DNA of 58,129 nt from contig JACRLJ010000148.1 in assembly GCA_016215105.1 (NCBI GenBank), positions 1 through 58,129 of the forward strand, read 5' to 3'. The stretch is from Candidatus Hydrogenedentota bacterium (GTDB lineage Bacteria > Hydrogenedentota > Hydrogenedentia > Hydrogenedentales > SLHB01). This document shows, piece by piece, positions 1 through 58,129 of this stretch. Below the pieces are notes generated by a model that searched no databases, had not been told where the DNA came from, and saw only the letters and a program-made list of their open reading frames with translations. The number at the start of each line of letters is the position of its first letter. Position 1 is the first letter of the stretch. The position numbers and the translations under genes are program-made.

Positions 1-10
1 CTCGGCCGTG

Positions 11-37
11 CAAGAAAATGCCGGGAATTGTCCCGGC
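11..37 (-). terminator. Candidate rho-independent terminator downstream of bamA
   Basis: On the minus strand a perfect 7-bp stem (bases 37-31 pairing with 26-20, 4-nt loop) is followed by a short T-rich run, ATTTTCTTG. It lies about 115 bases past the bamA stop and would end the mcsA-mcsB-clpC-bamA transcript. The T tract is interrupted, so efficiency is uncertain. Confidence 0.5.
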
Positions 38-151
38 GCTGGCCCAAGCGCCAAGGCCCCGCCGGATTGCCGCAGGCATAACTTTCGAGGTAGAGAGGCG
101 GGGACCTACAGGATTTCCGTATCCACGGGCGCCGCCCGCGCTACCGGGTTA

Positions 152-2464
152 TCAGAATCGTATCCCCGTGATCAGATGCAGTTTCCCGCTATGTCCCTGG
201 TCCGAATCCGGATTCAATGGGTATCCATAGTCGATACGAATGGGCCCAATCTTGGGCACGTCCACGCCGAAACCGACCCCGGCGCTGGTCTTGATGTCGC
301 CGAAATCGAAGTCGCTGGTATCGTCCCAAACGCCGCCCGCGTCAATGAACGTGTACAGACGGAACGTGTCGGTAAGCTTGTATTTGGCTTCCAGGTTGTC
401 CACAATCCGCAGTTCGCCGCCCACTGCGCTCTCCTTGCCCCAGAACAGGTACTCACGCTTCTTGGGGCCAATCGAATAGGTCCTGTACCCGCGTACTGTG
501 TTGGTGCCGCCGGCGAAGAAGCGATCGGAAAGCGGTACGAATTCAGAATCACCGTACGGACTGGCCCATCCCTCGCGCATGCGCAGCGAAAGGACCCACT
601 TCCTCTCCTTGCCCACCGACTTGTACCAGATTGAATCGTGTTCGATCTTTACAAATTCGTTGTCACCACCCAGCCCTGCGATCTGAATCTGCAAGTCATG
701 CTTCGAGCCGGTGGACGGATCTCTATTGCTGTCCGTGGTGTTGCGGTCAATACCCCAAATGTTGCTGACCGTCGTGCTCCCGCCCCGCTCCGAATAGAAG
801 GCGTTGTACACGTACCAGGGCAGATGGCTGGTGGTGTTGTCCTCATAGCGCAACGCCATCCGAACCGAGACATAGGGGGACAAAATCTTGCCAAAGCGCA
901 GTTGGCCGCCTTTGGTCTCCTCGGTATAGTTGACATCGCCCCGGTCCTTCACCTGCTCATTGAACAGGTCGGCGCCAACGGCAATCGGATTGCCCATAAA
1001 CTCCGGATCGGTGAAGCTCACGTTGTACTGATTGCGCTTCTCGCCGAGGCTCACTCGAGCGCTAAACTGCTGGCCTCCACCCGAAAACGAAGGCCAACTC
1101 GTGATGTCAAAGTTGTTGAGCTTCAGCTCGGCAAATCCGCTCATCTTTTCTTCGGTGCTGTACCCGGCGCCGAAATTGAAGTTGCCCGTCTTGCCCTCTT
1201 CGACGTTCACGAGCAAATTCGCGAAACGCTCGTCATCTTCGATGTTTTCCAGGGTCAGCCGAGTCTTCTCGTCATCGAAGAAGCGTGTGTTCTTCAATTG
1301 CCGTTCCGTTGCCTTGAGCTCGTTCCCGTCAAATCGATCGCCGGGAATCTGAGTCACCTGACGGCGCACTACATCGTCGCGGGTAACGGAATTGCCCGTA
1401 ATCTTGACTTCCTTGACATACTTGAGTTGCCCTTCGGTAACCTGATGGACAATATGCGTCGTCTTGGCGTCGCGGTCCAGCGTCACCTGGGGGGTGTCAA
1501 CAGCGTTGATATAGCCGCTGTCGCGGTAGCCTTTCGTGACCAGATTCGCGTCTTCGGTCACTTGGCCCGCATTGTGGACATCGCCCGCGTGGACCTTGAT
1601 GATGCGCTCGACCTCGTCCTTGTCGTATACCTCGTTCCCCGCCGCAACGACTTCCTGAACTGTGTACTCAGGACCTTCGGCGACGTGGATGACGATGTCC
1701 AGCCCCTTGCCGGACGGGGTATAGTTGAAATCGGTTCCGGTCACCGTGGCTTCGAGGCGTCCGTAATTTCCATACGTCTCGACAACTTTTTGCAGATCGG
1801 CTTCGAGTTTGGCCTCGTCATAGGCGCCCCCCAGGAACCACCAAGCCTGCTTAGTCTTCAGAACTTTCTTCAGTTTGCGCTCGGACAGGACCGAGTTGCC
1901 TTCAAAGGTGATATTATGGATACGCGCCTTCCGTCCTTCCACGATCGAGTAGGTGATTCGAACGCGCGATGGACCGACATCCTCGACAATGATCTCGACG
2001 GACGCGTTGGGGAACCCCTTCGACTGGTACAACTTCAACACCGCCTGGCGCTCGGTGTCATACCCCTCAGTGGTAAATGAATCGCCTTCCTTCCACTGAA
2101 TGGCGGACTTGATGGCGCGGGGCTTTAACTTCTTCGCGCCAATGATTTTGACTTCGTCGATAACCTTCTTCTCTTCGAAGATGTAAGTGATGTTGACCGC
2201 GCCGGCGGATTCCGCAGCGTCTACCTTGATGGTGGAGAAGAAACCCAGGTCATACAGGCGATGGATGTCGCGGGCAACCGCGCGCGCGTTATACGGTTGG
2301 CCGGTCTGGACCTCGAGCTTGGCGCGAATCATCTGCTCGCTGGCGCGGCTAAGCCCTTGCAGTTGAATCGTTCCAACCGATTTTCCGGTAAAGTCCTCAC
2401 CGTAGGCGGGACGAAGCGCCCCCCCTAGGAGGATGATAAGCAGGCAGACCCCGAGTGGTTTCAA
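152..2464 (-). CDS. bamA: Outer membrane protein assembly factor BamA (Omp85)
   Basis: Omp85-family outer membrane insertase that folds beta-barrel proteins into the outer membrane. The 770-residue protein begins with a signal peptide (Lys-Pro, a hydrophobic run, likely cleavage after Ala-Tyr-Gly near residue 22). Five POTRA-like repeats fill roughly residues 25-420, followed by a C-terminal barrel with the family VRGY loop motif (GGTNTVRGYRTY) and a terminal Phe (ITGIRF) fitting the beta-signal. Length is usual for BamA. The start is TTG, overlapping the clpC stop as TTGA. No in-frame ATG precedes the signal peptide, and GGAAGG sits 9 bases upstream. Co-transcription with clpC is odd, since bamA usually lies with lpx or skp genes. 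I see no neighbouring skp, though the window ends just downstream. Confidence 0.95.
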   Translation of the reverse strand: MKPLGVCLLIILLGGALRPAYGEDFTGKSVGTIQLQGLSRASEQMIRAKLEVQTGQPYNARAVARDIHRLYDLGFFSTIKVDAAESAGAVNITYIFEEKKVIDEVKIIGAKKLKPRAIKSAIQWKEGDSFTTEGYDTERQAVLKLYQSKGFPNASVEIIVEDVGPSRVRITYSIVEGRKARIHNITFEGNSVLSERKLKKVLKTKQAWWFLGGAYDEAKLEADLQKVVETYGNYGRLEATVTGTDFNYTPSGKGLDIVIHVAEGPEYTVQEVVAAGNEVYDKDEVERIIKVHAGDVHNAGQVTEDANLVTKGYRDSGYINAVDTPQVTLDRDAKTTHIVHQVTEGQLKYVKEVKITGNSVTRDDVVRRQVTQIPGDRFDGNELKATERQLKNTRFFDDEKTRLTLENIEDDERFANLLVNVEEGKTGNFNFGAGYSTEEKMSGFAELKLNNFDITSWPSFSGGGQQFSARVSLGEKRNQYNVSFTDPEFMGNPIAVGADLFNEQVKDRGDVNYTEETKGGQLRFGKILSPYVSVRMALRYEDNTTSHLPWYVYNAFYSERGGSTTVSNIWGIDRNTTDSNRDPSTGSKHDLQIQIAGLGGDNEFVKIEHDSIWYKSVGKERKWVLSLRMREGWASPYGDSEFVPLSDRFFAGGTNTVRGYRTYSIGPKKREYLFWGKESAVGGELRIVDNLEAKYKLTDTFRLYTFIDAGGVWDDTSDFDFGDIKTSAGVGFGVDVPKIGPIRIDYGYPLNPDSDQGHSGKLHLITGIRF

Positions 2465-4917
2465 GTGCTAACGCCTTCCGCAGCATGTACGGCTGGTTCA
2501 AAGACCAGCTTCTCTTCCTCGTCCGAGGGACGTACCTCGATCACCGTATCCGGGTCGAAACTCCCTCGCAGCAGCAACTCCGACAACGGATCTTCGATAT
2601 ACTGCTGAACCGCCCGCCGCAAGGGCCGCGCGCCGTACTGCTCGTCGCTGCCAACGCGGATGATGAACTCTTTGGCTTCATCGGACAGAACCAGATGAAT
2701 ACCCTTCTCGGCAACACGTTCTATCACTTCCCTGACTTGAATGTCAACCACCTGAACCAGCCGTTCGTGGTTTAACCGCTGAAATACAATCACCTCGTCT
2801 ACCCGGTTCATGAACTCCGGATTGAAGACCTTCTTGCATTCCTCCATCACCCGGCTTTTCATGTCCTTGTAGGACTGTTCCTCGGAATCCCGCTGGAACC
2901 CAACCTGCGTATTGCGGCCGATGCGGCGCGCGCCTATATTGCTGGTCATGACAATGACCGTATTGCGAAAATCGACTTTGCGCCCGGTCGAGTCCGTCAT
3001 GTGACCGTCCTCGAGCACCTGCAACAACACATTGAAGACATCCGGGTGGGCCTTCTCGATTTCATCGAAAAGCACGACTGAATAGGGGCGGCGGCGTACC
3101 TGTTCCGTGAGCTGTCCACCTTCGTTATACCCCACGTACCCCGGAGGCGCCCCGGCAAGCCTCGAAACCGCGAACTTCTCCATGTATTCGGACATGTCGA
3201 TGGTAATCAGGGACTCTTCGTTTCCGAACAGGAACGTGGCTAAACTCCTGGCGAGCAAGGTCTTCCCTACGCCTGTCGGTCCCAGAAACAGGAACGAGCC
3301 GACCGGACGCTTCGTGTTGCGAAGCCCCGAGCGGGATCGCTGAATGGCGCGGGTGATGGCGTCCAATGCGTCATCCTGCCCGACGACCGAATCGCGCAGC
3401 TCGTCGCGCATACGAAGCAGCCGCGCCGACTCCTTCTCTTCAAGCTTCGTGAGCGGAACACCGGTCCACTTGGACACAATGTGGGCAATGTCTTCCTCGG
3501 ACACGATGGTCTCCGCGGAATCGCGTTTCTTCTCCCAGTCTCGCTTGCGTTCGTCCAATTTCGCGATCAGCGTCCGCTCTTTGTCACGAAGACTCGCCGC
3601 GCGTTCGTATTCCTGACGGCGAATCGCCGCTTCCTTCTGCTGCGTGACGGTCTCGATCTCTTGTTCAATCTCCTTGAGTTCCGCCGGCCGCGTCGTGATC
3701 TGCAGACGCGCGCGGCTGCCCGCTTCATCAATGACGTCGACCGCTTTATCCGGGAGATACCGGTCGCTGATGTATTGATTGCTGAGCTTGGCCGCCGCGA
3801 CGATGGCCTCATCCGAGAACTTCACTCGATGGTGCGCCTCGTACTTGTCGCGCAGGCCCTTGATGATCTCGATGGTCTGCTCGACCGAAGGCGCCTCGAC
3901 CATGATGGTCTGGAACCGGCGCGCCAAGGCGGCGTCCTTCTCGATATGTTTGCGGTACTCATCCAGCGTCGTAGCGCCGATGCACTGCAGTTCGCCCCGG
4001 GCCAGCGAAGGCTTCAGCATATTTGCCGCGTCCACGGCCCCTTCGGCGGCGCCCGCGCCCACAATCGTGTGCAACTCGTCGATAAACAGGATGATATTGT
4101 CGGCGCGGCGAATCTCCTTCATGACCGACTTGAGCCGCTCTTCAAATTGGCCGCGGTACTTCGTGCCCGCGACCACGCCCGCAAGGTCAAGCGTCAGAAC
4201 GCGGCGGTGCAGGAGCAGGTCCGGAACGTCCCCGTTGACGATCGCCTGCGCGAGACCCTCGACGATAGCCGTCTTGCCCACGCCAGCTTCCCCAAGAAGC
4301 ACCGGGTTGTTCCTCGTCCGGCGGCTGAGAATCTGGATTACACGTTCGATCTCGCTCTCGCGCCCGCTTACCGGATCGAGCTTGCCCTCCTGGGCTAGCG
4401 CGGTAAGGTCGCGGCCAAAGGTGTCAAGCGCGGGCGTTTGCGTCTTCTTGCTCGTGGCGGCTTGCGCCCCGGTCTTGCTCTGGTCTCCCAGCAGCCGGAT
4501 CACCTCGGCCTGAATCCGGCCTAAGTCGACTTTCTGGTCCTGCAGCACCTTGGCGGCGATTCCTTCGCCTTCCTTAATCAACCCCAGCAGGATGTGCTCC
4601 GTGCCGATGTAATTGTGATTGAATCGGCGCGCCTCCTCGACGGCCAGTTCGAGCACCTTCTTCGCGCGCGGCGTGAAGGCAATTTCGTCGCCGGAAACGA
4701 CCGCGGTTCCGCGCTGAACCTGCTGCTCGATGTCGAGCGCCAGTTCCTCGATGTTTACCCCGAGGTTTTCCAGGGCGCGCGCCGCGATGCCGTCCGGCTC
4801 GCGGCACAACCCAAGCAGAATATGCTCCGTGCGCACATATTCGCTGCCCAGCCGCGTGGCCTCTTCGCGCGCCGCGCTGACAACATGCTTCGCACGCTCG
4901 GTAAATCGATCCCACAT
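2461..4917 (-). CDS. clpC: ATP-dependent Clp protease ATP-binding subunit ClpC
   Basis: Hsp100 unfoldase that feeds substrates to ClpP. The 818 residues show two Clp_N repeats (each with TEHILLG, residues about 31 and 107), AAA+ module 1 (GEAGVGKT), a UVR-type coiled middle domain (near 420-465), AAA+ module 2 (GPTGVGKT), and a D2 loop TQVGFQ matching the ClpP-docking VGF loop. ClpP is therefore the expected partner but is not in the window. The two Glu of the TEH repeats correspond to the B. subtilis ClpC residues that bind phosphoarginine (E32, E106), and both are kept even though the neighbouring McsB looks inactive. It starts with ATG, and its stop overlaps the bamA TTG start. A -10-like TATAAT lies about 110 bases upstream. 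Confidence 0.96.
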
Positions 4918-5027
4918 AGATGAACTACCTTTCCGTACATCAGTTTCGCGCGTACGCGCGGCGCCTGTTTCTTACCCGTGCGCTCAACGCCTCTCAGCGT
5001 GTCATAGCCGCATTTTGCTGACGAGGG

Positions 5028-5033
5028 ATTATA
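5028..5033 (-). promoter_or_regulatory. Candidate -10 box (TATAAT) for clpC-bamA
   Basis: In the 212-bp gap between mcsB and clpC the minus strand reads TGGTATAATCC, a consensus -10 with an upstream TGG. No good -35 is visible 16-18 bases upstream. It would give a leader of about 100 bases and let clpC-bamA be transcribed apart from mcsAB. No CtsR or CIRCE-type operator is seen. Confidence 0.45.
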
Positions 5034-5129
5034 CCACTAGAGCTAGTCCTGATTCCCCCTCATTGATCATAGCGGGAGAATCGTCGAGCGCCGTCCGGTT
5101 TCCCGCCGCAGGGACTCCGCCGCGCTTCG

Positions 5130-6173
5130 CTACGAGAAACGCGCCCGAAACAGATCAGCCCGTTCCATGCTAAGCGTGAGATCGTCGCACGCGTGGCCGG
5201 CCTTCATTTCCAAATGTCCGTTCTGAGAGGCCAACAGCAACTCGTTGACGCTCTGAATCGAGCACCCCTCGGCGTTCCCGGTGGCGACTCCCAGCCGGAT
5301 GGACGACAAAAGCGTCAGCGCCTCGCCAAACTCGAGTAGCCGCGCCCCGCGGGCAATACCCAACGCGCGGCCAACGCGATCCTGTATGCCCCGGGGCAAC
5401 TGTTGCAGCGTCGTCTCGCGCGCCGCCCGCTCGTCGGTCACCAGCTTATGCGCCAAGTGCTTTAAGTGAAATATCGTCTCATCTTCGGAACGCCCCAGCG
5501 TGGCTTGATTGGACAACACGTACAAATCACCCAGGGTCGTCCCGTTGGCCTTGAACAGCCCGTCAAACGTGTGGCGCTCGCGATTCATCCGGGATTCGAT
5601 ACCGCCGGCCGCATTGTTCATCGCCAACCCTGGGAAATGTCCAATCACGGCGGCCATCAAACCCGTTCCGACCTGACTGATGCTCGAGGTCAAATATCCC
5701 AACCGCTTGTCAAACGCATAGTCCAAAATCGCGGCCAGCGCATCATCAATCGCGTTCAAACGCAACCAGACTTCCGACGGCTGCATGCCCGAAGCCATGA
5801 CCTGAATCACAATATGATCACCGCCATTGATCATCACGCAGGCGCATTGATCTTCCGCGACGTACACACCCCGGGCGCCCCGCGACGCCGCAAGATCCGG
5901 CGCGGCCAGGCAGCGTTCCGACAGAAAACGCGCCTCTTTGCGCTCCAGACGCTGCATGGACAGATACTGCCCGCCGGAAAGGGTCGGCGCGCTATCCAAC
6001 GCGCCAAGAACCCGCTCTTCGATAGTGCGCCGCTCGTCCTCACTGCACCGGGCCGGGAACGGAAAATCCGCGAGGTTTCGCGCCAAAACCCCGTAGGTGT
6101 TGACGACGATTTCCGCGTCCGGGCCATCGCCCGTCAGCCACAGCGCGGATTTATCAAGCAAGGTCTCTACCAT
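5130..6173 (-). CDS. mcsB: McsB-like protein arginine kinase homologue, probable pseudokinase
   Basis: Phosphagen-kinase-fold homologue of McsB, which in Firmicutes phosphorylates arginines to tag proteins for ClpC. Family landmarks are clear (GPDAEIV, LARNL, NGGDHI, TSSISQVGTG, SNQATLGRSE, RLG), and 347 residues is normal. Compared with B. subtilis McsB recalled from memory, catalytic positions are changed throughout: SSRIRLARN is NTYGVLARN (residues 25-33), NEEDHIR is NGGDHIV (116-122), SCPTNVGTGLR is SSISQVGTGLM (163-173), and RGIYGEG is DGLFKAN (204-210). Phosphate-binding arginines, catalytic glutamates and the active-site cysteine are therefore gone. It starts 3 bases after the mcsA stop and precedes clpC. 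A structural adaptor role for ClpC is the simplest inference. Confidence 0.88.
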   Translation of the reverse strand: MVETLLDKSALWLTGDGPDAEIVVNTYGVLARNLADFPFPARCSEDERRTIEERVLGALDSAPTLSGGQYLSMQRLERKEARFLSERCLAAPDLAASRGARGVYVAEDQCACVMINGGDHIVIQVMASGMQPSEVWLRLNAIDDALAAILDYAFDKRLGYLTSSISQVGTGLMAAVIGHFPGLAMNNAAGGIESRMNRERHTFDGLFKANGTTLGDLYVLSNQATLGRSEDETIFHLKHLAHKLVTDERAARETTLQQLPRGIQDRVGRALGIARGARLLEFGEALTLLSSIRLGVATGNAEGCSIQSVNELLLASQNGHLEMKAGHACDDLTLSMERADLFRARFS

Positions 6174-6176
6174 GAA

Positions 6177-6692
6177 CTATTCCTGAGCTGTTCCGGCCAA
6201 ACCAAGGGACTCCTCGAGCGTCTTGATCTCGTCCCGCAATGACGCCGCCTCTTCGTAGTTCTCAAGTTTGAGCGAGCTGCGAAGGAGCGCGCGCTTCTTC
6301 TGCAAATCCGCCCGCGCCCGCGCCCGCGAATCCGTCTGCCGGGGAATTTTGCCCCGGTGAACGAGCGCGAAATGGAGACCGCGCAAGACGGGATCCAACT
6401 GCTCTCCAAACGATTCGTAGCAGACCGAACATCCGGCCCGGCCTCTATTCAGCACCTCAGTCATGTCGGTCCCGCAGCTCGGACACGCGCGTGATGGAAT
6501 CACCGTGTCGAACGACGGCGGCGAACTCATCGGCGACGGAATCGTTCCCGCCGCCAGCCCGAAGCCGGTGGACTCGTTTTGCTGATACCGAGCCAGACAG
6601 TCCGCGCACAGATGAACATCGGTGACTTTGCCGCTAACGACCTCGGCGTACCGCACCGTGGAAAGATTCTTATGACACATCTGGCACAACAT
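6177..6692 (-). CDS. mcsA: McsA-like zinc-finger/UVR adaptor protein
   Basis: Homologue of McsA, the activator of McsB and an adaptor of the ClpC system. The 171-residue protein has four CxxC pairs (Cys3/6, 29/32, about 70/73 and 87/90), suited to two zinc sites, and ends in a UvrB/UvrC-type motif (LKLENYEEAASLRDEIKTLE) that usually contacts ClpC or partner UVR domains. ATG start with AAGGAAG 6 bases upstream. It is first in the cluster, with mcsB beginning 3 bases after its stop. A ctsR-like repressor gene, usual in Firmicutes, is absent, which argues for different regulation. Confidence 0.9.
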   Translation of the reverse strand: MLCQMCHKNLSTVRYAEVVSGKVTDVHLCADCLARYQQNESTGFGLAAGTIPSPMSSPPSFDTVIPSRACPSCGTDMTEVLNRGRAGCSVCYESFGEQLDPVLRGLHFALVHRGKIPRQTDSRARARADLQKKRALLRSSLKLENYEEAASLRDEIKTLEESLGLAGTAQE

Positions 6693-7001
6693 AGCAGCTT
6701 CCTTACTCTACAGTCAGTATACCATTCCGACCGGCGCGGAGTACATTTTGCCCAAATAAACCCCGCCTGTTTGGTTCGCGGCCCTGCGTCACCCGCAACA
6801 ATTCAGTTCGGGCCGCTTCAAGGCCCGATGTTGCATGCGTCCGCGGCGAAAGATACCATCTGCCTCGTCGGCGCCGGCCTCACAAGGTCGGTCGGACAAA
6901 CGAGCTTCCTTGTCAACGTCTTCCATCCAGGGCGCCCGGAGGTTCACTGACAGAGCAATCAACCGTCAACAATGCAACCGCGGCCAAGCCGCCTTGGAAT
7001 T
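6693..7001. other. Intergenic region between divergent mcsA and SUI1-like gene
   Basis: About 300 bases separate the divergent starts. Apart from the mcsA promoter candidate I see no conserved operator, repeat or credible small gene. Open frames here lack ribosome binding sites and family resemblance. Confidence 0.5.
6716..6721 (-). promoter_or_regulatory. Candidate -10 box (TATACT) for mcsA
   Basis: The minus strand upstream of mcsA reads TGGTATACTG, giving an extended-type -10 about 24 bases before the ATG. The -35 region is weak (TGTACT at 18 bp). The same TGGTATA context precedes clpC. Confidence 0.4.
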
Positions 7002-7406
7002 ATGCACAACAAGAAGAATCGAGCGGATGTCTCCTCGGACACTGCGCCACTCACGGATAATCCGTTCGGAGGGTTGGAGTCCCTCGTGGGCTCAGATCCC
7101 AAGCCGCCTGTGCCGCAAGGACCCGCGCGGCCGGCGCCACAGAAGGAACCTTCGCAGCCCAAGCCCCTATTCCGCGTGGCGCGTACCCGGAAAGGGGGAT
7201 TTCCGGTGTTTTTGGAGAAACGGGCTGCTGGAAAGACGGTTACCGTCATCCGAAACGTGACAGGAGACGCGGACGCTCTGCTGAGTTTGTTGCGGAAGAA
7301 GTGTGGGGCAGGCGGGGTCATCCGCGACGGAGAGGTCGAATTACAGGGGGATCACCGCGCCAAAGTCGAGGCCTACTTGAAGGAACAGTTGGCCCGGAGC
7401 GGTTAG
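7002..7406 (+). CDS. SUI1/eIF1-like translation factor (YciH family)
   Basis: Small basic protein whose C-terminal ~75 residues match the SUI1/eIF1 fold found in bacterial YciH: GKTVTVIRNVTGD, then DADALLSLLRKKCGAGGVIRDGEVELQGDHRAKVEAYL. YciH proteins are thought to influence start-codon discrimination or act as stress-related translation inhibitors. The first ~60 residues are Pro-rich and look disordered. An in-frame ATG ten codons upstream (6972) has no Shine-Dalgarno; the ATG at 7002 has GGA five bases before it and gives a 134-residue protein. It stands alone, divergent from mcsA. An inverted repeat follows immediately and may terminate it. Confidence 0.85.
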   Translation: MHNKKNRADVSSDTAPLTDNPFGGLESLVGSDPKPPVPQGPARPAPQKEPSQPKPLFRVARTRKGGFPVFLEKRAAGKTVTVIRNVTGDADALLSLLRKKCGAGGVIRDGEVELQGDHRAKVEAYLKEQLARSG

Positions 7407-7417
7407 GCCGGCTAGAG

Positions 7418-7504
7418 GCGCGGCCAGAAAGCCTCCTTATACCAAGACCCGATGCAAGCGAGCGATGGTGCTAGACAACTTGCAGACGCTTTCTGGCCGC
7501 GCCG
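7418..7504. repeat. 16-bp perfect inverted repeat with 55-bp loop
   Basis: GGCGCGGCCAGAAAGC (7418-7433) is exactly inverted at 7489-7504. An inner TGCAAG/CTTGCA pair extends the fold. Downstream, TTTCTGGCCG and TTGACCGG words recur around 7516-7547. It could be the terminator of the preceding gene or a small palindromic insertion. Confidence 0.7.
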
Positions 7505-7609
7505 CGTCAATTGACCGGATTTCTGGCCGAACTCCTAAAGTTGACCGGTTTCGCCGATTTGGAGGATAATACCCTCCTTGGTTTGTAATTTGCCTACTGG
7601 AGACCGTTT

Positions 7610-7831
7610 ATGCCGCTCTTTACATTCTTGTGCAAGTCGTGCGAAGCCGACAATGAAATTCTCGTCCGGGGCAGCGAAAAACCGAAATGTCCCGCGTGTG
7701 GCTCAACTCAATTGGTCAAGCAGGCGAGCGCGGTTGCCGTGAAATCATCCGGTAAGCGCCGCGAAGTCGCCCCCGTGGGCGGTTCTGGCGGCGGCCACTG
7801 CTGCCGCGGCGGCGGTTGCGGCTGCCACTAG
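7610..7831 (+). CDS. FmdB-like zinc-ribbon protein with Cys/His-rich tail
   Basis: A 73-residue protein of the FmdB/CxxC_CxxC_SSSS family of putative regulators: MPLFTFLCKSC with a second CPAC pair (Cys9/12 and about Cys33/36) forming a zinc ribbon. The C-terminus is Gly-rich and ends GGHCCRGGGCGCH, a metal-binding-like tail not typical of short family members. The start has GGAG 7 bases upstream. No obvious operon partner. Function in this family is poorly known; a zinc-dependent regulatory role is only the family label. Confidence 0.8.
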   Translation: MPLFTFLCKSCEADNEILVRGSEKPKCPACGSTQLVKQASAVAVKSSGKRREVAPVGGSGGGHCCRGGGCGCH

Positions 7832-7911
7832 TGTCGTGATTCTCGCTCTAGCCGGCCTGCTTCAAGTTGTCGAATGCGCGTCCAGTCCCGGTTAGGGGCG
7901 TAAGAGCGTAG

Positions 7912-7931
7912 CCCACGGTGCGAACCGTGGG
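7912..7931. repeat. 8-bp stem hairpin (CCCACGGT/ACCGTGGG)
   Basis: Perfect palindromic hairpin with loop GCGA, 80 bases after the zinc-ribbon gene and inside the sequence GTAAGAGCGTAGCC. It has no T tract, so it resembles the short intergenic hairpin repeats seen elsewhere in this window rather than a terminator. Confidence 0.55.
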
Positions 7932-7989
7932 ATTAGCAAATGACGCGGTGGTCGCGGTGAAACCATCTCAATTGAGGGGTTTGGCATAG

Positions 7990-8352
7990 ATGAATGAAGA
8001 GCCCGGCAGTGATTCCGTCCCGCCTGCGACCTTGCGAGAACATTTCGCCGCCGCATGGCGCCGCGCCAATCGCCGGCGTCCGATCAGCTTCTATCTGCTG
8101 CTCGCCATGATCGCCGCCCTGCTGATGGGCGCGCCCATGATTTGGGCCAAGAATGACCCCAAGAAGTTCGCGCTGTGCCTCTCGTTGAGCTTCCTGTTCT
8201 TCTTTGTAATCATCTATCGCGCCATCATTGACTTCCTCGAGCTGGTACGGCGTTTCTTCGCAGAACGCGAACAAGTCTACAAGAACACGCTCGGCGCTCA
8301 GGACTTTGCCGAGCGGCTCGGCCAACGCGTCAACGATCACGATACCCGCTAG
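7990..8352 (+). CDS. Small membrane protein of unknown function
   Basis: 120 residues with a charged N-terminus, two predicted transmembrane helices (FYLLLAMIAALLMGAPMIW near 34-52 and ALCLSLSFLFFFVIIYRAII near 62-81) and a charged C-terminal tail. I do not recognise the family. It lies 28 bases before the GT9 heptosyltransferase start on the same strand and is probably co-transcribed, so an envelope role is plausible but unproven. No strong Shine-Dalgarno is visible. Confidence 0.65.
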   Translation: MNEEPGSDSVPPATLREHFAAAWRRANRRRPISFYLLLAMIAALLMGAPMIWAKNDPKKFALCLSLSFLFFFVIIYRAIIDFLELVRRFFAEREQVYKNTLGAQDFAERLGQRVNDHDTR

Positions 8353-8380
8353 TGGCGCCTCTTACCCACAGGTTGACCCA

Positions 8381-9403
8381 GTGAAAATGCCGCCTGCAAT
8401 TTTGGTTATGATACCCAACTGGATCGGTGACGCCGCAATGTGTACTCCGGCGTTGCGCGCGCTCCACCAAGGCTTTCCCGGCGGCGAGATTACCGTCGCC
8501 GGACGCGCCGCCCCCTGCGCCTTGCTTCATGGATTGCCCTGTGTCGCTCGCCAATTCGTTCTACCGTCGCGCCCCGGCTGGTTGGAGATGCGCGAACTGG
8601 GACACCAACTCAAGCCCCACGCGCGGGATTTGGCGGTCGTTCTTCCCCACTCCTTCCGTTCCGCGGTCCTCGCCGCGTTTACCCGCGCGAATCAGCGCCT
8701 CGGCTACAACCGCGACGGACGTTCCTTTCTCCTGACGGACGCAGTCCCGCCCCACCGCGTTAATGGCCGCATCGAACCCATCTACATGGCCAAAGAATAC
8801 CTCGACCTTGTCGCTACAATCGGGTGCAAGGACGATGGCCACGGTCTTGAACTGGCCACGGACCCTGCGGTCTCAGCGCAAGTGCGCACGAGCCTGTCCG
8901 GTAACGGCCCTCTCATCGGCATTGCCCCCGGCGCCGCCTTTGGCCCCAGCAAACTGTGGCCTTCCGGCCGGTACGCGCAGGTGGCCGATATGCTCGCCAA
9001 ACAACTCGGCGCCCGCTGTGTACTGTTGACCGGACCGGGCGAGGAGCAGACGCGTGACGCCGTGCGCGCCGCCGCGAAGACGCCATTGCTATGCGCTGAC
9101 GACGGCGCCCCCACGCTCGAAACGCTCAAAGCCGCCGTCTCGCAACTCGACCTCCTAATCTGCAACGACTCCGGTACGCGCCATGTCGCCGTCGCCTTTG
9201 GCGTTCCCACCGTATGCATTATGGGTCCGACTTCTCCACGCTATTCCGAGGGCCCTTACGAGCGCGGGAAGGTGCTGCGCGTCGACGTCGATTGCGGCCC
9301 CTGCCAAAAGCCCGTCTGCGCAACCGACCACCGCTGTATGACCCGGATCAGCGCCGATTGGGTCGCCGAAACGGCATCGAAGATCCTTCGTCAAGAAACT
9401 TGA
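8381..9403 (+). CDS. Glycosyltransferase family 9, ADP-heptose:LPS heptosyltransferase-like
   Basis: GT9/GT-B enzyme of the WaaF/WaaC type that adds heptose to lipopolysaccharide inner core at the cytoplasmic membrane. Seen: N-terminal ILVMIPNWIGDAAMCTPALRAL, mid-protein APGAAFGPSKLWPSGRYAQVA, DLLICNDSGTRHVAVAFGVPTV, and the WaaF-like Cys cluster VDCGPCQKPVC followed by HRCM. The frame is open further upstream, but the GTG at 8381 with AGG 8 bases earlier gives a start directly before the conserved motif. ATG at 8387 is the alternative. About 340 residues, normal for GT9. It supports an LPS-bearing outer membrane and may form an operon with the preceding small membrane protein. Confidence 0.88.
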   Translation: MKMPPAILVMIPNWIGDAAMCTPALRALHQGFPGGEITVAGRAAPCALLHGLPCVARQFVLPSRPGWLEMRELGHQLKPHARDLAVVLPHSFRSAVLAAFTRANQRLGYNRDGRSFLLTDAVPPHRVNGRIEPIYMAKEYLDLVATIGCKDDGHGLELATDPAVSAQVRTSLSGNGPLIGIAPGAAFGPSKLWPSGRYAQVADMLAKQLGARCVLLTGPGEEQTRDAVRAAAKTPLLCADDGAPTLETLKAAVSQLDLLICNDSGTRHVAVAFGVPTVCIMGPTSPRYSEGPYERGKVLRVDVDCGPCQKPVCATDHRCMTRISADWVAETASKILRQET

Positions 9404-9531
9404 CGCCTTGCGCCATGGGGCGCGTCCGTCGTATGCTCCGCTCGGTTCAGAAGCGCTCTCGCTCTGCCCGCGAGTCCGCATCTAGCGTAATGGTTCAAGA
9501 TTCAAGCGACTTAACTGAACGCCGAGGTCGA

Positions 9532-9597
9532 GCGAAAACCGGGGACTGACTCGCTTTTCGGCAGTTTTAAAAGCGTGTCTGTCCCCGCTTTTCGCGG
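9532..9597 (+). repeat. 66-bp imperfect palindromic dispersed repeat, copy 1
   Basis: The centre is a hairpin: GGGGACTGACTCGCTTTT pairs with AAAAGCGTGTCTGTCCCC, 16 of 18 positions complementary. A second copy lies at 57568-57633 in reverse orientation and matches at 62 of 66 positions. This is a REP-like mobile palindrome rather than a coding feature. Confidence 0.85.
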
Positions 9598-9667
9598 CTT
9601 TCGCGTCCAAACATTAAGATGTCATCAACGAGAATCAACACACCGGCCACAGAAAGAAGGAATAGCC

Positions 9668-10852
9668 ATGCTTACCTTGTTAGTCGCTGCGGCGGCGTTT
9701 TCCGCCTTGAACACCCCGCTCTACAACTCGGAACTCATCTTTCCCATGGACCCCAAGCACAACCACGGCTCCAGTATCGTCGAGTGCCCCAACGGTGAGC
9801 TGCTCGCGTGTTGGTTCCATGGGTCCGGCGAACGCAAGGAAGACGATGTGCTCGTGCAGGGTGCTCGCCTGGGCAAAAAGAGCAAAGAATGGAGCCCGGT
9901 GTTCGTCATGGCCGACACGCCCGGCCTGCCCGACTGCAACCCGGTGCTCTTCATCGATCCGCGGAAGACCTTGTGGTTGTTTTGGATCGCCGTCCAAGAT
10001 AACGAGTGGGGCGGCTCCCTATTGAAGTACCGGACCTCCACGCACTACGCGAAGAAAGGCGCGCCCAAATGGGATTGGCAAGACGACATCCATTGCCGCC
10101 CCGTGGATCTCGAACCAGCCATGCTCGACGCCATCACGAAGGCCCAGGGAAAATATGCGGCCGTACTCGACGCGGACCCAAAACTGAAAGCGGAGTTGGA
10201 GGACCTCAAGAAGGCCTCTCACGTGAAACTCACTCAACGCCTCGGATGGATGACGCGCCTGCACCCCATAATGACCTCGGACAAACGTATGATGCTCGGC
10301 CTCTACTCCGATGTGTTCAATACCTCGCTGGCCGCCTTCACCGAGGACTGGGGCAAGACCTGGCAATTCAGTAAACCGATCATCACACCGGATTTGGGCA
10401 ACATCCAGCCCAGCTTCGTGCCCAAGAAGGATGGCGGTATCGTGGCTTTCATGCGCGATAACGGTATTCCGCAACAGATTCGCCGCGCGGAGTCCAAGGA
10501 CAAGGGAATCTCATGGTCGGAAGTGACGACACTCGACATCCCGAATCCGGGATCGAGCGTCGATTGCATCGCGTTGAAGAACGGCCGCTGGGTGCTCGTC
10601 TGCAACGACCTAAAGGACGGACGCCATCGTCTCACGGCGTACCTGTCCGAAGACGAGGGAACCACATGGCCCGTCAAGCGCCCGCTCGAGGATTTTCAGC
10701 CGGACAAAGGTTCCGGGTCCTATCCGTCGCTAATTCAAGCGAAGGACGGTTCGCTCCACTGTACGTATTCCTATAGCAACAAGGAAACTCCCGGCGAAAG
10801 CATCAAGCACGTCCGCTTCAACGAAGCGTGGCTCCGCGCCAGCGAAAAATAG
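9668..10852 (+). CDS. Secreted BNR/Asp-box sialidase-like protein
   Basis: 394-residue six-bladed-propeller-type protein with a short N-terminal hydrophobic signal (LTLLVAAAAFSAL). Three Asp-box motifs are visible: TEDWGKTW, SKDKGISW and SEDEGTTW. The N-terminal MDPKHNHGSSIVE and the conserved propeller strands match the exo-alpha-sialidase-like proteins common in PVC bacteria, many of which act on other glycans or have no proven activity. The ATG at 9668 has AAGGA 7 bases upstream and starts at the signal peptide. It is monocistronic and convergent with the flavoprotein gene that follows. Confidence 0.8.
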   Translation: MLTLLVAAAAFSALNTPLYNSELIFPMDPKHNHGSSIVECPNGELLACWFHGSGERKEDDVLVQGARLGKKSKEWSPVFVMADTPGLPDCNPVLFIDPRKTLWLFWIAVQDNEWGGSLLKYRTSTHYAKKGAPKWDWQDDIHCRPVDLEPAMLDAITKAQGKYAAVLDADPKLKAELEDLKKASHVKLTQRLGWMTRLHPIMTSDKRMMLGLYSDVFNTSLAAFTEDWGKTWQFSKPIITPDLGNIQPSFVPKKDGGIVAFMRDNGIPQQIRRAESKDKGISWSEVTTLDIPNPGSSVDCIALKNGRWVLVCNDLKDGRHRLTAYLSEDEGTTWPVKRPLEDFQPDKGSGSYPSLIQAKDGSLHCTYSYSNKETPGESIKHVRFNEAWLRASEK

Positions 10853-10910
10853 CCGGGGTACCCGATTAGGCGGACCGCGAACACCGGCGCTTCCTCATCG
10901 ACATGCAGGA

Positions 10911-11522
10911 TTATGCGTGAAAGGCGAGTCTCTTCCCCAACGCCCGCGCTCTTCGCCTCGTCCGATCCGTAAGCCCTTGGTTCTGCTCCAAGGCGGCGAG
11001 ACCGATGAAAAGCACCCCGATTGTTCTCGCTCCAAGACAATCCACTGCGGACTTCATGAGCCCAACCATCCTGCTGTGGAGCCGAGCCAGGAGCGCCGGC
11101 GCCGCAGACGAAGCAACGATGATCGCGCGTTTGTTCTTGCGCTTGCTCCGCATCTCTGGAGCGCCCGCGCCCCACGGCCAATACGCGTAACAGACGAAGC
11201 GCTCGATGAATCGCTTCGTGACCGCCGTAACGCTCCAAAAGTTCATCGGTGATGCGAGCACAATGGCGTCGGACCGTTCAATCTCATCAAGTAGACCGGC
11301 CATATCGTCTTCCTTCGGACAGTGGCCCCGTTTCTCGCCTTCCTGCTGCGTACACGTTCGGCAATTGCTACAGAACTCGACGTGCTGATCGATCAGGTAG
11401 ACCTTCGTGGCCTCGGCCCCCTCTTCCTTCGCCGCTGCCAGGATCTCATCCACCGCCGAATCTATGACTCCCCCTTTGCAATACGTGCCCACGATTGCTG
11501 TAACTTTCACTGGGGTACCCAC
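10911..11522 (-). CDS. Flavodoxin-fold NAD(P)H-dependent oxidoreductase with Cys cluster
   Basis: 203-residue FMN-reductase/iron-sulfur-flavoprotein-like enzyme. The N-terminus (VKVTAIVGTYCKGGVIDSAV) is the flavodoxin phosphate-loop strand, and ASPMNFWSVTAVTKRFIER is the second FMN-binding segment. Between them FCSNCRTCTQ and a later HCP give a compact CxxCxxC plus Cys cluster, resembling the [4Fe-4S] motif of iron-sulfur flavoproteins. It starts with GTG, with AGGAG 9 bases upstream. It may transfer electrons from NAD(P)H or ferredoxin to small acceptors; the substrate is unknown. Confidence 0.8.
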   Translation of the reverse strand: MGTPVKVTAIVGTYCKGGVIDSAVDEILAAAKEEGAEATKVYLIDQHVEFCSNCRTCTQQEGEKRGHCPKEDDMAGLLDEIERSDAIVLASPMNFWSVTAVTKRFIERFVCYAYWPWGAGAPEMRSKRKNKRAIIVASSAAPALLARLHSRMVGLMKSAVDCLGARTIGVLFIGLAALEQNQGLTDRTRRRARALGKRLAFHA

Positions 11523-11606
11523 GATAGCGCGCTCCTACGGTCCTGAAGAGGAACGTACATAGTGCTCTCACAGGACTACTCCAAGATAAACTTCAGAATC
11601 GCTTCT

Positions 11607-13487
11607 CTAGTATTCCGTGTGCTCTTCCTCGATCGCCCTCGTGAACGCGCTCTCATACGCGGTATCCGCGTTCGCGTCGTTGGCCAGGACCACCAGACGG
11701 CACACCGGCACGTCACCCAACGACACTTGCGCCCGCCCCTCGCGCACTTCACACGACAGCAGCTTTACGCCATCCGGTTCGATCGCCAGAGCCGACGCAG
11801 GCTTGAGCCACGATGGCAACACGATGGAAATCGAGACATTTTTCGCCGGGGTGAACCGATACGCCTTGGGATCGATTTCGTAGTTGAGATTGGTGACACA
11901 CAGCAGCAGCTTGTCAACGGTGGCCAGCGCCGCGACATTCACCTTAGCCGGCGCCACTACCTCGGCCGCGATGGGGTCGGACTCGAGAAAGTCTTCCCGC
12001 GTCAGGCTCAGCACACGCCCCCAGCGCTGCATCGCGTCGCGCACATCCGGGAATTTCTCCGCGACCTTGGCTTCGTAGTTGAACCACAGCACACCCTTCG
12101 CGCCACCACCCAGATTCAGCATGAGCTGCGCCGCGAGTTCGTCCGGTGTCGGGACCGGCCGCAGCGGACGTTTATCCCAACTCGCGATGGCCTGCGTCCA
12201 AACCCAAATCTGTTTGGGTTCGGAAGCCGCCTTCAAGTCGCGCGTGTAATATGCCGTCTCCTCCAGACGCGTGCCGTAGGACTTCGGCCATTTACTGCTG
12301 CTGGGCGCGGCAACACAGTAATGGTCCATGCACGGGATGTCCGAGATTGAGGCGTATTCAAAGAACTTCGCGTTGCGGCATAGCGTCATGAACGTGGGTT
12401 TGGTCTTGTTTACCTGCTTGACCGACGCGTCAATGTGCTCCATGACCGCCGGTACGGTGCTCCAGTCGGGCTCGTCCGATAACAGCCAGCTCGCCACGCT
12501 GGGGTTGTCGCCCAGCCCTCGCAGCGTGTCCACGCGCGCCGCGCCCTCGGCGGGAACGATCACGCGGAAGCCGTACTTGGCCGCGTCGGTCGTGAACAAC
12601 GCGTCCTCCGCCGTGCCGCCTTTGATGATCGTGTCGATATGCAGTTTGCGCAATTGCGCATAAGTTTCCGGCGCGTTCGACCACGTGCCGATGGGGAAAT
12701 AATCTTCAAAGGCCCGGCGATGCGCGTAGACTGTGCGCGCGCCCGAAGCGTCTTTCACGCCGAGCTTCACAATGATCGTCTGGGACGCGGCCAACGGAGC
12801 CGAAAGCTCAACGCGCGCGATCGCGTGGCCCGAGCCGGACAGCGTCTGTCCCACCCACTTCACACTTTGCGCGGGAACGCCAACGAGATCCAGCGAGGCC
12901 AAATCCGCTTGACCATTCCCCGCGTGACGCACGTGGACCTCAAGCTGCCGCAGGCCCGGAAGCACGCGGACATTCGTAATCTGGATAGGGTCTTCGGCCA
13001 GCGTTGTTTCGATCGAACCGGCAGTAACTCCGTCGTTGTCCACCAGCGAAAACGCGAATGGCCGCCCAGCCTTGAAGTCTTTCGATACCGCGTTCAACTC
13101 TGCAATCCCCGTGGCGCCGGGCGCCAAGTCGGACTCGTTGAACATGCGGTCCCACGCCATGGCCCCGCCCAGCCGCCAGTACGATGTGTCGTGACCGTTA
13201 ATCTGGTAAAACTTCACGTGAACCGGCTTGTCACTGATGTTGGTAAAGTAAACCTGAATCAGCCCGCCTTCATTGGGCCGATCATTCTCGACTTCGGTCA
13301 CCTTGCCGGTTTCCCAGCGCGCGGCGCGATAGCCCACGTAGTCGAAGCGCAGCTTCCCCGCCGCCTTCGCCCCGGTGTCCGCCCCTGTTTGCGCGGCCTG
13401 AGCGCCGGCGGCCGGCGCCGCTAGAAAAGCAACGGCCAAAACCCCAGCCGCGATTACAGCAAAACCCATTCCCCGGAAAACACGCAT
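11607..13487 (-). CDS. Secreted TIM-barrel glycoside-hydrolase-like protein
   Basis: 626 residues with a clear signal peptide (MRVFRGMGFAVIAAGVLAVAFL, likely cleavage after Ala-Gly-Ala). An N-terminal beta-sandwich-like region (to about 260) is followed by a barrel-like segment with FPIGTWSNAPETYAQLRKL, PSVASWLLSDEPDW, a CMDHYCVA stretch and GVLWFNYEAK, a layout resembling family 42/5-like glycosidases of PVC bacteria. The Glu in SDEPD could be catalytic, but I cannot name a family. AAGGAG lies 7-8 bases before the ATG at 13487; a longer open frame to 13607 lacks a signal peptide. Likely acts on polysaccharides in the periplasm or outside. Confidence 0.7.
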   Translation of the reverse strand: MRVFRGMGFAVIAAGVLAVAFLAAPAAGAQAAQTGADTGAKAAGKLRFDYVGYRAARWETGKVTEVENDRPNEGGLIQVYFTNISDKPVHVKFYQINGHDTSYWRLGGAMAWDRMFNESDLAPGATGIAELNAVSKDFKAGRPFAFSLVDNDGVTAGSIETTLAEDPIQITNVRVLPGLRQLEVHVRHAGNGQADLASLDLVGVPAQSVKWVGQTLSGSGHAIARVELSAPLAASQTIIVKLGVKDASGARTVYAHRRAFEDYFPIGTWSNAPETYAQLRKLHIDTIIKGGTAEDALFTTDAAKYGFRVIVPAEGAARVDTLRGLGDNPSVASWLLSDEPDWSTVPAVMEHIDASVKQVNKTKPTFMTLCRNAKFFEYASISDIPCMDHYCVAAPSSSKWPKSYGTRLEETAYYTRDLKAASEPKQIWVWTQAIASWDKRPLRPVPTPDELAAQLMLNLGGGAKGVLWFNYEAKVAEKFPDVRDAMQRWGRVLSLTREDFLESDPIAAEVVAPAKVNVAALATVDKLLLCVTNLNYEIDPKAYRFTPAKNVSISIVLPSWLKPASALAIEPDGVKLLSCEVREGRAQVSLGDVPVCRLVVLANDANADTAYESAFTRAIEEEHTEY

Positions 13488-13745
13488 TGCAGAACTCCTT
13501 CCCACGTACCGTAAGGCGGCTTGGCCGCAACAACATAGCTCTTGGTGTGACTTCTCTATCAGCGGCATGTGCGCAAAGCAGCGGGGAAGCTGCTGACGAA
13601 GAAGCAAACGCTGGTATCCCCCTATTATGGCCTAACCTGCCCGCAGGTTCCAGAAAAACCCGGCCCGCGCATCGCTTCACGAAACCGCATCCCAGTCCGC
13701 CCAGTCCAATGGTTAGGTGTTCGGTTCAGACTGAGGAGAGCAGCT

Positions 13746-14465
13746 ATGCCCAGCCCGCGCTTACTCTGTGCCGCATGTGTCCTCCTGCTCCTGGCCCGCG
13801 GCAGCCACGCCGTCATGGTTCAAATCACGGTCAAGAATTTGGTCTTCGACGCGGACGGCAACGACGCCACGCAAGTCGATACCGTGAATATTCACACCGG
13901 CGACGAGGTCGACTGGGTTTGGGGCAATGGCAGCCATACCGTGACCAGTGGCGAATCATCGAGTGCTCCCGAGGCGGGCGCCTTGTTCGACGCATCCATC
14001 GACGCCGCGCATCCCGCCTTCGTGCGCACGTTCAATGACGTCGGCACGTTTCCCTACTTCTGCCGGTTCCACGAACTTCACAATATGAAAGGCGTCATCG
14101 TCGTCACCGCGCCTCCGGATCAGGACGACACCGACGGGGATGGCCTCACCGCATTTCAGGAAGTGAACACGTATCACACCGATCCGCACAACCCGGACAG
14201 CGACGGTGACGGATTCTGGGATGGATTCGAAGTGGCCCGCGCATCCGATCCCAACGCCCCCGCAAGCGTCCCCACGCCAACCGCCGTAACGGGTGACGTC
14301 GACTACAGCGGCGCAACCAATGCGGTGGACGTGCAGTTGGTCATCAACGGCGCGCTCAGTATTCCCGGCCCCGTGCCCACCGATCTGGACGGGAGTCACA
14401 CCACCGACGCGGTAGACGTTCAACTCGTGATCAATGCCGCTCTGGTCAAGAATGCGCGGCGGTAG
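13746..14465 (+). CDS. Secreted cupredoxin with TSP3 Ca-binding repeats and dockerin-like domain
   Basis: 239 residues: signal peptide (to about His21), a plastocyanin-like cupredoxin domain (23-122), a thrombospondin-type-3 Ca-binding stretch (DTDGDGLTAFQE and DSDGDGFWDGFE, 128-163), and a C-terminal dockerin-like pair GDVDYSGATNAVDVQLVINGAL and DLDGSHTTDAVDVQLVINAAL (183-233). Copper ligands appear intact: His64, Cys106, His109, Met114. GAGGAG precedes the ATG at 13746. The order is electron-transfer/copper domain, calcium spacer, protein-docking domain. It suggests a blue-copper protein anchored to a cell-surface cohesin-type partner, or a dockerin-like repeat used as a sorting module. No cohesin is in the window. 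Confidence 0.82.
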   Translation: MPSPRLLCAACVLLLLARGSHAVMVQITVKNLVFDADGNDATQVDTVNIHTGDEVDWVWGNGSHTVTSGESSSAPEAGALFDASIDAAHPAFVRTFNDVGTFPYFCRFHELHNMKGVIVVTAPPDQDDTDGDGLTAFQEVNTYHTDPHNPDSDGDGFWDGFEVARASDPNAPASVPTPTAVTGDVDYSGATNAVDVQLVINGALSIPGPVPTDLDGSHTTDAVDVQLVINAALVKNARR

Positions 14466-14513
14466 TCACTTCACGCATTGGCGTAATGCTCGATCCGCGC
14501 CCCGAGAATGAGT

Positions 14514-14519
14514 TAATAT
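14514..14519 (+). promoter_or_regulatory. Candidate -10 box directly before gpsA (leaderless)
   Basis: TAATAT ends 6 bases before the gpsA ATG, and no Shine-Dalgarno is present. Transcription would start at or next to the start codon. The -35 region is weak. Confidence 0.35.
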
Positions 14520-14525
14520 CGGCGC

Positions 14526-15503
14526 ATGCGTATACAAATTGTGGGAGCCGGTAGTTGGGGTTTGGCGATAACACGCCTGCTTGCCTTGAATGGTCATCAA
14601 GTCCGCTTGTGGTGCCGCGATGAAGACGATCCGGAACAGTTGAAGCGGACTCGGCACAGTCATCTATTTCTACCGGACTTGTATTTGCCCGATGCGGTCG
14701 AAGTCGCGCGCGATACCGACCCCGACTCCGATATCGCCGTTCTGGCCGTGCCGTCGCATGTGATGCGCGCCGCAGCGGCCGCCCATCGCTTCTCGCCCCA
14801 AACCCTGCGTGTCAGCGTGGCGAAGGGCATCGAAAACGACACCTTGCTTCGCATGAGCGAGGTCATCCACGAAGTGGCAGGCGAATGTCCCGTCGTCGCG
14901 CTCTCCGGCCCAAGTCACGCCGAAGAAGTCGCGCGTGACCTTCCAACCACCGTAGTCGCAGCAGGGCCAGACCCGGACGCCTGCAAAGTCGTGCAAGAGG
15001 CGTTTCTAGGAAAGACCTTCCGTGTTTACACCAGCCCCGACATTCTAGGCGTCGAGATTGGCGGCTCGCTGAAGAACGTCATCGCGCTGGCCGCCGGCGT
15101 GTGCGACGGGTTCGGCCTCGGAGACAATGCCAAGGCCGCCCTCATCACGCGCGGGCTGGCCGAAATCGCCCGCCTCGGAACCGCATTGGGCGCCGACCCC
15201 CTAACCTTTGCCGGCCTCAGCGGCATGGGCGACCTCATCGTCACCTGCGCCAGCCAGCACTCCCGAAACCGCGCCCTCGGCGAACGCCTCGCTCAAGGCA
15301 TGTCCGTGGACCAAGCGCTCGCGGCGTCACCCATGGTCGCCGAAGGCGTTCGCACCACGCGCTCGGGTTACGCCCTCGCCCAACGCCACGGCATCGAAAT
15401 GCCCATCACGCGCGAGGTCCATCGCGTCCTCTTCGAAGGAGGCAACGCGAGAGAGGCCGTCGCAAACCTCATGCTCCGCGAAGCCAAACCGGAACGCACG
15501 TAG
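14526..15503 (+). CDS. gpsA: Glycerol-3-phosphate dehydrogenase [NAD(P)+]
   Basis: GpsA reduces dihydroxyacetone phosphate to sn-glycerol 3-phosphate for phospholipid synthesis in the cytoplasm. The 325 residues contain the Rossmann start IQIVGAGSWGLAITRLLA, the central VSVAKGIEND and ALSGPSHAEEVA motifs, the catalytic-lysine segment EIGGSLKNVIALAAGVCDG, and GLSGMGDLIVTCAS. Length and motif order are typical. The ATG lacks a Shine-Dalgarno and follows a -10-like box by 6 bases. No operon partner: the cupredoxin gene ends 60 bases upstream and a 640-base non-coding stretch follows. Confidence 0.96.
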   Translation: MRIQIVGAGSWGLAITRLLALNGHQVRLWCRDEDDPEQLKRTRHSHLFLPDLYLPDAVEVARDTDPDSDIAVLAVPSHVMRAAAAAHRFSPQTLRVSVAKGIENDTLLRMSEVIHEVAGECPVVALSGPSHAEEVARDLPTTVVAAGPDPDACKVVQEAFLGKTFRVYTSPDILGVEIGGSLKNVIALAAGVCDGFGLGDNAKAALITRGLAEIARLGTALGADPLTFAGLSGMGDLIVTCASQHSRNRALGERLAQGMSVDQALAASPMVAEGVRTTRSGYALAQRHGIEMPITREVHRVLFEGGNAREAVANLMLREAKPERT

Positions 15504-15562
15504 GCAGCGCCATCGGGCGGGGACCGTTTGCAGTCGGGTAGGGACGTCTTGCAGCCGGGTAG

Positions 15563-15585
15563 GGACGTTTTGCCAAAACGTCCCG
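15563..15585. repeat. Perfect 10-bp hairpin with 3-nt loop
   Basis: GGGACGTTTT-gcc-AAAACGTCCC, 60 bases after gpsA. It may help terminate gpsA but lacks a T tract, and it shares its layout (long perfect stem, 3-nt loop) with other intergenic hairpins here. Confidence 0.75.
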
Positions 15586-15627
15586 GATTTCATGCTAGCC
15601 CGTCCTGCATCGTATTCACATTCACCG

Positions 15628-15650
15628 GGCGCTTTCGGCGAAAGCGCCCT
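15628..15650. repeat. Second perfect 10-bp hairpin with 3-nt loop
   Basis: GGGCGCTTTC-ggc-GAAAGCGCCC, 42 bases after the previous hairpin, of different sequence but identical geometry. Confidence 0.75.
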
Positions 15651-16044
15651 ACCCAACGCGCCAGAAAAACCCCTTGCGAAAACACGCCGTCTATGGTACA
15701 AATAAGTTAGCGGCTGGAGCCGCGTAGCGAGAATCACTGATCGTGTATGTCCCATAACGGACCAAGCACATAGCGGTGGTTAAAACCACCCGACGATATC
15801 CTTAGTGTTCTCGATGCTGCTCTTGCCGCTCTTCTTTTGCCTACCCCTTTTCCACTGTACAGTTTCTGGTCGGCGCCCCGCCCAGGACATGGTCAATTTG
15901 CCTCCTATCTCGTAGCTTCTTCGCGCGCTAAATCACTCTGCTATCGCAATTTGCCTCGAACTCCCCCTGATGGCACAATACATGCTTGTCTCCGGTCCAT
16001 GATTGCGGAACTATGCCACACGGCTCGGCCCAACTGCGGTAATA

Positions 16045-16098
16045 GCTTCTTTGTCCGCAACTTCCACGTTGTTCGCGTAGATGTTGCGGACAAAGAAG
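16045..16098. promoter_or_regulatory. 16-bp inverted repeat upstream of cusA
   Basis: CTTCTTTGTCCGCAAC (16046-16061) is exactly inverted at 16083-16098 with a 21-nt centre, ending 49 bases before the cusA ATG. The left arm with its flanks (21 nt, 16045-16065) recurs exactly at 40136-40156. It could be an operator or an mRNA leader hairpin. It does not resemble the CueR or CsoR operator consensus I know. Confidence 0.55.
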
Positions 16099-16147
16099 TC
16101 ATACCAATGACTCTGCCGTTGCGGCCGGGCCGTTTTAGGACGATTCA

Positions 16148-19100
16148 ATGATCGAAGGACTAATCGAGTTTTCCGTCAGGAACCGGTTCTTCGTGATTGT
16201 CATCTTCGTGGCGGTGACCGGCGCGGGGCTCTGGGTCATGGCGCGCACCCCGGTCGACGCGATTCCCGATCTCTCCGAGAACCAGGTCATTGTCTTCACG
16301 GACTGGATGGGGCGCAGTCCGAAGGAAATCGAGGACCAGATTACCTTCCCCCTTTCGGTCAATCTGCAAGGATTAGCCGGCGTGAAAGCGGTCCGTTCCT
16401 CTTCTGAGTTTAACTTCTCGATGATCAACATCATCTTTGACGACTCGGTCGATTTCTATTTTGCCCGTACCCGCGTCCTCGAACGGCTCGCCTTGGCCAA
16501 CACCTTTCTGCCCCAGGACGTCGTTCCCTACTTGGCCCCCGACGCCACCGCCCTGGGACAAATCTTCTGGTACCCCGTCGAAGGGACCAACCCGGCCCCG
16601 GGCAGCCTGCGCGGCGTCCAGGATTGGTATGTGCGCTACCAGCTCAACTCCGTGCCGGGCGTCGCGCAGGTCAGCAGCGTCGGCGGCTTCCCCAAGGAAT
16701 ACCAGGTGGACATCGCGCCGGAACAACTGCGCGCCTACAACCTCACCCTCGGCCAGGTGTACCAGGCCATCGCGCGCGGGAACAGCGCCGTTGGCGGCCG
16801 TGTCGTCCACAAGGGTAACGCCGAGTATCTGATTCGCGGCGTGGGTTGGATACGTTCCGTCGACGATATCCGCAACTCCGTGATCACCGAACGCAACGGG
16901 GTGCCCATACGCGTGGACCAGGTGGCCACGGTCCAACTGGGAAGCGAGTTTCGCCGCAGCGTCCTCGAAAAAGACGGACGGGAAGTCACCGGCGGCGTAG
17001 TCATGATGCGCTACGGAGAGAATCCCCTCGAAATCACCAAACGGATCAAGGCCAAGATTCGCGACCTGCAAAAGGGCCTTCCCGAAGGCGTCCGCATCGT
17101 GCCGTTCTACGACCGGACACGCCTCATCGAGAGTGCAATCAAAACCGTAACCACCGTGCTCGAACACGAGATTCTGATCGCCGCCCTGGCCATCTTGCTG
17201 ATCCTTGTACACGTCCGCAGCGTATTCGTGATCGTCGTCACCTTGCCCCTGTCCATCTTGATCGCATTCATGTTGATGCGCTTCTTCGGGATTTCTTCCA
17301 ACATCATGTCATTGTCCGGTATCACCATTTCCATCGGTATCCTGGTGGACCAGGCCATCGTGATGCTCGAGAACGCCACGCACCACCTCACTATCCATTT
17401 TGGCGACAAGAAGATCACCGGGGACACGACCGAAATCATCGTGAAAGCCTGCCGTCAAGTCGGACGCCCCATCTTCTTCTCCGTGGTCATCATGGTCATT
17501 TCATTCCTTCCCGTGTTCGCGCTAACGGGCCAGGAAGGCAAACTCTTCCACCCCTTAGCGTTCACCAAGACCTTCGCGCTGATGGGAACGGCGATCATCT
17601 CCATCACCCTTGTGCCGGCGTTGATTCCCCTGCTCATACGCGGCCGCCTCTCCCGCGAAGAAAACAACTGGATCATTCGCAGCGTCGTCGCGATGTACCG
17701 TCCGGTATTGCACTACCTCATTCGACGCCCCAAAACCGTGGTGTGGCTTTTCGTGCTCCTGCTCGCGCTCGGGTTCTACGTCGCCCGCGGTCTCGGACGC
17801 GAATTCATGCCGCCACTGGACGAGGGCGGCATCATGGACATGCCGGTAACCGTCCCGCGCGCATCAGTCACCGAAGTCGCCGACGACATCAAGGCCCGTG
17901 ACGCGCTGCTCCGCTCGCTGCCCGAAGTCGAACTCGCCGTGGGCAAGGCGGGCCGCGCCGAAACACCGACCGACCCGTCGCCACTCGACATGATAGAAAC
18001 CATCATCACGCTCCGTCCCAAGGAATACTGGATCAAGCGTAAGATTCGCGTCCAGGACGCGCGCGCCGAAGCCAGTCGTGTCACCGCATTGCTGGAAGCG
18101 CAAGGTGTATTGAAAGCCGCGGACACGCCGGAGTCCCGCGCCTCGTTCAACTCGAGCGTGGCCGACGGCGCGCTGGATCGTTTCGACGCCGCGTTGCGGC
18201 TCGCAACAATGCAACGTGTCTTCACCTTTCAGGAACAACTCGCTACAGACTCGGTGCGCTTTCTCGGCGAGCGCCTATTGGACCAGATTACCGCCCACAA
18301 CGCGTGGAAAACCGACCTGACGCCCGAAGAGAAAGACGCTCTTCTCAAGGCTCTCGCCGACGCAAACCAATATCCATTCCAGCAAGATCCGATGCTGTCT
18401 GACATCGAAAAAGTAATCCAGACCGGCCTGGAATCGCTCGAAAAAGGCAGCCGGCTCGCGGTGGAATCCAACGCCGTCCTCGCGCCCGTCGAATCGCCGT
18501 GGAAAGCGATGATGGTCGCGGCGAAAGAGTCCTTTGGCGTGGAACGCCCCGATTTCTACGAGGAGGCTCTTCAGACGCTGACGCAGTTCCGCGATCTCAA
18601 GACCCGCAAGTGGGTTCATCAAACCAAGCAGTCGCTGTTCGACGTAGCGATGGTCGAGTTCGAACGCGCGCTGCTGGCCGAAACCGAGTCGCAAGCGGTA
18701 ATGCAGGGAACGTGGAACGCCGACGCGAAAGCCTCCGTCACCGCCGAGGACCTGGCAAAGGACTTCGGCCGCCACGCGTTCCTATGGCCCAAGACAAAAA
18801 CAGACTTGGTCAACGAGCTGGACAAAGTCGTACACCAGATCGGCTGGGCCAACATCTGGACCCAGCCAATCATCAACCGCGTAGACATGCTCGCGACCGG
18901 TGTGCGCACACAACTCGCCGTGAAAGTCTTCGGGCGCTCGCAGGAGCAGATCCAGCAGGTCTCGAATCAGGTCGCGGAATCCCTGCGCGGCATACAAGGC
19001 GCCGTTGATGTCGTGCCGGACCAGTCCGTGGGCAAGGGCTACATTGAAATCGAAATCGATCGTGAACGCGCCGCGCGCTACGGCATCAACGTGGGCGACA

Positions 19101-20089
19101 TTCAGGACGTCATCGAGGTGGCGCTCGGTGGTAAGGCCATCACCACCACCGTCGAGGGCCGGGAACGCTACCCCGTGCGCCTGCGCTATGCCCGCGACTA
19201 CCGGACCGACGAAGAATCCATCGAGAGAATCCTGGTCTCGGCCGGGGGCATGGGAGGCGCCGCCCCGGAAGCGGAACCCGGAAAGATGGCTTCACGGCCG
19301 GCAATCTTCCTGAAGGACGTCGCGTCGGTGCGCGTGGTCGAAGGGCCGGTGATGATCAAGAGCGAGAACGGCCTTCTGCGCTCGTACGTTCAGCTAAACG
19401 TCCGCGACCGCGACATTATCGGCTTTGTCGAAGAGGCCCAAGGCGCCATTGCCGCAAAGGTCCACCTGCCGGAAGGCATGTACCTCGAATGGACAGGTCA
19501 GTTCGAGCATCAAGTCCGCGCCAAACGCACCTTGCGTATCGTGTTTCCGGCGGTCCTGCTCCTCATCTTCGTCATTCTCTACTTGACGTATCACGATCTC
19601 GCCCACGCCGCGCTCATGATGATGGCCGTGCCGGGCGCCCTCGCCGGTGGTGTTTTGTTCCAAGCCTTGTTCGGATACAACTTCAGCGTGGCCGTGTGGG
19701 TCGGCTATATCGCCTGCTTCGGTATGGCCACTGAAACCGGCATCATCATGCTCGTATACCTTCGGGACGCCATCGCCGAACGTGGCGGTCTCGCTGGACT
19801 CACCAGTCTCGAACAACTCGAAGAGGCTATCATGACCGGCGCCATTCATCGCCTGCGGCCCAAGCTACTCACCGAAGGCACCGCCATCGTCGGCCTCGCG
19901 CCCATGCTTTGGACGCACGGCGTCGGCGCCGAAGTCATCGCGCCCATGGCCGCGCCGGTCCTCGGCGGTCTGCTCATCGCCGACGAAGTTATCGACATCT
20001 TTTTGCCGGTGCTGTTCTATCACGTCGAGGCCCGGCGCTGGCGCAAGCTCCAAGCGGCGTCAGGACGAACACAGGAGGTCACATCATGA
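16148..20089 (+). CDS. cusA: CusA-type heavy-metal RND efflux transporter with large insertion
   Basis: Inner-membrane RND pump that exports Cu(I)/Ag(I) with a proton gradient. Typical motifs: N-terminal IEFSVRNRFFVIVIF, APDATALGQIFWYPVEG, GISIGILVDQAIVMLENA (TM4 with the proton-relay Asp), GREFMPPLDEGGIMDMPVTVP, and C-terminal VGYIACFGMATETGI. The three Met of the CusA metal site appear kept: in IMDMPVTVP, SPLDMIETI and NRVDMLATG, favouring Cu/Ag over Zn. Length is 1313 against about 1040 for CusA. The excess is one block, roughly residues 630-880, placed between RPKEYW and the conserved TKTDLVNELDKVV segment of the porter domain. The block is helix-rich and charged. The gene overlaps cusB by 4 bases (ATGA). 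No cusC-like outer membrane channel is in the window. Confidence 0.93.
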   Translation: MIEGLIEFSVRNRFFVIVIFVAVTGAGLWVMARTPVDAIPDLSENQVIVFTDWMGRSPKEIEDQITFPLSVNLQGLAGVKAVRSSSEFNFSMINIIFDDSVDFYFARTRVLERLALANTFLPQDVVPYLAPDATALGQIFWYPVEGTNPAPGSLRGVQDWYVRYQLNSVPGVAQVSSVGGFPKEYQVDIAPEQLRAYNLTLGQVYQAIARGNSAVGGRVVHKGNAEYLIRGVGWIRSVDDIRNSVITERNGVPIRVDQVATVQLGSEFRRSVLEKDGREVTGGVVMMRYGENPLEITKRIKAKIRDLQKGLPEGVRIVPFYDRTRLIESAIKTVTTVLEHEILIAALAILLILVHVRSVFVIVVTLPLSILIAFMLMRFFGISSNIMSLSGITISIGILVDQAIVMLENATHHLTIHFGDKKITGDTTEIIVKACRQVGRPIFFSVVIMVISFLPVFALTGQEGKLFHPLAFTKTFALMGTAIISITLVPALIPLLIRGRLSREENNWIIRSVVAMYRPVLHYLIRRPKTVVWLFVLLLALGFYVARGLGREFMPPLDEGGIMDMPVTVPRASVTEVADDIKARDALLRSLPEVELAVGKAGRAETPTDPSPLDMIETIITLRPKEYWIKRKIRVQDARAEASRVTALLEAQGVLKAADTPESRASFNSSVADGALDRFDAALRLATMQRVFTFQEQLATDSVRFLGERLLDQITAHNAWKTDLTPEEKDALLKALADANQYPFQQDPMLSDIEKVIQTGLESLEKGSRLAVESNAVLAPVESPWKAMMVAAKESFGVERPDFYEEALQTLTQFRDLKTRKWVHQTKQSLFDVAMVEFERALLAETESQAVMQGTWNADAKASVTAEDLAKDFGRHAFLWPKTKTDLVNELDKVVHQIGWANIWTQPIINRVDMLATGVRTQLAVKVFGRSQEQIQQVSNQVAESLRGIQGAVDVVPDQSVGKGYIEIEIDRERAARYGINVGDIQDVIEVALGGKAITTTVEGRERYPVRLRYARDYRTDEESIERILVSAGGMGGAAPEAEPGKMASRPAIFLKDVASVRVVEGPVMIKSENGLLRSYVQLNVRDRDIIGFVEEAQGAIAAKVHLPEGMYLEWTGQFEHQVRAKRTLRIVFPAVLLLIFVILYLTYHDLAHAALMMMAVPGALAGGVLFQALFGYNFSVAVWVGYIACFGMATETGIIMLVYLRDAIAERGGLAGLTSLEQLEEAIMTGAIHRLRPKLLTEGTAIVGLAPMLWTHGVGAEVIAPMAAPVLGGLLIADEVIDIFLPVLFYHVEARRWRKLQAASGRTQEVTS

Positions 20090-22080
20090 CTACCCCCGGT
20101 ACCGCCAAGATGACCGTTGTCAGGCGGGTAATTTTCTTTCTCAAGTTTCTCGAAATCCGCCTCCGATTCGTCGCCATCCTCGTGCTGACAGCGTTGACCG
20201 TCGGCTACTGGGACCACATCCAAAACTACTACGACCGCTGGCAACGTAACCGCCAAGTCGAATCCACCGCCACGTCCCATACCGATGGCCACGACGCCTT
20301 CGAAAATGAGTACGAGTATTACTGCGGCATGCACCCCTTCGTCGTCCGTGATCATCCGGACAAGTGCCCCATCTGCGGCATGGACCTCGTCAAGCGCAAA
20401 AAAGGCGCGCCAATGACTCTGCCCGAAGGAACCCTGGCCCGAGTGCAGGTGTCGCCCGAGCGAATCATGCAGGCCGGTGTCCAGGTCGAGCCGGCTTCGT
20501 ACCGGCTGCTACTTCGCACCATACGCTCCTACGGCGCCGTCGAGGTTGACGAGACACGACAAGCCAAGATCGTCGCTCACTTCGCAGGACGCATTGATGA
20601 GCTTATGGTCAACACCGTGGGGGCCGTGGTGAAAAAGGGTGAGCCCCTGACCCGCATCTATACGCCGAAGTTCCTCGCCGCGTCGCAGGAGTATGCGCGC
20701 GCCCTCGCCAACCAGCGCCGCGTCGACGCCGACACGCGGGTGGACGCCGAGGAAAAGAAACGCGCCGCGCAATTGGTGGACGCCTCGCGCGAACGCCTGT
20801 CCCTGGCAGGGTTCACCAACGATCAATTGGCCACTATCGCCAAAGGCGAAGGCGCCACGACCGCGATCACCCTGTATTCCCCCGTGACGGGAACCGTCAT
20901 GGAAAAGAACGTCGTGCTCGGCGAAACCGTCGAGGAAGGAACCGTCCTCTACAACATCGCCGACCTCTCCACGCTCTGGGTTCAGGCGCTAATTGTCGAG
21001 GCCGATATCGCTGGTGTGAAGCTGGGCATGCCCGTTGAAGTGACGACCGTGTCGCAGCCGGGCGTGATCTTCTACGGCACCGTCGATTTCATCTATCCCG
21101 CGCTCGACACCGAAAGCCGATCGGTCAAAGTGCGCGTGGTCGTGACAAACACCGAGGGTAAGCTCAAGCCGGGAATGTACGTCAACGCCGTCATTCATTC
21201 ACCGGTTGGACAGTCGTTGGATGTCGAGTCCGGCAAGGTCGCCGTCGCCGTGTCCAACCGGGACTTGGCGCCCGGAAAAAGCCCGGTCGCCGCCGCGCCA
21301 GTAAGCTTACCCACCAAGACGCAAGAAGACGCCAATCAATTCTTGGCCACGCTGGCCGACGGCGCCCAGTACTACACCTGCTCAATGGACCCGCAAGTCG
21401 TCTCCGACAAAGCCGGGGACTGCCCGCTCTGCAACATGAAACTCGTCCCCGAAACGAAGAAGGCGGCAGGAGTGGCGCAAGCTACCAAGCCCGCGCCAGC
21501 TTTACCCACCAAGACGCAGGACGACGCCAATCAGTTCTTGGCCACCCTCGCTGACGGCGCCCAGTACTACACCTGCTCGATGGACCCGCAAGTCGTCTCC
21601 GACAAGCCCGGTAGTTGTCCGCTATGCAATATGAAACTCGTCCCCGAAACGAAGAAGGCGGCGGCAGACATGCTTCCCGCTTTGGATAGCGCCGGTTCAA
21701 CGGAGCAATGGGCGGAAGGCTACGCCTGCCCGATGCATCTGAGCGAACTCACCGACAAGCCGGGCGTATGTGTCACCTGCGGCTGCGGCATGGCCCTTCG
21801 AAAGTACCGCATCGAACGCGTCCTCTCCATACCGGAAAGCGCCGTCATCGACACCGGTACGCAAAAGATTGTGTACGAGGAGTCCGCCCCAGGCGTCTTC
21901 GACGCCCACGCCGTCACACTCGGACTCCGCGTCGGCGCCTTTTATCCCGTACTCGATGGACTCAAACTCGGCCAACGCATCGCCACCCGCGGCTCCTTCC
22001 TAATCGACGCCGAAGCCCGCCTCAACCCCGCCAGTTCGGGAGTCACGGCATCCCCCGAAGAACACAAGCACGGAGGCTAA
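20086..22080 (+). CDS. cusB: CusB-type membrane fusion protein with four heavy-metal-binding motifs
   Basis: Periplasmic adaptor of the Cus pump. 664 residues: N-terminal membrane anchor (about 25-43); a heavy-metal-binding domain (YYCGMHPFVVRDHPDKCPICGMDL, 78-101); then barrel-sandwich and helical hairpin regions (ARVQVSPERIMQAGV, YSPVTGTVMEKNVVLGETVEEG, VEVTTVSQPGVIFYGTVDFIYP). Three more Cys/Met motifs follow: CSMDPQVVSDKAGDCPLCNM (about 430-453), its near copy (about 495-518) and CPMHLSELTDKPGVC (about 547). The membrane-proximal domain resumes after them. Most CusB relatives have none or one such motif, usually N-terminal. AGGAGG precedes the ATG, which overlaps the cusA stop. Confidence 0.9.
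   Translation: MTTPGTAKMTVVRRVIFFLKFLEIRLRFVAILVLTALTVGYWDHIQNYYDRWQRNRQVESTATSHTDGHDAFENEYEYYCGMHPFVVRDHPDKCPICGMDLVKRKKGAPMTLPEGTLARVQVSPERIMQAGVQVEPASYRLLLRTIRSYGAVEVDETRQAKIVAHFAGRIDELMVNTVGAVVKKGEPLTRIYTPKFLAASQEYARALANQRRVDADTRVDAEEKKRAAQLVDASRERLSLAGFTNDQLATIAKGEGATTAITLYSPVTGTVMEKNVVLGETVEEGTVLYNIADLSTLWVQALIVEADIAGVKLGMPVEVTTVSQPGVIFYGTVDFIYPALDTESRSVKVRVVVTNTEGKLKPGMYVNAVIHSPVGQSLDVESGKVAVAVSNRDLAPGKSPVAAAPVSLPTKTQEDANQFLATLADGAQYYTCSMDPQVVSDKAGDCPLCNMKLVPETKKAAGVAQATKPAPALPTKTQDDANQFLATLADGAQYYTCSMDPQVVSDKPGSCPLCNMKLVPETKKAAADMLPALDSAGSTEQWAEGYACPMHLSELTDKPGVCVTCGCGMALRKYRIERVLSIPESAVIDTGTQKIVYEESAPGVFDAHAVTLGLRVGAFYPVLDGLKLGQRIATRGSFLIDAEARLNPASSGVTASPEEHKHGG
21307..21663 (+). repeat. 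Internal 162-bp direct duplication in cusB
   Basis: Bases 21307-21468 and 21502-21663 (period 195 bp) encode almost the same 54 residues, from LPTKTQ through the CSMDPQ metal motif to ETKKAA. Differences are few, so the duplication looks recent or homogenised. Confidence 0.85.
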
Positions 22081-22219
22081 GCCAAGACGCCCCCTCCCAT
22101 CACTCCCATTCCTCCCATCCCCACCACCCAGCCCCCCATTTGTCTTTCCCGCGTCCCTCCGATTAGACTACTTCCATTGTCGCCATTTCCCAAACAACCA
22201 ACAGAACTGGGGTCTATCC

Positions 22220-23491
22220 ATGAGCAACGCCACTGTCGTCAAACGCTGCGAAACCATGCTGTCCGAAGTCCAAAACCATCTCCGGGACGAACTCCTCCCC
22301 TTCTGGATGACCCGCGGCGTAGACAAAGAATACGGCGGCTACCTCACCTACCTCGACAAGGACGGCAACCCCACCGGCGAGTCCCTCAAGACGCTCATCT
22401 GCCAGACCCGCATGATCTACACCTACTCCTCCATGCACCGCGCCGGCCTCGGCGGCGGCCAGGCCCTCAAGATCGCCCGCCAAGGCGTCGATTTCCTTAT
22501 CGAGCACTTCTGGGACAAGGAACAGTGGGGCTGGTACTGGACCACCGAGCGCGACGGCACGGTCGCGAACCCCAGCAAACTCACCTACGGCCAATCCTTT
22601 GCCATCTACGCGCTCTCTGAGTACGGCATGGCCTCCGGCGATCTCCGCGGCGTCGAATGGGCCGTCAAGACCTACGAACAACTCCAGTGCCTCGCCGCCG
22701 ATAACTGCTACGGCGGCTACTACGAGTTCCTCGAACGCGACTGGTCCAAGAAGAAGCCCGGCAAATACGGCGGCGACCGCAAGTCCTACGACGTGCATAT
22801 GCACCTCATGGAATCGTTCACCAACCTCTACGAAGCCACCGGCATGCGCGTCTACAAAGAGCGCACCGTCGAGGTCATAACGCTGCTGCTAAAACGCATC
22901 CTCCACCCCGAGACCGGTCTCGGCATCGCCCAATTCGCATACGACTGGACGCCCCTGCGCCAAATCCTCTTCGCCGACGTATGGGGCGCTGACCGCGATG
23001 TCGAAGGCGAAGCCCGCCCCCTCGACAACACCAGTTTCGGTCACAACGTCGAGTGCGCCTGGCTGCTCAAGCACGCCATCCACATCCTCGGCTTGAATCT
23101 CGACGACTACAAAGAGAACATGCGCAAAATCTTTGATCACGCCTGCAAATACGGCATCGACTGGAAGAACGGCGGCGTCTACTGCGAAGGCCCCGCCTCC
23201 GGCCCCGCCCGCGAACGCAACAAAGAGTTCTGGCAACAAGCCGAGTGCCTCATCGGCCTCCTCGACGCCTACATCATCTTCCAAGACCCCAAATACATCG
23301 ACGCCTACGAAAACGTCCACCGCTTCGTCATGGACAAAATGATCAACCACAAAGTCGGCGAATGGCTCCCCCTCTTCGACGAAAACAACAATCTAATCTG
23401 GGACCACATGGCCCACGCCTGGAAAATCAACTACCACACCGTCCGCTCCATGATTCAGTCCGAAGCAAGGTTGTTGAAGATCTGCGGGTGA
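22220..23491 (+). CDS. N-acylglucosamine 2-epimerase (AGE) family protein
   Basis: 423-residue (alpha/alpha)6-barrel sugar epimerase of the AGE/cellobiose 2-epimerase family, cytoplasmic (no signal peptide). Family features: LPFWMTRGVDKEYGGYLTYLD near the start, SLKTLICQTRMIYTYSSM, YDVHMHLMESFTNLYEAT, NTSFGHNVECAWLL (with the active-site His), GGVYCEGPASGPARERNKEFWQQAE, and HMAHAWKINYHTVRSMI. Such enzymes interconvert GlcNAc/ManNAc or glucose/mannose-type units; the exact substrate is not decidable. A weak GGGG lies 7 bases before the ATG. Codon usage is strongly C-ending. The last 146 bases occur again at 24611-24756, beyond the next gene. Confidence 0.9.
   Translation: MSNATVVKRCETMLSEVQNHLRDELLPFWMTRGVDKEYGGYLTYLDKDGNPTGESLKTLICQTRMIYTYSSMHRAGLGGGQALKIARQGVDFLIEHFWDKEQWGWYWTTERDGTVANPSKLTYGQSFAIYALSEYGMASGDLRGVEWAVKTYEQLQCLAADNCYGGYYEFLERDWSKKKPGKYGGDRKSYDVHMHLMESFTNLYEATGMRVYKERTVEVITLLLKRILHPETGLGIAQFAYDWTPLRQILFADVWGADRDVEGEARPLDNTSFGHNVECAWLLKHAIHILGLNLDDYKENMRKIFDHACKYGIDWKNGGVYCEGPASGPARERNKEFWQQAECLIGLLDAYIIFQDPKYIDAYENVHRFVMDKMINHKVGEWLPLFDENNNLIWDHMAHAWKINYHTVRSMIQSEARLLKICG
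23342..23487 (+). repeat. 146-bp direct repeat, copy 1 (3' end of the AGE gene)
   Basis: Matches 24611-24756 at 142 of 146 positions. All four differences are third-codon changes that keep the protein (AAT/AAC, CTA/CTC, CAG/CAA, GAA/GAG). Confidence 0.92.
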
Positions 23492-23576
23492 GTGAGCTTT
23501 AGCTCGTAAGTGGTTTGACCAATATCGAATCGTCTTTCCTCTTGGCATTGTGAGTACCTGAACCAGGAGAAGAATA

Positions 23577-24551
23577 ATGAATCGAGTATTCCTTGCTGTT
23601 GTCCTCGGCGTTCTGTGTGGTCGTTCTTTTGCCTATCCGTTTGCACAGTTCAAGGACACTACGGAGTTCGTCGAACGCGCCCCAAATATAGTAATTGCAG
23701 AATGCTTGGCCGTGACGCAGACAGGTGACTACCCTGATGAGGTCAAACTGAATGTATTGAAAACCATCAAAGGAGACGCGAAGTCGGGCAGCGTGCTCGT
23801 TGCGTATGCCCAAGCCATGGAGCCACACGCTCGTTATATGGTTAGTGACGCAGGTGGGCAGTCCAAGTTTTGGGCGGTGGGCGAACTGTGCGTCGTGCCA
23901 CTGCCGGCATGGTTCAATATTGACGAACTAACCGGAAAAGACCCGGCGCAACAGGTCCGAACCGTGTTTGACCGATGCCTTTTTGAGCTGGAATGGCGGC
24001 TCGCTCCGGCGCTCCAGACAAAGACGCTCCTGGAAAAGGCGATTAACGACCCAAGCGGCTATTGGGACGTATCCTATGTTGCCGCAAAGCTGGGTGAACT
24101 TCATGAGGCAACTTCGGAAAGGGACGGAGACAACCTCAGCTCGCTTAACATTCAAGGCAAGCCATTACGGTCGAACTGGCACAACCCGGTGGTAAAGGAG
24201 GGCGCACTTTTTTTTGCGAATGCAAGCGAGACTAAACCTTCATGGGAATTCTCGCCAAGTCGCGCGACGAATTTGGAAGAGCTAGCCGGCAAACCGCTCC
24301 AAATTCACTTCTTCGGGGCTTATTCACCAGGACTCCCAGTAGAGATAAAGAATCGAATCCGCTACTTAGGGTTTGGCAAAGAATTGGTTATGACGAAACC
24401 AGAGGGCAATAGAGTAATCCTAGTAACAAGTGGCCACGTGTATTTTGCTAGGCACGTAGACGATCCGCGTACGGTGTTTGCACTAGAATTTGCGGACGGC
24501 CACCAAACCCCGCAGAAGATAACCGTTCGCTACGCCGTGGTAAGTGACTAG
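23577..24551 (+). CDS. Secreted protein of unknown function between direct repeats
   Basis: 324 residues with a signal peptide (MNRVFLAVVLGVLCGRSFA, cleavage before Tyr-Pro). The mature part (EFVERAPNIVIAECLAVTQTGD, VKLNVLKTIKGDAKSGSVLV) resembles beta-rich periplasmic domains of uncharacterised proteins that begin by sensing or binding something, but I cannot name a family. GGAG 8 bases before the ATG. Base use is clearly less GC-rich and less C-ending than the AGE gene next to it, suggesting transfer. It sits exactly between the two copies of the AGE 3' end, so it may have arrived as a cassette. Confidence 0.8.
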   Translation: MNRVFLAVVLGVLCGRSFAYPFAQFKDTTEFVERAPNIVIAECLAVTQTGDYPDEVKLNVLKTIKGDAKSGSVLVAYAQAMEPHARYMVSDAGGQSKFWAVGELCVVPLPAWFNIDELTGKDPAQQVRTVFDRCLFELEWRLAPALQTKTLLEKAINDPSGYWDVSYVAAKLGELHEATSERDGDNLSSLNIQGKPLRSNWHNPVVKEGALFFANASETKPSWEFSPSRATNLEELAGKPLQIHFFGAYSPGLPVEIKNRIRYLGFGKELVMTKPEGNRVILVTSGHVYFARHVDDPRTVFALEFADGHQTPQKITVRYAVVSD

Positions 24552-24610
24552 TAAGGGCCGGTTTGTCGCGTGGTTGGGCAGGGCGTGCCAAGACGTTGCG
24601 GCAAGTCACA

Positions 24611-24760
24611 ATCAACCACAAAGTCGGCGAATGGCTCCCCCTCTTCGACGAAAACAACAACCTCATCTGGGACCACATGGCCCACGCCTGGAAAATCAAC
24701 TACCACACCGTCCGCTCCATGATTCAATCCGAGGCAAGGTTGTTGAAGATCTGCGGATAG
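24611..24760 (+). pseudogene. Orphan C-terminal fragment of an AGE-family epimerase
   Basis: Encodes the last ~49 residues of the AGE protein, from NHKVGEWLPLF to ARLLKICG, plus its own TAG stop (the intact gene has TGA). Only the 3' tail is present and no start with a ribosome binding site fits, so it is a remnant, either of a second AGE gene or of a duplication made when the intervening gene arrived. Confidence 0.88.
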
Positions 24761-24906
24761 ATCTGCCCCTTGGTGACTCTAACAGAACCCACGCCGGAGC
24801 GAACGGGAGGGCGGTTGTCCCCAGCCGCCGGCTCCTTGGCATAGCCTTTTGTTAGACGCTCCTAGAGTCAAGCACGGCGCGGCTACTGGCCCAATTCACC
24901 GCAATT

Positions 24907-25006
24907 CAAATCCCGCAGGGATGCTCGGAGAGTAGCCGGGGGTGACTGAAAGGAACCCCCGGATCCCACACCTAACACCCGTCAGCCCCGAAGGGGCGCA
25001 GCAGGA
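24907..25006 (+). repeat. ~100-bp dispersed repeat with multiple hairpins, copy 1
   Basis: Contains three palindromic parts: AATCCCGCAGGGAT, CCGGGGGT...AACCCCCGG and AGCCCCGAAGGGGC. A related copy in opposite orientation is at 53881-53983, sharing the order of the three palindromes and long identical stretches such as TCGGAGAGTAGCCGGGGGTGA. Confidence 0.82.
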
Positions 25007-25027
25007 CAACTGCATCGTGATTCTTCT

Positions 25028-25052
25028 CGTTCCCAAGTTGTACTTGGGAACG
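25028..25052. repeat. Perfect 11-bp hairpin with 3-nt loop
   Basis: CGTTCCCAAGT-tgt-ACTTGGGAACG. From memory, hairpins of this type recur widely in PVC-type genomes and are often mis-translated as small proteins. Confidence 0.75.
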
Positions 25053-25160
25053 TCCTTGACTGAAGAGCTGTGCTCTGTATTTTGCGGGCGCGTAGCGCCG
25101 CGACCAAGTGTCCGATGGCACATCTGATGATTGGCTCGGGATGCACAGCTTCCGGGCCTT

Positions 25161-25223
25161 TCAAACGGTTTGACGGGATAGCCCCTGCAAGTGTTCGCGG
25201 GTCTTCGGATCCAGTTCAGACAT
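25161..25223 (-). pseudogene. Truncated 5' copy of the HAAS-type membrane protein gene
   Basis: On the minus strand, an ATG with GGGGGAGG upstream encodes 20 residues (MSELDPKTREHLQGLSRQ plus two) before a stop. The first 16 match the N-terminus of the 25240-26298 protein (MAELDPKTREHLQGLC) apart from Ser/Ala at position 2. It lies immediately downstream of that gene, so it is the surviving head of a tandem paralogue whose body was deleted. Confidence 0.85.
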
Positions 25224-25239
25224 TTGGCCTCCCCCTATC

Positions 25240-26298
25240 TCATCCATACCCCGGCCGGTCCGTTCCGCTATCTCGCGCTACCCGCTTCACGGCCCACCTC
25301 GCAGCGGCGTACAGTCCACAAGCCACCAACGCATACGGCGCGTGGTACTGAAGATGGAACAGCATCGAGGAAGCGTTGAACAGATGATGCTGCGTTGGCA
25401 GAACGAGAAGAAACCAATCCCAGGAGGTCCCGCCCACGTGCCCGGAAGTTAGCGTGTGTGAAAAGTCACGCATCGTATGTCCACCGCGCTCAACAAAGCA
25501 GAGGTATGACACGCCCGTGAGAATGGATGACCCGCGAGCCAATACCCAGGCGCACCCTGCGCCAAGCCCCCAGAGCATAGCTTTCGTGGTGCGTGGCGGC
25601 CTGTCACACCACCAGAGCCACAGCATGAAACTCAATCCAACACCAATGCTCGAATAGAAATAAAAAAAGACCTCGGTAATTTCGCGTCCCGCCGCGTCGG
25701 GCGCCAGCGCACGCGTAAACCGCAGGTCCGGCGTCAGAGCATACATGAGGAGCAAGAGCGCCACCATGGAAATCACGTGCGGCAGTGGCGCCCGGAAAAG
25801 ATAGATCGACCGGCCTTCGCGGGTGCGCCGGTTCCAACGGATGAGCACAAGGCAAATGACAACTACAGACGCCCAATTCAGCGGAAACATTAATTGCGGA
25901 TAGACCTGGATATACGAAGACCAATCGCGCCCGTGTCCGTAGGTATACCAAACTCCGGCGGCTCCCACAATGGCTGTCACGATCTTCACAACCACGTCTA
26001 CCGTCAGGAATAGCACGAAAGCCGCTAATAGCCGACGCGCATAGGTAACTCGCGCCTCGCGCGGATGCGCGTCCCGCAACAGTCCCTTCAGCACCGCCGG
26101 ATCGCCAAAATGCTCCCGCACGAGCACAAACGCGTCCTGCTCGCTTACGCGCTCCTCGCCACTAAGGTACGCCAGCAGCTTGTCCTCCATATGGCCATAG
26201 AGTTCCTCTTGGATCTCCGGGTCCAACTCGTGCGCCACCGTGATCTGACGGCACAGCCCCTGCAAGTGTTCACGGGTTTTCGGATCGAGTTCAGCCAT
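25240..26298 (-). CDS. HAAS/DUF1700-like multi-pass membrane protein partnered with PadR
   Basis: 352 residues. The N-terminal ~85 form a helical HAAS-type signalling domain (HLQGLCRQITVAHELDPEIQEELYGHMEDKL, with EQDAFVLVREHFGDPAVL), followed by about six transmembrane helices (from residue 90 on). HAAS domains typically occur in membrane proteins encoded next to PadR regulators and are thought to couple envelope state to them. Here the ATG overlaps the padR 3' end by 8 bases, and translation is probably coupled. The membrane part has no enzyme motif I recognise. A truncated paralogue follows. Confidence 0.75.
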   Translation of the reverse strand: MAELDPKTREHLQGLCRQITVAHELDPEIQEELYGHMEDKLLAYLSGEERVSEQDAFVLVREHFGDPAVLKGLLRDAHPREARVTYARRLLAAFVLFLTVDVVVKIVTAIVGAAGVWYTYGHGRDWSSYIQVYPQLMFPLNWASVVVICLVLIRWNRRTREGRSIYLFRAPLPHVISMVALLLLMYALTPDLRFTRALAPDAAGREITEVFFYFYSSIGVGLSFMLWLWWCDRPPRTTKAMLWGLGAGCAWVLARGSSILTGVSYLCFVERGGHTMRDFSHTLTSGHVGGTSWDWFLLVLPTQHHLFNASSMLFHLQYHAPYALVACGLYAAARWAVKRVARDSGTDRPGYG

Positions 26299-26626
26299 TG
26301 GTCGCCTCCCCCAGACGCACGATCATGCGGTGATAGTCGCTCCACTGTTGGCTCCCCTGAGTCAACGCGTCGCGCCCCTTCGCGGTGATGTAGTAGTAAC
26401 GGCGTTTGCGCCCCGTGTCCGCCTGTTGCCACTGCGCGCGGACCAGCTTCTCCTTCTCCAGCTTATGCAGGACCGGATAGACCGTGCCTTCCTGCCACGT
26501 GAAAAGGCCTTCCGCTTCGTCGTTCAGGCGCTTGATGATTTGGTAGCCGTAACTCGCCTCGCGCGCCAGAACAGACAGGACCAGAACCCCGGTGCTCGCG
26601 CCGACCAGTTCCTTGTTGAACTTCAT
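26291..26626 (-). CDS. PadR family transcriptional regulator
   Basis: 111-residue winged-helix repressor: KELVGASTGVLVLSVLAREASYGYQIIKRLNDEAEG, then WQEGTVYPVLHKLEKEKLVRAQW and RRYYYITAKGRDALTQ, the classical PadR-s1 signature (TVYPVLHKLE). GGAGGGG 8 bases before the ATG. First gene of a two-gene operon with the HAAS membrane protein. The promoter immediately upstream carries a palindrome between -35 and -10, fitting autorepression. Confidence 0.93.
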   Translation of the reverse strand: MKFNKELVGASTGVLVLSVLAREASYGYQIIKRLNDEAEGLFTWQEGTVYPVLHKLEKEKLVRAQWQQADTGRKRRYYYITAKGRDALTQGSQQWSDYHRMIVRLGEATNG

Positions 26627-26649
26627 GGCGATTCCCCTCCGTCAAAGGA

Positions 26650-26678
26650 ATCATACCATGAACTTCAAGGTATGTCAA
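26650..26678 (-). promoter_or_regulatory. padR promoter with palindromic operator in the spacer
   Basis: On the minus strand TTGACA (26678-26673), a 17-bp spacer, TATGAT (26655-26650). A 21-bp near-perfect palindrome, ATACCTTGAAGTTCATGGTAT (26673-26653; one mismatched pair), covers the spacer and reaches into both hexamers, so a bound dimer would block RNA polymerase. The PadR product is the obvious candidate. Confidence 0.78.
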
Positions 26679-26844
26679 TATCCATTTCGGGGCAAACACA
26701 TCCAGTTGTACGGAATGGCGGAATCTTCCGAACCTGGTTGCCCAAAGGCCGCGGCATAAACCACGGCGGCAGTGGGAATCAAATTTGTCACGGCAACTGA
26801 GAGCACCGGAGAAGATTACGCAGATGGATGAGACCGCGCCCCAA

Positions 26845-27017
26845 AGTAGACGCGCCGTCTCGCCGCGTCGCCGGGGCGCCGATAGGTCCCCAAGCTAGGG
26901 TGGCTATCCTGAGCGCATCGACGAAAACGCAACAAAGGAAAACTGACTCACGGGTAGCTGTGGCGAACGGATGACATCGCGGCGCTTGGGCTGACGCGGC
27001 GAGACGGCGCGTCTACT
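26845..27017. repeat. 173-bp element bounded by 25-bp perfect inverted repeats
   Basis: Arms 26845-26869 and 26993-27017 are exact reverse complements (AGTAGACGCGCCGTCTCGCC, then GCGTC). The interior has no gene. Related single arms lie at 42141-42178 and 56611-56641. The surrounding 26627-27048 is otherwise empty apart from the padR promoter. Confidence 0.85.
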
Positions 27018-27048
27018 CTGGACAAACCTGACTTGGTTCGCGCGACAG

Positions 27049-28272
27049 CTACCACTCGTCCGCCGGATGGACCGCGAGCGACGCCGCATACGCGTCCGCT
27101 TCCACGACGTAGCCCTTCTTCCGCAGGAACTCGATGGCCGTTTCGTCGGGGACGCTTGGAACGCTGCCTTTCGGCAAGTTCTGCATGTGCGCCATGATCA
27201 AACCTGTCGCCTCCTGCAGCCCTTCCTGAATCGCCCCCGGATCTTCGCCACTCTTGATGAACAGCCGGGCCTGCTCGACACAAACCTTCGCAGTCGACGT
27301 GCGATCGTTAATCTTCGTGAACAGCGCCGCGGCCCTGCGGTACCGTCGCAGCGCCAAGTCATAGGCCCCGGCGTCCCGCTCGCTATTCCCCTGCGTCAAG
27401 TACAACGTCGCGGCGTCGTACAACGGGTGGACACCATGCTCCAATTCATCCTTGCTGTCAGCGGCTATCCCCTTCTGTTCACGCTGCGCTACTTGAAGCT
27501 CCTTGATGGCCGCGGCCAAAGGAGGATAGCCGTCTTCCTCGGCGACGTTTGCGGCGGCCTCCAGATACTGCTCATTGGACAGACTCGGCAGCTCGCGGCG
27601 CTTATGAAATCGGTCCCAGCGGCCCAACATCGCCTCGAGCGTCTTCTTCAGTTCCACCACGTAGTCCAGGAACGCCGCCCCCGCAACTTTCCTATCGACA
27701 TGGATGCCCGCATCGATCGCGTCGCCAAGACACTGCTGGCCGAGGTCAAGAAAGAGCGTTATCGTCGCCCGGTAATCCAAATCCTCCTCCACCTGAAACG
27801 ACAGGCGGACGCTCTTGTCAAACTTCTTCACGCTGTCCTTGCCCAGGAACACTTCCATCGTTTTCCGCAGCACCAATTCCGTGCAGTAGAGAGCCCCCTG
27901 AACGCTCTTCACCGGCGATTCCGCCTGCCGGTAACTCCACGTAAAACTCGAGTAGTGGTCGCGGAAAAAGTTCGGCCCGAGAGTCGATAGGTTGGCTTCC
28001 AGCGCATCCAGAAATAGGTCCCCGGCGATCTGGTGAATTCGGCAGTCTGTTTCCCCGCTGAATTTCGCGTCCAGGTACTTCTGGATTTCCGTGGCGAACA
28101 AATACGACGTGGCAGGCGAAGTCATCGCGCGCAATCGCTTCTTGGCCAGCAGCAAGGCCGGGTCGGTGGGTGACGGAGCCAACAGAATCCGGTTGACCAG
28201 TTCCCGCAAGCGCCGATCAATGACCACGGGCTTGAAAATGATGCCCGTTGACGGCGGCTTCGACTGCGTCAT
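27049..28272 (-). CDS. TPR-like protein of unknown function
   Basis: About 407 residues, soluble. The N-terminal part (RRLRELVNRILLAP, YLFATEIQKYLDAKF, FLDALEANLSTLG) is helical with no family I recognise. The C-terminal region near 300-375 (AATLYLTQGNSERDAGAYDLALRRYRRAAALFTKINDRTSTAKVCVEQARLFIKSGEDPGA) has tetratricopeptide-like spacing, suggesting protein binding. The ATG at 28272 has GGGGGAG 9 bases upstream; the open frame continues to 28398 but without a better start. It stands alone, with no clue to a partner. Confidence 0.7.
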   Translation of the reverse strand: MTQSKPPSTGIIFKPVVIDRRLRELVNRILLAPSPTDPALLLAKKRLRAMTSPATSYLFATEIQKYLDAKFSGETDCRIHQIAGDLFLDALEANLSTLGPNFFRDHYSSFTWSYRQAESPVKSVQGALYCTELVLRKTMEVFLGKDSVKKFDKSVRLSFQVEEDLDYRATITLFLDLGQQCLGDAIDAGIHVDRKVAGAAFLDYVVELKKTLEAMLGRWDRFHKRRELPSLSNEQYLEAAANVAEEDGYPPLAAAIKELQVAQREQKGIAADSKDELEHGVHPLYDAATLYLTQGNSERDAGAYDLALRRYRRAAALFTKINDRTSTAKVCVEQARLFIKSGEDPGAIQEGLQEATGLIMAHMQNLPKGSVPSVPDETAIEFLRKKGYVVEADAYAASLAVHPADEW

Positions 28273-29005
28273 GGCGCTATCTCCCCCGTGGCGCAACGGA
28301 CGCGCAGTCGTAGTCCCCGGCCTCCACCCCGCGAAGGCAACATCGTTCGAGCGTTGCGCGCATATACTGTCACAGCGCGACTTCCCCGCTGACGCCATTC
28401 ATCTCCGGCGCCGCAATTCTACCGTACCCAGAAAGAAGGAAACCGCCTGTCGCCTCCGTGACACGCCGCGAATCGAGTACGCGTTTCCAAGAGAACGCTC
28501 CGTCCCCGATTCCCGCCGTTCAACCCGCGCCGGCGCCAAGCGTTTACCCTGCTGCTAGGCTACGACTAATTGCCGAACTTGTCAAGAGTCTTCGCCTGCG
28601 AACACCTCGGATCGCCGAAGAGCTGGCGCCCTTTCCGGCAACGGACTGGAACGCTTCCGAATTCGAGTGACCTATTATTGTATTGCATAATTTCCGTTCT
28701 CATGATAACCTGCGAGAAAATACAAAATGTGCGCATTGAGCATGAATTGATCGTCGTTCCCAATCAACAATCACGGATGGAGCCGCCGGTTCGTGGTAGG
28801 TCTCCAGAGGGGGCATGCACTCCCCAATTGGAGACGCTACTGCAAATGTCTCATCCGGACCATGAGTGATGCGCCTAGCCCGTGCATGCCGAGCGTTCTG
28901 CGTCGCTCGCGCGGGTCGTGCAGGAAAGCGCGGGAACGGCACAGTCTGATGAACTTGCGCCGGTAAAACTGGTGGTTTAGCTTGGATTCATCGAGGGGTG
29001 TCACG
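28273..29005. other. Gene-free region upstream of hybrid histidine kinase
   Basis: About 730 bases, with an AT-richer stretch around 28670-28770 that could hold promoters. Open frames up to 99 codons lack ribosome binding sites and recognisable sequence. No repeat detected. Confidence 0.5.
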
Positions 29006-30997
29006 ATGTCAGATACAAATGCCGAGAACCAGCTTCGCCTCGCCAACACCGAACTGAGTAGGCGAGTTGCGCTGCTGGAAGAAACGCTGTTGGAAATGAA
29101 GAGCGCCGGGGAGGCGCTGCAAGATTCCGAGAAACGCTACCGGCGCCTCTTTGAATCTGCCAAAGACGGCATCTTGATTCTCGATGCCGATACGGGCAAG
29201 GTGGTTGATGTAAATCCGTTCCTGTTGCAGTTACTCGGCAATTCCTACGAGGAAATATACGGGCAACATATCTGGGAACTCGGTGTGTTCAAGGACATCG
29301 CCGCGTCCAAAGACGCTTTCAAGACCCTGCAAGATAGCGAATACATCCGATACGAAGACTTGCCCCTGGAAACCAACGATAGACGATCAATCGCCGTGGA
29401 ATTTGTCAGCAATGTTTATCTGGTCGATCATAGCAGGGTAATCCAATGCAACATCCGGGACATCACCGAGCGCAAGCGGGCCGAGGCCGAGCACAATCGG
29501 TTGATGGCGGCCATCGAGCAACTCGGAGAGGCCGTTATTGTCACCGATGCAACGGGTATCATCCAGTTCGTCAACCCCGCCTTCGAACGGATGACAGGCT
29601 ATAGCCGCGAGGAGGCCATCGGCCAGAATCCGCGGTTTCTTAAGAGCGGCAAGCACGACCCGGAGTTCTATCGCGGACTGTGGGAAACCATCTCGGGCGG
29701 CGCTATTTGGTTGGGGCGCACGGTCAACAAGCGAAAAGACGGGACGCTGTATACCGACGAGACGTCGATATCGCCGGTGTACGGCACGACCGGCCGAATC
29801 GTCAACTACGTGGCCGTCAAACGGGATATCACCGACCATCTTCGGCTGACGGCCCAGTATCAGCAGGCCCAGAAGATGGAAGCGGTGGGCCAGTTGGCGG
29901 GTGGCGTGGCCCACGACTACAACAATATGCTTAGCGTTATCCTTGGCTATACGGAACTGGCACTGAGCAGATTAGACCCGGACGAGCCGCTGCATGTCGA
30001 CCTTACGGAAGTGTTTAAGGCCGCAACACGTTCCACGGAAATAACCCGGCAATTGCTGGCCTTCGCGCGCAAGCAAACCATCAATCCCGTGGCGCTTGAC
30101 CTGAACCAATCCGTCGAGAGCGCGCTAAAGATGCTCCGGCGGCTCATCGGCGAGGACATCGATCTGATCTGGATGCCTAAGGCAGACCTGTACCACGTCA
30201 AAATGGACCCCTTCCAAGTCGATCAGATCCTGACCAATCTTTGCGTCAATGCCAGAGACGCCTTGACCGGCGTCGGCAAGGTCACTATCGAAACGGACAA
30301 CGCCATCATTAACGAGGCCTACTGTGCAGATCACGCGGGGTTTGTAGCGGGAGAGTTCGTGCTGCTGGCCGTCAGCGACAATGGATGCGGCATGGACAGG
30401 GAGACTCTCGACCGGATTTTCGAGCCGTTTTTCACCAGCAAGGAGGCGGGCCAAGGCACCGGTCTGGGGCTATCGACGGTCTATGGCATCGTCAAGCAGA
30501 ACAACGGATTCATCAATGTCTACAGCGAACCAGGAGAAGGAACAACCTTTAGAATCTACCTGCCCCGGTACACCGCCCAAGCCATCGATATCCGAACGGA
30601 AACAACTACGGAAATCCCACCGAGCCGCGGCGAGACTGTGCTGATCGTGGAGGACGAGCCTGCCCTCCTGACGATGGGCAGATTGATGCTGGAAAGACTC
30701 GGGTATCGGGTTTTGGCCGCGGGCATGCCGAGCGAGGCCATGCGGCTGGCCCAGGAACACTCGGGCCAGATTGACCTTCTCATTACCGACATAGTCATGC
30801 CGGAGATGAACGGCCGGGACCTCGCGAAACAACTGCAATCCCGCTATCCCGGCATCAAAAATATATTCATGTCCGGCTACACCGCGAGCGTGATCGCCAA
30901 CCGCGGAGTGCTCGACGAAGGCGTGAACTTCGTCCAGAAGCCTTTCTCTGTGAGGGATCTGGCGGTCAAAGTGCGGGAGGCGCTAGAAAACAGTTAA
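29006..30997 (+). CDS. Hybrid sensor histidine kinase (PAS-PAS-HisKA-HATPase-REC)
   Basis: 663 residues, no transmembrane segment, so probably a cytoplasmic sensor. A short coiled coil precedes PAS1 ([20 protein letters not shown]) and PAS2 ([36 protein letters not shown]). The kinase core is intact: H-box [21 protein letters not shown]-box [15 protein letters not shown]1 DNGCGM, G2 [13 protein letters not shown]. The C-terminal receiver has VLIVEDEP, phosphoacceptor Asp in [13 protein letters not shown] and KPFS. AGGGG lies 8 bases before the ATG at 29006. With an attached receiver it may phosphorylate itself and then a phosphotransfer protein. It could act on the degenerate module at 32.4-36.5 kb, but nothing in the sequence proves this. 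Confidence 0.92.
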
Positions 30998-31129
30998 GTA
31001 GAGCGGAGCATCCGATGCCGCACACTGACGCCGCAAAAAGCCAACCGGTAGACGGCGGCCTAATTCCCGCCGAATCGCTCCAACTCTGCGTCTGCGCCTG
31101 ATTCTTCGCATACTAACCGTTCTTCTTTG

Positions 31130-31159
31130 CTTCTTTCTTCTTACGCAAGAAGAAAGAAG
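31130..31159. terminator. 13-bp perfect hairpin, candidate bidirectional terminator
   Basis: CTTCTTTCTTCTT (31130-31142), loop ACGC, AAGAAGAAAGAAG (31147-31159). Lies 133 bases after the histidine kinase and before the URO-D gene. The stem is AT-rich and purine/pyrimidine-biased, so it is weaker than a classical terminator. Confidence 0.4.
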
Positions 31160-31232
31160 ACCCCGCGCGTGCGTAGAAAGCGCTTAGCCGCCGTATGCTA
31201 CACTCGTGAAACGTCTGCGGAGGACCAACGCC

Positions 31233-32309
31233 ATGACCGACAGAGAGAACTGGCTGCGCGCGATCGATTTCCAATACCCCGAATGGATTCCCTGCGCCGT
31301 CGGACTCTCCCTGCTGACCTGGCACACCCACCGCGAGAAACTCGAGGACCTCGTCCTGCGTCACCCCGCGCTCTTCCCCGGCTTCCAGCGCGGTTCCGTG
31401 GACTTCGACGACTTCCCGCCCGTCTACCGCGCCGGCGAAGACTTCCGCGACAACTGGGGCTGCCTATGGCGAAACGTCATCGGCGGCCTCGAGGGGGTAG
31501 TCGTCGAGCATCCACTGGCCGACTGGTCGGCCTTGGACGCCTACCGCGCCCCCGACCCGAAACTCCTGGCGGAACGCGGCGAACGCGACTGGGACCAGAT
31601 CCGCGATCACATCCTCGAACGCAAACGCCGGGGCGAGGCGACCTCCGGCAACGGCGAACGCCTGTTCGACCGCCTCTACTTCCTTCGCGGGTTTGAGAAC
31701 TTGATGACGGATATCGCCACCGATGATCCCAACCTTCCCCGGCTCATCGAACTCCTCACCGAGTACGAGATGAAACTCATCGGCATGTACCTCGACCTGA
31801 ACGTGGATGTGATGGGATTTCACACCGATATCGGGACCCAACAGGGCCTGATGATCAGCCCCGACAAATTCCGGCAATACATCAAGCCCATGTTCAAGAC
31901 TCTCTTCAGCGCGTGCCGCAAGGCCGGAGCGCGAGTCGCCCTCTCTTCCGACGGGCGTTTGCTCGACATCGTGGACGACCTGATCGACTGCGGCGTGTCG
32001 GTACACGACCCCCAAGCCCGCGCTAACACCCTCCAAGGCATCGAAGACGCCTACAAAGGAAAGATGTGCGTCAACCTCGACCTCGACCGCCAAATGTTCG
32101 CCTTCTGCACCCCCGAAGACGTTCGCGAACACGTCCGGGAAGCCGTCGAGCGGCTCTACCTTCCCGAAGGCGGCCTGATGCTCACCGGCCAAGTCTACGA
32201 CGCCCAAACCCCGCTCGAAAACATCGAAGCCCTATGCGCCGCCCTCGAAGAATACTGCCTCAAGCCAAAGACCATAATAAGCGCCGCTCACACCGCCCCT
32301 CACCGCTGA
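31233..32309 (+). CDS. Uroporphyrinogen decarboxylase family protein (URO-D/MtaA-like)
   Basis: 358-residue TIM-barrel protein of the URO-D superfamily. In PVC-type genomes these occur in many copies and are mostly thought to be corrinoid-related methyltransferases or unknown enzymes rather than haem-pathway HemE. Seen: DRENWLRAIDFQYPEWIPCAVGLS, DNWGCLWRN, FHTDIGTQQGLMISPDKFRQYIKPMFKTLFSACRKAGARVALSSDGRLLDIVDDLIDCGV. The HemE N-terminal Arg motif is not apparent, so HemE is unlikely. GGAGGA lies 9 bases before the ATG. Single gene. Confidence 0.85.
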   Translation: MTDRENWLRAIDFQYPEWIPCAVGLSLLTWHTHREKLEDLVLRHPALFPGFQRGSVDFDDFPPVYRAGEDFRDNWGCLWRNVIGGLEGVVVEHPLADWSALDAYRAPDPKLLAERGERDWDQIRDHILERKRRGEATSGNGERLFDRLYFLRGFENLMTDIATDDPNLPRLIELLTEYEMKLIGMYLDLNVDVMGFHTDIGTQQGLMISPDKFRQYIKPMFKTLFSACRKAGARVALSSDGRLLDIVDDLIDCGVSVHDPQARANTLQGIEDAYKGKMCVNLDLDRQMFAFCTPEDVREHVREAVERLYLPEGGLMLTGQVYDAQTPLENIEALCAALEEYCLKPKTIISAAHTAPHR

Positions 32310-32472
32310 AGCGCAGTCAAATCTAGAGGCACGTACACTGGCGAAATATCGAGGTCCTGCATGCCCCCCGAATTGAGCAGCAAGAGAAGTGGGGTCGGAA
32401 AGAACCCTCAGGGCACGGTGAAACACTGAATAATGTGGGCATTCTGCGCTCTAAGAGTGGCAATAGAACAGT

Positions 32473-33039
32473 CTAATGCATCGAGCCTGGAGGTACTGCG
32501 GCGCCCTGCATTTCGGGATAGATCTGATTGGCCACGGAATTGTGCCGCTCCATCGCCATCGTCAGAAACTCATCGGCCAAATTCGTATCCACCGGGAAAC
32601 TGGTCACCGACATACCGTACCCCTCGATAAACCGTTCCAAGTCGGACCCCAGCCGCTCAAGAACTTTCCGGGCGCCCTCCTCGGGCGTCTCCACAAGCAA
32701 TATCGCCAAGCCCCCCTTGCTCAGGCTGAATACATGGTCGGTTCCGCGCAACTCCTCACTCAGACGGGCCCCCAACTGAGGAATCGCCTCGCTTCGCTCG
32801 CGCGGCGCGCACAGCGTGACCAGGGTGGTAGCCGAAGGATAGCGAATAGAGCGTTCAATCTCCTCGTGAACGCGGGCGCGAAGGTAGGTCTCGGTGCGCA
32901 GTCCCGTAGTCGGATCCCGATGGGCCAGCTTCTCCAGAAAATGACATCGCCGCTCGAGTTCGGTCCGGAGTTTGACTTCCTCCCGTAACCGAACTCGGAG
33001 CCCCTCCACTGCGGCTCTAAGTTCTTCAACATCATTCAT
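32473..33039 (-). CDS. Degenerate GGDEF-domain protein
   Basis: 188 residues: coiled-coil start (VEELRAAVEGLRVRLREEVKLRTELERRCHFLEKL), then a GGDEF-fold domain beginning HRDPTTGLRTETYLRARVHEEIERS. The signature loop that should read RYGGDEF is LSKGGLAILLVETPEEGA, so the catalytic/metal acidic residues are missing and cyclase activity is not expected. It may bind GTP or act as a protein-interaction domain. The ATG at 33039 has AGAGGG 8 bases upstream. Divergent from the receiver/pseudokinase gene across a 260-bp AT-rich gap. Confidence 0.82.
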   Translation of the reverse strand: MNDVEELRAAVEGLRVRLREEVKLRTELERRCHFLEKLAHRDPTTGLRTETYLRARVHEEIERSIRYPSATTLVTLCAPRERSEAIPQLGARLSEELRGTDHVFSLSKGGLAILLVETPEEGARKVLERLGSDLERFIEGYGMSVTSFPVDTNLADEFLTMAMERHNSVANQIYPEMQGAAVPPGSMH

Positions 33040-33250
33040 ATAACCGACCCTCTCCCACTTTTGTAGTTGCATTTTATCCGCAAGTTCTATGCCACGAAGA
33101 TCTTAGGCAAGACTTGAATCGTAACACATTGATAAATCAAGATAATAGCGGTTCCATCCAGCGGCAAAGATTCCAGCTATGTTCACAAATTGTAAGGAAG
33201 GTATTCAAGTTTGACAACGTTTTTACATTTGTTGATTACCAGCTTAATGC

Positions 33251-33279
33251 TTGACACTTTAGCACAATTAGAGTAGGAT
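33251..33279 (+). promoter_or_regulatory. Sigma-70-type promoter for the receiver/pseudokinase operon
   Basis: TTGACA (33251-33256), 17-bp spacer, TAGGAT (33274-33279) in AT-rich DNA. Predicted transcript start is near 33286, upstream of all plausible start codons of the next gene. Confidence 0.65.
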
Positions 33280-33333
33280 AGCGGGCGGTAAGCCGTTAGG
33301 TTGACTGGAGTTACTTGCTTAGGTAGATATCTG

Positions 33334-35028
33334 GTGTTACAAGAAATTCATGAAAAAGTGGCGCGGCGCCAAAGACCGAACGTCCTCGTTGTCGAGGATG
33401 ACTATCGGCAGCGGGATTTCCTTAGGGAAGTCCTCGAGCGTTCCGGCTACGAATGCCGCTGCGCCGGAACGTGCGCCGAAGGGCGCGAGTCCATGGCGGA
33501 GGACCGCTACGCCTGCGTGCTCATCGATTTGGGTCTGCCGGACGGGAATGGCCTGACCCTGTTGGGCCATCTGATCCAGTCCGACCCCTGCGCCGTGCCT
33601 ATCATCCTCACGGGCGATTCCCGGGCCGAGCGCGTAATCGACACCATGCGCGCAGGCGCATTCGACTACCTTACAAAGCCGGTTGACCTGACGACCCTGA
33701 AGGCGGCCGTGGCCCGCGCGTTGTCACACCACTTGGTCGTGCGCGAGCGCGCCGAGCTGGTACGGCTGCTCAAGGAAGAGCGCGACCAGCTTCGCGCGCG
33801 CGTCGAGGCCGCGACCTCCGACATCCGGCAGTACGCCACCGCGCTCAACAACAGCTATACCCGGCTGCGCGCCCTCTTGCGGCTGACCCAACTCTCCAAT
33901 GTCACCTATTACTCCGACGAAACGCTCATGCGGAGCGTGTTCGAAGAACTGCGGCGGCATATGCCGTTGCGCTGTGTGGCCCTGTGCGACGTGACGCGCG
34001 CGAGCCTGCTCGCGGTGTTCAAACGCCACCAGGACGACGACGCGGAGTTCCTCATCAGCGAGGGGGACGCCGTCCAGGCGGGGTACGATTCGCTCCTGGC
34101 CGAAGCCGAGCCAAAGCTGCTGGTGGACGAATGGGTAGAACGAAACATCGGCATGGATACGAGCGGGCTGCAGTCGTTCGCCTACCCGCAGAAATTCTGG
34201 ACCCGCTCCATCTGCACGGTGGGATTCTATTTGGCGTCCGAGTTTACTCCGGACGAATCGGAACAGGAATTTCTCGGCATGTGCGCCCACTTCCTCGCGT
34301 TCGAGTGGGAACAGGCAAAACTGCAACTCCACGTGGCGCACCAGGCCAGCCTCGGAAATATCGCCGTCGAGCTCGCGCGAAACTTCATACAGCCGTTAAC
34401 GGCTATCGGAACCGCGACCGATTTCGTCAAGGAAACGCCCATATCGGAAGACGCCGCGGACGGTCTTCGTATCGTGCAGGAGAACGTCGGTCTGCTCAAA
34501 CGGCAGACGCAGGAGTTCCGAAAACTATCCCTGCTGCGCGAGAACTGCGTTGAAACGGTGCGCCTGGACGAGTATGTCGAGCAGGCCCTGAGCATGCTTT
34601 CTGTCGCCATACAGAATCGCAACGTCACCATCGAGAAGGAGTTTATTCCAGATTGTGAGTGTGTCTTGATAAACGGCGCCATCCTGGCGCGAGTCTTCTT
34701 GGATTTGATACTCGGGGCTCTGCGATGCGTCGAAGTGGGAGGAAGGATTGGCTTGCGACTTCGCGAGAGCGGCGCCGGCCACATGGCGTTCGAGGTGAGC
34801 CATGCGGGGGTGGCAGGCGCGGTAGCCGGTCCGAATAACGGCTCTCAACTTCCGTCGTCGCGGGGAGGCGCCTCGACCGATCCCGTGACGCAATTGGCCG
34901 AGCGGACGATTCACAGTTGCGGTGGCAAATTGACCGTCGAGGTGGACAGCGCGCGTCACAGTCTACTTCGTGTGGTGTTGCCGCGCAATGCCACCAATCC
35001 GGCCGCCACGCAGGAGGGCCGGCGTTGA
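33334..35028 (+). CDS. Response receiver fused to a degenerate histidine-kinase-like core
   Basis: About 564 residues. Receiver domain intact: VLVVEDD, Asp in VLIDLGLPDGNG, Thr in ILTGDS, Lys in YLTKPVD. A coiled coil (ALSHHLVVRERAELVRLLKEERDQL) and a GAF-like region follow. The kinase-like core then has ELARNFIQPLTAIG where kinases have the form LAHEINQPLTAIG, so the phosphorylated His is Arg349 and the next Glu is Asn. The N-box (VFLDLILGALRCV) also lacks its Asn pair. It is therefore a pseudokinase by inspection. Start uncertain: GTG 33334 has AGG 10 bases upstream; TTG 33301 or GTG 33358 are possible. It overlaps the next gene by 4 bases. Confidence 0.82.
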   Translation: MLQEIHEKVARRQRPNVLVVEDDYRQRDFLREVLERSGYECRCAGTCAEGRESMAEDRYACVLIDLGLPDGNGLTLLGHLIQSDPCAVPIILTGDSRAERVIDTMRAGAFDYLTKPVDLTTLKAAVARALSHHLVVRERAELVRLLKEERDQLRARVEAATSDIRQYATALNNSYTRLRALLRLTQLSNVTYYSDETLMRSVFEELRRHMPLRCVALCDVTRASLLAVFKRHQDDDAEFLISEGDAVQAGYDSLLAEAEPKLLVDEWVERNIGMDTSGLQSFAYPQKFWTRSICTVGFYLASEFTPDESEQEFLGMCAHFLAFEWEQAKLQLHVAHQASLGNIAVELARNFIQPLTAIGTATDFVKETPISEDAADGLRIVQENVGLLKRQTQEFRKLSLLRENCVETVRLDEYVEQALSMLSVAIQNRNVTIEKEFIPDCECVLINGAILARVFLDLILGALRCVEVGGRIGLRLRESGAGHMAFEVSHAGVAGAVAGPNNGSQLPSSRGGASTDPVTQLAERTIHSCGGKLTVEVDSARHSLLRVVLPRNATNPAATQEGRR

Positions 35029-36482
35029 GTTCTGAATTTTCCGACATGACGTTCCTCGATGAGGAAAACGGCGCCATCCCGGAGGAGACACAGCCGAAAC
35101 TCATCCTCGTCCTGGACACCGATCCCGGCATTCGTTGGGCGGTGCAGAAGGGGCTTACGAGTTCTGGATTCCGTGTCCGCAGTGTTTCCACGGTAGGAGA
35201 AGCGCTGGGTGTTGTGCGCGCCGAGCCGGTCGCCGCGGTCATCCTCGAAATGCTGCCCGAGGCCGGGCTTACCCTGGAAACCTTGACCATGCTGCTCGAT
35301 ACACCGGCGCCACCGCGTGTGGTCTGCGTGTCCGTGGATGCGGCGCCACAGATGGTCATTGAATGCATGAGGTCAGGCGCCGCCGATTTCCTGCCCAAAC
35401 CGTTTAGCCTCGCGGAAGTGCGGTCCGCTCTGTCGCGCGCGTTGGCTCAGGGTACAGAGACCCGCACGCTGGGATCACGCCCTCGGCCCCAGCGAAATGG
35501 CGCGAGCGACTCGTACCTGATCGGAATCAGTCCGGTGATTCAGGAAATGCGAACGGCCATCGAACAAGTGGCGCGGACCGATCTGAATTGCCTTCTGCGC
35601 GGCGCATCGGGGACGGGCAAGGACATGGTTGCCCGCGAACTGCACCGTCTATCGCGCCGGAGCGACAAGCCGTTCATCAAGGTGAATTGCACCGCGCTGC
35701 CCGAGCATCTTCTCGAGAGCGAACTGTTCGGATACGAGAAGGGCGCGTTCACCGGCGCCGTGTCTTCGAAACCCGGACGCTTCGAACTGGCCAACAACGG
35801 CATCATCTTTCTCGACGAGATCGGTGACGTGCATCCGAATCTCCAGGCCAAACTGCTGCAAGTGATCGAACATAAGGAGTTCACCAAACTCGGCGGAACC
35901 AAGCACATCCAGGTGGATGTGCAAATCATCGCGGCCACGAACGCGGATCTCGAGCAGAAGACGAAAGACGGCAGTTTCCGCGACGATCTCTATTTCCGTC
36001 TCAACGAAGTCAGCATTTGGGTGCCGCCGTTGTCGTCGCGCAAGGAGGATATCCCGCTGCTGGTGCGCCATTTTGTGCGCAAGCACGGCCGTTTTGTGGG
36101 TGATTCGAGCTTCGAAATCTCCGGAGAGGACCTGGCCTCGCTCACGCAGCACGAATGGCCCGGGAACGTCCGCGAGTTGGAAAGCACTATCAAGCGATGG
36201 CTGGCTCTGGGGACCAAGATCATCACTACACCCCGGCCCACGGCGGCGCCCGCCCCCACCGCGTCCCCGCATCTGGTGCAAACCCCGGTCATCCATAAGC
36301 CCGTGACCCAAGCGCCGCCCGTGGCGGCGCCCACAAAGGATGAGATGTCAGAATCGACGCAACTGCTCCAGATGCTCGAGCGGCATCAATGGAACCGCAA
36401 AAAAACCGCCGAAGCGCTCGGGATGAGCTATCAAACACTGCGCCGCCGAATCGAGAAATTCGGTCTCGACCAAGCGCGCTAA
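35025..36482 (+). CDS. Sigma-54-dependent activator with Glu-substituted receiver
   Basis: NtrC-type enhancer-binding protein, 485 residues. The receiver (25-140) keeps the acidic pair (Asp31, Asp33) and Lys in LPKPFS, but the phosphoacceptor Asp is Glu75 in AVILEMLPEAG. The AAA+ domain is complete: Walker A GASGTGKD, ELFGYEKGAFTGA (sigma-54 contact), Walker B IIFLDEIGD, RDDLYFRLNEV and HEWPGNVRELES. A Pro/Ala-rich linker leads to a Fis-type HTH (WNRKKTAEALGMSYQTLRRRIEKFG). Start is TTG overlapping the previous stop (TTGA) with GGAGGG upstream; ATG 35046 is the alternative. Glu may mimic phosphorylation and make it constitutively active, or the receiver may work by binding the preceding pseudokinase. 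Confidence 0.92.
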   Translation: MSSEFSDMTFLDEENGAIPEETQPKLILVLDTDPGIRWAVQKGLTSSGFRVRSVSTVGEALGVVRAEPVAAVILEMLPEAGLTLETLTMLLDTPAPPRVVCVSVDAAPQMVIECMRSGAADFLPKPFSLAEVRSALSRALAQGTETRTLGSRPRPQRNGASDSYLIGISPVIQEMRTAIEQVARTDLNCLLRGASGTGKDMVARELHRLSRRSDKPFIKVNCTALPEHLLESELFGYEKGAFTGAVSSKPGRFELANNGIIFLDEIGDVHPNLQAKLLQVIEHKEFTKLGGTKHIQVDVQIIAATNADLEQKTKDGSFRDDLYFRLNEVSIWVPPLSSRKEDIPLLVRHFVRKHGRFVGDSSFEISGEDLASLTQHEWPGNVRELESTIKRWLALGTKIITTPRPTAAPAPTASPHLVQTPVIHKPVTQAPPVAAPTKDEMSESTQLLQMLERHQWNRKKTAEALGMSYQTLRRRIEKFGLDQAR

Positions 36483-36582
36483 CGGAATCTCCGGCGCCGG
36501 GAGTAAGCACGGCGCCAGGATGCGGGAGAAAAGCAGCCTCAGCCAGGCATCCGGCCAGAAAGTCGGCTCTTTGACCGCGCCT

Positions 36583-36921
36583 CTAGTGTTGGGCGGGCTT
36601 GGGGTCGAAGAGCGACTTCTTGTCTGCCACGTCCTTGAACTCTTCCGCGGTGGGCAGCGGATCCTGCTTCGCGTTAATCACCGGCCATTGTGAGGCGTAC
36701 TCTTTGTTGAGCGCGGTGTAATCGGACCACTTCGCCGGTACGTCTTCTTCCGGATAGATCGCGTGGACCGGGCACTCGTCAACACACGCCCCGCAATCGA
36801 TGCACTCATCCGGATCAATCACCAGCGAGTTCGCGCCTTCATGAAAGCAGTCAACAGGGCACACGGCTACGCAGTCTGTATACTTGCACTTAATGCAGGG
36901 TTCAGTTACAACATGGGACAT
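36583..36921 (-). CDS. fdxA: 7Fe/8Fe ferredoxin (FdxA-like)
   Basis: 112-residue soluble electron carrier of the FdxA type. Cluster motifs: [18 protein letters not shown] (Cys9, 12, 17, 21; the extra CxxC spacing typical of a 3Fe-4S site) and [12 protein letters not shown] (Cys40, 43, 46, 50; a 4Fe-4S site). The ~45-residue acidic C-terminal extension ([20 protein letters not shown]) is also family-typical. AGGAGAG lies before the ATG. Monocistronic, convergent with the sigma-54 activator gene. Confidence 0.93.
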
Positions 36922-37110
36922 CGTAATTCTCTCCTGAGATCGTTCCCCGCGCGGGAGGGCTAAGCGTCAACCCGTGGATGACGCCGACCAGTCCCGCACC
37001 CCGGTTACCGGGCTTGGCGAGGCGCTTGGACAATGGGCGTAGTATGGCCGTGGCGGTAATCGCAAGTCAAGTCATGGCTCGGCAATTTGGTTGTGCGTCT
37101 ACGCGGCGTG

Positions 37111-37116
37111 TATACT
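37111..37116 (+). promoter_or_regulatory. Candidate -10 box before the pilin-like gene (leaderless)
   Basis: TATACT with TTGGTT 18 bp upstream (37087-37092). The box ends 7 bases before the ATG, leaving almost no leader, and no Shine-Dalgarno is seen. Confidence 0.45.
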
Positions 37117-37123
37117 CTCCGCC

Positions 37124-37882
37124 ATGCGAAATCTCACTTTCCCCTTTTCGGCCCCGCGGCGCCCGAACGGGGTCCGGCAGTCAAATCCGGATCGTGTATC
37201 GATTCGGTCCGGCTTTACGTTAATCGAACTGATGGTGGTTATCGCCATCATTAGCATTCTCGCGGCGATATTGCTTCCCACCCTTTCCCGCGCCCGCGAG
37301 GCGGCCAAACGGGCGTCGTGCGTGAACAATCTCCGGCAGATCGGCATCGCGTTCCAGTTGTATGTGGATGAGAACAAGGAGACCTATCCCGCTGCGGCCG
37401 ATCCGGTAAGCACGTCGCCGTTCGTCATGCTCTGGATGGGGCGGGGGTGGCGGACCAAGCTCGCGGAGTACATCCCGGGCGACAAGACCAACCCGGGGGT
37501 ATTCTTCTGCCCATCCGACCCGAGCGCCGACAAGTTCGAGAGCACGTCCTACGCCTACTCGATGGCGTTCTACCATTCCCCCGAACAGATCGACTCGGCC
37601 ACGTCCTATACAAACACCTTCACTCCGATCATGCCGACGATCCCGCAACGGCTTTCCGCGGTCCGCAATCCGACGCGCAAAGTACTCGTCGCGGAGTGGT
37701 ATTCCAACCACTCCGCGTTTGCCAACGATCCCGGCTGGTTCGGGTCCGGCGGCTCGCGCGTCTACCTGTTTGCCGACGGACACGCCGAGTACCGCAAATC
37801 CAAGGACTTGAAACTCGCCAACGACGGCCTCCCCGACCCCAATCTCACCATCGGCGGTATCGGCGGCGAGGACGTAAATTAG
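37124..37882 (+). CDS. Type IV pilin/pseudopilin-like protein with H-X9-DG domain
   Basis: 252 residues. The prepilin cleavage/methylation motif [24 protein letters not shown] lies about 30 residues in, followed by [26 protein letters not shown]-type helix sequence and a beta-rich globular domain. The C-terminus holds the H-X9-DG-type motif ([15 protein letters not shown]) seen in pseudopilin-like proteins of Planctomycetes, Lentisphaerae and relatives. Prepilin peptidase would cleave after the Gly and the product would be exported at the inner membrane. Such proteins are often numerous and scattered; no secretion genes are adjacent. No ribosome binding site. Confidence 0.9.
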
Positions 37883-37901
37883 CTCGGGCGAGTATCAAGC
37901 T

Positions 37902-38966
37902 TCACTTGTTCTTGTCCATACGCCTTATTTCCATATGGATCTTCTTCCATTTTTCCTTTTCAGCGAGGCGGGACGCGTGATCCTGCCGCCGGGCCAGGTA
38001 GTGGAGTTCCCTCTTTAGCTTGAGGTAACTCTGCCAGCGCGCGCTATCGAGGGATCCGGACGCAATCGCGTCCTGCACGGCGCAGCCGGGTTCGCTTTCG
38101 TGCCGGCAATCGCTGAAACGGCACTGCGCCGCGAACGCCTCGACGTCCTCGAAACTTCGTTCCAGGCCGCTCTCCGTCGTCCAGAGCTGGAGTTCGCGCA
38201 TACCTGGGGTATCCACGACGAGCCCGCCTCCAGGCAACAGAATCAGTTCGCGATGCGTCGTTGTGTGCCGTCCGCGCAAGTCGTCTTCCCGGACCGCATA
38301 CGTGGTCTGACGCTCCTCGCCAAGAAGGCAGTTCACGAGGCTTGACTTGCCCACGCCCGACATGCCGAGGAACGCGCCGGTCCTGCCCGAACCAAGCCGC
38401 TGACGCAGCGCGTCGACGCCTTGGCTGGTGGCGGCGCTGACCACCAGGACCTCCGCGCCCATCGCGGCGGATTCAGCTTCTTCAACACAGGCGTCCACGT
38501 TTGGGCACGCGTCGGCCTTGTTCAGGACCACGACGGGCGTGGCCCCGCTGTCCCACGCGAGGGTGATGTACCGTTCGATACGGCGCACATTAAACTCGCC
38601 ATCGAGCCCGCTAACCAGAAAGACGATGTTCACGTTCGCCGCCACCACCTGCTCTTCGGTTCGGGCGCCGGCCTCCTTCCGAACAAATGCGCTCTGCCGA
38701 GGCAATACGGCGTGGATAATCGCCTTCCGCTCCTCCGGCAAGACTTGGACCGCAAGCCAGTCGCCGACCGCGGGAAAATCGCCCCTGCCAGTTGCCGCGT
38801 GCCGCAGTTTGCCGGTCACTTCCGCGCTGAGTTCACCCTGCTCTCCGATGACCTCATACAGATGTTTGTGCTCGCGCGAGACCCGCGCCGGCGAGAGCCC
38901 CTGTATCCGGTACGGTTCGTAGGCCTGCGCGAAATAGTCGTTCCAACCCAAATCAGTCAGCGTCAT
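37902..38966 (-). CDS. rsgA: Ribosome small subunit-dependent GTPase A
   Basis: RsgA (YjeQ) helps mature the 30S subunit using GTP. The 354 residues show the circularly permuted GTPase order G4 (NKAD), G1 (GMSGVGKSSLVN), G3 (DTPGM), preceded by an OB-fold (ATGRGDFPAVGDWLAV) and followed by the C-terminal zinc knuckle CRFSDCRHESEPGCAV. ATG start with GGGAGG 9 bases upstream, overlapping the end of the methyltransferase gene by 14 bases, so both are in one transcript. Convergent with the pilin gene, 19 bases apart. Confidence 0.95.
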   Translation of the reverse strand: MTLTDLGWNDYFAQAYEPYRIQGLSPARVSREHKHLYEVIGEQGELSAEVTGKLRHAATGRGDFPAVGDWLAVQVLPEERKAIIHAVLPRQSAFVRKEAGARTEEQVVAANVNIVFLVSGLDGEFNVRRIERYITLAWDSGATPVVVLNKADACPNVDACVEEAESAAMGAEVLVVSAATSQGVDALRQRLGSGRTGAFLGMSGVGKSSLVNCLLGEERQTTYAVREDDLRGRHTTTHRELILLPGGGLVVDTPGMRELQLWTTESGLERSFEDVEAFAAQCRFSDCRHESEPGCAVQDAIASGSLDSARWQSYLKLKRELHYLARRQDHASRLAEKEKWKKIHMEIRRMDKNK

Positions 38967-39762
38967 GGCTGGCGGCCTCCCTGCGGCGTGCTACGAGGCG
39001 AACAAAACCCAGGTAGCCTCCTTGATCGGCCTTCAGCGCGGGGATTTCGTCGTCGTTGCGATTCGTGCCCGCGGCGACCTTGGCCTCCTCAAATTGAAGC
39101 CAATGTTTCCATCCGTCCTGTTGTGCGTCGGCCAAGAGAACGTCAACAAGCTGAGTTTGGGCCCAATGCCGCCGCCACCAGTTTACAGTATGGAAGCTGA
39201 AGCATTCCGCCGGGTCCCAAAACCGGCCGCCGCCGGGCGACTTGCGCGTAAGGTGTTCCGGCGCTTCCCCATCGATCTCACGCATGAGACCCGGAACGAC
39301 GACGCCGATGGCCCCGCCTGCCTTTACGAAACGAACGAAGTACTTCAGGTACAAATCGTCCGTGCCGTAGTAGTGGTAGGAGTCCAGGCTGATCGCCGCA
39401 TCGAAGAAGCCCTCTGCATACGGCAGGGCATGGGCCTCCGCATGAATCGGGAAAACGCGGTCCTCGACACCCGCTTCGCGGATACGCCGCAAGTTGTCCG
39501 ACGCGCTAATCCACAAATCGTTCGCCCATACCTGGACACCAAACTCCCGCGCCAGGAAGACGGCGCTCATCGCTCTGCCGCAGCCCATGTCAAGTACCCG
39601 CATGCCCGGTTTCAGTTCCACGCGTTCACACAGCCATTCCGCCAGCCACAGCGCGTTAGGTCCCATTTCGTTTTCGATGACCCACGCAGGTTCGTATTTG
39701 CCTGAGAGTGGAAAGCGGTCATTCTTCAGTAATCCCGCCAAGTGCTCTTTGGTGATATTCAC
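38953..39762 (-). CDS. SAM-dependent class I methyltransferase
   Basis: 269-residue Rossmann-fold methyltransferase. Motif I is RVLDMGCGRAMSAVFLA; the acidic/Asn motif II strand is VWANDLW; motif IV is FDAAISLDSYHYYGTDDLYL. The overall layout resembles cyclopropane-synthase-like small-molecule methyltransferases, with an aromatic-rich insert (FHTVNWWRRHWAQTQLVD). Substrate unknown. Start GTG with AAGGAG 7 bases upstream. It is preceded on the same strand by two strong terminator hairpins and a micro-ORF, so expression may depend on read-through. Overlaps rsgA. Confidence 0.85.
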   Translation of the reverse strand: MNITKEHLAGLLKNDRFPLSGKYEPAWVIENEMGPNALWLAEWLCERVELKPGMRVLDMGCGRAMSAVFLAREFGVQVWANDLWISASDNLRRIREAGVEDRVFPIHAEAHALPYAEGFFDAAISLDSYHYYGTDDLYLKYFVRFVKAGGAIGVVVPGLMREIDGEAPEHLTRKSPGGGRFWDPAECFSFHTVNWWRRHWAQTQLVDVLLADAQQDGWKHWLQFEEAKVAAGTNRNDDEIPALKADQGGYLGFVRLVARRREAASHDAD

Positions 39763-39784
39763 TGCTGGTCTCCTTGTTTAACGC

Positions 39785-39814
39785 AAAAAGCCGCGGACAT
39801 AGAATTCCGCGGCT
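39785..39814 (-). terminator. Strong rho-independent terminator just upstream of the methyltransferase
   Basis: Minus strand AGCCGCGGA (39814-39806), 8-nt loop, TCCGCGGCT (39797-39789), then a run of Ts. The T tract ends about 20 bases before the GTG start, placing the hairpin in the methyltransferase 5' region as an attenuator or as terminator of the upstream unit. Confidence 0.75.
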
Positions 39815-39830
39815 CGCGATATTCAGTTTA

Positions 39831-39873
39831 CGAGAAAAGAGAAAGGCCACGGACGCATGTCACGCCCGCGGCC
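39831..39873 (-). terminator. Second terminator in tandem
   Basis: Minus strand GGCCGCGGGCG (39873-39863), 7-nt loop, CGTCCGTGGCC (39855-39845), pairing through two G-U wobbles, followed by TTTCTCTTTTCTC. The tandem arrangement implies a transcript arriving from upstream. Confidence 0.7.
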
Positions 39874-39941
39874 CTGGAAAGGACAGCGTTACCCACCCAC
39901 AACGAAGTGGCTGGGAGTCTCAGGTCACCGATTCGGAATCC

Positions 39942-40001
39942 TTAGCGGCAGACCCGCCGGGAGCGTGACAGCGAAACTTTGTTGTTCTCCACAATAGCCA
40001 T
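39942..40001 (-). CDS. Candidate micropeptide (19 aa) with strong ribosome binding site
   Basis: Minus-strand ATG with AAAGGAG and ideal 7-base spacing encodes MAIVENNKVSLSRSRRVCR, then TAA. A good promoter lies 54 bases upstream and two terminators follow, so a short transcript is likely. An overlapping ATG 4 bases earlier would give a different 26-residue peptide (MYGYCGEQQSF...). Also possible: the RNA itself is the product and the ORF is incidental, or it is a leader peptide for attenuation of the methyltransferase. I recognise no family. Confidence 0.4.
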   Translation of the reverse strand: MAIVENNKVSLSRSRRVCR

Positions 40002-40054
40002 ACATCCGCTCCTTTCCATGTTCTGCAATTCCGTTTTCGTTACCAACCGAATTA

Positions 40055-40083
40055 ACTCTACCGCGATCTCGATACGGCGTCAA
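40055..40083 (-). promoter_or_regulatory. Sigma-70-type promoter for the micro-ORF unit
   Basis: Minus strand TTGACG (40083-40078), 17-bp spacer, TAGAGT (40060-40055). Predicted start near 40048, leader about 47 bases to the micropeptide ATG. Confidence 0.55.
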
Positions 40084-40135
40084 GCGTTCTTGAAAGATCT
40101 TCGTACACCGGCGCGCGATGCCATGCTTCCCGTTC

Positions 40136-40156
40136 GCTTCTTTGTCCGCAACTTCC
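40136..40156. repeat. 21-nt word shared exactly with the cusA upstream region
   Basis: GCTTCTTTGTCCGCAACTTCC is identical to 16045-16065. Here it lies about 55-75 bases upstream of the micro-ORF promoter and has no inverted partner. Confidence 0.75.
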
Positions 40157-40206
40157 GTACTACTGACCGTCATCTTCTTGCCCTTTCTTACAGAAGTTAT
40201 GCTCAC

Positions 40207-40762
40207 CGGTATTCACAAGCCAGTGCTCTTTCACGCGAGTCGTCTGTCCACATCATTTTCCGATCGCAATTCGTAATTCTCGATTCTTAATTTCCTCGCG
40301 TTCTCTTGCGGCTAAGTGGATTGGTGGCATCAACGCCGCGCTGCGCTCCCTTGCCCAAAGAAATTCCTTCCCGGCCATACCACCGCATTACCCCATCCCC
40401 CTCGCTCATCGCTACAGAATCTTCATGTACTAATAAATTCGCGACACCCTGTCAATTAAATACTCCTCGTTTGGCCTGTGAATCCAACCACCCCTGGAGC
40501 CTGGAGCCATCCCCGCGTCCACTCAGTCCACAACGTCCACGTTGTCCACAATAAAAACGGGCCTCCCAACCCACGCTCCAACCCCCTCCCATCCCCAACC
40601 ACCCCATCACCTTCATCCCATTCAACTTATACATCCCGATCATTTCCATTCTTCCCATTCTTCCCATACCTCACATCTCTTCTTCGGCCACCAACACGGA
40701 CCCAAAAGCCGAAACAGCTGCCCCTTACATATAGGGACATTTGATCCCAAGGAGCCCAAAAA
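40207..40762. other. Gene-free region with GTCCAC-word repeats
   Basis: About 550 bases. Contains a C-rich/A-T-poor plus-strand bias and a run of GTCCAC words at about 40515-40552 (GTCCACTCAGTCCACAACGT and onward). Open frames here are low-complexity and lack ribosome binding sites. Confidence 0.5.
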
Positions 40763-42142
40763 ATGACAACCAAAGCAATTACCGACACCACCGAGGCCCA
40801 ACCCACCGGCCTCCCCCAAGACGATTTCGCCCAACAACTCCTCGCCCGCATTCTCCCCGGCGGACGCACGCCCGCAGTCGAGTCCACTCTGTCCACCTCG
40901 TCCACTCCGTCCGCCCCACCCCCGACCCACACCACCCAAGGCACGCCCTGCGCCAAATCCTGGGACGCCCCCTGGATCGCCCAGGTCGAAGCCGCCGAAC
41001 GACGCCTCCAACACCGCATCTGCGGCGCACGCACGCTCAACGGCCCGCCCTGTGAACTCGTATCCGATCACGCCAACGGCCGCTGCCGATACCACGGCGG
41101 TTTCGCCCACACCGGCGCCGCCCCGGGCAACCGCAACGCGGTGATCCACTCGCTCTACTCGCGCCGCCTCCGCACGTGCAGCGACACCTGCCCCATGTGG
41201 GACCGCTGCCCCTATGCGGGAGCCGACATCAAAGCGCTCAAACCCGCCCAGCGCCCGCAGTGTCCCTACGAACAAATGGAATATGACACCGCCCTGACCG
41301 ACGCCCTCGCCCGCGTCGCGACGAATCCCAGCGCCGACTCGCTGCATCTGCACATCGCCCACAGCTTTGCCGCGATACAAGTCTTGTTCAACCGCGCGCT
41401 CAAGGCCCTCAGCGCCGGCGGCTTGACCGACACGGTCGAATCCGTGCGCCTGGCCACCGAAACCGTCGGCGGGTACAAGCACCAGTCAACCAAAGTCGGC
41501 GCCTATCTCCAGGCGTTTACAAAGATCGCCGCTGAATACCGCCGCTTCGCCACGCTGCTCGAACCAAAAAATCCCCATTTCCCCATCGTCTCCAACCGCC
41601 TCAATCACGTCGCGCGCACCCTCGCCGACACCAATCCCGATCCCGATGTCCACGACCTGCTCCACGCCGACGTCGGCGCGGCCTTGAACGAGACCGAAGG
41701 CGCCATCCGCGACTCCGTCGAACGCGCCGCCAGAGGCGAGACCGCCGAGGCCACTGCGGCTTTCGAACGCGCCCGCACACTCGCGAAGCGGTACGAGCAC
41801 TCTGAAACCTATCCGGAAATGGGCATGGCCGGCCCCAAAGACGGGCCAGCTCCCAAGGCTATCGTAGACGCCTTGCACAAGCACCTGAACAGCCCGCCGC
41901 TGCCAAATAGTCAACCCATTGTCGCGCCACAGCCGACGAGTAAGTCCTGCGCCGTGCTCCCGCACACGAATAATCCCACTGCGGCGCGCCCGGCAGATGC
42001 CACGCACACACTCACCTCGGCCGCGTCGGCAGCCAACGGCGTCCTCGTGGACCGCGCGCTTTCTACCCGCGCCAACTCCTGCGACACCCCGCCCCGAGCG
42101 GCCTTCCTCAAACCGCCGCCAAGCGCAGTCGGAGCGCAGTAG
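40763..42142 (+). CDS. HGG-motif Cys-rich protein of unknown function
   Basis: 459 residues. Central region: HRICGARTLNGPPCELVSDHANGRCRYHGG followed by GAAPGNRNAVIHSLYSRRL, resembling the CxxHGG...GNRNAxxHGxYS signature of short phage-related or small-terminase-associated proteins in many bacteria. A second Cys group follows (CSDTCPMWDRCPYAG). N- and C-terminal thirds are Pro/Ala/Thr-rich and probably disordered; the N-terminal Ser/Thr stretch is encoded by GTCCAC-word repeats. AAGGAG lies 8 bases before the ATG. A zinc-binding DNA- or phage-related role is a guess. No phage genes are nearby. Confidence 0.7.
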   Translation: MTTKAITDTTEAQPTGLPQDDFAQQLLARILPGGRTPAVESTLSTSSTPSAPPPTHTTQGTPCAKSWDAPWIAQVEAAERRLQHRICGARTLNGPPCELVSDHANGRCRYHGGFAHTGAAPGNRNAVIHSLYSRRLRTCSDTCPMWDRCPYAGADIKALKPAQRPQCPYEQMEYDTALTDALARVATNPSADSLHLHIAHSFAAIQVLFNRALKALSAGGLTDTVESVRLATETVGGYKHQSTKVGAYLQAFTKIAAEYRRFATLLEPKNPHFPIVSNRLNHVARTLADTNPDPDVHDLLHADVGAALNETEGAIRDSVERAARGETAEATAAFERARTLAKRYEHSETYPEMGMAGPKDGPAPKAIVDALHKHLNSPPLPNSQPIVAPQPTSKSCAVLPHTNNPTAARPADATHTLTSAASAANGVLVDRALSTRANSCDTPPRAAFLKPPPSAVGAQ

Positions 42143-42178
42143 TAGACGTGCCATCCTCGCCGCGTCGCCGGGGCGACA
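42141..42178 (+). repeat. Dispersed repeat related to the 25-bp inverted-repeat arms
   Basis: AGTAGACGTGCCATCCTCGC then CGCGTCGCCGGGGCG, closely related to 26845-26880. It begins at the stop of the HGG-motif gene. A diverged inverted partner may lie at 42247-42276. Confidence 0.65.
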
Positions 42179-42279
42179 CAATCGCGTGCCTGCAGCGAGT
42201 CTACCCAGGAAGCTCAAGCGCCTTCGACAGACTTCTCCACCTGCAAGGCCCCGGCGCCCGGCGAGACATCGCGTCTGCG

Positions 42280-42308
42280 TTGTCGGGTTAAGGCGTCCGT
42301 GATAAACT
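42280..42308 (+). promoter_or_regulatory. Candidate promoter immediately before the AsmA-like gene
   Basis: TTGTCG (42280-42285), 17-bp spacer, TAAACT (42303-42308). The -10 ends 10 bases before the ATG, and no Shine-Dalgarno is present, so the mRNA may be leaderless. Confidence 0.45.
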
Positions 42309-42318
42309 CTTTACAGTT

Positions 42319-45300
42319 ATGACGAACGACAGCGGACAACAAAACCGATTTCAGATCAAGCGGCGGCGGTGGCCGCTTCTGCTTACGGCGGTGGCGGTTT
42401 GCGTCATTGCCCTGTGGGTGGTCGCGGGGTATTTTCTCGACGCTGGGCTTTACAAGCCGATGGTGACCAAAGCCATCGCGAAGGCCACGGGCTTGCCGGT
42501 CACCATTGGCGATCTGAATATTGACGTCTTTCCGGAGGCGCGCGTTCGCGCGAACCGGATCGACATCGGGGAGGGCGACTTTCACGCGTCGGTGGATTCC
42601 GTCAAGGCGACCGTGAGGCTGAAAGACTTGTTTTCGTTGAGGGTTACCATTCCTGAGGTGCGGATTCAAGGCGTGAGCGCTGTCGTCCCGCAGACCCTGA
42701 CCGGGCTTTCCGAGAAATACCATGCGCTCAGATTCGCGTCTTCGCCGGATTCCAATGCGAAAGGGACGAAGGTGAGTATTGGTCTGATTCACACGGAAGG
42801 CGCAAAGATATATCGTGGCGTTGGCCCTACTCCGGTGGCGCTTGTCGACATCGAGGTGCGCGATCCAACATCCCCGGCAATCGCGGTGAAAATGACTTCA
42901 CAATTGCCTTCCTTGGGGCCTTCCCCGCGGCTTACCACCGACCTCACGCTATCTCGCAGCGAGGGCGTGAAAGGAGTCGCTGGAATTCAGGGAACGATAC
43001 GCCTTGACGGAGTCCGGCTCGATGAACTGGCGGAAGGGGAGGGGGCGCCGAAAGCAACGCTGGCGGCGACAGTGACGGTCGATGGCAAGAGTGCGGAAGA
43101 CATCGCGTTTGCCATTGCGGGTCAGGTGACTCCAGAGCCGGGTGAGCCCGCGGCTGTCGAGGCGATTGCGGGACCGTTCACCGCCAAAGCCTGGTGGCAG
43201 AATGACAAACTTATCGTCAACGACCTTGATTGGCGTTCGCCGGGGCTGACGTGGACCGGAGATTTCACGCGGGCTCCCGACGGAGATATCGCGTGCAATT
43301 TCCCGGTGGCGACATTCAACGAGGCCTCGCTGGGCCCGTTGCTGGCGCTGCTGCCCAAGACCGAAGTGCGGCTGCGCGCGTCCACGGGCGCGAAATTGGA
43401 GGCGAAGGACCTTCTGATTGGAATGACCCGGGAAGGCCAGCTTCGCTTCGTCAAAGGGGCGGCGTCGTTCTCCGGTATCGGCGTTGATCACCGTGGCGCG
43501 GAAGCGCTGTCGAGTGTTCGCGGCGGCCTGGAACTCAAGGAAGGCGTTATCCAGATTACCCGCGTTGAAGCGGACGGCATGTCGTTTACGGGGACGGCAA
43601 AGCCCGATCTTGGCGCGCGCACCGTGGCGGTGGATTTGTCGGGCGAGCTCGAGCTGACCCGCAAACGTCTCAGTCCCTTCCTGGAGTTGGAGGCCGTTTC
43701 AAAACTGGGGGGAACGGTTACGTTGAAGCACATCGCCGCGACGTTCGCGCCGGGCCAGGGTGTGCCACCGGACCTGGTTATCGAGGGATCACTCGCAAAG
43801 GGGTCCGCGGAAGTTGAATCGGCGCAGTTCCGGGACAGCGTTTCCGGAATGAAGATGGATTTTGTAACGCGGCCCGAGGCTATATTCACCAACGGTATCG
43901 CGAACTCGAAGATGCTCGGGGCCATTTCCTGCGAAGGCTCGTATCGTTTCAAGACCGGGACTTGGGAAGGAGCCCTGACGACCGATGTTCCGCGCGTGGT
44001 AAGCGCGTTCCTGAAATCTGACGACCAGAAACGCAAGATAGGGCCTATCGTGGCGTCGTATGGCGATGCGCCGTTCAAGGTGACCTGTGTATTGCCACAG
44101 GGCAAGGCGACGGCGGTCACCATCTCCCTAGCTCGTTCCGTTGAGCCGCCGCTACAGGCCGAGGTGCAGTTTACGCGCGGGAAGGAAGGGCTCACGCTTG
44201 GCGCTATCACGGCAACGACCCGGCTGCCGCTAACGGCGTTCGCTCATTTACTGCCGCCGACTATTGTGACTGCGGGCTCCATGCCGATCTCGTTTAGTCG
44301 CTCTCCTCAAGAGCAAGCGTTTCGTGTGCAGGCCGACCTGACCGACTGCACATTGGAGGCCGGCGCTTATGTCTCCAAGAAGAAGGGCGGGGTCTGCAAC
44401 ATCGAGGTGCGGGGCGAGGCGGCGCCGGGGAACTGGACGGCTCAAACGCTTCTTATTGACCTGCTGGGCCAGAAGGTCCAGGGCAAGATGGCCAACGCGG
44501 ACATTGTATTCGACAAGGTTGACCTTCAACTCGAATCGTTGGCGGGTCTGCTGTCGCGAGGCGCGAAGGCCTACGGCCGCGTCACGGGTTCATTCGCCAC
44601 GGCTTTGACGAAGCTGGACTTGAATCTCAATAACGTTGGGCTGTTCCTTACGCCGGAACTTGGGTTGGACTCCATAACGGGGTCAGTAGGTCTGGCGGGC
44701 GGACAGTGGAGCGCTCGTGACCTTCGCGTCAAGAGCGCGAATTCGGACTGTGTCCTGAACGGAGAAACCGAGCCTGCCGGGTGGCGCGGCACGCTCACCG
44801 GCGCCAAGCTCGATGTAAACGCGATACAGGCGCTCGCGGATCAGGCCAAGGCGTTCACGGGGAAGAAGCCGGAAACGAAAGAGGTCGAGCCGTCGAAAAC
44901 GACTGCCGGAAACCTGGTCGTCGAAATCGACTCCGTATTCTACCGCCGCGCCCGCATCGACAAACTGCGCGCGGACGTCCAACTGCTCCCGGCAGTCACG
45001 CATGTTCGCAATTTGAAGGCGCAACCCTACGCCGGCTGGGTGACGGGCGCCCTGGACCTCGTGAAGGCGAACGGCGAAACTCCACCCTACGCAGACATCG
45101 ATCTGACGTTGGACGGCGTCGACGCGCGCATTATCGACGGGCTGTCTACCAAAGAACCGCGAAACTTTACTGGAGCGCTCAGCGGAAAGATCCGGCTGCA
45201 AGTTCCCACTGGCGACGGCGTCGAACCCATCAACGGCGTCACGGGTACCGTGCGAATCACGGGCCAGAACGGGTCCTTGGGCAAAATGGGTCTTGCCACC

Positions 45301-45780
45301 AAAGCGCTTGCGGTCCTTCGGGCGACCGAGTTGATTCGACTGCGCATGCCGTCATTGAAGGACGAGGGACTGCTCTACGACACGTTGGCCTGCTCGGTTG
45401 GAATGGACAAGGGCGTGATGAGTATCGAGAAGTTCGAACTACTCAACACCTCCTTGTCCGCCGAGGCGGAAGGCCGAATTGATTTTCCTCGGTTGGACAC
45501 CGATGTCCGCATCCGGGTGCATCCGCTGGAGGCCGTCACGGGATTGGTCGAGGGAGTTCCGATTCTGGGACAGGCCGTGAATCAAGTCACCAAGCAGGGC
45601 GGACTGCTCCTGGTGGCGAAGGGATCTCCATACGAACCGTCGGTCCGCTTCGAGGGCACCGGCACGACGGAGGCAGTTACCGAAGAGGTCAAAGAGGCCA
45701 CCAAGAAAAGCGGGACAGCGCTCAAAGATACCGTCAAGAAGACCGCCGAAGACGCCATAAACCGGCTCCTCGGGCGGTAG
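42319..45780 (+). CDS. AsmA-family (TamB/DUF748-like) envelope protein
   Basis: 1153-residue protein: cytoplasmic basic start (QIKRRRW), one transmembrane helix (PLLLTAVAVCVIALWVVAGYFL, 20-41), then a long periplasmic beta-rich region. The N-terminal AsmA motif is clear (ATGLPVTIGDLNIDVFPEARVRANRIDIG), and the C-terminal AsmA_2-like region (MPSLKDEGLLYDTLACSVGMDKGVMSIEKFELLNTSLSAEAEGRIDF) is followed by VPILGQAVNQV. AsmA-like proteins are thought to bridge inner and outer membranes and move phospholipids. Its presence agrees with a diderm envelope. No ribosome binding site; a promoter-like sequence ends 10 bases upstream. Confidence 0.9.
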   Translation: MTNDSGQQNRFQIKRRRWPLLLTAVAVCVIALWVVAGYFLDAGLYKPMVTKAIAKATGLPVTIGDLNIDVFPEARVRANRIDIGEGDFHASVDSVKATVRLKDLFSLRVTIPEVRIQGVSAVVPQTLTGLSEKYHALRFASSPDSNAKGTKVSIGLIHTEGAKIYRGVGPTPVALVDIEVRDPTSPAIAVKMTSQLPSLGPSPRLTTDLTLSRSEGVKGVAGIQGTIRLDGVRLDELAEGEGAPKATLAATVTVDGKSAEDIAFAIAGQVTPEPGEPAAVEAIAGPFTAKAWWQNDKLIVNDLDWRSPGLTWTGDFTRAPDGDIACNFPVATFNEASLGPLLALLPKTEVRLRASTGAKLEAKDLLIGMTREGQLRFVKGAASFSGIGVDHRGAEALSSVRGGLELKEGVIQITRVEADGMSFTGTAKPDLGARTVAVDLSGELELTRKRLSPFLELEAVSKLGGTVTLKHIAATFAPGQGVPPDLVIEGSLAKGSAEVESAQFRDSVSGMKMDFVTRPEAIFTNGIANSKMLGAISCEGSYRFKTGTWEGALTTDVPRVVSAFLKSDDQKRKIGPIVASYGDAPFKVTCVLPQGKATAVTISLARSVEPPLQAEVQFTRGKEGLTLGAITATTRLPLTAFAHLLPPTIVTAGSMPISFSRSPQEQAFRVQADLTDCTLEAGAYVSKKKGGVCNIEVRGEAAPGNWTAQTLLIDLLGQKVQGKMANADIVFDKVDLQLESLAGLLSRGAKAYGRVTGSFATALTKLDLNLNNVGLFLTPELGLDSITGSVGLAGGQWSARDLRVKSANSDCVLNGETEPAGWRGTLTGAKLDVNAIQALADQAKAFTGKKPETKEVEPSKTTAGNLVVEIDSVFYRRARIDKLRADVQLLPAVTHVRNLKAQPYAGWVTGALDLVKANGETPPYADIDLTLDGVDARIIDGLSTKEPRNFTGALSGKIRLQVPTGDGVEPINGVTGTVRITGQNGSLGKMGLATKALAVLRATELIRLRMPSLKDEGLLYDTLACSVGMDKGVMSIEKFELLNTSLSAEAEGRIDFPRLDTDVRIRVHPLEAVTGLVEGVPILGQAVNQVTKQGGLLLVAKGSPYEPSVRFEGTGTTEAVTEEVKEATKKSGTALKDTVKKTAEDAINRLLGR

Positions 45781-45908
45781 CGCGACGGTTGGCGCCGAGG
45801 GGTTTCTTTTGTAGTCCAATACCCGGTATTCTTCTTGTCGCCAGTGGGAAAGCCGGGAATGGAGCCTGGCGCAGTCGGCGTCTCTGAACTGAAACCTGGA
45901 GGTTCGTC

Positions 45909-48233
45909 ATGCTTGCGATCTTACTAGCGGGCTTCGCGTTCGCCGTCGAAAAACCGGATGTGATCTGGATGGACAAGCTCGACGCCAAGGAACGTGGCGT
46001 CGCCGTTCCCGAGGGGACCTATGCGGTATGGGTATGGGCCGACGATGACAAGCCCGCCACCATCAGCATCGGCGGGCAGACGCTTACCGCTGCGGCGAAG
46101 CCCAAGAAGGACAAAAAGCCAGGCTACGCTTGGATCAACGCCGGCAATCTCTCCATCACGGCCGGCCAGCCCAATCTCATCCTCGGACCGACCGTGGCGT
46201 CGTTCGCGCTTAGCACGCGGCCGGGATTCGATCCGGCGAAGGCGATGCCGGATATGCGCGTCTTGGACCGGCCCGACGCCGTGCGCGATGAGCGGGCACT
46301 GACCGTCAAGCACACGGACACGGTGTTTACCATGCCGGTCTATCCGGAGCTTCCAAAGTGGGAGACCACCGCAGAGCGCCTTCGGCGGCGCACGTTGGTT
46401 GCGAACGGTCTGTTGCCCATGCCCGAGAAGACCCCCTTGAACGCCAAGATCACCGACCGCGTGACGCACGACGACTATACCGTGGAGAAAGTATCGTTCG
46501 AGGCGCGCCCTGGCTTCCTGGTAACCGGGAATCTGTACCGTCCAGTGGGCAAAGGACCGTTTCCAGGCGTCGTCTGCCCTCACGGTCACTGGGAACACGG
46601 TCGTCTGGAGAATACCGATGTCTGTTCGGTGCCGGGACGCTGCATCACGTTCGCGCGAATGGGAATCGTGGCGTTCAGCTATGACATGGTGGGCTACAAC
46701 GACAGTCTGCAGATCTCGCACGCCCTGAATGACGATAAGGACAAGTTGTGGGCCGTGCATCTCTTCTCGCTGCAACTTTGGGATAGCATTCGCGCGGTGG
46801 ATTTCATCCAGAGTCTGCCCGAAGTGGACCCCGCCCGTATCGGCTGTACGGGCGCCTCCGGCGGCGGCACGCAAACATTCGCGCTGACCGCCGTCGATCC
46901 GCGCATCAAAGTTTCCGCCCCGGTCAACATGATCTCCAGCCGCATGCAAGGCGGGTGCCTGTGCGAGAATGCGCCGATACTGCGCATGGACAACTCGAAC
47001 ATGGAAATCGGCGCCCTCATGGCGCCGCGCCCGATGATCATGGTGTGCGCAACCGGCGATTGGACCCGGGAAACACTGCGCGTCGAGTACCCCGCGATTC
47101 GCAGCATCTATGCGCTCTACCAAAAGACGGAGTGCGTTGATGTTCATCTGGTGAACGCGGGACACAACTACAACAAAGAAAGCCGTGAAGCCGTATATCA
47201 ATTCTTTGGCAAGTGGCTCCTTGGCGAAGAGGAAAGATACAAGAATTTCAGCGAGCCGCCCTTTACCGTCGAGCCGGAAGCCGCGTTGCGAGTATTTCCG
47301 GACAAGAAGGCCCCGGAGGGATATCCGGGCAAGGATCAGGTTATCGCGCAAACGATCGAGGCCAATCGCGCAAAATGGGACGCGATCCTGCCAAAGACCG
47401 AAGGGGACGCCGCGCAATTCCGCACGATATACGGCGCCGCGCTGGCGGATGTCCTCGGAGCCACCGTGCCACGCCCGAATGACATCGCGCCCGAACGAAA
47501 GGGCTACGAGGAACGCGACGGCTACGTCGTCGAGCGTTGGATCTTGCGGCGGCCCGCGGCGGGCGATTCCATTCCCGCAATCCTGTATCGCGGGCGGAAC
47601 ATACCCGTGCAGGACGCCGTGCTTATCGTTCCGGGCGATGGCAAGGCCGGTCTGGCCGATGTCGAGAACGGAGGGCCCGGTCCGCTGGTGAAAGGGCTTA
47701 TCGAGCAAGGTCACGCCGTCATGACCATGGACGCATTCCTGATCGGTGAGCACCACTCCGCTACCGAACGCACGGTCCGAGTGAGTGAAGGGCGGTTCAT
47801 GGACACCTTCCAACCGACGGACACCGCGTACCGCGTGCAGGATGTCCTGACCGCCGCGGCGTATCTGAAGAACCGCCGCGACTTAACCGGCGTCGTTACG
47901 GTGCTTGGGCTTGGACAAGGCGGCATGTGGAGTTTGCTGGCCGCGTCGCTCGACCCGGGGATCGGCAAGGCGCTCGTGGACGCCAACCAATTCAAAAACA
48001 ACGACGACCAGGCGTGGGTGGAAACCTACTACGTGCCGAGCATCCGCAGTATTGGGGATGTGGCTACGGCAGCCGCTCTGATGGCGCCGAGACCGCTATA
48101 TCTGTTCAATACCGGAGCGGCGTTCGACGTGAGCCGAATGCGCCGGGCCTACGATGCCGTGAAGGCGGCGACGCTGACCGTCGAACCGGGCCCGCTCGCT
48201 CCGGACACGATAGCGGGGTTCATCAAGGGCTGA
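45909..48233 (+). CDS. Secreted tandem alpha/beta-hydrolase (acetyl-xylan-esterase-like)
   Basis: 774 residues with a short signal peptide (MLAILLAGFAFAV). After a beta-rich N-terminal domain (to about 150), hydrolase domain 1 (about 170-455) has GNLYRPVGKGPFPGVVCPHGHW, nucleophile Ser in GCTGASGGGTQTF, acid candidate in CATGDW, and His in NAGHNYNKESR: an intact triad of the dienelactone/acetyl-esterase type. Domain 2 (about 530-760) repeats the fold, but its nucleophile elbow reads GLGQGG, with Gln for Ser, so it is probably inactive. GGAGG 7 bases before the ATG. The next gene starts on its stop codon (TGATG). Likely deacylates plant or algal polysaccharides in the periplasm. Confidence 0.82.
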   Translation: MLAILLAGFAFAVEKPDVIWMDKLDAKERGVAVPEGTYAVWVWADDDKPATISIGGQTLTAAAKPKKDKKPGYAWINAGNLSITAGQPNLILGPTVASFALSTRPGFDPAKAMPDMRVLDRPDAVRDERALTVKHTDTVFTMPVYPELPKWETTAERLRRRTLVANGLLPMPEKTPLNAKITDRVTHDDYTVEKVSFEARPGFLVTGNLYRPVGKGPFPGVVCPHGHWEHGRLENTDVCSVPGRCITFARMGIVAFSYDMVGYNDSLQISHALNDDKDKLWAVHLFSLQLWDSIRAVDFIQSLPEVDPARIGCTGASGGGTQTFALTAVDPRIKVSAPVNMISSRMQGGCLCENAPILRMDNSNMEIGALMAPRPMIMVCATGDWTRETLRVEYPAIRSIYALYQKTECVDVHLVNAGHNYNKESREAVYQFFGKWLLGEEERYKNFSEPPFTVEPEAALRVFPDKKAPEGYPGKDQVIAQTIEANRAKWDAILPKTEGDAAQFRTIYGAALADVLGATVPRPNDIAPERKGYEERDGYVVERWILRRPAAGDSIPAILYRGRNIPVQDAVLIVPGDGKAGLADVENGGPGPLVKGLIEQGHAVMTMDAFLIGEHHSATERTVRVSEGRFMDTFQPTDTAYRVQDVLTAAAYLKNRRDLTGVVTVLGLGQGGMWSLLAASLDPGIGKALVDANQFKNNDDQAWVETYYVPSIRSIGDVATAAALMAPRPLYLFNTGAAFDVSRMRRAYDAVKAATLTVEPGPLAPDTIAGFIKG

Positions 48234-49132
48234 TGACCGAACTACGCAACGGCGCCCAGTCGAATCCCGTGGATAAAGTGATCCATATCGCGGACATCCA
48301 TTTTTGGCGCGTCGTCATCAATCCGCTGCGGTTGCTGAACAAGCGATTTCTCGGCAACCTCAATGTCTGGCTGCGCCGCCGCCACGAGTTCGCCATGGAA
48401 CGCGCGGAACTGTTCGCGGACACCGTCGCCGCCGCCGGAATCCGTCACGTGCTTCTTACGGGCGATTTCACGTCCACTTCGATAGACGAAGAATTCGAGA
48501 TGGCGCGGGATTTTGTGCGCGGGTTGCGGCGCCGGGGTATGGAACCCTTCGTCATTCCCGGAAACCATGACCTATACACGTTCGAAGCGGCGCGCCGGAA
48601 ACGCTTCCATCAGTTCTTCGACGAGTTTCTACCGGAAGGAGGCTATCCGTCGCGTGCCGTGCTACCGGGGGGCACGTCGCTCATCTTGACCCCGACGGTG
48701 TGTCCCAACCTGCTCTCCGCGAAGGGCCGGATCAGCGACTCCGAAATCGCCGCTACCCGCCGGCTGCTCGCCGATGGCCCGCCCGCGGCAATCGTCGCCG
48801 GGCACTATCCTGTCTTGCACGCGACCCACGGGTACCACACCGCCCCGTCACGCCGCCTGCGCAACGCGGACCGGCTACGAGCGGCGCTAGGCGAATCGGG
48901 CCGGCGCGTTCTGTACGTGTGCGGTCACGTGCATCGGTTTAGCTATACGGTTGACGACCAATACGCGGACGTGAGACACCTGTCAACAGGCGCGTTCTTT
49001 CTCGAACACGCCAAGCTCGGCCAACAGGGGGAGTTCAGCGAGATTCACGTGTGCGACGACGGCTGGCGCGTGTTTCGACACCGTCACACCGGCGCGTGGG
49101 TCCGCGAGGAAGTTCAGCCGGCTAATCCCTGA
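48233..49132 (+). CDS. Calcineurin-like metallophosphoesterase
   Basis: 299-residue cytoplasmic phosphoesterase with the full dimetal motif set: DIH (IHIADIHFW), GDF (LLTGDFTST), GNHD (VIPGNHDLY), GHYP (VAGHYPVLH) and GHVH (VCGHVHRFS). The motifs resemble the 3',5'-cAMP phosphodiesterase/CpdA-like branch, but substrate is open. The ATG overlaps the preceding hydrolase stop by one base, so translation is coupled. Its 3' end overlaps the convergent permease gene by 11 bases. Confidence 0.9.
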   Translation: MTELRNGAQSNPVDKVIHIADIHFWRVVINPLRLLNKRFLGNLNVWLRRRHEFAMERAELFADTVAAAGIRHVLLTGDFTSTSIDEEFEMARDFVRGLRRRGMEPFVIPGNHDLYTFEAARRKRFHQFFDEFLPEGGYPSRAVLPGGTSLILTPTVCPNLLSAKGRISDSEIAATRRLLADGPPAAIVAGHYPVLHATHGYHTAPSRRLRNADRLRAALGESGRRVLYVCGHVHRFSYTVDDQYADVRHLSTGAFFLEHAKLGQQGEFSEIHVCDDGWRVFRHRHTGAWVREEVQPANP

Positions 49133-50057
49133 GCAGGCCCGCTTTGCGCTTTCGCGAGGTATCGTATAGGACAAGCAGGACGATCAGAGCGCCGATCAGT
49201 ATCTTCTGCCATTGGCTGTCGTAGCCTTTCAGATTACAGAAGTTCACCATGACATTCATGATCAGGGCGCCCGCCAGGGAGCCCGCTACGCCGCCTTCTC
49301 CGCCCATTAAGCTGGCGCCACCCATCACGCACGCGGATATTGAATCCAGTTCCATTCCTTCCGCCGCGGTGCCGTCGGCTGTCCCCAAACGCGAACCGAG
49401 CATAACGCCCGCAAAACCCGCCAGCAGACCGCATAGGGCAAACGCGCCGGTGCGCACGCGGTCTACCGGGACGCCCGACAATCGCGCTCCGGTGGGATTA
49501 CCGCCGGTAGCGTAGAGCGATCGCCCAAATCGCGTGAAGACCAGAATCACAGCGAAAACGACCGCGATTGCGATAGTGATGGCGACCGGTATCCACCATC
49601 CACGCATTCCGCCCAGGAAACGTATACCCTCGTCCAGCGTAATGTGTTGCGCCTTTGAAAGCAGGAGCGCCGCGCCGCGCGCGGCCATCATCATTCCCAA
49701 GGTTGCAATAAACGACGGTATACGGCCTTTGGATACGAGCAGACCGTTCACGGCGCCGCAGAGTAACCCGGTCATCGAACCGAGTACGATCGCAACGGCT
49801 ACCGGCGTATGGTAATCGCGCAGAGCCAGCCCCGCAATGACCCCGCTCAGCGCCGCCACGCTGCCCACTGACAGGTCAATGCCGCCGACGATGATCACCA
49901 GCAACTGGCCAACCGCGACAATCCCGACCACGCTCGTCCGGTAGACAACACTCGTCACATTGCGGGGAGTGCTAAACGCGGGCAGCAGAAACGCCATGAC
50001 GATACACAGCGCCGCCAGGATGAGCAGGGGTGAATGCTTCGCCAGAAAGCGATTCAT
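49122..50057 (-). CDS. Sugar ABC transporter permease (RbsC-like)
   Basis: 311-residue inner-membrane permease of the BPD_transp_2 family: around 8-10 transmembrane helices, with the family motifs VGQLLVIIVGGIDLSVGSVAALSGVIAG and GNPTGARLSGVPVDRVRTGAFALCGLLAGFAGVMLGSRLG. Likely imports a ribose-, xylose- or inositol-type sugar with a cytoplasmic ATPase and a periplasmic binding protein. Neither RbsA- nor RbsB-like gene is in the window. It lies 34 bases after a MocA oxidoreductase gene on the same strand, suggesting import of that enzyme's substrate. Confidence 0.9.
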   Translation of the reverse strand: MNRFLAKHSPLLILAALCIVMAFLLPAFSTPRNVTSVVYRTSVVGIVAVGQLLVIIVGGIDLSVGSVAALSGVIAGLALRDYHTPVAVAIVLGSMTGLLCGAVNGLLVSKGRIPSFIATLGMMMAARGAALLLSKAQHITLDEGIRFLGGMRGWWIPVAITIAIAVVFAVILVFTRFGRSLYATGGNPTGARLSGVPVDRVRTGAFALCGLLAGFAGVMLGSRLGTADGTAAEGMELDSISACVMGGASLMGGEGGVAGSLAGALIMNVMVNFCNLKGYDSQWQKILIGALIVLLVLYDTSRKRKAGLLRD

Positions 50058-50091
50058 AGCATGACTCTCATCAGTCGGGAGAATGGACTTG

Positions 50092-51117
50092 TCACAGCGG
50101 CAACTTCACCGGCCGGCCCTCTTTGCCGGACAGGTCCGCGGCGAAGCAGGCCTCGTGGGTCTTGTAAGCGTCAGCGATGTTCACGTGAGATTCGCGATTG
50201 TGCTGGATGCAATCCACCAGGTGCGCGGCCTCGTGAACAAACGGATGATGCGTCACATCGCCGCTGTCGGGAAGAATCGTCGGGATAGTCGCCCAACTGG
50301 TCTGACCCGGCATCTTCTTCTTCGAATACAGCAGGTTGTTCTTGATCGTCCCGTGCGTCCCGACGAGGTTGATATTGAATACGTAGGGCTGCACGCATTC
50401 GATGCTTGACGCTACTTTGCCAATTCGTCCATCGGCGAACTTGCACACCGTGCATGTGGTGGGCGCGTACTCGTACCCGGCAAAGTCGGCGCCGCCGCCC
50501 GAGGTCGAAACTTGGAACACCTCGACGATGTCGCCACCCATGAACCAGCGCAGGCCGTCCAGGGCGTGGCATCCGGCTGACAATAGCGAACTCACGCCGA
50601 CGTCTTTCTTGACGTTCCACGCGAACTGTTTGTACCAGGGTCCAATGCCGTGGAAGTAGTCCACCTCGCCGAAGAAGACCTTGCCGATGGCGTCATCGGC
50701 CAACTGGGTCTTGATGATCTCGTAGAGAGGATTCCAACGCAGCACAAAACTGACCACCGACTTCACGCCGGCCTTCGTCACCGCGTCGCGGATAGCGCGG
50801 GTATCGTCCATGGTGGTGGCCATGGCCTTTTCGAGCAACAGATGCTTGCCGGATTTGGCGGCGGCGACCGCTTCGTCCTTGTGGCAATTGGGTGGCGTGG
50901 CGATGGCGATGATGTCGATATCCTCCTGGGCCAGCATCTTGCCGTAGTCGGTGTACAACTCGCACGCGACGCCGCATTCGGACGCTTTCGCTTTGGCGCC
51001 CGCTTCGGTGCGCGAACACAGGGCCCGCACTTCCGCATCCGGATTGCCCGCAAACGCCCGTATATGTTCGCCCGCCACCCATCCCGTGCCCACGATTCCC
51101 ACGCCCAGCTTGGCCAT
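50092..51117 (-). CDS. Gfo/Idh/MocA family NAD(P)-dependent oxidoreductase
   Basis: 341 residues. The Rossmann N-terminus (LGVGIVGTGWVAGEHIRAF) is followed by DIDIIAIATPPNCHKDEAVAAAKSGKHLLLEKAMA, the last giving the family EKP position as EKA, and by VVSFVLRWNPLYEIIK and HALDGLRWFMGG in the C-terminal sugar-binding domain. Such enzymes oxidise or reduce sugars and inositols; no signal peptide, so cytoplasmic. AAGGAG lies before the ATG. Placed upstream of the RbsC-like permease and likely in one operon, pointing to sugar or polyol catabolism. Confidence 0.9.
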   Translation of the reverse strand: MAKLGVGIVGTGWVAGEHIRAFAGNPDAEVRALCSRTEAGAKAKASECGVACELYTDYGKMLAQEDIDIIAIATPPNCHKDEAVAAAKSGKHLLLEKAMATTMDDTRAIRDAVTKAGVKSVVSFVLRWNPLYEIIKTQLADDAIGKVFFGEVDYFHGIGPWYKQFAWNVKKDVGVSSLLSAGCHALDGLRWFMGGDIVEVFQVSTSGGGADFAGYEYAPTTCTVCKFADGRIGKVASSIECVQPYVFNINLVGTHGTIKNNLLYSKKKMPGQTSWATIPTILPDSGDVTHHPFVHEAAHLVDCIQHNRESHVNIADAYKTHEACFAADLSGKEGRPVKLPL

Positions 51118-51167
51118 CTTGCGTTCTCCTTGTTTGCTTACCCACGCGCCCGGCTGCGCGCGTCAAT

Positions 51168-51869
51168 TTAGAGTACCTTGCGCTCCGGATTCACGGCCGC
51201 GTAACGCGCGATCCAATTTCCCAATCCGGGAACGGTACAACAGATCGTGCCCGCACCGCCAGTCAGACGCCCCAGCGCCAAATCCTCTTCGCTTCGGTCC
51301 TTACCACACGTCAACGATACCGCTTGCTCTCCCTGCAATCGAATCGTAATCGTCCGATCTCGCGAGCGCGAGGCGCTGGCTGAAGACCGGAACTCGGCCA
51401 GGCGCAAGCACGCGGCCAGGTCCGTAACGGCCTGTTGGTCGTCTATCTGCCGATCAGGGGCGGAGTCCTCGGTGTGAATTTCAATTCTCTGAATCACCCC
51501 CGCGGAAAGCGTCCGCAACGGTTCCACACTTCGTAATTCGCGCACAATAATCCACGATTGAACCACGACCGCAATCGCGGCAAGTACCGAGCCAATCGCG
51601 TACGACAGACGCAAATACTTTTCTTTTCGTTCACTCAAGAAACTCAGGCGCTTCGGGTCAGCCAAGATCCAAAGATTTCCCAGAATGGAACCGGCCGTAC
51701 CGCCCAAAATGGCGCCGCGCAAAAACTCGTGGTACGACGGCGAAGTGAGTGTGATGGCGCCGCCCAAGGCGGTGAAAAGTATTCCGGGTATGCCCGAGTA
51801 AATCCCAATCCAGAACAAACGTGAGCCTGCCGAACGGGTAACGGGTTGTTGTAGTGTCATCTCGGTCAA
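51168..51869 (-). CDS. Membrane protein of unknown function downstream of HicB-like gene
   Basis: 233 residues with about three transmembrane helices in the first 110 (FWIGIYSGIPGILFTALGGAITL, RGAILGGTAGSILGNLWIL, YAIGSVLAAIAVVVQSWIIV) and a soluble C-terminal domain containing a Cys pair (GTICCTV). Family unknown. TTG start overlaps the HicB-like stop (TTGA); an ATG lies 9 bases later. The overlap suggests co-translation with the HicB-like gene. Confidence 0.65.
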   Translation of the reverse strand: MTEMTLQQPVTRSAGSRLFWIGIYSGIPGILFTALGGAITLTSPSYHEFLRGAILGGTAGSILGNLWILADPKRLSFLSERKEKYLRLSYAIGSVLAAIAVVVQSWIIVRELRSVEPLRTLSAGVIQRIEIHTEDSAPDRQIDDQQAVTDLAACLRLAEFRSSASASRSRDRTITIRLQGEQAVSLTCGKDRSEEDLALGRLTGGAGTICCTVPGLGNWIARYAAVNPERKVL

Positions 51870-52120
51870 GACGTTCTTGGTCCTTGTTTAGAAATTGGTC
51901 GTCTTTGCGCCAGCATCAAGCGACGGCCTTTGGGCGCCGGAATGGCGCGGTCGAACTCTCTTGCGGTGTCAATCCAAAGCGTGATGGCTTCGTTTGCGCT
52001 TTTTAGCGCGGCTTGGTGGGTCTTGCCGTGGGCCATGCAACCCGGCAATTCTGGCACATCGGCCACAAAAACACCATCAACTTCACTCCAGGAAATAATG
52101 ATCTCGTAGCGATGCGTCAT
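51866..52120 (-). CDS. HicB-like antitoxin-family protein (orphan)
   Basis: 84 residues. HicB-type fold: YEIIISWSEVDGVFVADVPELPGCMAHGKTHQAALKSANEAITLWIDTARE, the classical HicB_like signature (VPELPGC, A.HG.T..EA..N..EAI..W). It ends in a basic Arg-rich tail rather than an HTH. HicB usually neutralises a small HicA RNA-binding toxin encoded next to it; none is visible here (the next gene is a membrane protein). Type II toxin-antitoxin remnants and solitary HicB regulators are both possible. Confidence 0.85.
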   Translation of the reverse strand: MTHRYEIIISWSEVDGVFVADVPELPGCMAHGKTHQAALKSANEAITLWIDTAREFDRAIPAPKGRRLMLAQRRPISKQGPRTS

Positions 52121-52165
52121 CTCTTGCCTGCTGATGTCGAATCGGTCTCGCGAAGGCCCAACATC

Positions 52166-52277
52166 GTGTCATTCTGAACGAAGTGAAGAATCTGCTTCAC
52201 TTAAGCAGAGCGCTCCGCACAACGTACATATCGATTCAACGCTAGACTTAGATTCTTCACTGCGTTCAGAATGACAC
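52166..52277. repeat. 112-bp palindromic element with 28-bp inverted arms
   Basis: Arms 52166-52193 and 52250-52277 are complementary at 27 of 28 positions, containing GTCATTCTGAACGAAGTGAA and its inverse. From memory, closely related sequence recurs in many bacterial genomes as an intergenic repeat. Lies between hicB-like and the isomerase. Confidence 0.85.
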
Positions 52278-52364
52278 GTCGCGCAGCGCATGTAGCGATC
52301 CGACGCAAGTGGCCTTTCCAGGGGCCTCTTCGTGTCATCAGCGGAACCGATGGCAGTTGTTTGC

Positions 52365-53786
52365 TTACATGTTCCCTTCGTGCCAGTACACGTCCCAACC
52401 GAGGTAGTTTTCCAGAGCTTCGTATACTGCGCGGGCGCATTGGCTGCGATTTCCGGCGACGTGGTGTTCGAAGCCGTTCTGGCAGATGTAGCGCAGGAGG
52501 CCCTGCAAGTTGGGAACTTTGGCCACACCGAAGCCGCCAAAGGTTTCGATGGGATCGTTGGTGAATTCGCCCTCGCCGAGGTAGGCCGCAACGACCCCTT
52601 CGGTGTCCATGGTGCTGACACGCGCGTAGGTCATCGGACCTTTCTTGATGCGGCCGTAGAGTGTGCCGTAGGTGCTTTCTTTGCCCACCGTGCCCGCGAT
52701 GATTTCCTGATAGTCCATTTTGGTGTCATTCATGCAACTCTTGGGCAGGTTCGAGCAATGGAAGCAAACGCATTTATCGGGGTCTTTGCCGTAGTTATTG
52801 TTCCAATCGAGCAGGAAGCTCGGCGACTGCGCGGCCAGCGCCAGCGCGTGCATGCTGACGGTGCCCGCCACGTCGGTTTCGCACGCGGACGACTGCAGCA
52901 CGTCGCTCATCATGCTCATGACCGTGCATGGCACGACGCCGTAATATTCTTCCATCGAGGTCCAGCATTGGATCGCCGATACCGTGAGGTAATTCGCGAT
53001 CATCCACTCGCGAATTACCGCCGCGAGCTTGGCCATCTTCACCAACGGTCCGGACGGCACGCCCTTCACGTTCGTGTAGCCTTTGATGCCGGCCAGGCGT
53101 TCTTTGACCTTGGGGTCATCGTCGGTGAGTTTGTTGGCGCGCCCGAACACTTCGGAGAGGTCCAACGTCTCGATGGAAATCCCCGAATCCTGCAACAGTT
53201 TCTCGCTGTAGCGCACCGTATTGAACGCCGTAGGCCGCGCGCCGATAGCGCCGATGCGGCAGGTCCGCAGGCCCTTGACCACGCGGCACACCGCCGCGAA
53301 CCACGCGATTTCCTCTTTGAACTCCGGCGCGCTGGGGTCCATCGTGTGCAATTGCGTGATGCTGAACGGAATGTTGTATTGAACCAGATTGTTGCACACG
53401 CTCATTTTGCCGCAGAACGAATCGCGCCGGTGCTTGATGGTCATCTTCTTGGCGTCGTCGTTCCACGCGTGGACGAGGACCGGTACGTCGAGGCCGGCGA
53501 GTTTGAGCGTGTCGGCCACACCGCGTTCATCGCCGAAATTCGGCAGGGTGACAATCACGCCGTCAATGGCGTCGCGGTGTTTCTTGAACAGGTCGGCGCA
53601 TTTCTTGGCGTCGTCATACGTCTCCACCGAGCCAAACTTGGTGTCCGCATCCGACAACACCACCACGGAGTATCCGAGTTTCTTGAGCAGGCCGGTCATG
53701 AAATCGTGGCCTTCCTTGGCCAATGCGTCCGGAAAGAATCCCCGGTTGCCAACAATGAGTCCAAAACATCCCGCATCTGATTTCAT
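52365..53786 (-). CDS. L-fucose/L-arabinose isomerase family protein
   Basis: 473 residues of the FucI/AraA-like fold. Features: KSDAGCFGLIVGNRGFFPDALAKEG N-terminus; FGDERGVADTLKLAGLDVPVLVHAW; the central CNNLVQYNIPFSITQLHTMDPS; CWTSMEEYYGVVPCTVMSMMSDVLQSSACETDVAG, with the Glu candidate; and HHVAGNRSQCARAVYEALENYLGW. Such enzymes isomerise aldoses to ketoses using Mn2+; the sugar is not identifiable. It fits the MocA/permease cluster on the same strand downstream, and two strong signatures agree with other PVC homologues. Monocistronic or loosely linked; no clear ribosome binding site seen. Confidence 0.88.
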   Translation of the reverse strand: MKSDAGCFGLIVGNRGFFPDALAKEGHDFMTGLLKKLGYSVVVLSDADTKFGSVETYDDAKKCADLFKKHRDAIDGVIVTLPNFGDERGVADTLKLAGLDVPVLVHAWNDDAKKMTIKHRRDSFCGKMSVCNNLVQYNIPFSITQLHTMDPSAPEFKEEIAWFAAVCRVVKGLRTCRIGAIGARPTAFNTVRYSEKLLQDSGISIETLDLSEVFGRANKLTDDDPKVKERLAGIKGYTNVKGVPSGPLVKMAKLAAVIREWMIANYLTVSAIQCWTSMEEYYGVVPCTVMSMMSDVLQSSACETDVAGTVSMHALALAAQSPSFLLDWNNNYGKDPDKCVCFHCSNLPKSCMNDTKMDYQEIIAGTVGKESTYGTLYGRIKKGPMTYARVSTMDTEGVVAAYLGEGEFTNDPIETFGGFGVAKVPNLQGLLRYICQNGFEHHVAGNRSQCARAVYEALENYLGWDVYWHEGNM

Positions 53787-53880
53787 GATTGCTATCTCCC
53801 ATGCCGAGGCCGGCGTAGTCGTTGTGAGGTCGGCGGGTATTGTAGCTACCGGCGGCGGTGTACCGCAAGCTATGCGCCGG

Positions 53881-53983
53881 CGCTGCTACGCCCCGCTGGG
53901 GCTGACAGATTTGTGTTTTCGTGTTCCGGGGGTTCCCTTTGGTCACCCCCGGCTACTCTCCGATCATCCCTTGCGGGATTTGG
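53881..53983 (-). repeat. ~100-bp dispersed repeat with multiple hairpins, copy 2
   Basis: Reverse orientation relative to 24907-25006. Includes GCCCC-gct-GGGGC, CCGGGGGTT...ACCCCCGG and ATCCC-ttgc-GGGAT. The spacer between the hairpins differs most. Confidence 0.82.
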
Positions 53984-54021
53984 CAATTGGCAGCAATCCG
54001 CGCGTAATCAACGTGTGTGAT

Positions 54022-54070
54022 GTGGCTTGGCCTTCCAGGCCAAGGTTCTTGGGCAAGATGCCCAAGCCAC
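54022..54070. repeat. Nested double hairpin with 3-nt loops
   Basis: Two 8-bp perfect hairpins with 3-nt loops (54026-54044 and 54048-54066) sit inside an outer 9-bp stem (GTGGCTTGG/CCAAGCCAC). The sequence plan matches other intergenic hairpins in the window. Confidence 0.75.
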
Positions 54071-54201
54071 GTTGTGCCCCTCTCTTGATGTTATATGTGT
54101 AGGTGATAACGCCATTTGACTGGGGCATATAGCAAACGCACGGATCCTTACGCGCGGATTGTGGGATGGCTTGTGCAGTGGCTTGCGCGATAGTGTATGG
54201 G

Positions 54202-54207
54202 TATACT
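54202..54207 (+). promoter_or_regulatory. Candidate -10 box (TATACT) for the 41-residue gene
   Basis: TATACT with no convincing -35 at 16-18 bp. Predicted start near 54214, about 34 bases before the small gene. Confidence 0.35.
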
Positions 54208-54247
54208 TACAGGATACCTTAGCGCCGCGATTGTGGAGGAAGTGAGG

Positions 54248-54373
54248 ATGAAGAAACCGGTGGCGAGGCTTCTAGGTACGCTCTGTTTTCTCGCGGTTGT
54301 GCTTGGGGTTCTCTATGCGCTCGATGGCTATCCATTCTGGGCGAGAATGTTGGTGGTGTGTCTGTCCGTCTAG
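54248..54373 (+). CDS. Small single-pass membrane protein, 41 residues
   Basis: Too short for standard gene calls. ATG with GGAGG 8 bases upstream encodes MKKPVARLLGTLCFLAVVLG and 21 more residues, with a basic start and one hydrophobic helix (LLGTLCFLAVVLGVLYAL), ending CLSV then TAG. The ribosome binding site and signal-like layout support real translation. Function unknown; could be a small membrane protein or an incidental ORF. Confidence 0.5.
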   Translation: MKKPVARLLGTLCFLAVVLGVLYALDGYPFWARMLVVCLSV

Positions 54374-54506
54374 GTTGCTAGCCCGCTCATCGACGCATGT
54401 TTTCGACGATGGGAGCAGGAATAGCCGCGACGCGGACGCAGAAATAAGTTAGAGCATTGGACATGGATGGTCATTACATGAAGGCGCGTTACTCCCGGGT
54501 TCCGGC

Positions 54507-55538
54507 ATGAGCGTTTCCGCTATTGCATCAATAGCCGAACTCGAAGATCGACTCTCCGAGCCGTCTCCGGCGCTGATCGAAATGATGCGCCGTCTCGACG
54601 GGGACATCCTTATTTTGGGCGCCGGCGGCAAGATGGGGCCCAGTCTGGCCCATTTGGCGGCGCGGGCCGTGGCGGACTCCGGCGTTTCGCGGAAAGTCGT
54701 CGCCGTATCGTCGTTCTCCTCGCCGCAGACGCGCGTCCAGTTGGATGCGTGGGGTATCGAGACCATCGCGGCCGACCTGCTCGCTCCGGGCGCGCTGGAC
54801 ACGCTGCCGGACGCGGAAAACGTGCTCTACATGTGCGGACGGAAATTTGGCTCGACCGGGGCTGAGTGGAACACCTGGGCGACCAACGTCTACCTGGCCG
54901 GCCTCGCCGGACGGCGCTTTGCCAAGTCCCGAATCGTCTCATTTTCCACGGGCAACATCTATCCGTTTGAGCCGCTCGATTCGCGCGGGTCGACCGAGGC
55001 CACGCCGCCGGGTCCCGTAGGCGAATACGCCATGTCATGCCTGGGACGGGAACGCATGTTCGACTATGCCTCGCACGAACTCGGCGCGAAGGTCGTTCAT
55101 TACCGGCTCAACTATGCCGCCGAGCTGCGCTATGGCGTGATGCTCGATGTCGCCGCGCGCGTATGGGAAGGCCAACCGGTCGACATCGGCAACGCGGCCG
55201 TGAACCTCGTCTGGCAGGGCTACGCCAATCGCGTGGCGCTTCAATGCCTCGAACTCGCCGACTCGCCACCCCGCATTCTCAATGTAACCGGGCCGGAAAA
55301 AGTCTCCGTGCGATGGCTTGCGCGGGAACTTGGCGCGCGTCTTGGCCGCACGCCCAATTTCGTTGGCGAGGAGTCGCAGACTGCGCTCATTAGCGACGCG
55401 TCAGAATGCCACCGTCTGTTCGGTCTGCCGGAGGTGAACCTGGAAACACTGATGGACTGGGTGGCTCATTGGGTTAAGGCCGGCGGCCATACCCTGGGCA
55501 AGCCAACGCATTTCGAAACGCGCGACGGGAAATTCTGA
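54507..55538 (+). CDS. NAD-dependent epimerase/dehydratase family protein
   Basis: 343-residue extended short-chain dehydrogenase. The nucleotide-binding motif GAGGKMGPSLAHLAARAV (a GxGGxxG variant) lies near residue 36; VVAVSSFSSPQTRVQL; the region IVSFSTGNIYPF gives the active-site Ser/Thr, and the usual YxxxK is not plain here, so catalysis may differ (RERMFDYASHELGAKVVHYRLNYA). C-terminal substrate domain typical. ATG lacks a clear ribosome binding site; a 15-codon frame (54463-54510, MDGHYMKARYSRVPA) ends on it as ATGA, suggesting possible translational coupling. First of three linked genes. Confidence 0.8.
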   Translation: MSVSAIASIAELEDRLSEPSPALIEMMRRLDGDILILGAGGKMGPSLAHLAARAVADSGVSRKVVAVSSFSSPQTRVQLDAWGIETIAADLLAPGALDTLPDAENVLYMCGRKFGSTGAEWNTWATNVYLAGLAGRRFAKSRIVSFSTGNIYPFEPLDSRGSTEATPPGPVGEYAMSCLGRERMFDYASHELGAKVVHYRLNYAAELRYGVMLDVAARVWEGQPVDIGNAAVNLVWQGYANRVALQCLELADSPPRILNVTGPEKVSVRWLARELGARLGRTPNFVGEESQTALISDASECHRLFGLPEVNLETLMDWVAHWVKAGGHTLGKPTHFETRDGKF

Positions 55539-55539
55539 T

Positions 55540-56613
55540 ATGGCCAATCCGTTACCACCCGCTGATATTTTGGATGCGCTCCGCACAGGCGCCGCCATCC
55601 CCGCGCATCCGCTTGCGCTCACCGCGGAACGGAAGCTCGACGAGCGGCGGCAGCGCGCGCTAACGCGATACTACTGCGCGGCCGGCGCGGGTGGCGTGGC
55701 CGTGGGAGTACACACCACGCAATTCGAGATTCGCGAACCCCGCCATGGACTGTTCGAGCCGGTGATCGAGTTGGCCGGTCAAACGGTTGATGACTGCGCG
55801 CTGGAACTCGGCAAGCCTTTGATTAAGGTCGGCGGAGTCTGCGGCCCTACGGCTCAAGCCGTGCGTGAAGCGGCCTTCCTGCGCGACAGCGGGTACCACA
55901 TCGGGCTGCTTAGCCTCGCCGCGCTCAAACAAGCGTCCATCGACGAACTGGTCACGCACTGCCGCGCCGTCGCGGAAGTCATTCCCATCATGGGTTTCTA
56001 TCTTCAACCCGCCGTGGGCGGCCGCATTCTGCCGATAGCGTTTTGGCGGGCGTTCGCCGAGATTGAGAACGCCGTGGCCATCAAAATGGCGCCCTTCAAC
56101 CGCTACCAGACTCTCGACGTGTTGCGCGGCGTGGCCGAAAGCGGACGCGCGAGCGAGATCGCGTTGTATACCGGCAACGACGACGCTATTGTGGCCGACT
56201 TGTTGACCGCCTTCCGTTTCCACGTCAACGGCATGCGCATCCGCCTGCGTATCGCCGGCGGCCTGCTGGGCCATTGGGCGTGCTGGACGCGCCCCGCGGT
56301 GCATCTGCTTGAGGAGTGCCGCCACATCCACGAGACCGGCGAGAACATTCCTCCCGAACTGCTCACCCGGGCCGCGGAGGTTACCGACTCGAACGCCGCG
56401 TTCTTCGATGCGCAAAACGCGTTCGCGGGGTGTATCGCGGGAATTCATGAGGTGTTGCGCCGTCAAGGGCTTCTGGCCGGTCGGTGGTGTCTCAAACCGC
56501 GCGAGGAGCTTTCGCCGGGGCAGATGGAGGAAATCGATCGCGTCTACGCCGCGTATCCGCACTTGAACGACGACGCGTTCGTCGCGCGCCACCTGGACGA
56601 GTGGTTAAAGTAG
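55540..56613 (+). CDS. Dihydrodipicolinate synthase (DHDPS/NAL) family aldolase-like protein
   Basis: 357-residue class I aldolase-type barrel. Seen: NTYYCAAGAGGVAVGVHTTQFEI start region, GKPLIKVGGVCGPTAQAVREAAFLRDSGYHIGLLSL, and the Schiff-base Lys candidate in NAVAIKMAPFNRYQT. Members cleave or condense keto-acid sugars and amino acids; the Lys is consistent with a reaction through pyruvate-like imine. Starts one base after the epimerase stop, so both are one operon. No ribosome binding site beyond the preceding stop. Substrate unknown, likely a sugar acid given the neighbours. Confidence 0.8.
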   Translation: MANPLPPADILDALRTGAAIPAHPLALTAERKLDERRQRALTRYYCAAGAGGVAVGVHTTQFEIREPRHGLFEPVIELAGQTVDDCALELGKPLIKVGGVCGPTAQAVREAAFLRDSGYHIGLLSLAALKQASIDELVTHCRAVAEVIPIMGFYLQPAVGGRILPIAFWRAFAEIENAVAIKMAPFNRYQTLDVLRGVAESGRASEIALYTGNDDAIVADLLTAFRFHVNGMRIRLRIAGGLLGHWACWTRPAVHLLEECRHIHETGENIPPELLTRAAEVTDSNAAFFDAQNAFAGCIAGIHEVLRRQGLLAGRWCLKPREELSPGQMEEIDRVYAAYPHLNDDAFVARHLDEWLK

Positions 56614-56641
56614 GTGCGGCGTCCTCGCCGCATCCGATAGG
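56611..56641 (+). repeat. Short hairpin repeat related to the 26.8-kb element
   Basis: TGCGGCG-tcct-CGCCGCA stem of 7 bp, with CATCCGATAG following. Related to the 26845 and 42141 sequences. It starts at the stop of the aldolase-like gene. Confidence 0.55.
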
Positions 56642-56680
56642 CTATCCGGTTCGTCGCGATCGCCCAAGGAGAGTAGTCTC

Positions 56681-57517
56681 ATGCCCAAGTTATTTCGACT
56701 CGCGGTGGCGTCTATCGCGATACCCGCGGACAATAACGCCCCGTCCGTGATTGACGGCGCGGTGGCAGCGATTGCCGACGCCGGTGAGCGCGGCGCGGAC
56801 CTAATCGTGCTTCCCGAAGAGACCGACGTCATCGCGGGAGGCGCATACGGTCAACACACGCTCGAAGAACATCCCGCGTTTGTCCGGTTTCGCGAGCAGG
56901 CTGCGAAATCCCGAATTGGCGTTGTGTCCACGCTCTCCGTGCGCACTGGCGAACGCCACGCCAACACAGGCTTCCTGCTGAGCCGGTCGGGCGAACTGCT
57001 TGGCCTCTACCGCAAAGTCCACCCGGCGCCGTCGGAAGAAGCGATACTTACCGAGCCCGTGAACGGCGATCCGTTTCCCGTATTCGATTTTGAGGGCGTG
57101 CGGCTCGGAATTGCGATTTGCATGGATATTCACTTTCCGGAAATGTTCCGCATTTACGGTCTGAAAGGCGCGGACCTGGTGTGTGTGCCGACCATGTACC
57201 TCGATTACACCGGGGACATGCTCGAAAGCATTGAGAAGGCCCGCGCTATCGACAGCCAGATGTACTTCGCGTTGTCCCGCTACATATCGAAGCCGTTCCT
57301 GGCGGGCAAGAACATGGGCTACGCCAAAGTAATCGCGCCCGACGGGCGTATCATCGTCTCGACCGCGCATCAGGAGGGCGTGGCGATAGCGGACTTCGAC
57401 CCCAAATGGCGCATGCAGTTCTGGGGCGAGGGCTACGGCGGAAACATGCGCACCATGTTCGATGTGATTCGCCGGCCCGACTATTACGGCGAGTTGGTGA
57501 AACCGCGGAACGTTTGA
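56681..57517 (+). CDS. Carbon-nitrogen hydrolase (nitrilase superfamily)
   Basis: 278-residue amidase-fold enzyme with the Glu-Lys-Cys triad: Glu in LIVLPEETDV, Lys in GLYRKVHPA, Cys in LGIAICMDIHFPE. Hydrolyses amides, nitriles or N-carbamoyl compounds; the subfamily is not clear. AAGGAG lies before the ATG. Third gene of the plus-strand group, 67 bases after the aldolase-like gene with a hairpin repeat in the gap. Confidence 0.9.
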   Translation: MPKLFRLAVASIAIPADNNAPSVIDGAVAAIADAGERGADLIVLPEETDVIAGGAYGQHTLEEHPAFVRFREQAAKSRIGVVSTLSVRTGERHANTGFLLSRSGELLGLYRKVHPAPSEEAILTEPVNGDPFPVFDFEGVRLGIAICMDIHFPEMFRIYGLKGADLVCVPTMYLDYTGDMLESIEKARAIDSQMYFALSRYISKPFLAGKNMGYAKVIAPDGRIIVSTAHQEGVAIADFDPKWRMQFWGEGYGGNMRTMFDVIRRPDYYGELVKPRNV

Positions 57518-57567
57518 AACCACTGTATTGACTGATGCTAGCTGCAACGTATACTTGCGCGTACATG

Positions 57568-57633
57568 CCGCGAAAAACGGGGACAGACACGCTTTTCAAA
57601 CTACCGAAAAGCGAGTCAGTCCCGGGTTTTCGC
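57568..57633 (-). repeat. 66-bp imperfect palindromic dispersed repeat, copy 2
   Basis: Reverse complement matches 9532-9597 at 62 of 66 positions (four scattered single changes). It lies 57 bases before the deacetylase-like gene, in the opposite orientation to copy 1. Confidence 0.85.
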
Positions 57634-57690
57634 TTCGCTCTTGGCGTTCTCGCAAATAGCATTTGATTCACTACACTGCGGAGCATTGTG

Positions 57691-58129
57691 ATGACTTGGA
57701 AGCACGGGAAGAAATGGGTCTATTCGATTACCTATGACGAAGGCTGCGAAGATCTGCTGAAGTACGCGCTGCCCATCCACCGCAAGTATGGCGTACCCGG
57801 TCACCTCGCCTTGGTGTCGGGCCAGATCGGTGTTCCGCGCGACCTGCCCGGCAGCAGTTATGACAAGATGATGATCCTCTCGAAGGCTCAAATTCACGAT
57901 CTGCGCAAGGAAGGCTGGGGCGTGTCGTGCCACAGCCTGACCCATTGCGGGGTAACGCTGAACAACGGCGACACGGAAGTAGTTCAGGCCCGCCGTGTAA
58001 TCGAAGAAGCCCTGGACATGGAAGTCCGCATGTTTTGTGTGCCCGGCGACAACAACGGCCACGCAGGCGCGGTCAAATACGCGGAACTTGCCGGATTCAC
58101 CTCGATACTCACGATCTACGACCGCGTCA
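57691..58129 (+). CDS. Polysaccharide deacetylase-like protein (NodB), truncated by window end
   Basis: ATG at 57691 with GGAG 7 bases upstream opens a frame running past the window edge (about 146 codons seen). Start MTWKHGKKWVYSITYDEGC resembles the NodB motif 1 (TFDDG), here TYDEG, with Glu in the second metal position. Motif 2 is clear as SCHSLTHCG (HSxTH), which supplies the zinc-binding His pair. These enzymes deacetylate chitin-, peptidoglycan- or xylan-type sugars. No signal peptide is seen, so cytoplasmic or non-classical. The end and remaining motifs lie outside the window. Confidence 0.8.
   Translation, partial: MTWKHGKKWVYSITYDEGCEDLLKYALPIHRKYGVPGHLALVSGQIGVPRDLPGSSYDKMMILSKAQIHDLRKEGWGVSCHSLTHCGVTLNNGDTEVVQARRVIEEALDMEVRMFCVPGDNNGHAGAVKYAELAGFTSILTIYDRV

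Follow-up and report, generated by a model that had tools for sequence, protein, structure and literature searches.

We analyzed a contig of 58,129 nucleotides from a Candidatus Hydrogenedentota bacterium (JACRLJ010000148.1 of assembly GCA_016215105.1), referred to below in its entirety as the window. McsB normally marks proteins for destruction by placing a phosphate on arginine, and ClpC is a protein-degrading machine. In the window, a McsB-like gene lies between genes for a McsA homologue and for ClpC, which confirms the mcsA-mcsB-clpC order reported in an initial annotation of this sequence. The features are listed below (McsB residues follow the numbering of B. subtilis McsB):

152..2464, minus strand: BamA-like Omp85 protein, overlapping clpC
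2461..4917, minus strand: intact ClpC, with two Clp_N repeats, two AAA modules, a UVR/M-domain and the equivalents of E32 and E106
5130..6173, minus strand: McsB-like protein with a dismantled active site (ORF of 347 aa)
5157..5174, minus strand: LSMERA, counterpart of the RDxxRA motif in the pArg pocket (substitutions R337L and D338S; R341 and A342 unchanged)
5322..5324, minus strand: Glu corresponding to E287 of B. subtilis (E277 of S. aureus, which pairs with R262), invariant in 61/61 sequences
5367..5369, minus strand: Arg corresponding to R272 of B. subtilis (R262 of S. aureus, in the salt bridge between McsBs), invariant in 61/61 sequences
5544..5564, minus strand: DGLFKAN, equivalent of RGIYGEG in the lid region (R207D, E212A), where most other families of the phylum have an insertion of 28-67 aa
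5655..5687, minus strand: SSISQVGTGLM, equivalent of SCPTNVGTGLR (C167S, R176M)
5694..5714, minus strand: FDKRLGY, equivalent of the McsA-contact loop, well conserved in the phylum
5808..5828, minus strand: NGGDHIV, equivalent of NEEDHIR (E121G, R125V; N119 and H123 kept)
6075..6101, minus strand: NTYGVLARN, counterpart of SSRIRLARN (substitutions R29Y and R31V; R34 unchanged)
6177..6692, minus strand: McsA homologue, with eight zinc-finger cysteines (four CxxC half-sites) and the UVR motif intact

The McsB-like protein matched PF00217 with 146 bits (cut-off 22.4) and scored 268 bits against NCBIfam NF002194 and 239 bits against NF053707, in both cases under the curated equivalog cut-off (385 and 500, respectively). 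The McsA homologue scored 111 bits against NF053706, also under the cut-off (210). The Geobacillus McsB 6fh1 aligned with the window protein (E=2.3e-53) over residues 9-344, which correspond to the phosphotransferase and dimerisation domains, with a single 2-residue gap far from the motifs. We further aligned the protein with three solved McsBs (6fh1, 8wtb, and 8gqd) and observed no gap within the SSRIRLARN segment. From the NEEDHIR segment onward, neither the catalytic motifs nor the stretches that separate them contain a gap. Since the catalytic motifs are free of gaps, an alternative alignment restoring the catalytic residues at shifted positions, which the initial annotation had named as the finding that would overturn its reading, was ruled out. 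A relative with 50% identity was found in a Hydrogenedentota MAG.

The substitutions described for the four catalytic motifs were all recovered exactly as stated. The eight residues R29, R31, E121, R125, C167, R176, R207, and E212 are all replaced, leaving R34 as the sole survivor among nine positions that are required for kinase activity or located in the active site. We take E121 and E212 to be the catalytic glutamates, based on what is known of phosphagen kinases and on the structure of Geobacillus McsB. The kinase activity of B. subtilis McsB depends on each of R29, R31, R34, R125, R176, R207, and R337, of which only R31 and R337 lie outside the active site, and the C167S protein is a kinase-inactive mutant (PMC7235348). 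The same study defined the RDxxRA motif of the pArg pocket (PMC7235348). Using as a reference the 73 positions that are invariant among six Firmicute McsBs, we found that the window protein retains only 1/9 catalytic or essential positions versus 43/64 of the non-catalytic ones (Fisher p=0.002). The same trend was observed across the phylum, where mean retention is 23% for catalytic sites and 63% for the other Firmicute-invariant positions (Mann-Whitney p=0.004), and random divergence was ruled out by these two comparisons. We found no second McsB or canonical paralogue in the window genome, where the gene is single copy (positive control: B. subtilis, 508 bits), and no relatives of the window McsB were found in viral contigs. 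An AlphaFold model built from a two-row alignment reached a pLDDT of 33 and was left unused.

We then examined the distribution of these substitutions in the phylum. The profile search identified one McsB-like gene per genome in 60/68 Hydrogenedentota genomes; two further genomes contain mcsB fragments at contig edges, and most of the remaining absences correspond to incomplete assemblies or contig ends. None of these proteins possesses a canonical McsB active site. The catalytic cysteine C167 is retained in 0/60 sequences, E212 in 2/61, R207 in 4/60, R31 in 4/58, R29 in 6/58, E121 in 11/60, R125 in 17/60, and R176 in 21/60. No member presents more than four of the eight key residues. These counts bear out the expectation of the initial annotation that the catalytic residues would be absent from close homologues, and they extend it to the entire phylum. 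The pArg pocket is also degraded: D338 is found in 0/60 sequences and R341 in 60/60, and R337 is retained in 2/60, although this residue is variable in Firmicutes as well (kept in 4/6 McsBs). Based on sequence data, these results indicate that the window McsB very likely lacks canonical arginine-kinase activity. In our incomplete search of the open-licence literature, no paper paired McsB with Hydrogenedent* and none described a McsB pseudokinase.

Despite the loss of catalytic residues, the gene is maintained. The dN/dS ratio of mcsB ranged from ~0.04 to 0.18 in close pairs with dS<1 (one pair reached 0.22 by NG86), which agrees with the value below 1 anticipated by the initial annotation. 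This indicates that mcsB is under strong purifying selection, for architecture rather than for catalysis. A tree of 66 sequences placed the McsBs of the phylum in a single clade relative to Firmicutes, and the state of C167 required one change. Catalysis was probably lost no later than the onset of the Hydrogenedentota radiation; because the outgroups consisted of Firmicutes only (plasmid records and PDB chains), the loss may predate the phylum. A lid-region insertion of 28-67 aa was found in 36 sequences that form one supported clade (100/97), which is consistent with a single gain. It is carried by families f2, f3, f5-f7, and f9-f11 as well as by loci L069 and L073, and contains a recurring Q-S/C-L/M-Y/L motif. 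The group to which the window protein belongs does not present this insertion. For reference, the lid of S. aureus McsB (199-209) corresponds to positions 209-219 of B. subtilis.

Ten positions are invariant (100%) among the McsBs of the phylum: R34, N119, H123, G162, L164, G172, E251, R272, E287, and R341. In S. aureus, McsB protomers are joined by a salt bridge of R262 with E277, and the zinc finger of McsA contacts the loop Y147-Y153 (PMC12467219). By alignment, these residues map to R272/E287 and to positions 157-163 of B. subtilis, respectively. Stimulation by McsA requires R255, R272, R281, and R341 in B. subtilis (PMC7235348), and these four arginines are found in 58/61, 61/61, 49/61, and 60/60 of the phylum sequences. 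McsA itself is conserved: its cysteines are invariant in the 57/57 or 58/58 sequences spanning each of them, and mcsA lies directly upstream of mcsB in 57/57 loci with upstream sequence. R96 of McsA, located in the kinase-stimulating loop of the zinc finger, is retained in 16/58 sequences only.

The association with clpC is looser. Full-length clpC adjoins mcsB downstream in 35/54 testable loci, spanning most families, and is not adjacent in the remaining 19/54, mostly in family f10. In the latter loci, clpC is mostly located elsewhere in the same genome, and inspection by eye revealed no common neighbour gene downstream of mcsB. The f10 loci in which the mcsA-mcsB pair stands apart from clpC are L089, L100, L104, L107, L109, L111, L115, and L117-L121. 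Genomes without mcsB mostly lack clpC too, a pattern that is confounded by assembly incompleteness. In two genomes of a single genus (G060 and G062), the gene following mcsB encodes a ClpC N-domain that carries a UVR-like tail but lacks the ATPase modules:

L114:1219-2055, minus strand: ATPase-less ClpC N-domain gene
L116:2206-3024, minus strand: ATPase-less ClpC N-domain gene

This arrangement hints at a link between McsB and the N-domain of ClpC. It recalls the NTD-only proteins of the mycobacterial ClpC2 type, from which the two proteins differ by their UVR-like tail and their position in the mcsAB operon.

The equivalents of the TEH glutamates E32 and E106 were found in 33/33 ClpC sequences of the phylum. 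The initial annotation was correct in reporting both glutamates, but they do not constitute evidence of a live phosphoarginine pathway. The chloroplast ClpC1 of Arabidopsis also carries both of them, and actinobacterial ClpC1 conserves the residues of the pArg sites while no mycobacterial McsB is known (PMC9604228). TEH glutamates are thus present in the ClpCs of organisms without McsB, are to be expected whether or not phosphoarginine occurs, and therefore do not show phosphoarginine binding.

Other components of the pathway, namely the pArg pocket of McsB, CtsR, and a YwlE-type phosphatase, were not found in the phylum sequences that we examined. CtsR was detected in 0/68 genomes of the phylum; the control set yielded CtsR in Lactococcus only and, therefore, the sensitivity of this search is not fully certain. 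A control genome named Bacillus subtilis gave no PF00217 or CtsR match, though the species has both, and this copy may lack or mask the operon. The YwlE-type loop C-x-G-N-T-C-R was not seen in 30 LMW phosphatase-like (LMWP) loci other than G000:C52, the LMWP gene of the window genome; their loops are all of the CLGNICRS/CMGNICRS or CTGNS/ACRS types. Matches to the YwlE pattern in the phylum did not exceed a reversed-pattern control.

Taken together, the loss of catalytic residues and the dN/dS ratios strongly support the pseudokinase reading of the initial annotation, which holds across the phylum. That annotation further proposed that the protein is retained for binding McsA and ClpC. The first part is supported indirectly by the invariant dimer and McsA-coupling residues, the contact loop, the McsA cysteines, and the universal adjacency of mcsA; binding to ClpC is a plausible inference, against which counts that roughly one in three testable loci has mcsAB separated from clpC. 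We consider that the protein is probably a pseudokinase of ancient origin, retained because McsA-McsB serves ClpC as an adaptor or regulator without the need for phosphorylation. If the absence of kinase activity is taken as given, the balance leans slightly toward an McsA-dependent adaptor or regulator of ClpC. The broader proposition that the whole phylum turned McsA-McsB arginine phosphorylation into a phosphorylation-free ClpC adaptor or regulator with a remodelled cleft appears evenly poised.

Under this scenario, the gene encodes a McsB orthologue that had lost catalysis by the time the phylum began to diversify. The sequences show that the ATP-phosphate-binding, arginine-binding, and transfer residues are gone throughout the phylum and that purifying selection has kept the fold core, the dimer salt bridge, the McsA-coupling residues, McsA, and ClpC. 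The McsA-McsB oligomer would dock on ClpC and either feed it substrates or toggle it on and off without arginine phosphorylation. The old active-site cleft and the lid, freed of catalytic constraint, have been remodelled, and one large clade carries the insertion of 28-67 aa. Experiments in B. subtilis are relevant to both sides of this model: kinase-dead McsB C167S keeps part of the contribution of McsB to MgsR degradation (PMC7235348), and the stimulation of ClpC by McsB requires kinase activity (PMC5506225). Given this requirement, a phosphorylation-free adaptor would represent a changed mechanism.

Alternatively, the pseudokinase might perform a function unrelated to ClpC, for instance by sensing small molecules, or by sensing redox state or metals together with McsA. 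In B. subtilis, the zinc-finger protein McsA acts as a redox sensor (PMC5506225). The adjacency of mcsA and mcsB is stricter than that of clpC, since family f10 and some further families have mcsAB separated from clpC, and new clade-specific conserved residues occur near the C-terminus, such as a His at position 323 (57/60). This possibility deserves consideration but is rather unlikely, as mcsB sits beside clpC in the majority of testable loci and most families, and the two genes tend to be missing from the same genomes, within the limits of assembly completeness. It is less probable still that the protein remains an enzyme, either a divergent phosphagen-type kinase or a protein performing another phosphotransfer or ligand binding with different residues in the same cleft. 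R34, N119, and H123 around the cleft are indeed invariant, some members keep R125, R176, or E121, and R176 is often replaced by Lys (23/60). However, the window protein lacks R29, R31, R125, R176, R207, the cysteine, and both glutamates, and no member of the phylum keeps E121 and E212 together. In addition, the lost positions vary freely (R207 is replaced by Q, E, N, C, T, D, or S), unlike what would be expected of a re-tooled active site. Finally, a decaying functionless relic or a sequencing or assembly artefact is very improbable: the log-identity ratio of mcsB to clpC is 3.8 in the phylum versus 1.6-1.7 in Firmicutes, about twice as fast, which weak constraint could also cause, but the ORF is intact in dozens of independent genomes, and the relic reading is ruled out by the low dN/dS (far under 1) and the columns invariant across the phylum, including the dimer residues, together with universal mcsA coupling.

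The adaptor or regulator that we favor can be compared with several known systems. Like the McsBs of B. subtilis, Geobacillus (6fh1), and S. aureus (8gqd), the phylum proteins present full-length homology over the phosphotransferase and dimerisation domains, the dimer salt-bridge residues, the McsA-contact loop, and the mcsA-mcsB-clpC order. In contrast to canonical McsB, they have lost the residues for catalysis and for the ATP phosphates as well as the pArg pocket (R337/D338), most families carry the lid insertion, and the CtsR and YwlE-type partners were not found. The window shares the mcsA-mcsB-clpC part of the ctsR-mcsA-mcsB-clpC stress operon, with no CtsR found. The catalytic Cys is replaced by Ser in the window protein as in the laboratory C167S McsB of B. 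subtilis, but the latter has one engineered change whereas the window lineage lost nearly all of these residues naturally and anciently. Adaptors of the MecA/YpbH type act on ClpC independently of phosphorylation. The likeness that we propose with these proteins, which have been named as ClpC adaptors (PMC5506225), consists of docking on ClpC and delivering substrates or activating it without chemistry; we claim no relation in sequence.

Whether McsB serves as a phosphorylation-independent adaptor of ClpC is still debated for B. subtilis (PMC5506225, PMC7235348) because the adaptor and kinase roles are hard to separate. A natural lineage devoid of the chemistry, yet possessing McsB, its activator McsA, and ClpC, makes this question directly testable. 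If our reading is true, no earlier lineage with a natural McsB pseudokinase would be known, and the adaptor function of McsB would be uncoupled here from its function as a kinase. It also implies that neither an annotation as "protein arginine kinase" nor conserved TEH glutamates in ClpC demonstrate phosphoarginine signalling.

Two additional features of the clpC region were observed. All 33/33 ClpC sequences of the phylum carry Arg instead of Gly at position 30 (G30R; window 4831-4833, residue 29 = B. subtilis position 30), whereas Gly is found in two aligned Firmicute ClpCs and in Arabidopsis ClpC1. This substitution adjoins pArg site 1, which reads VRTEH instead of GTEH. Lastly, a BamA-like Omp85 gene follows clpC in most of the loci where clpC lies beside mcsB. 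This gene order pairs cytoplasmic proteolysis with outer-membrane assembly, which is an odd combination.
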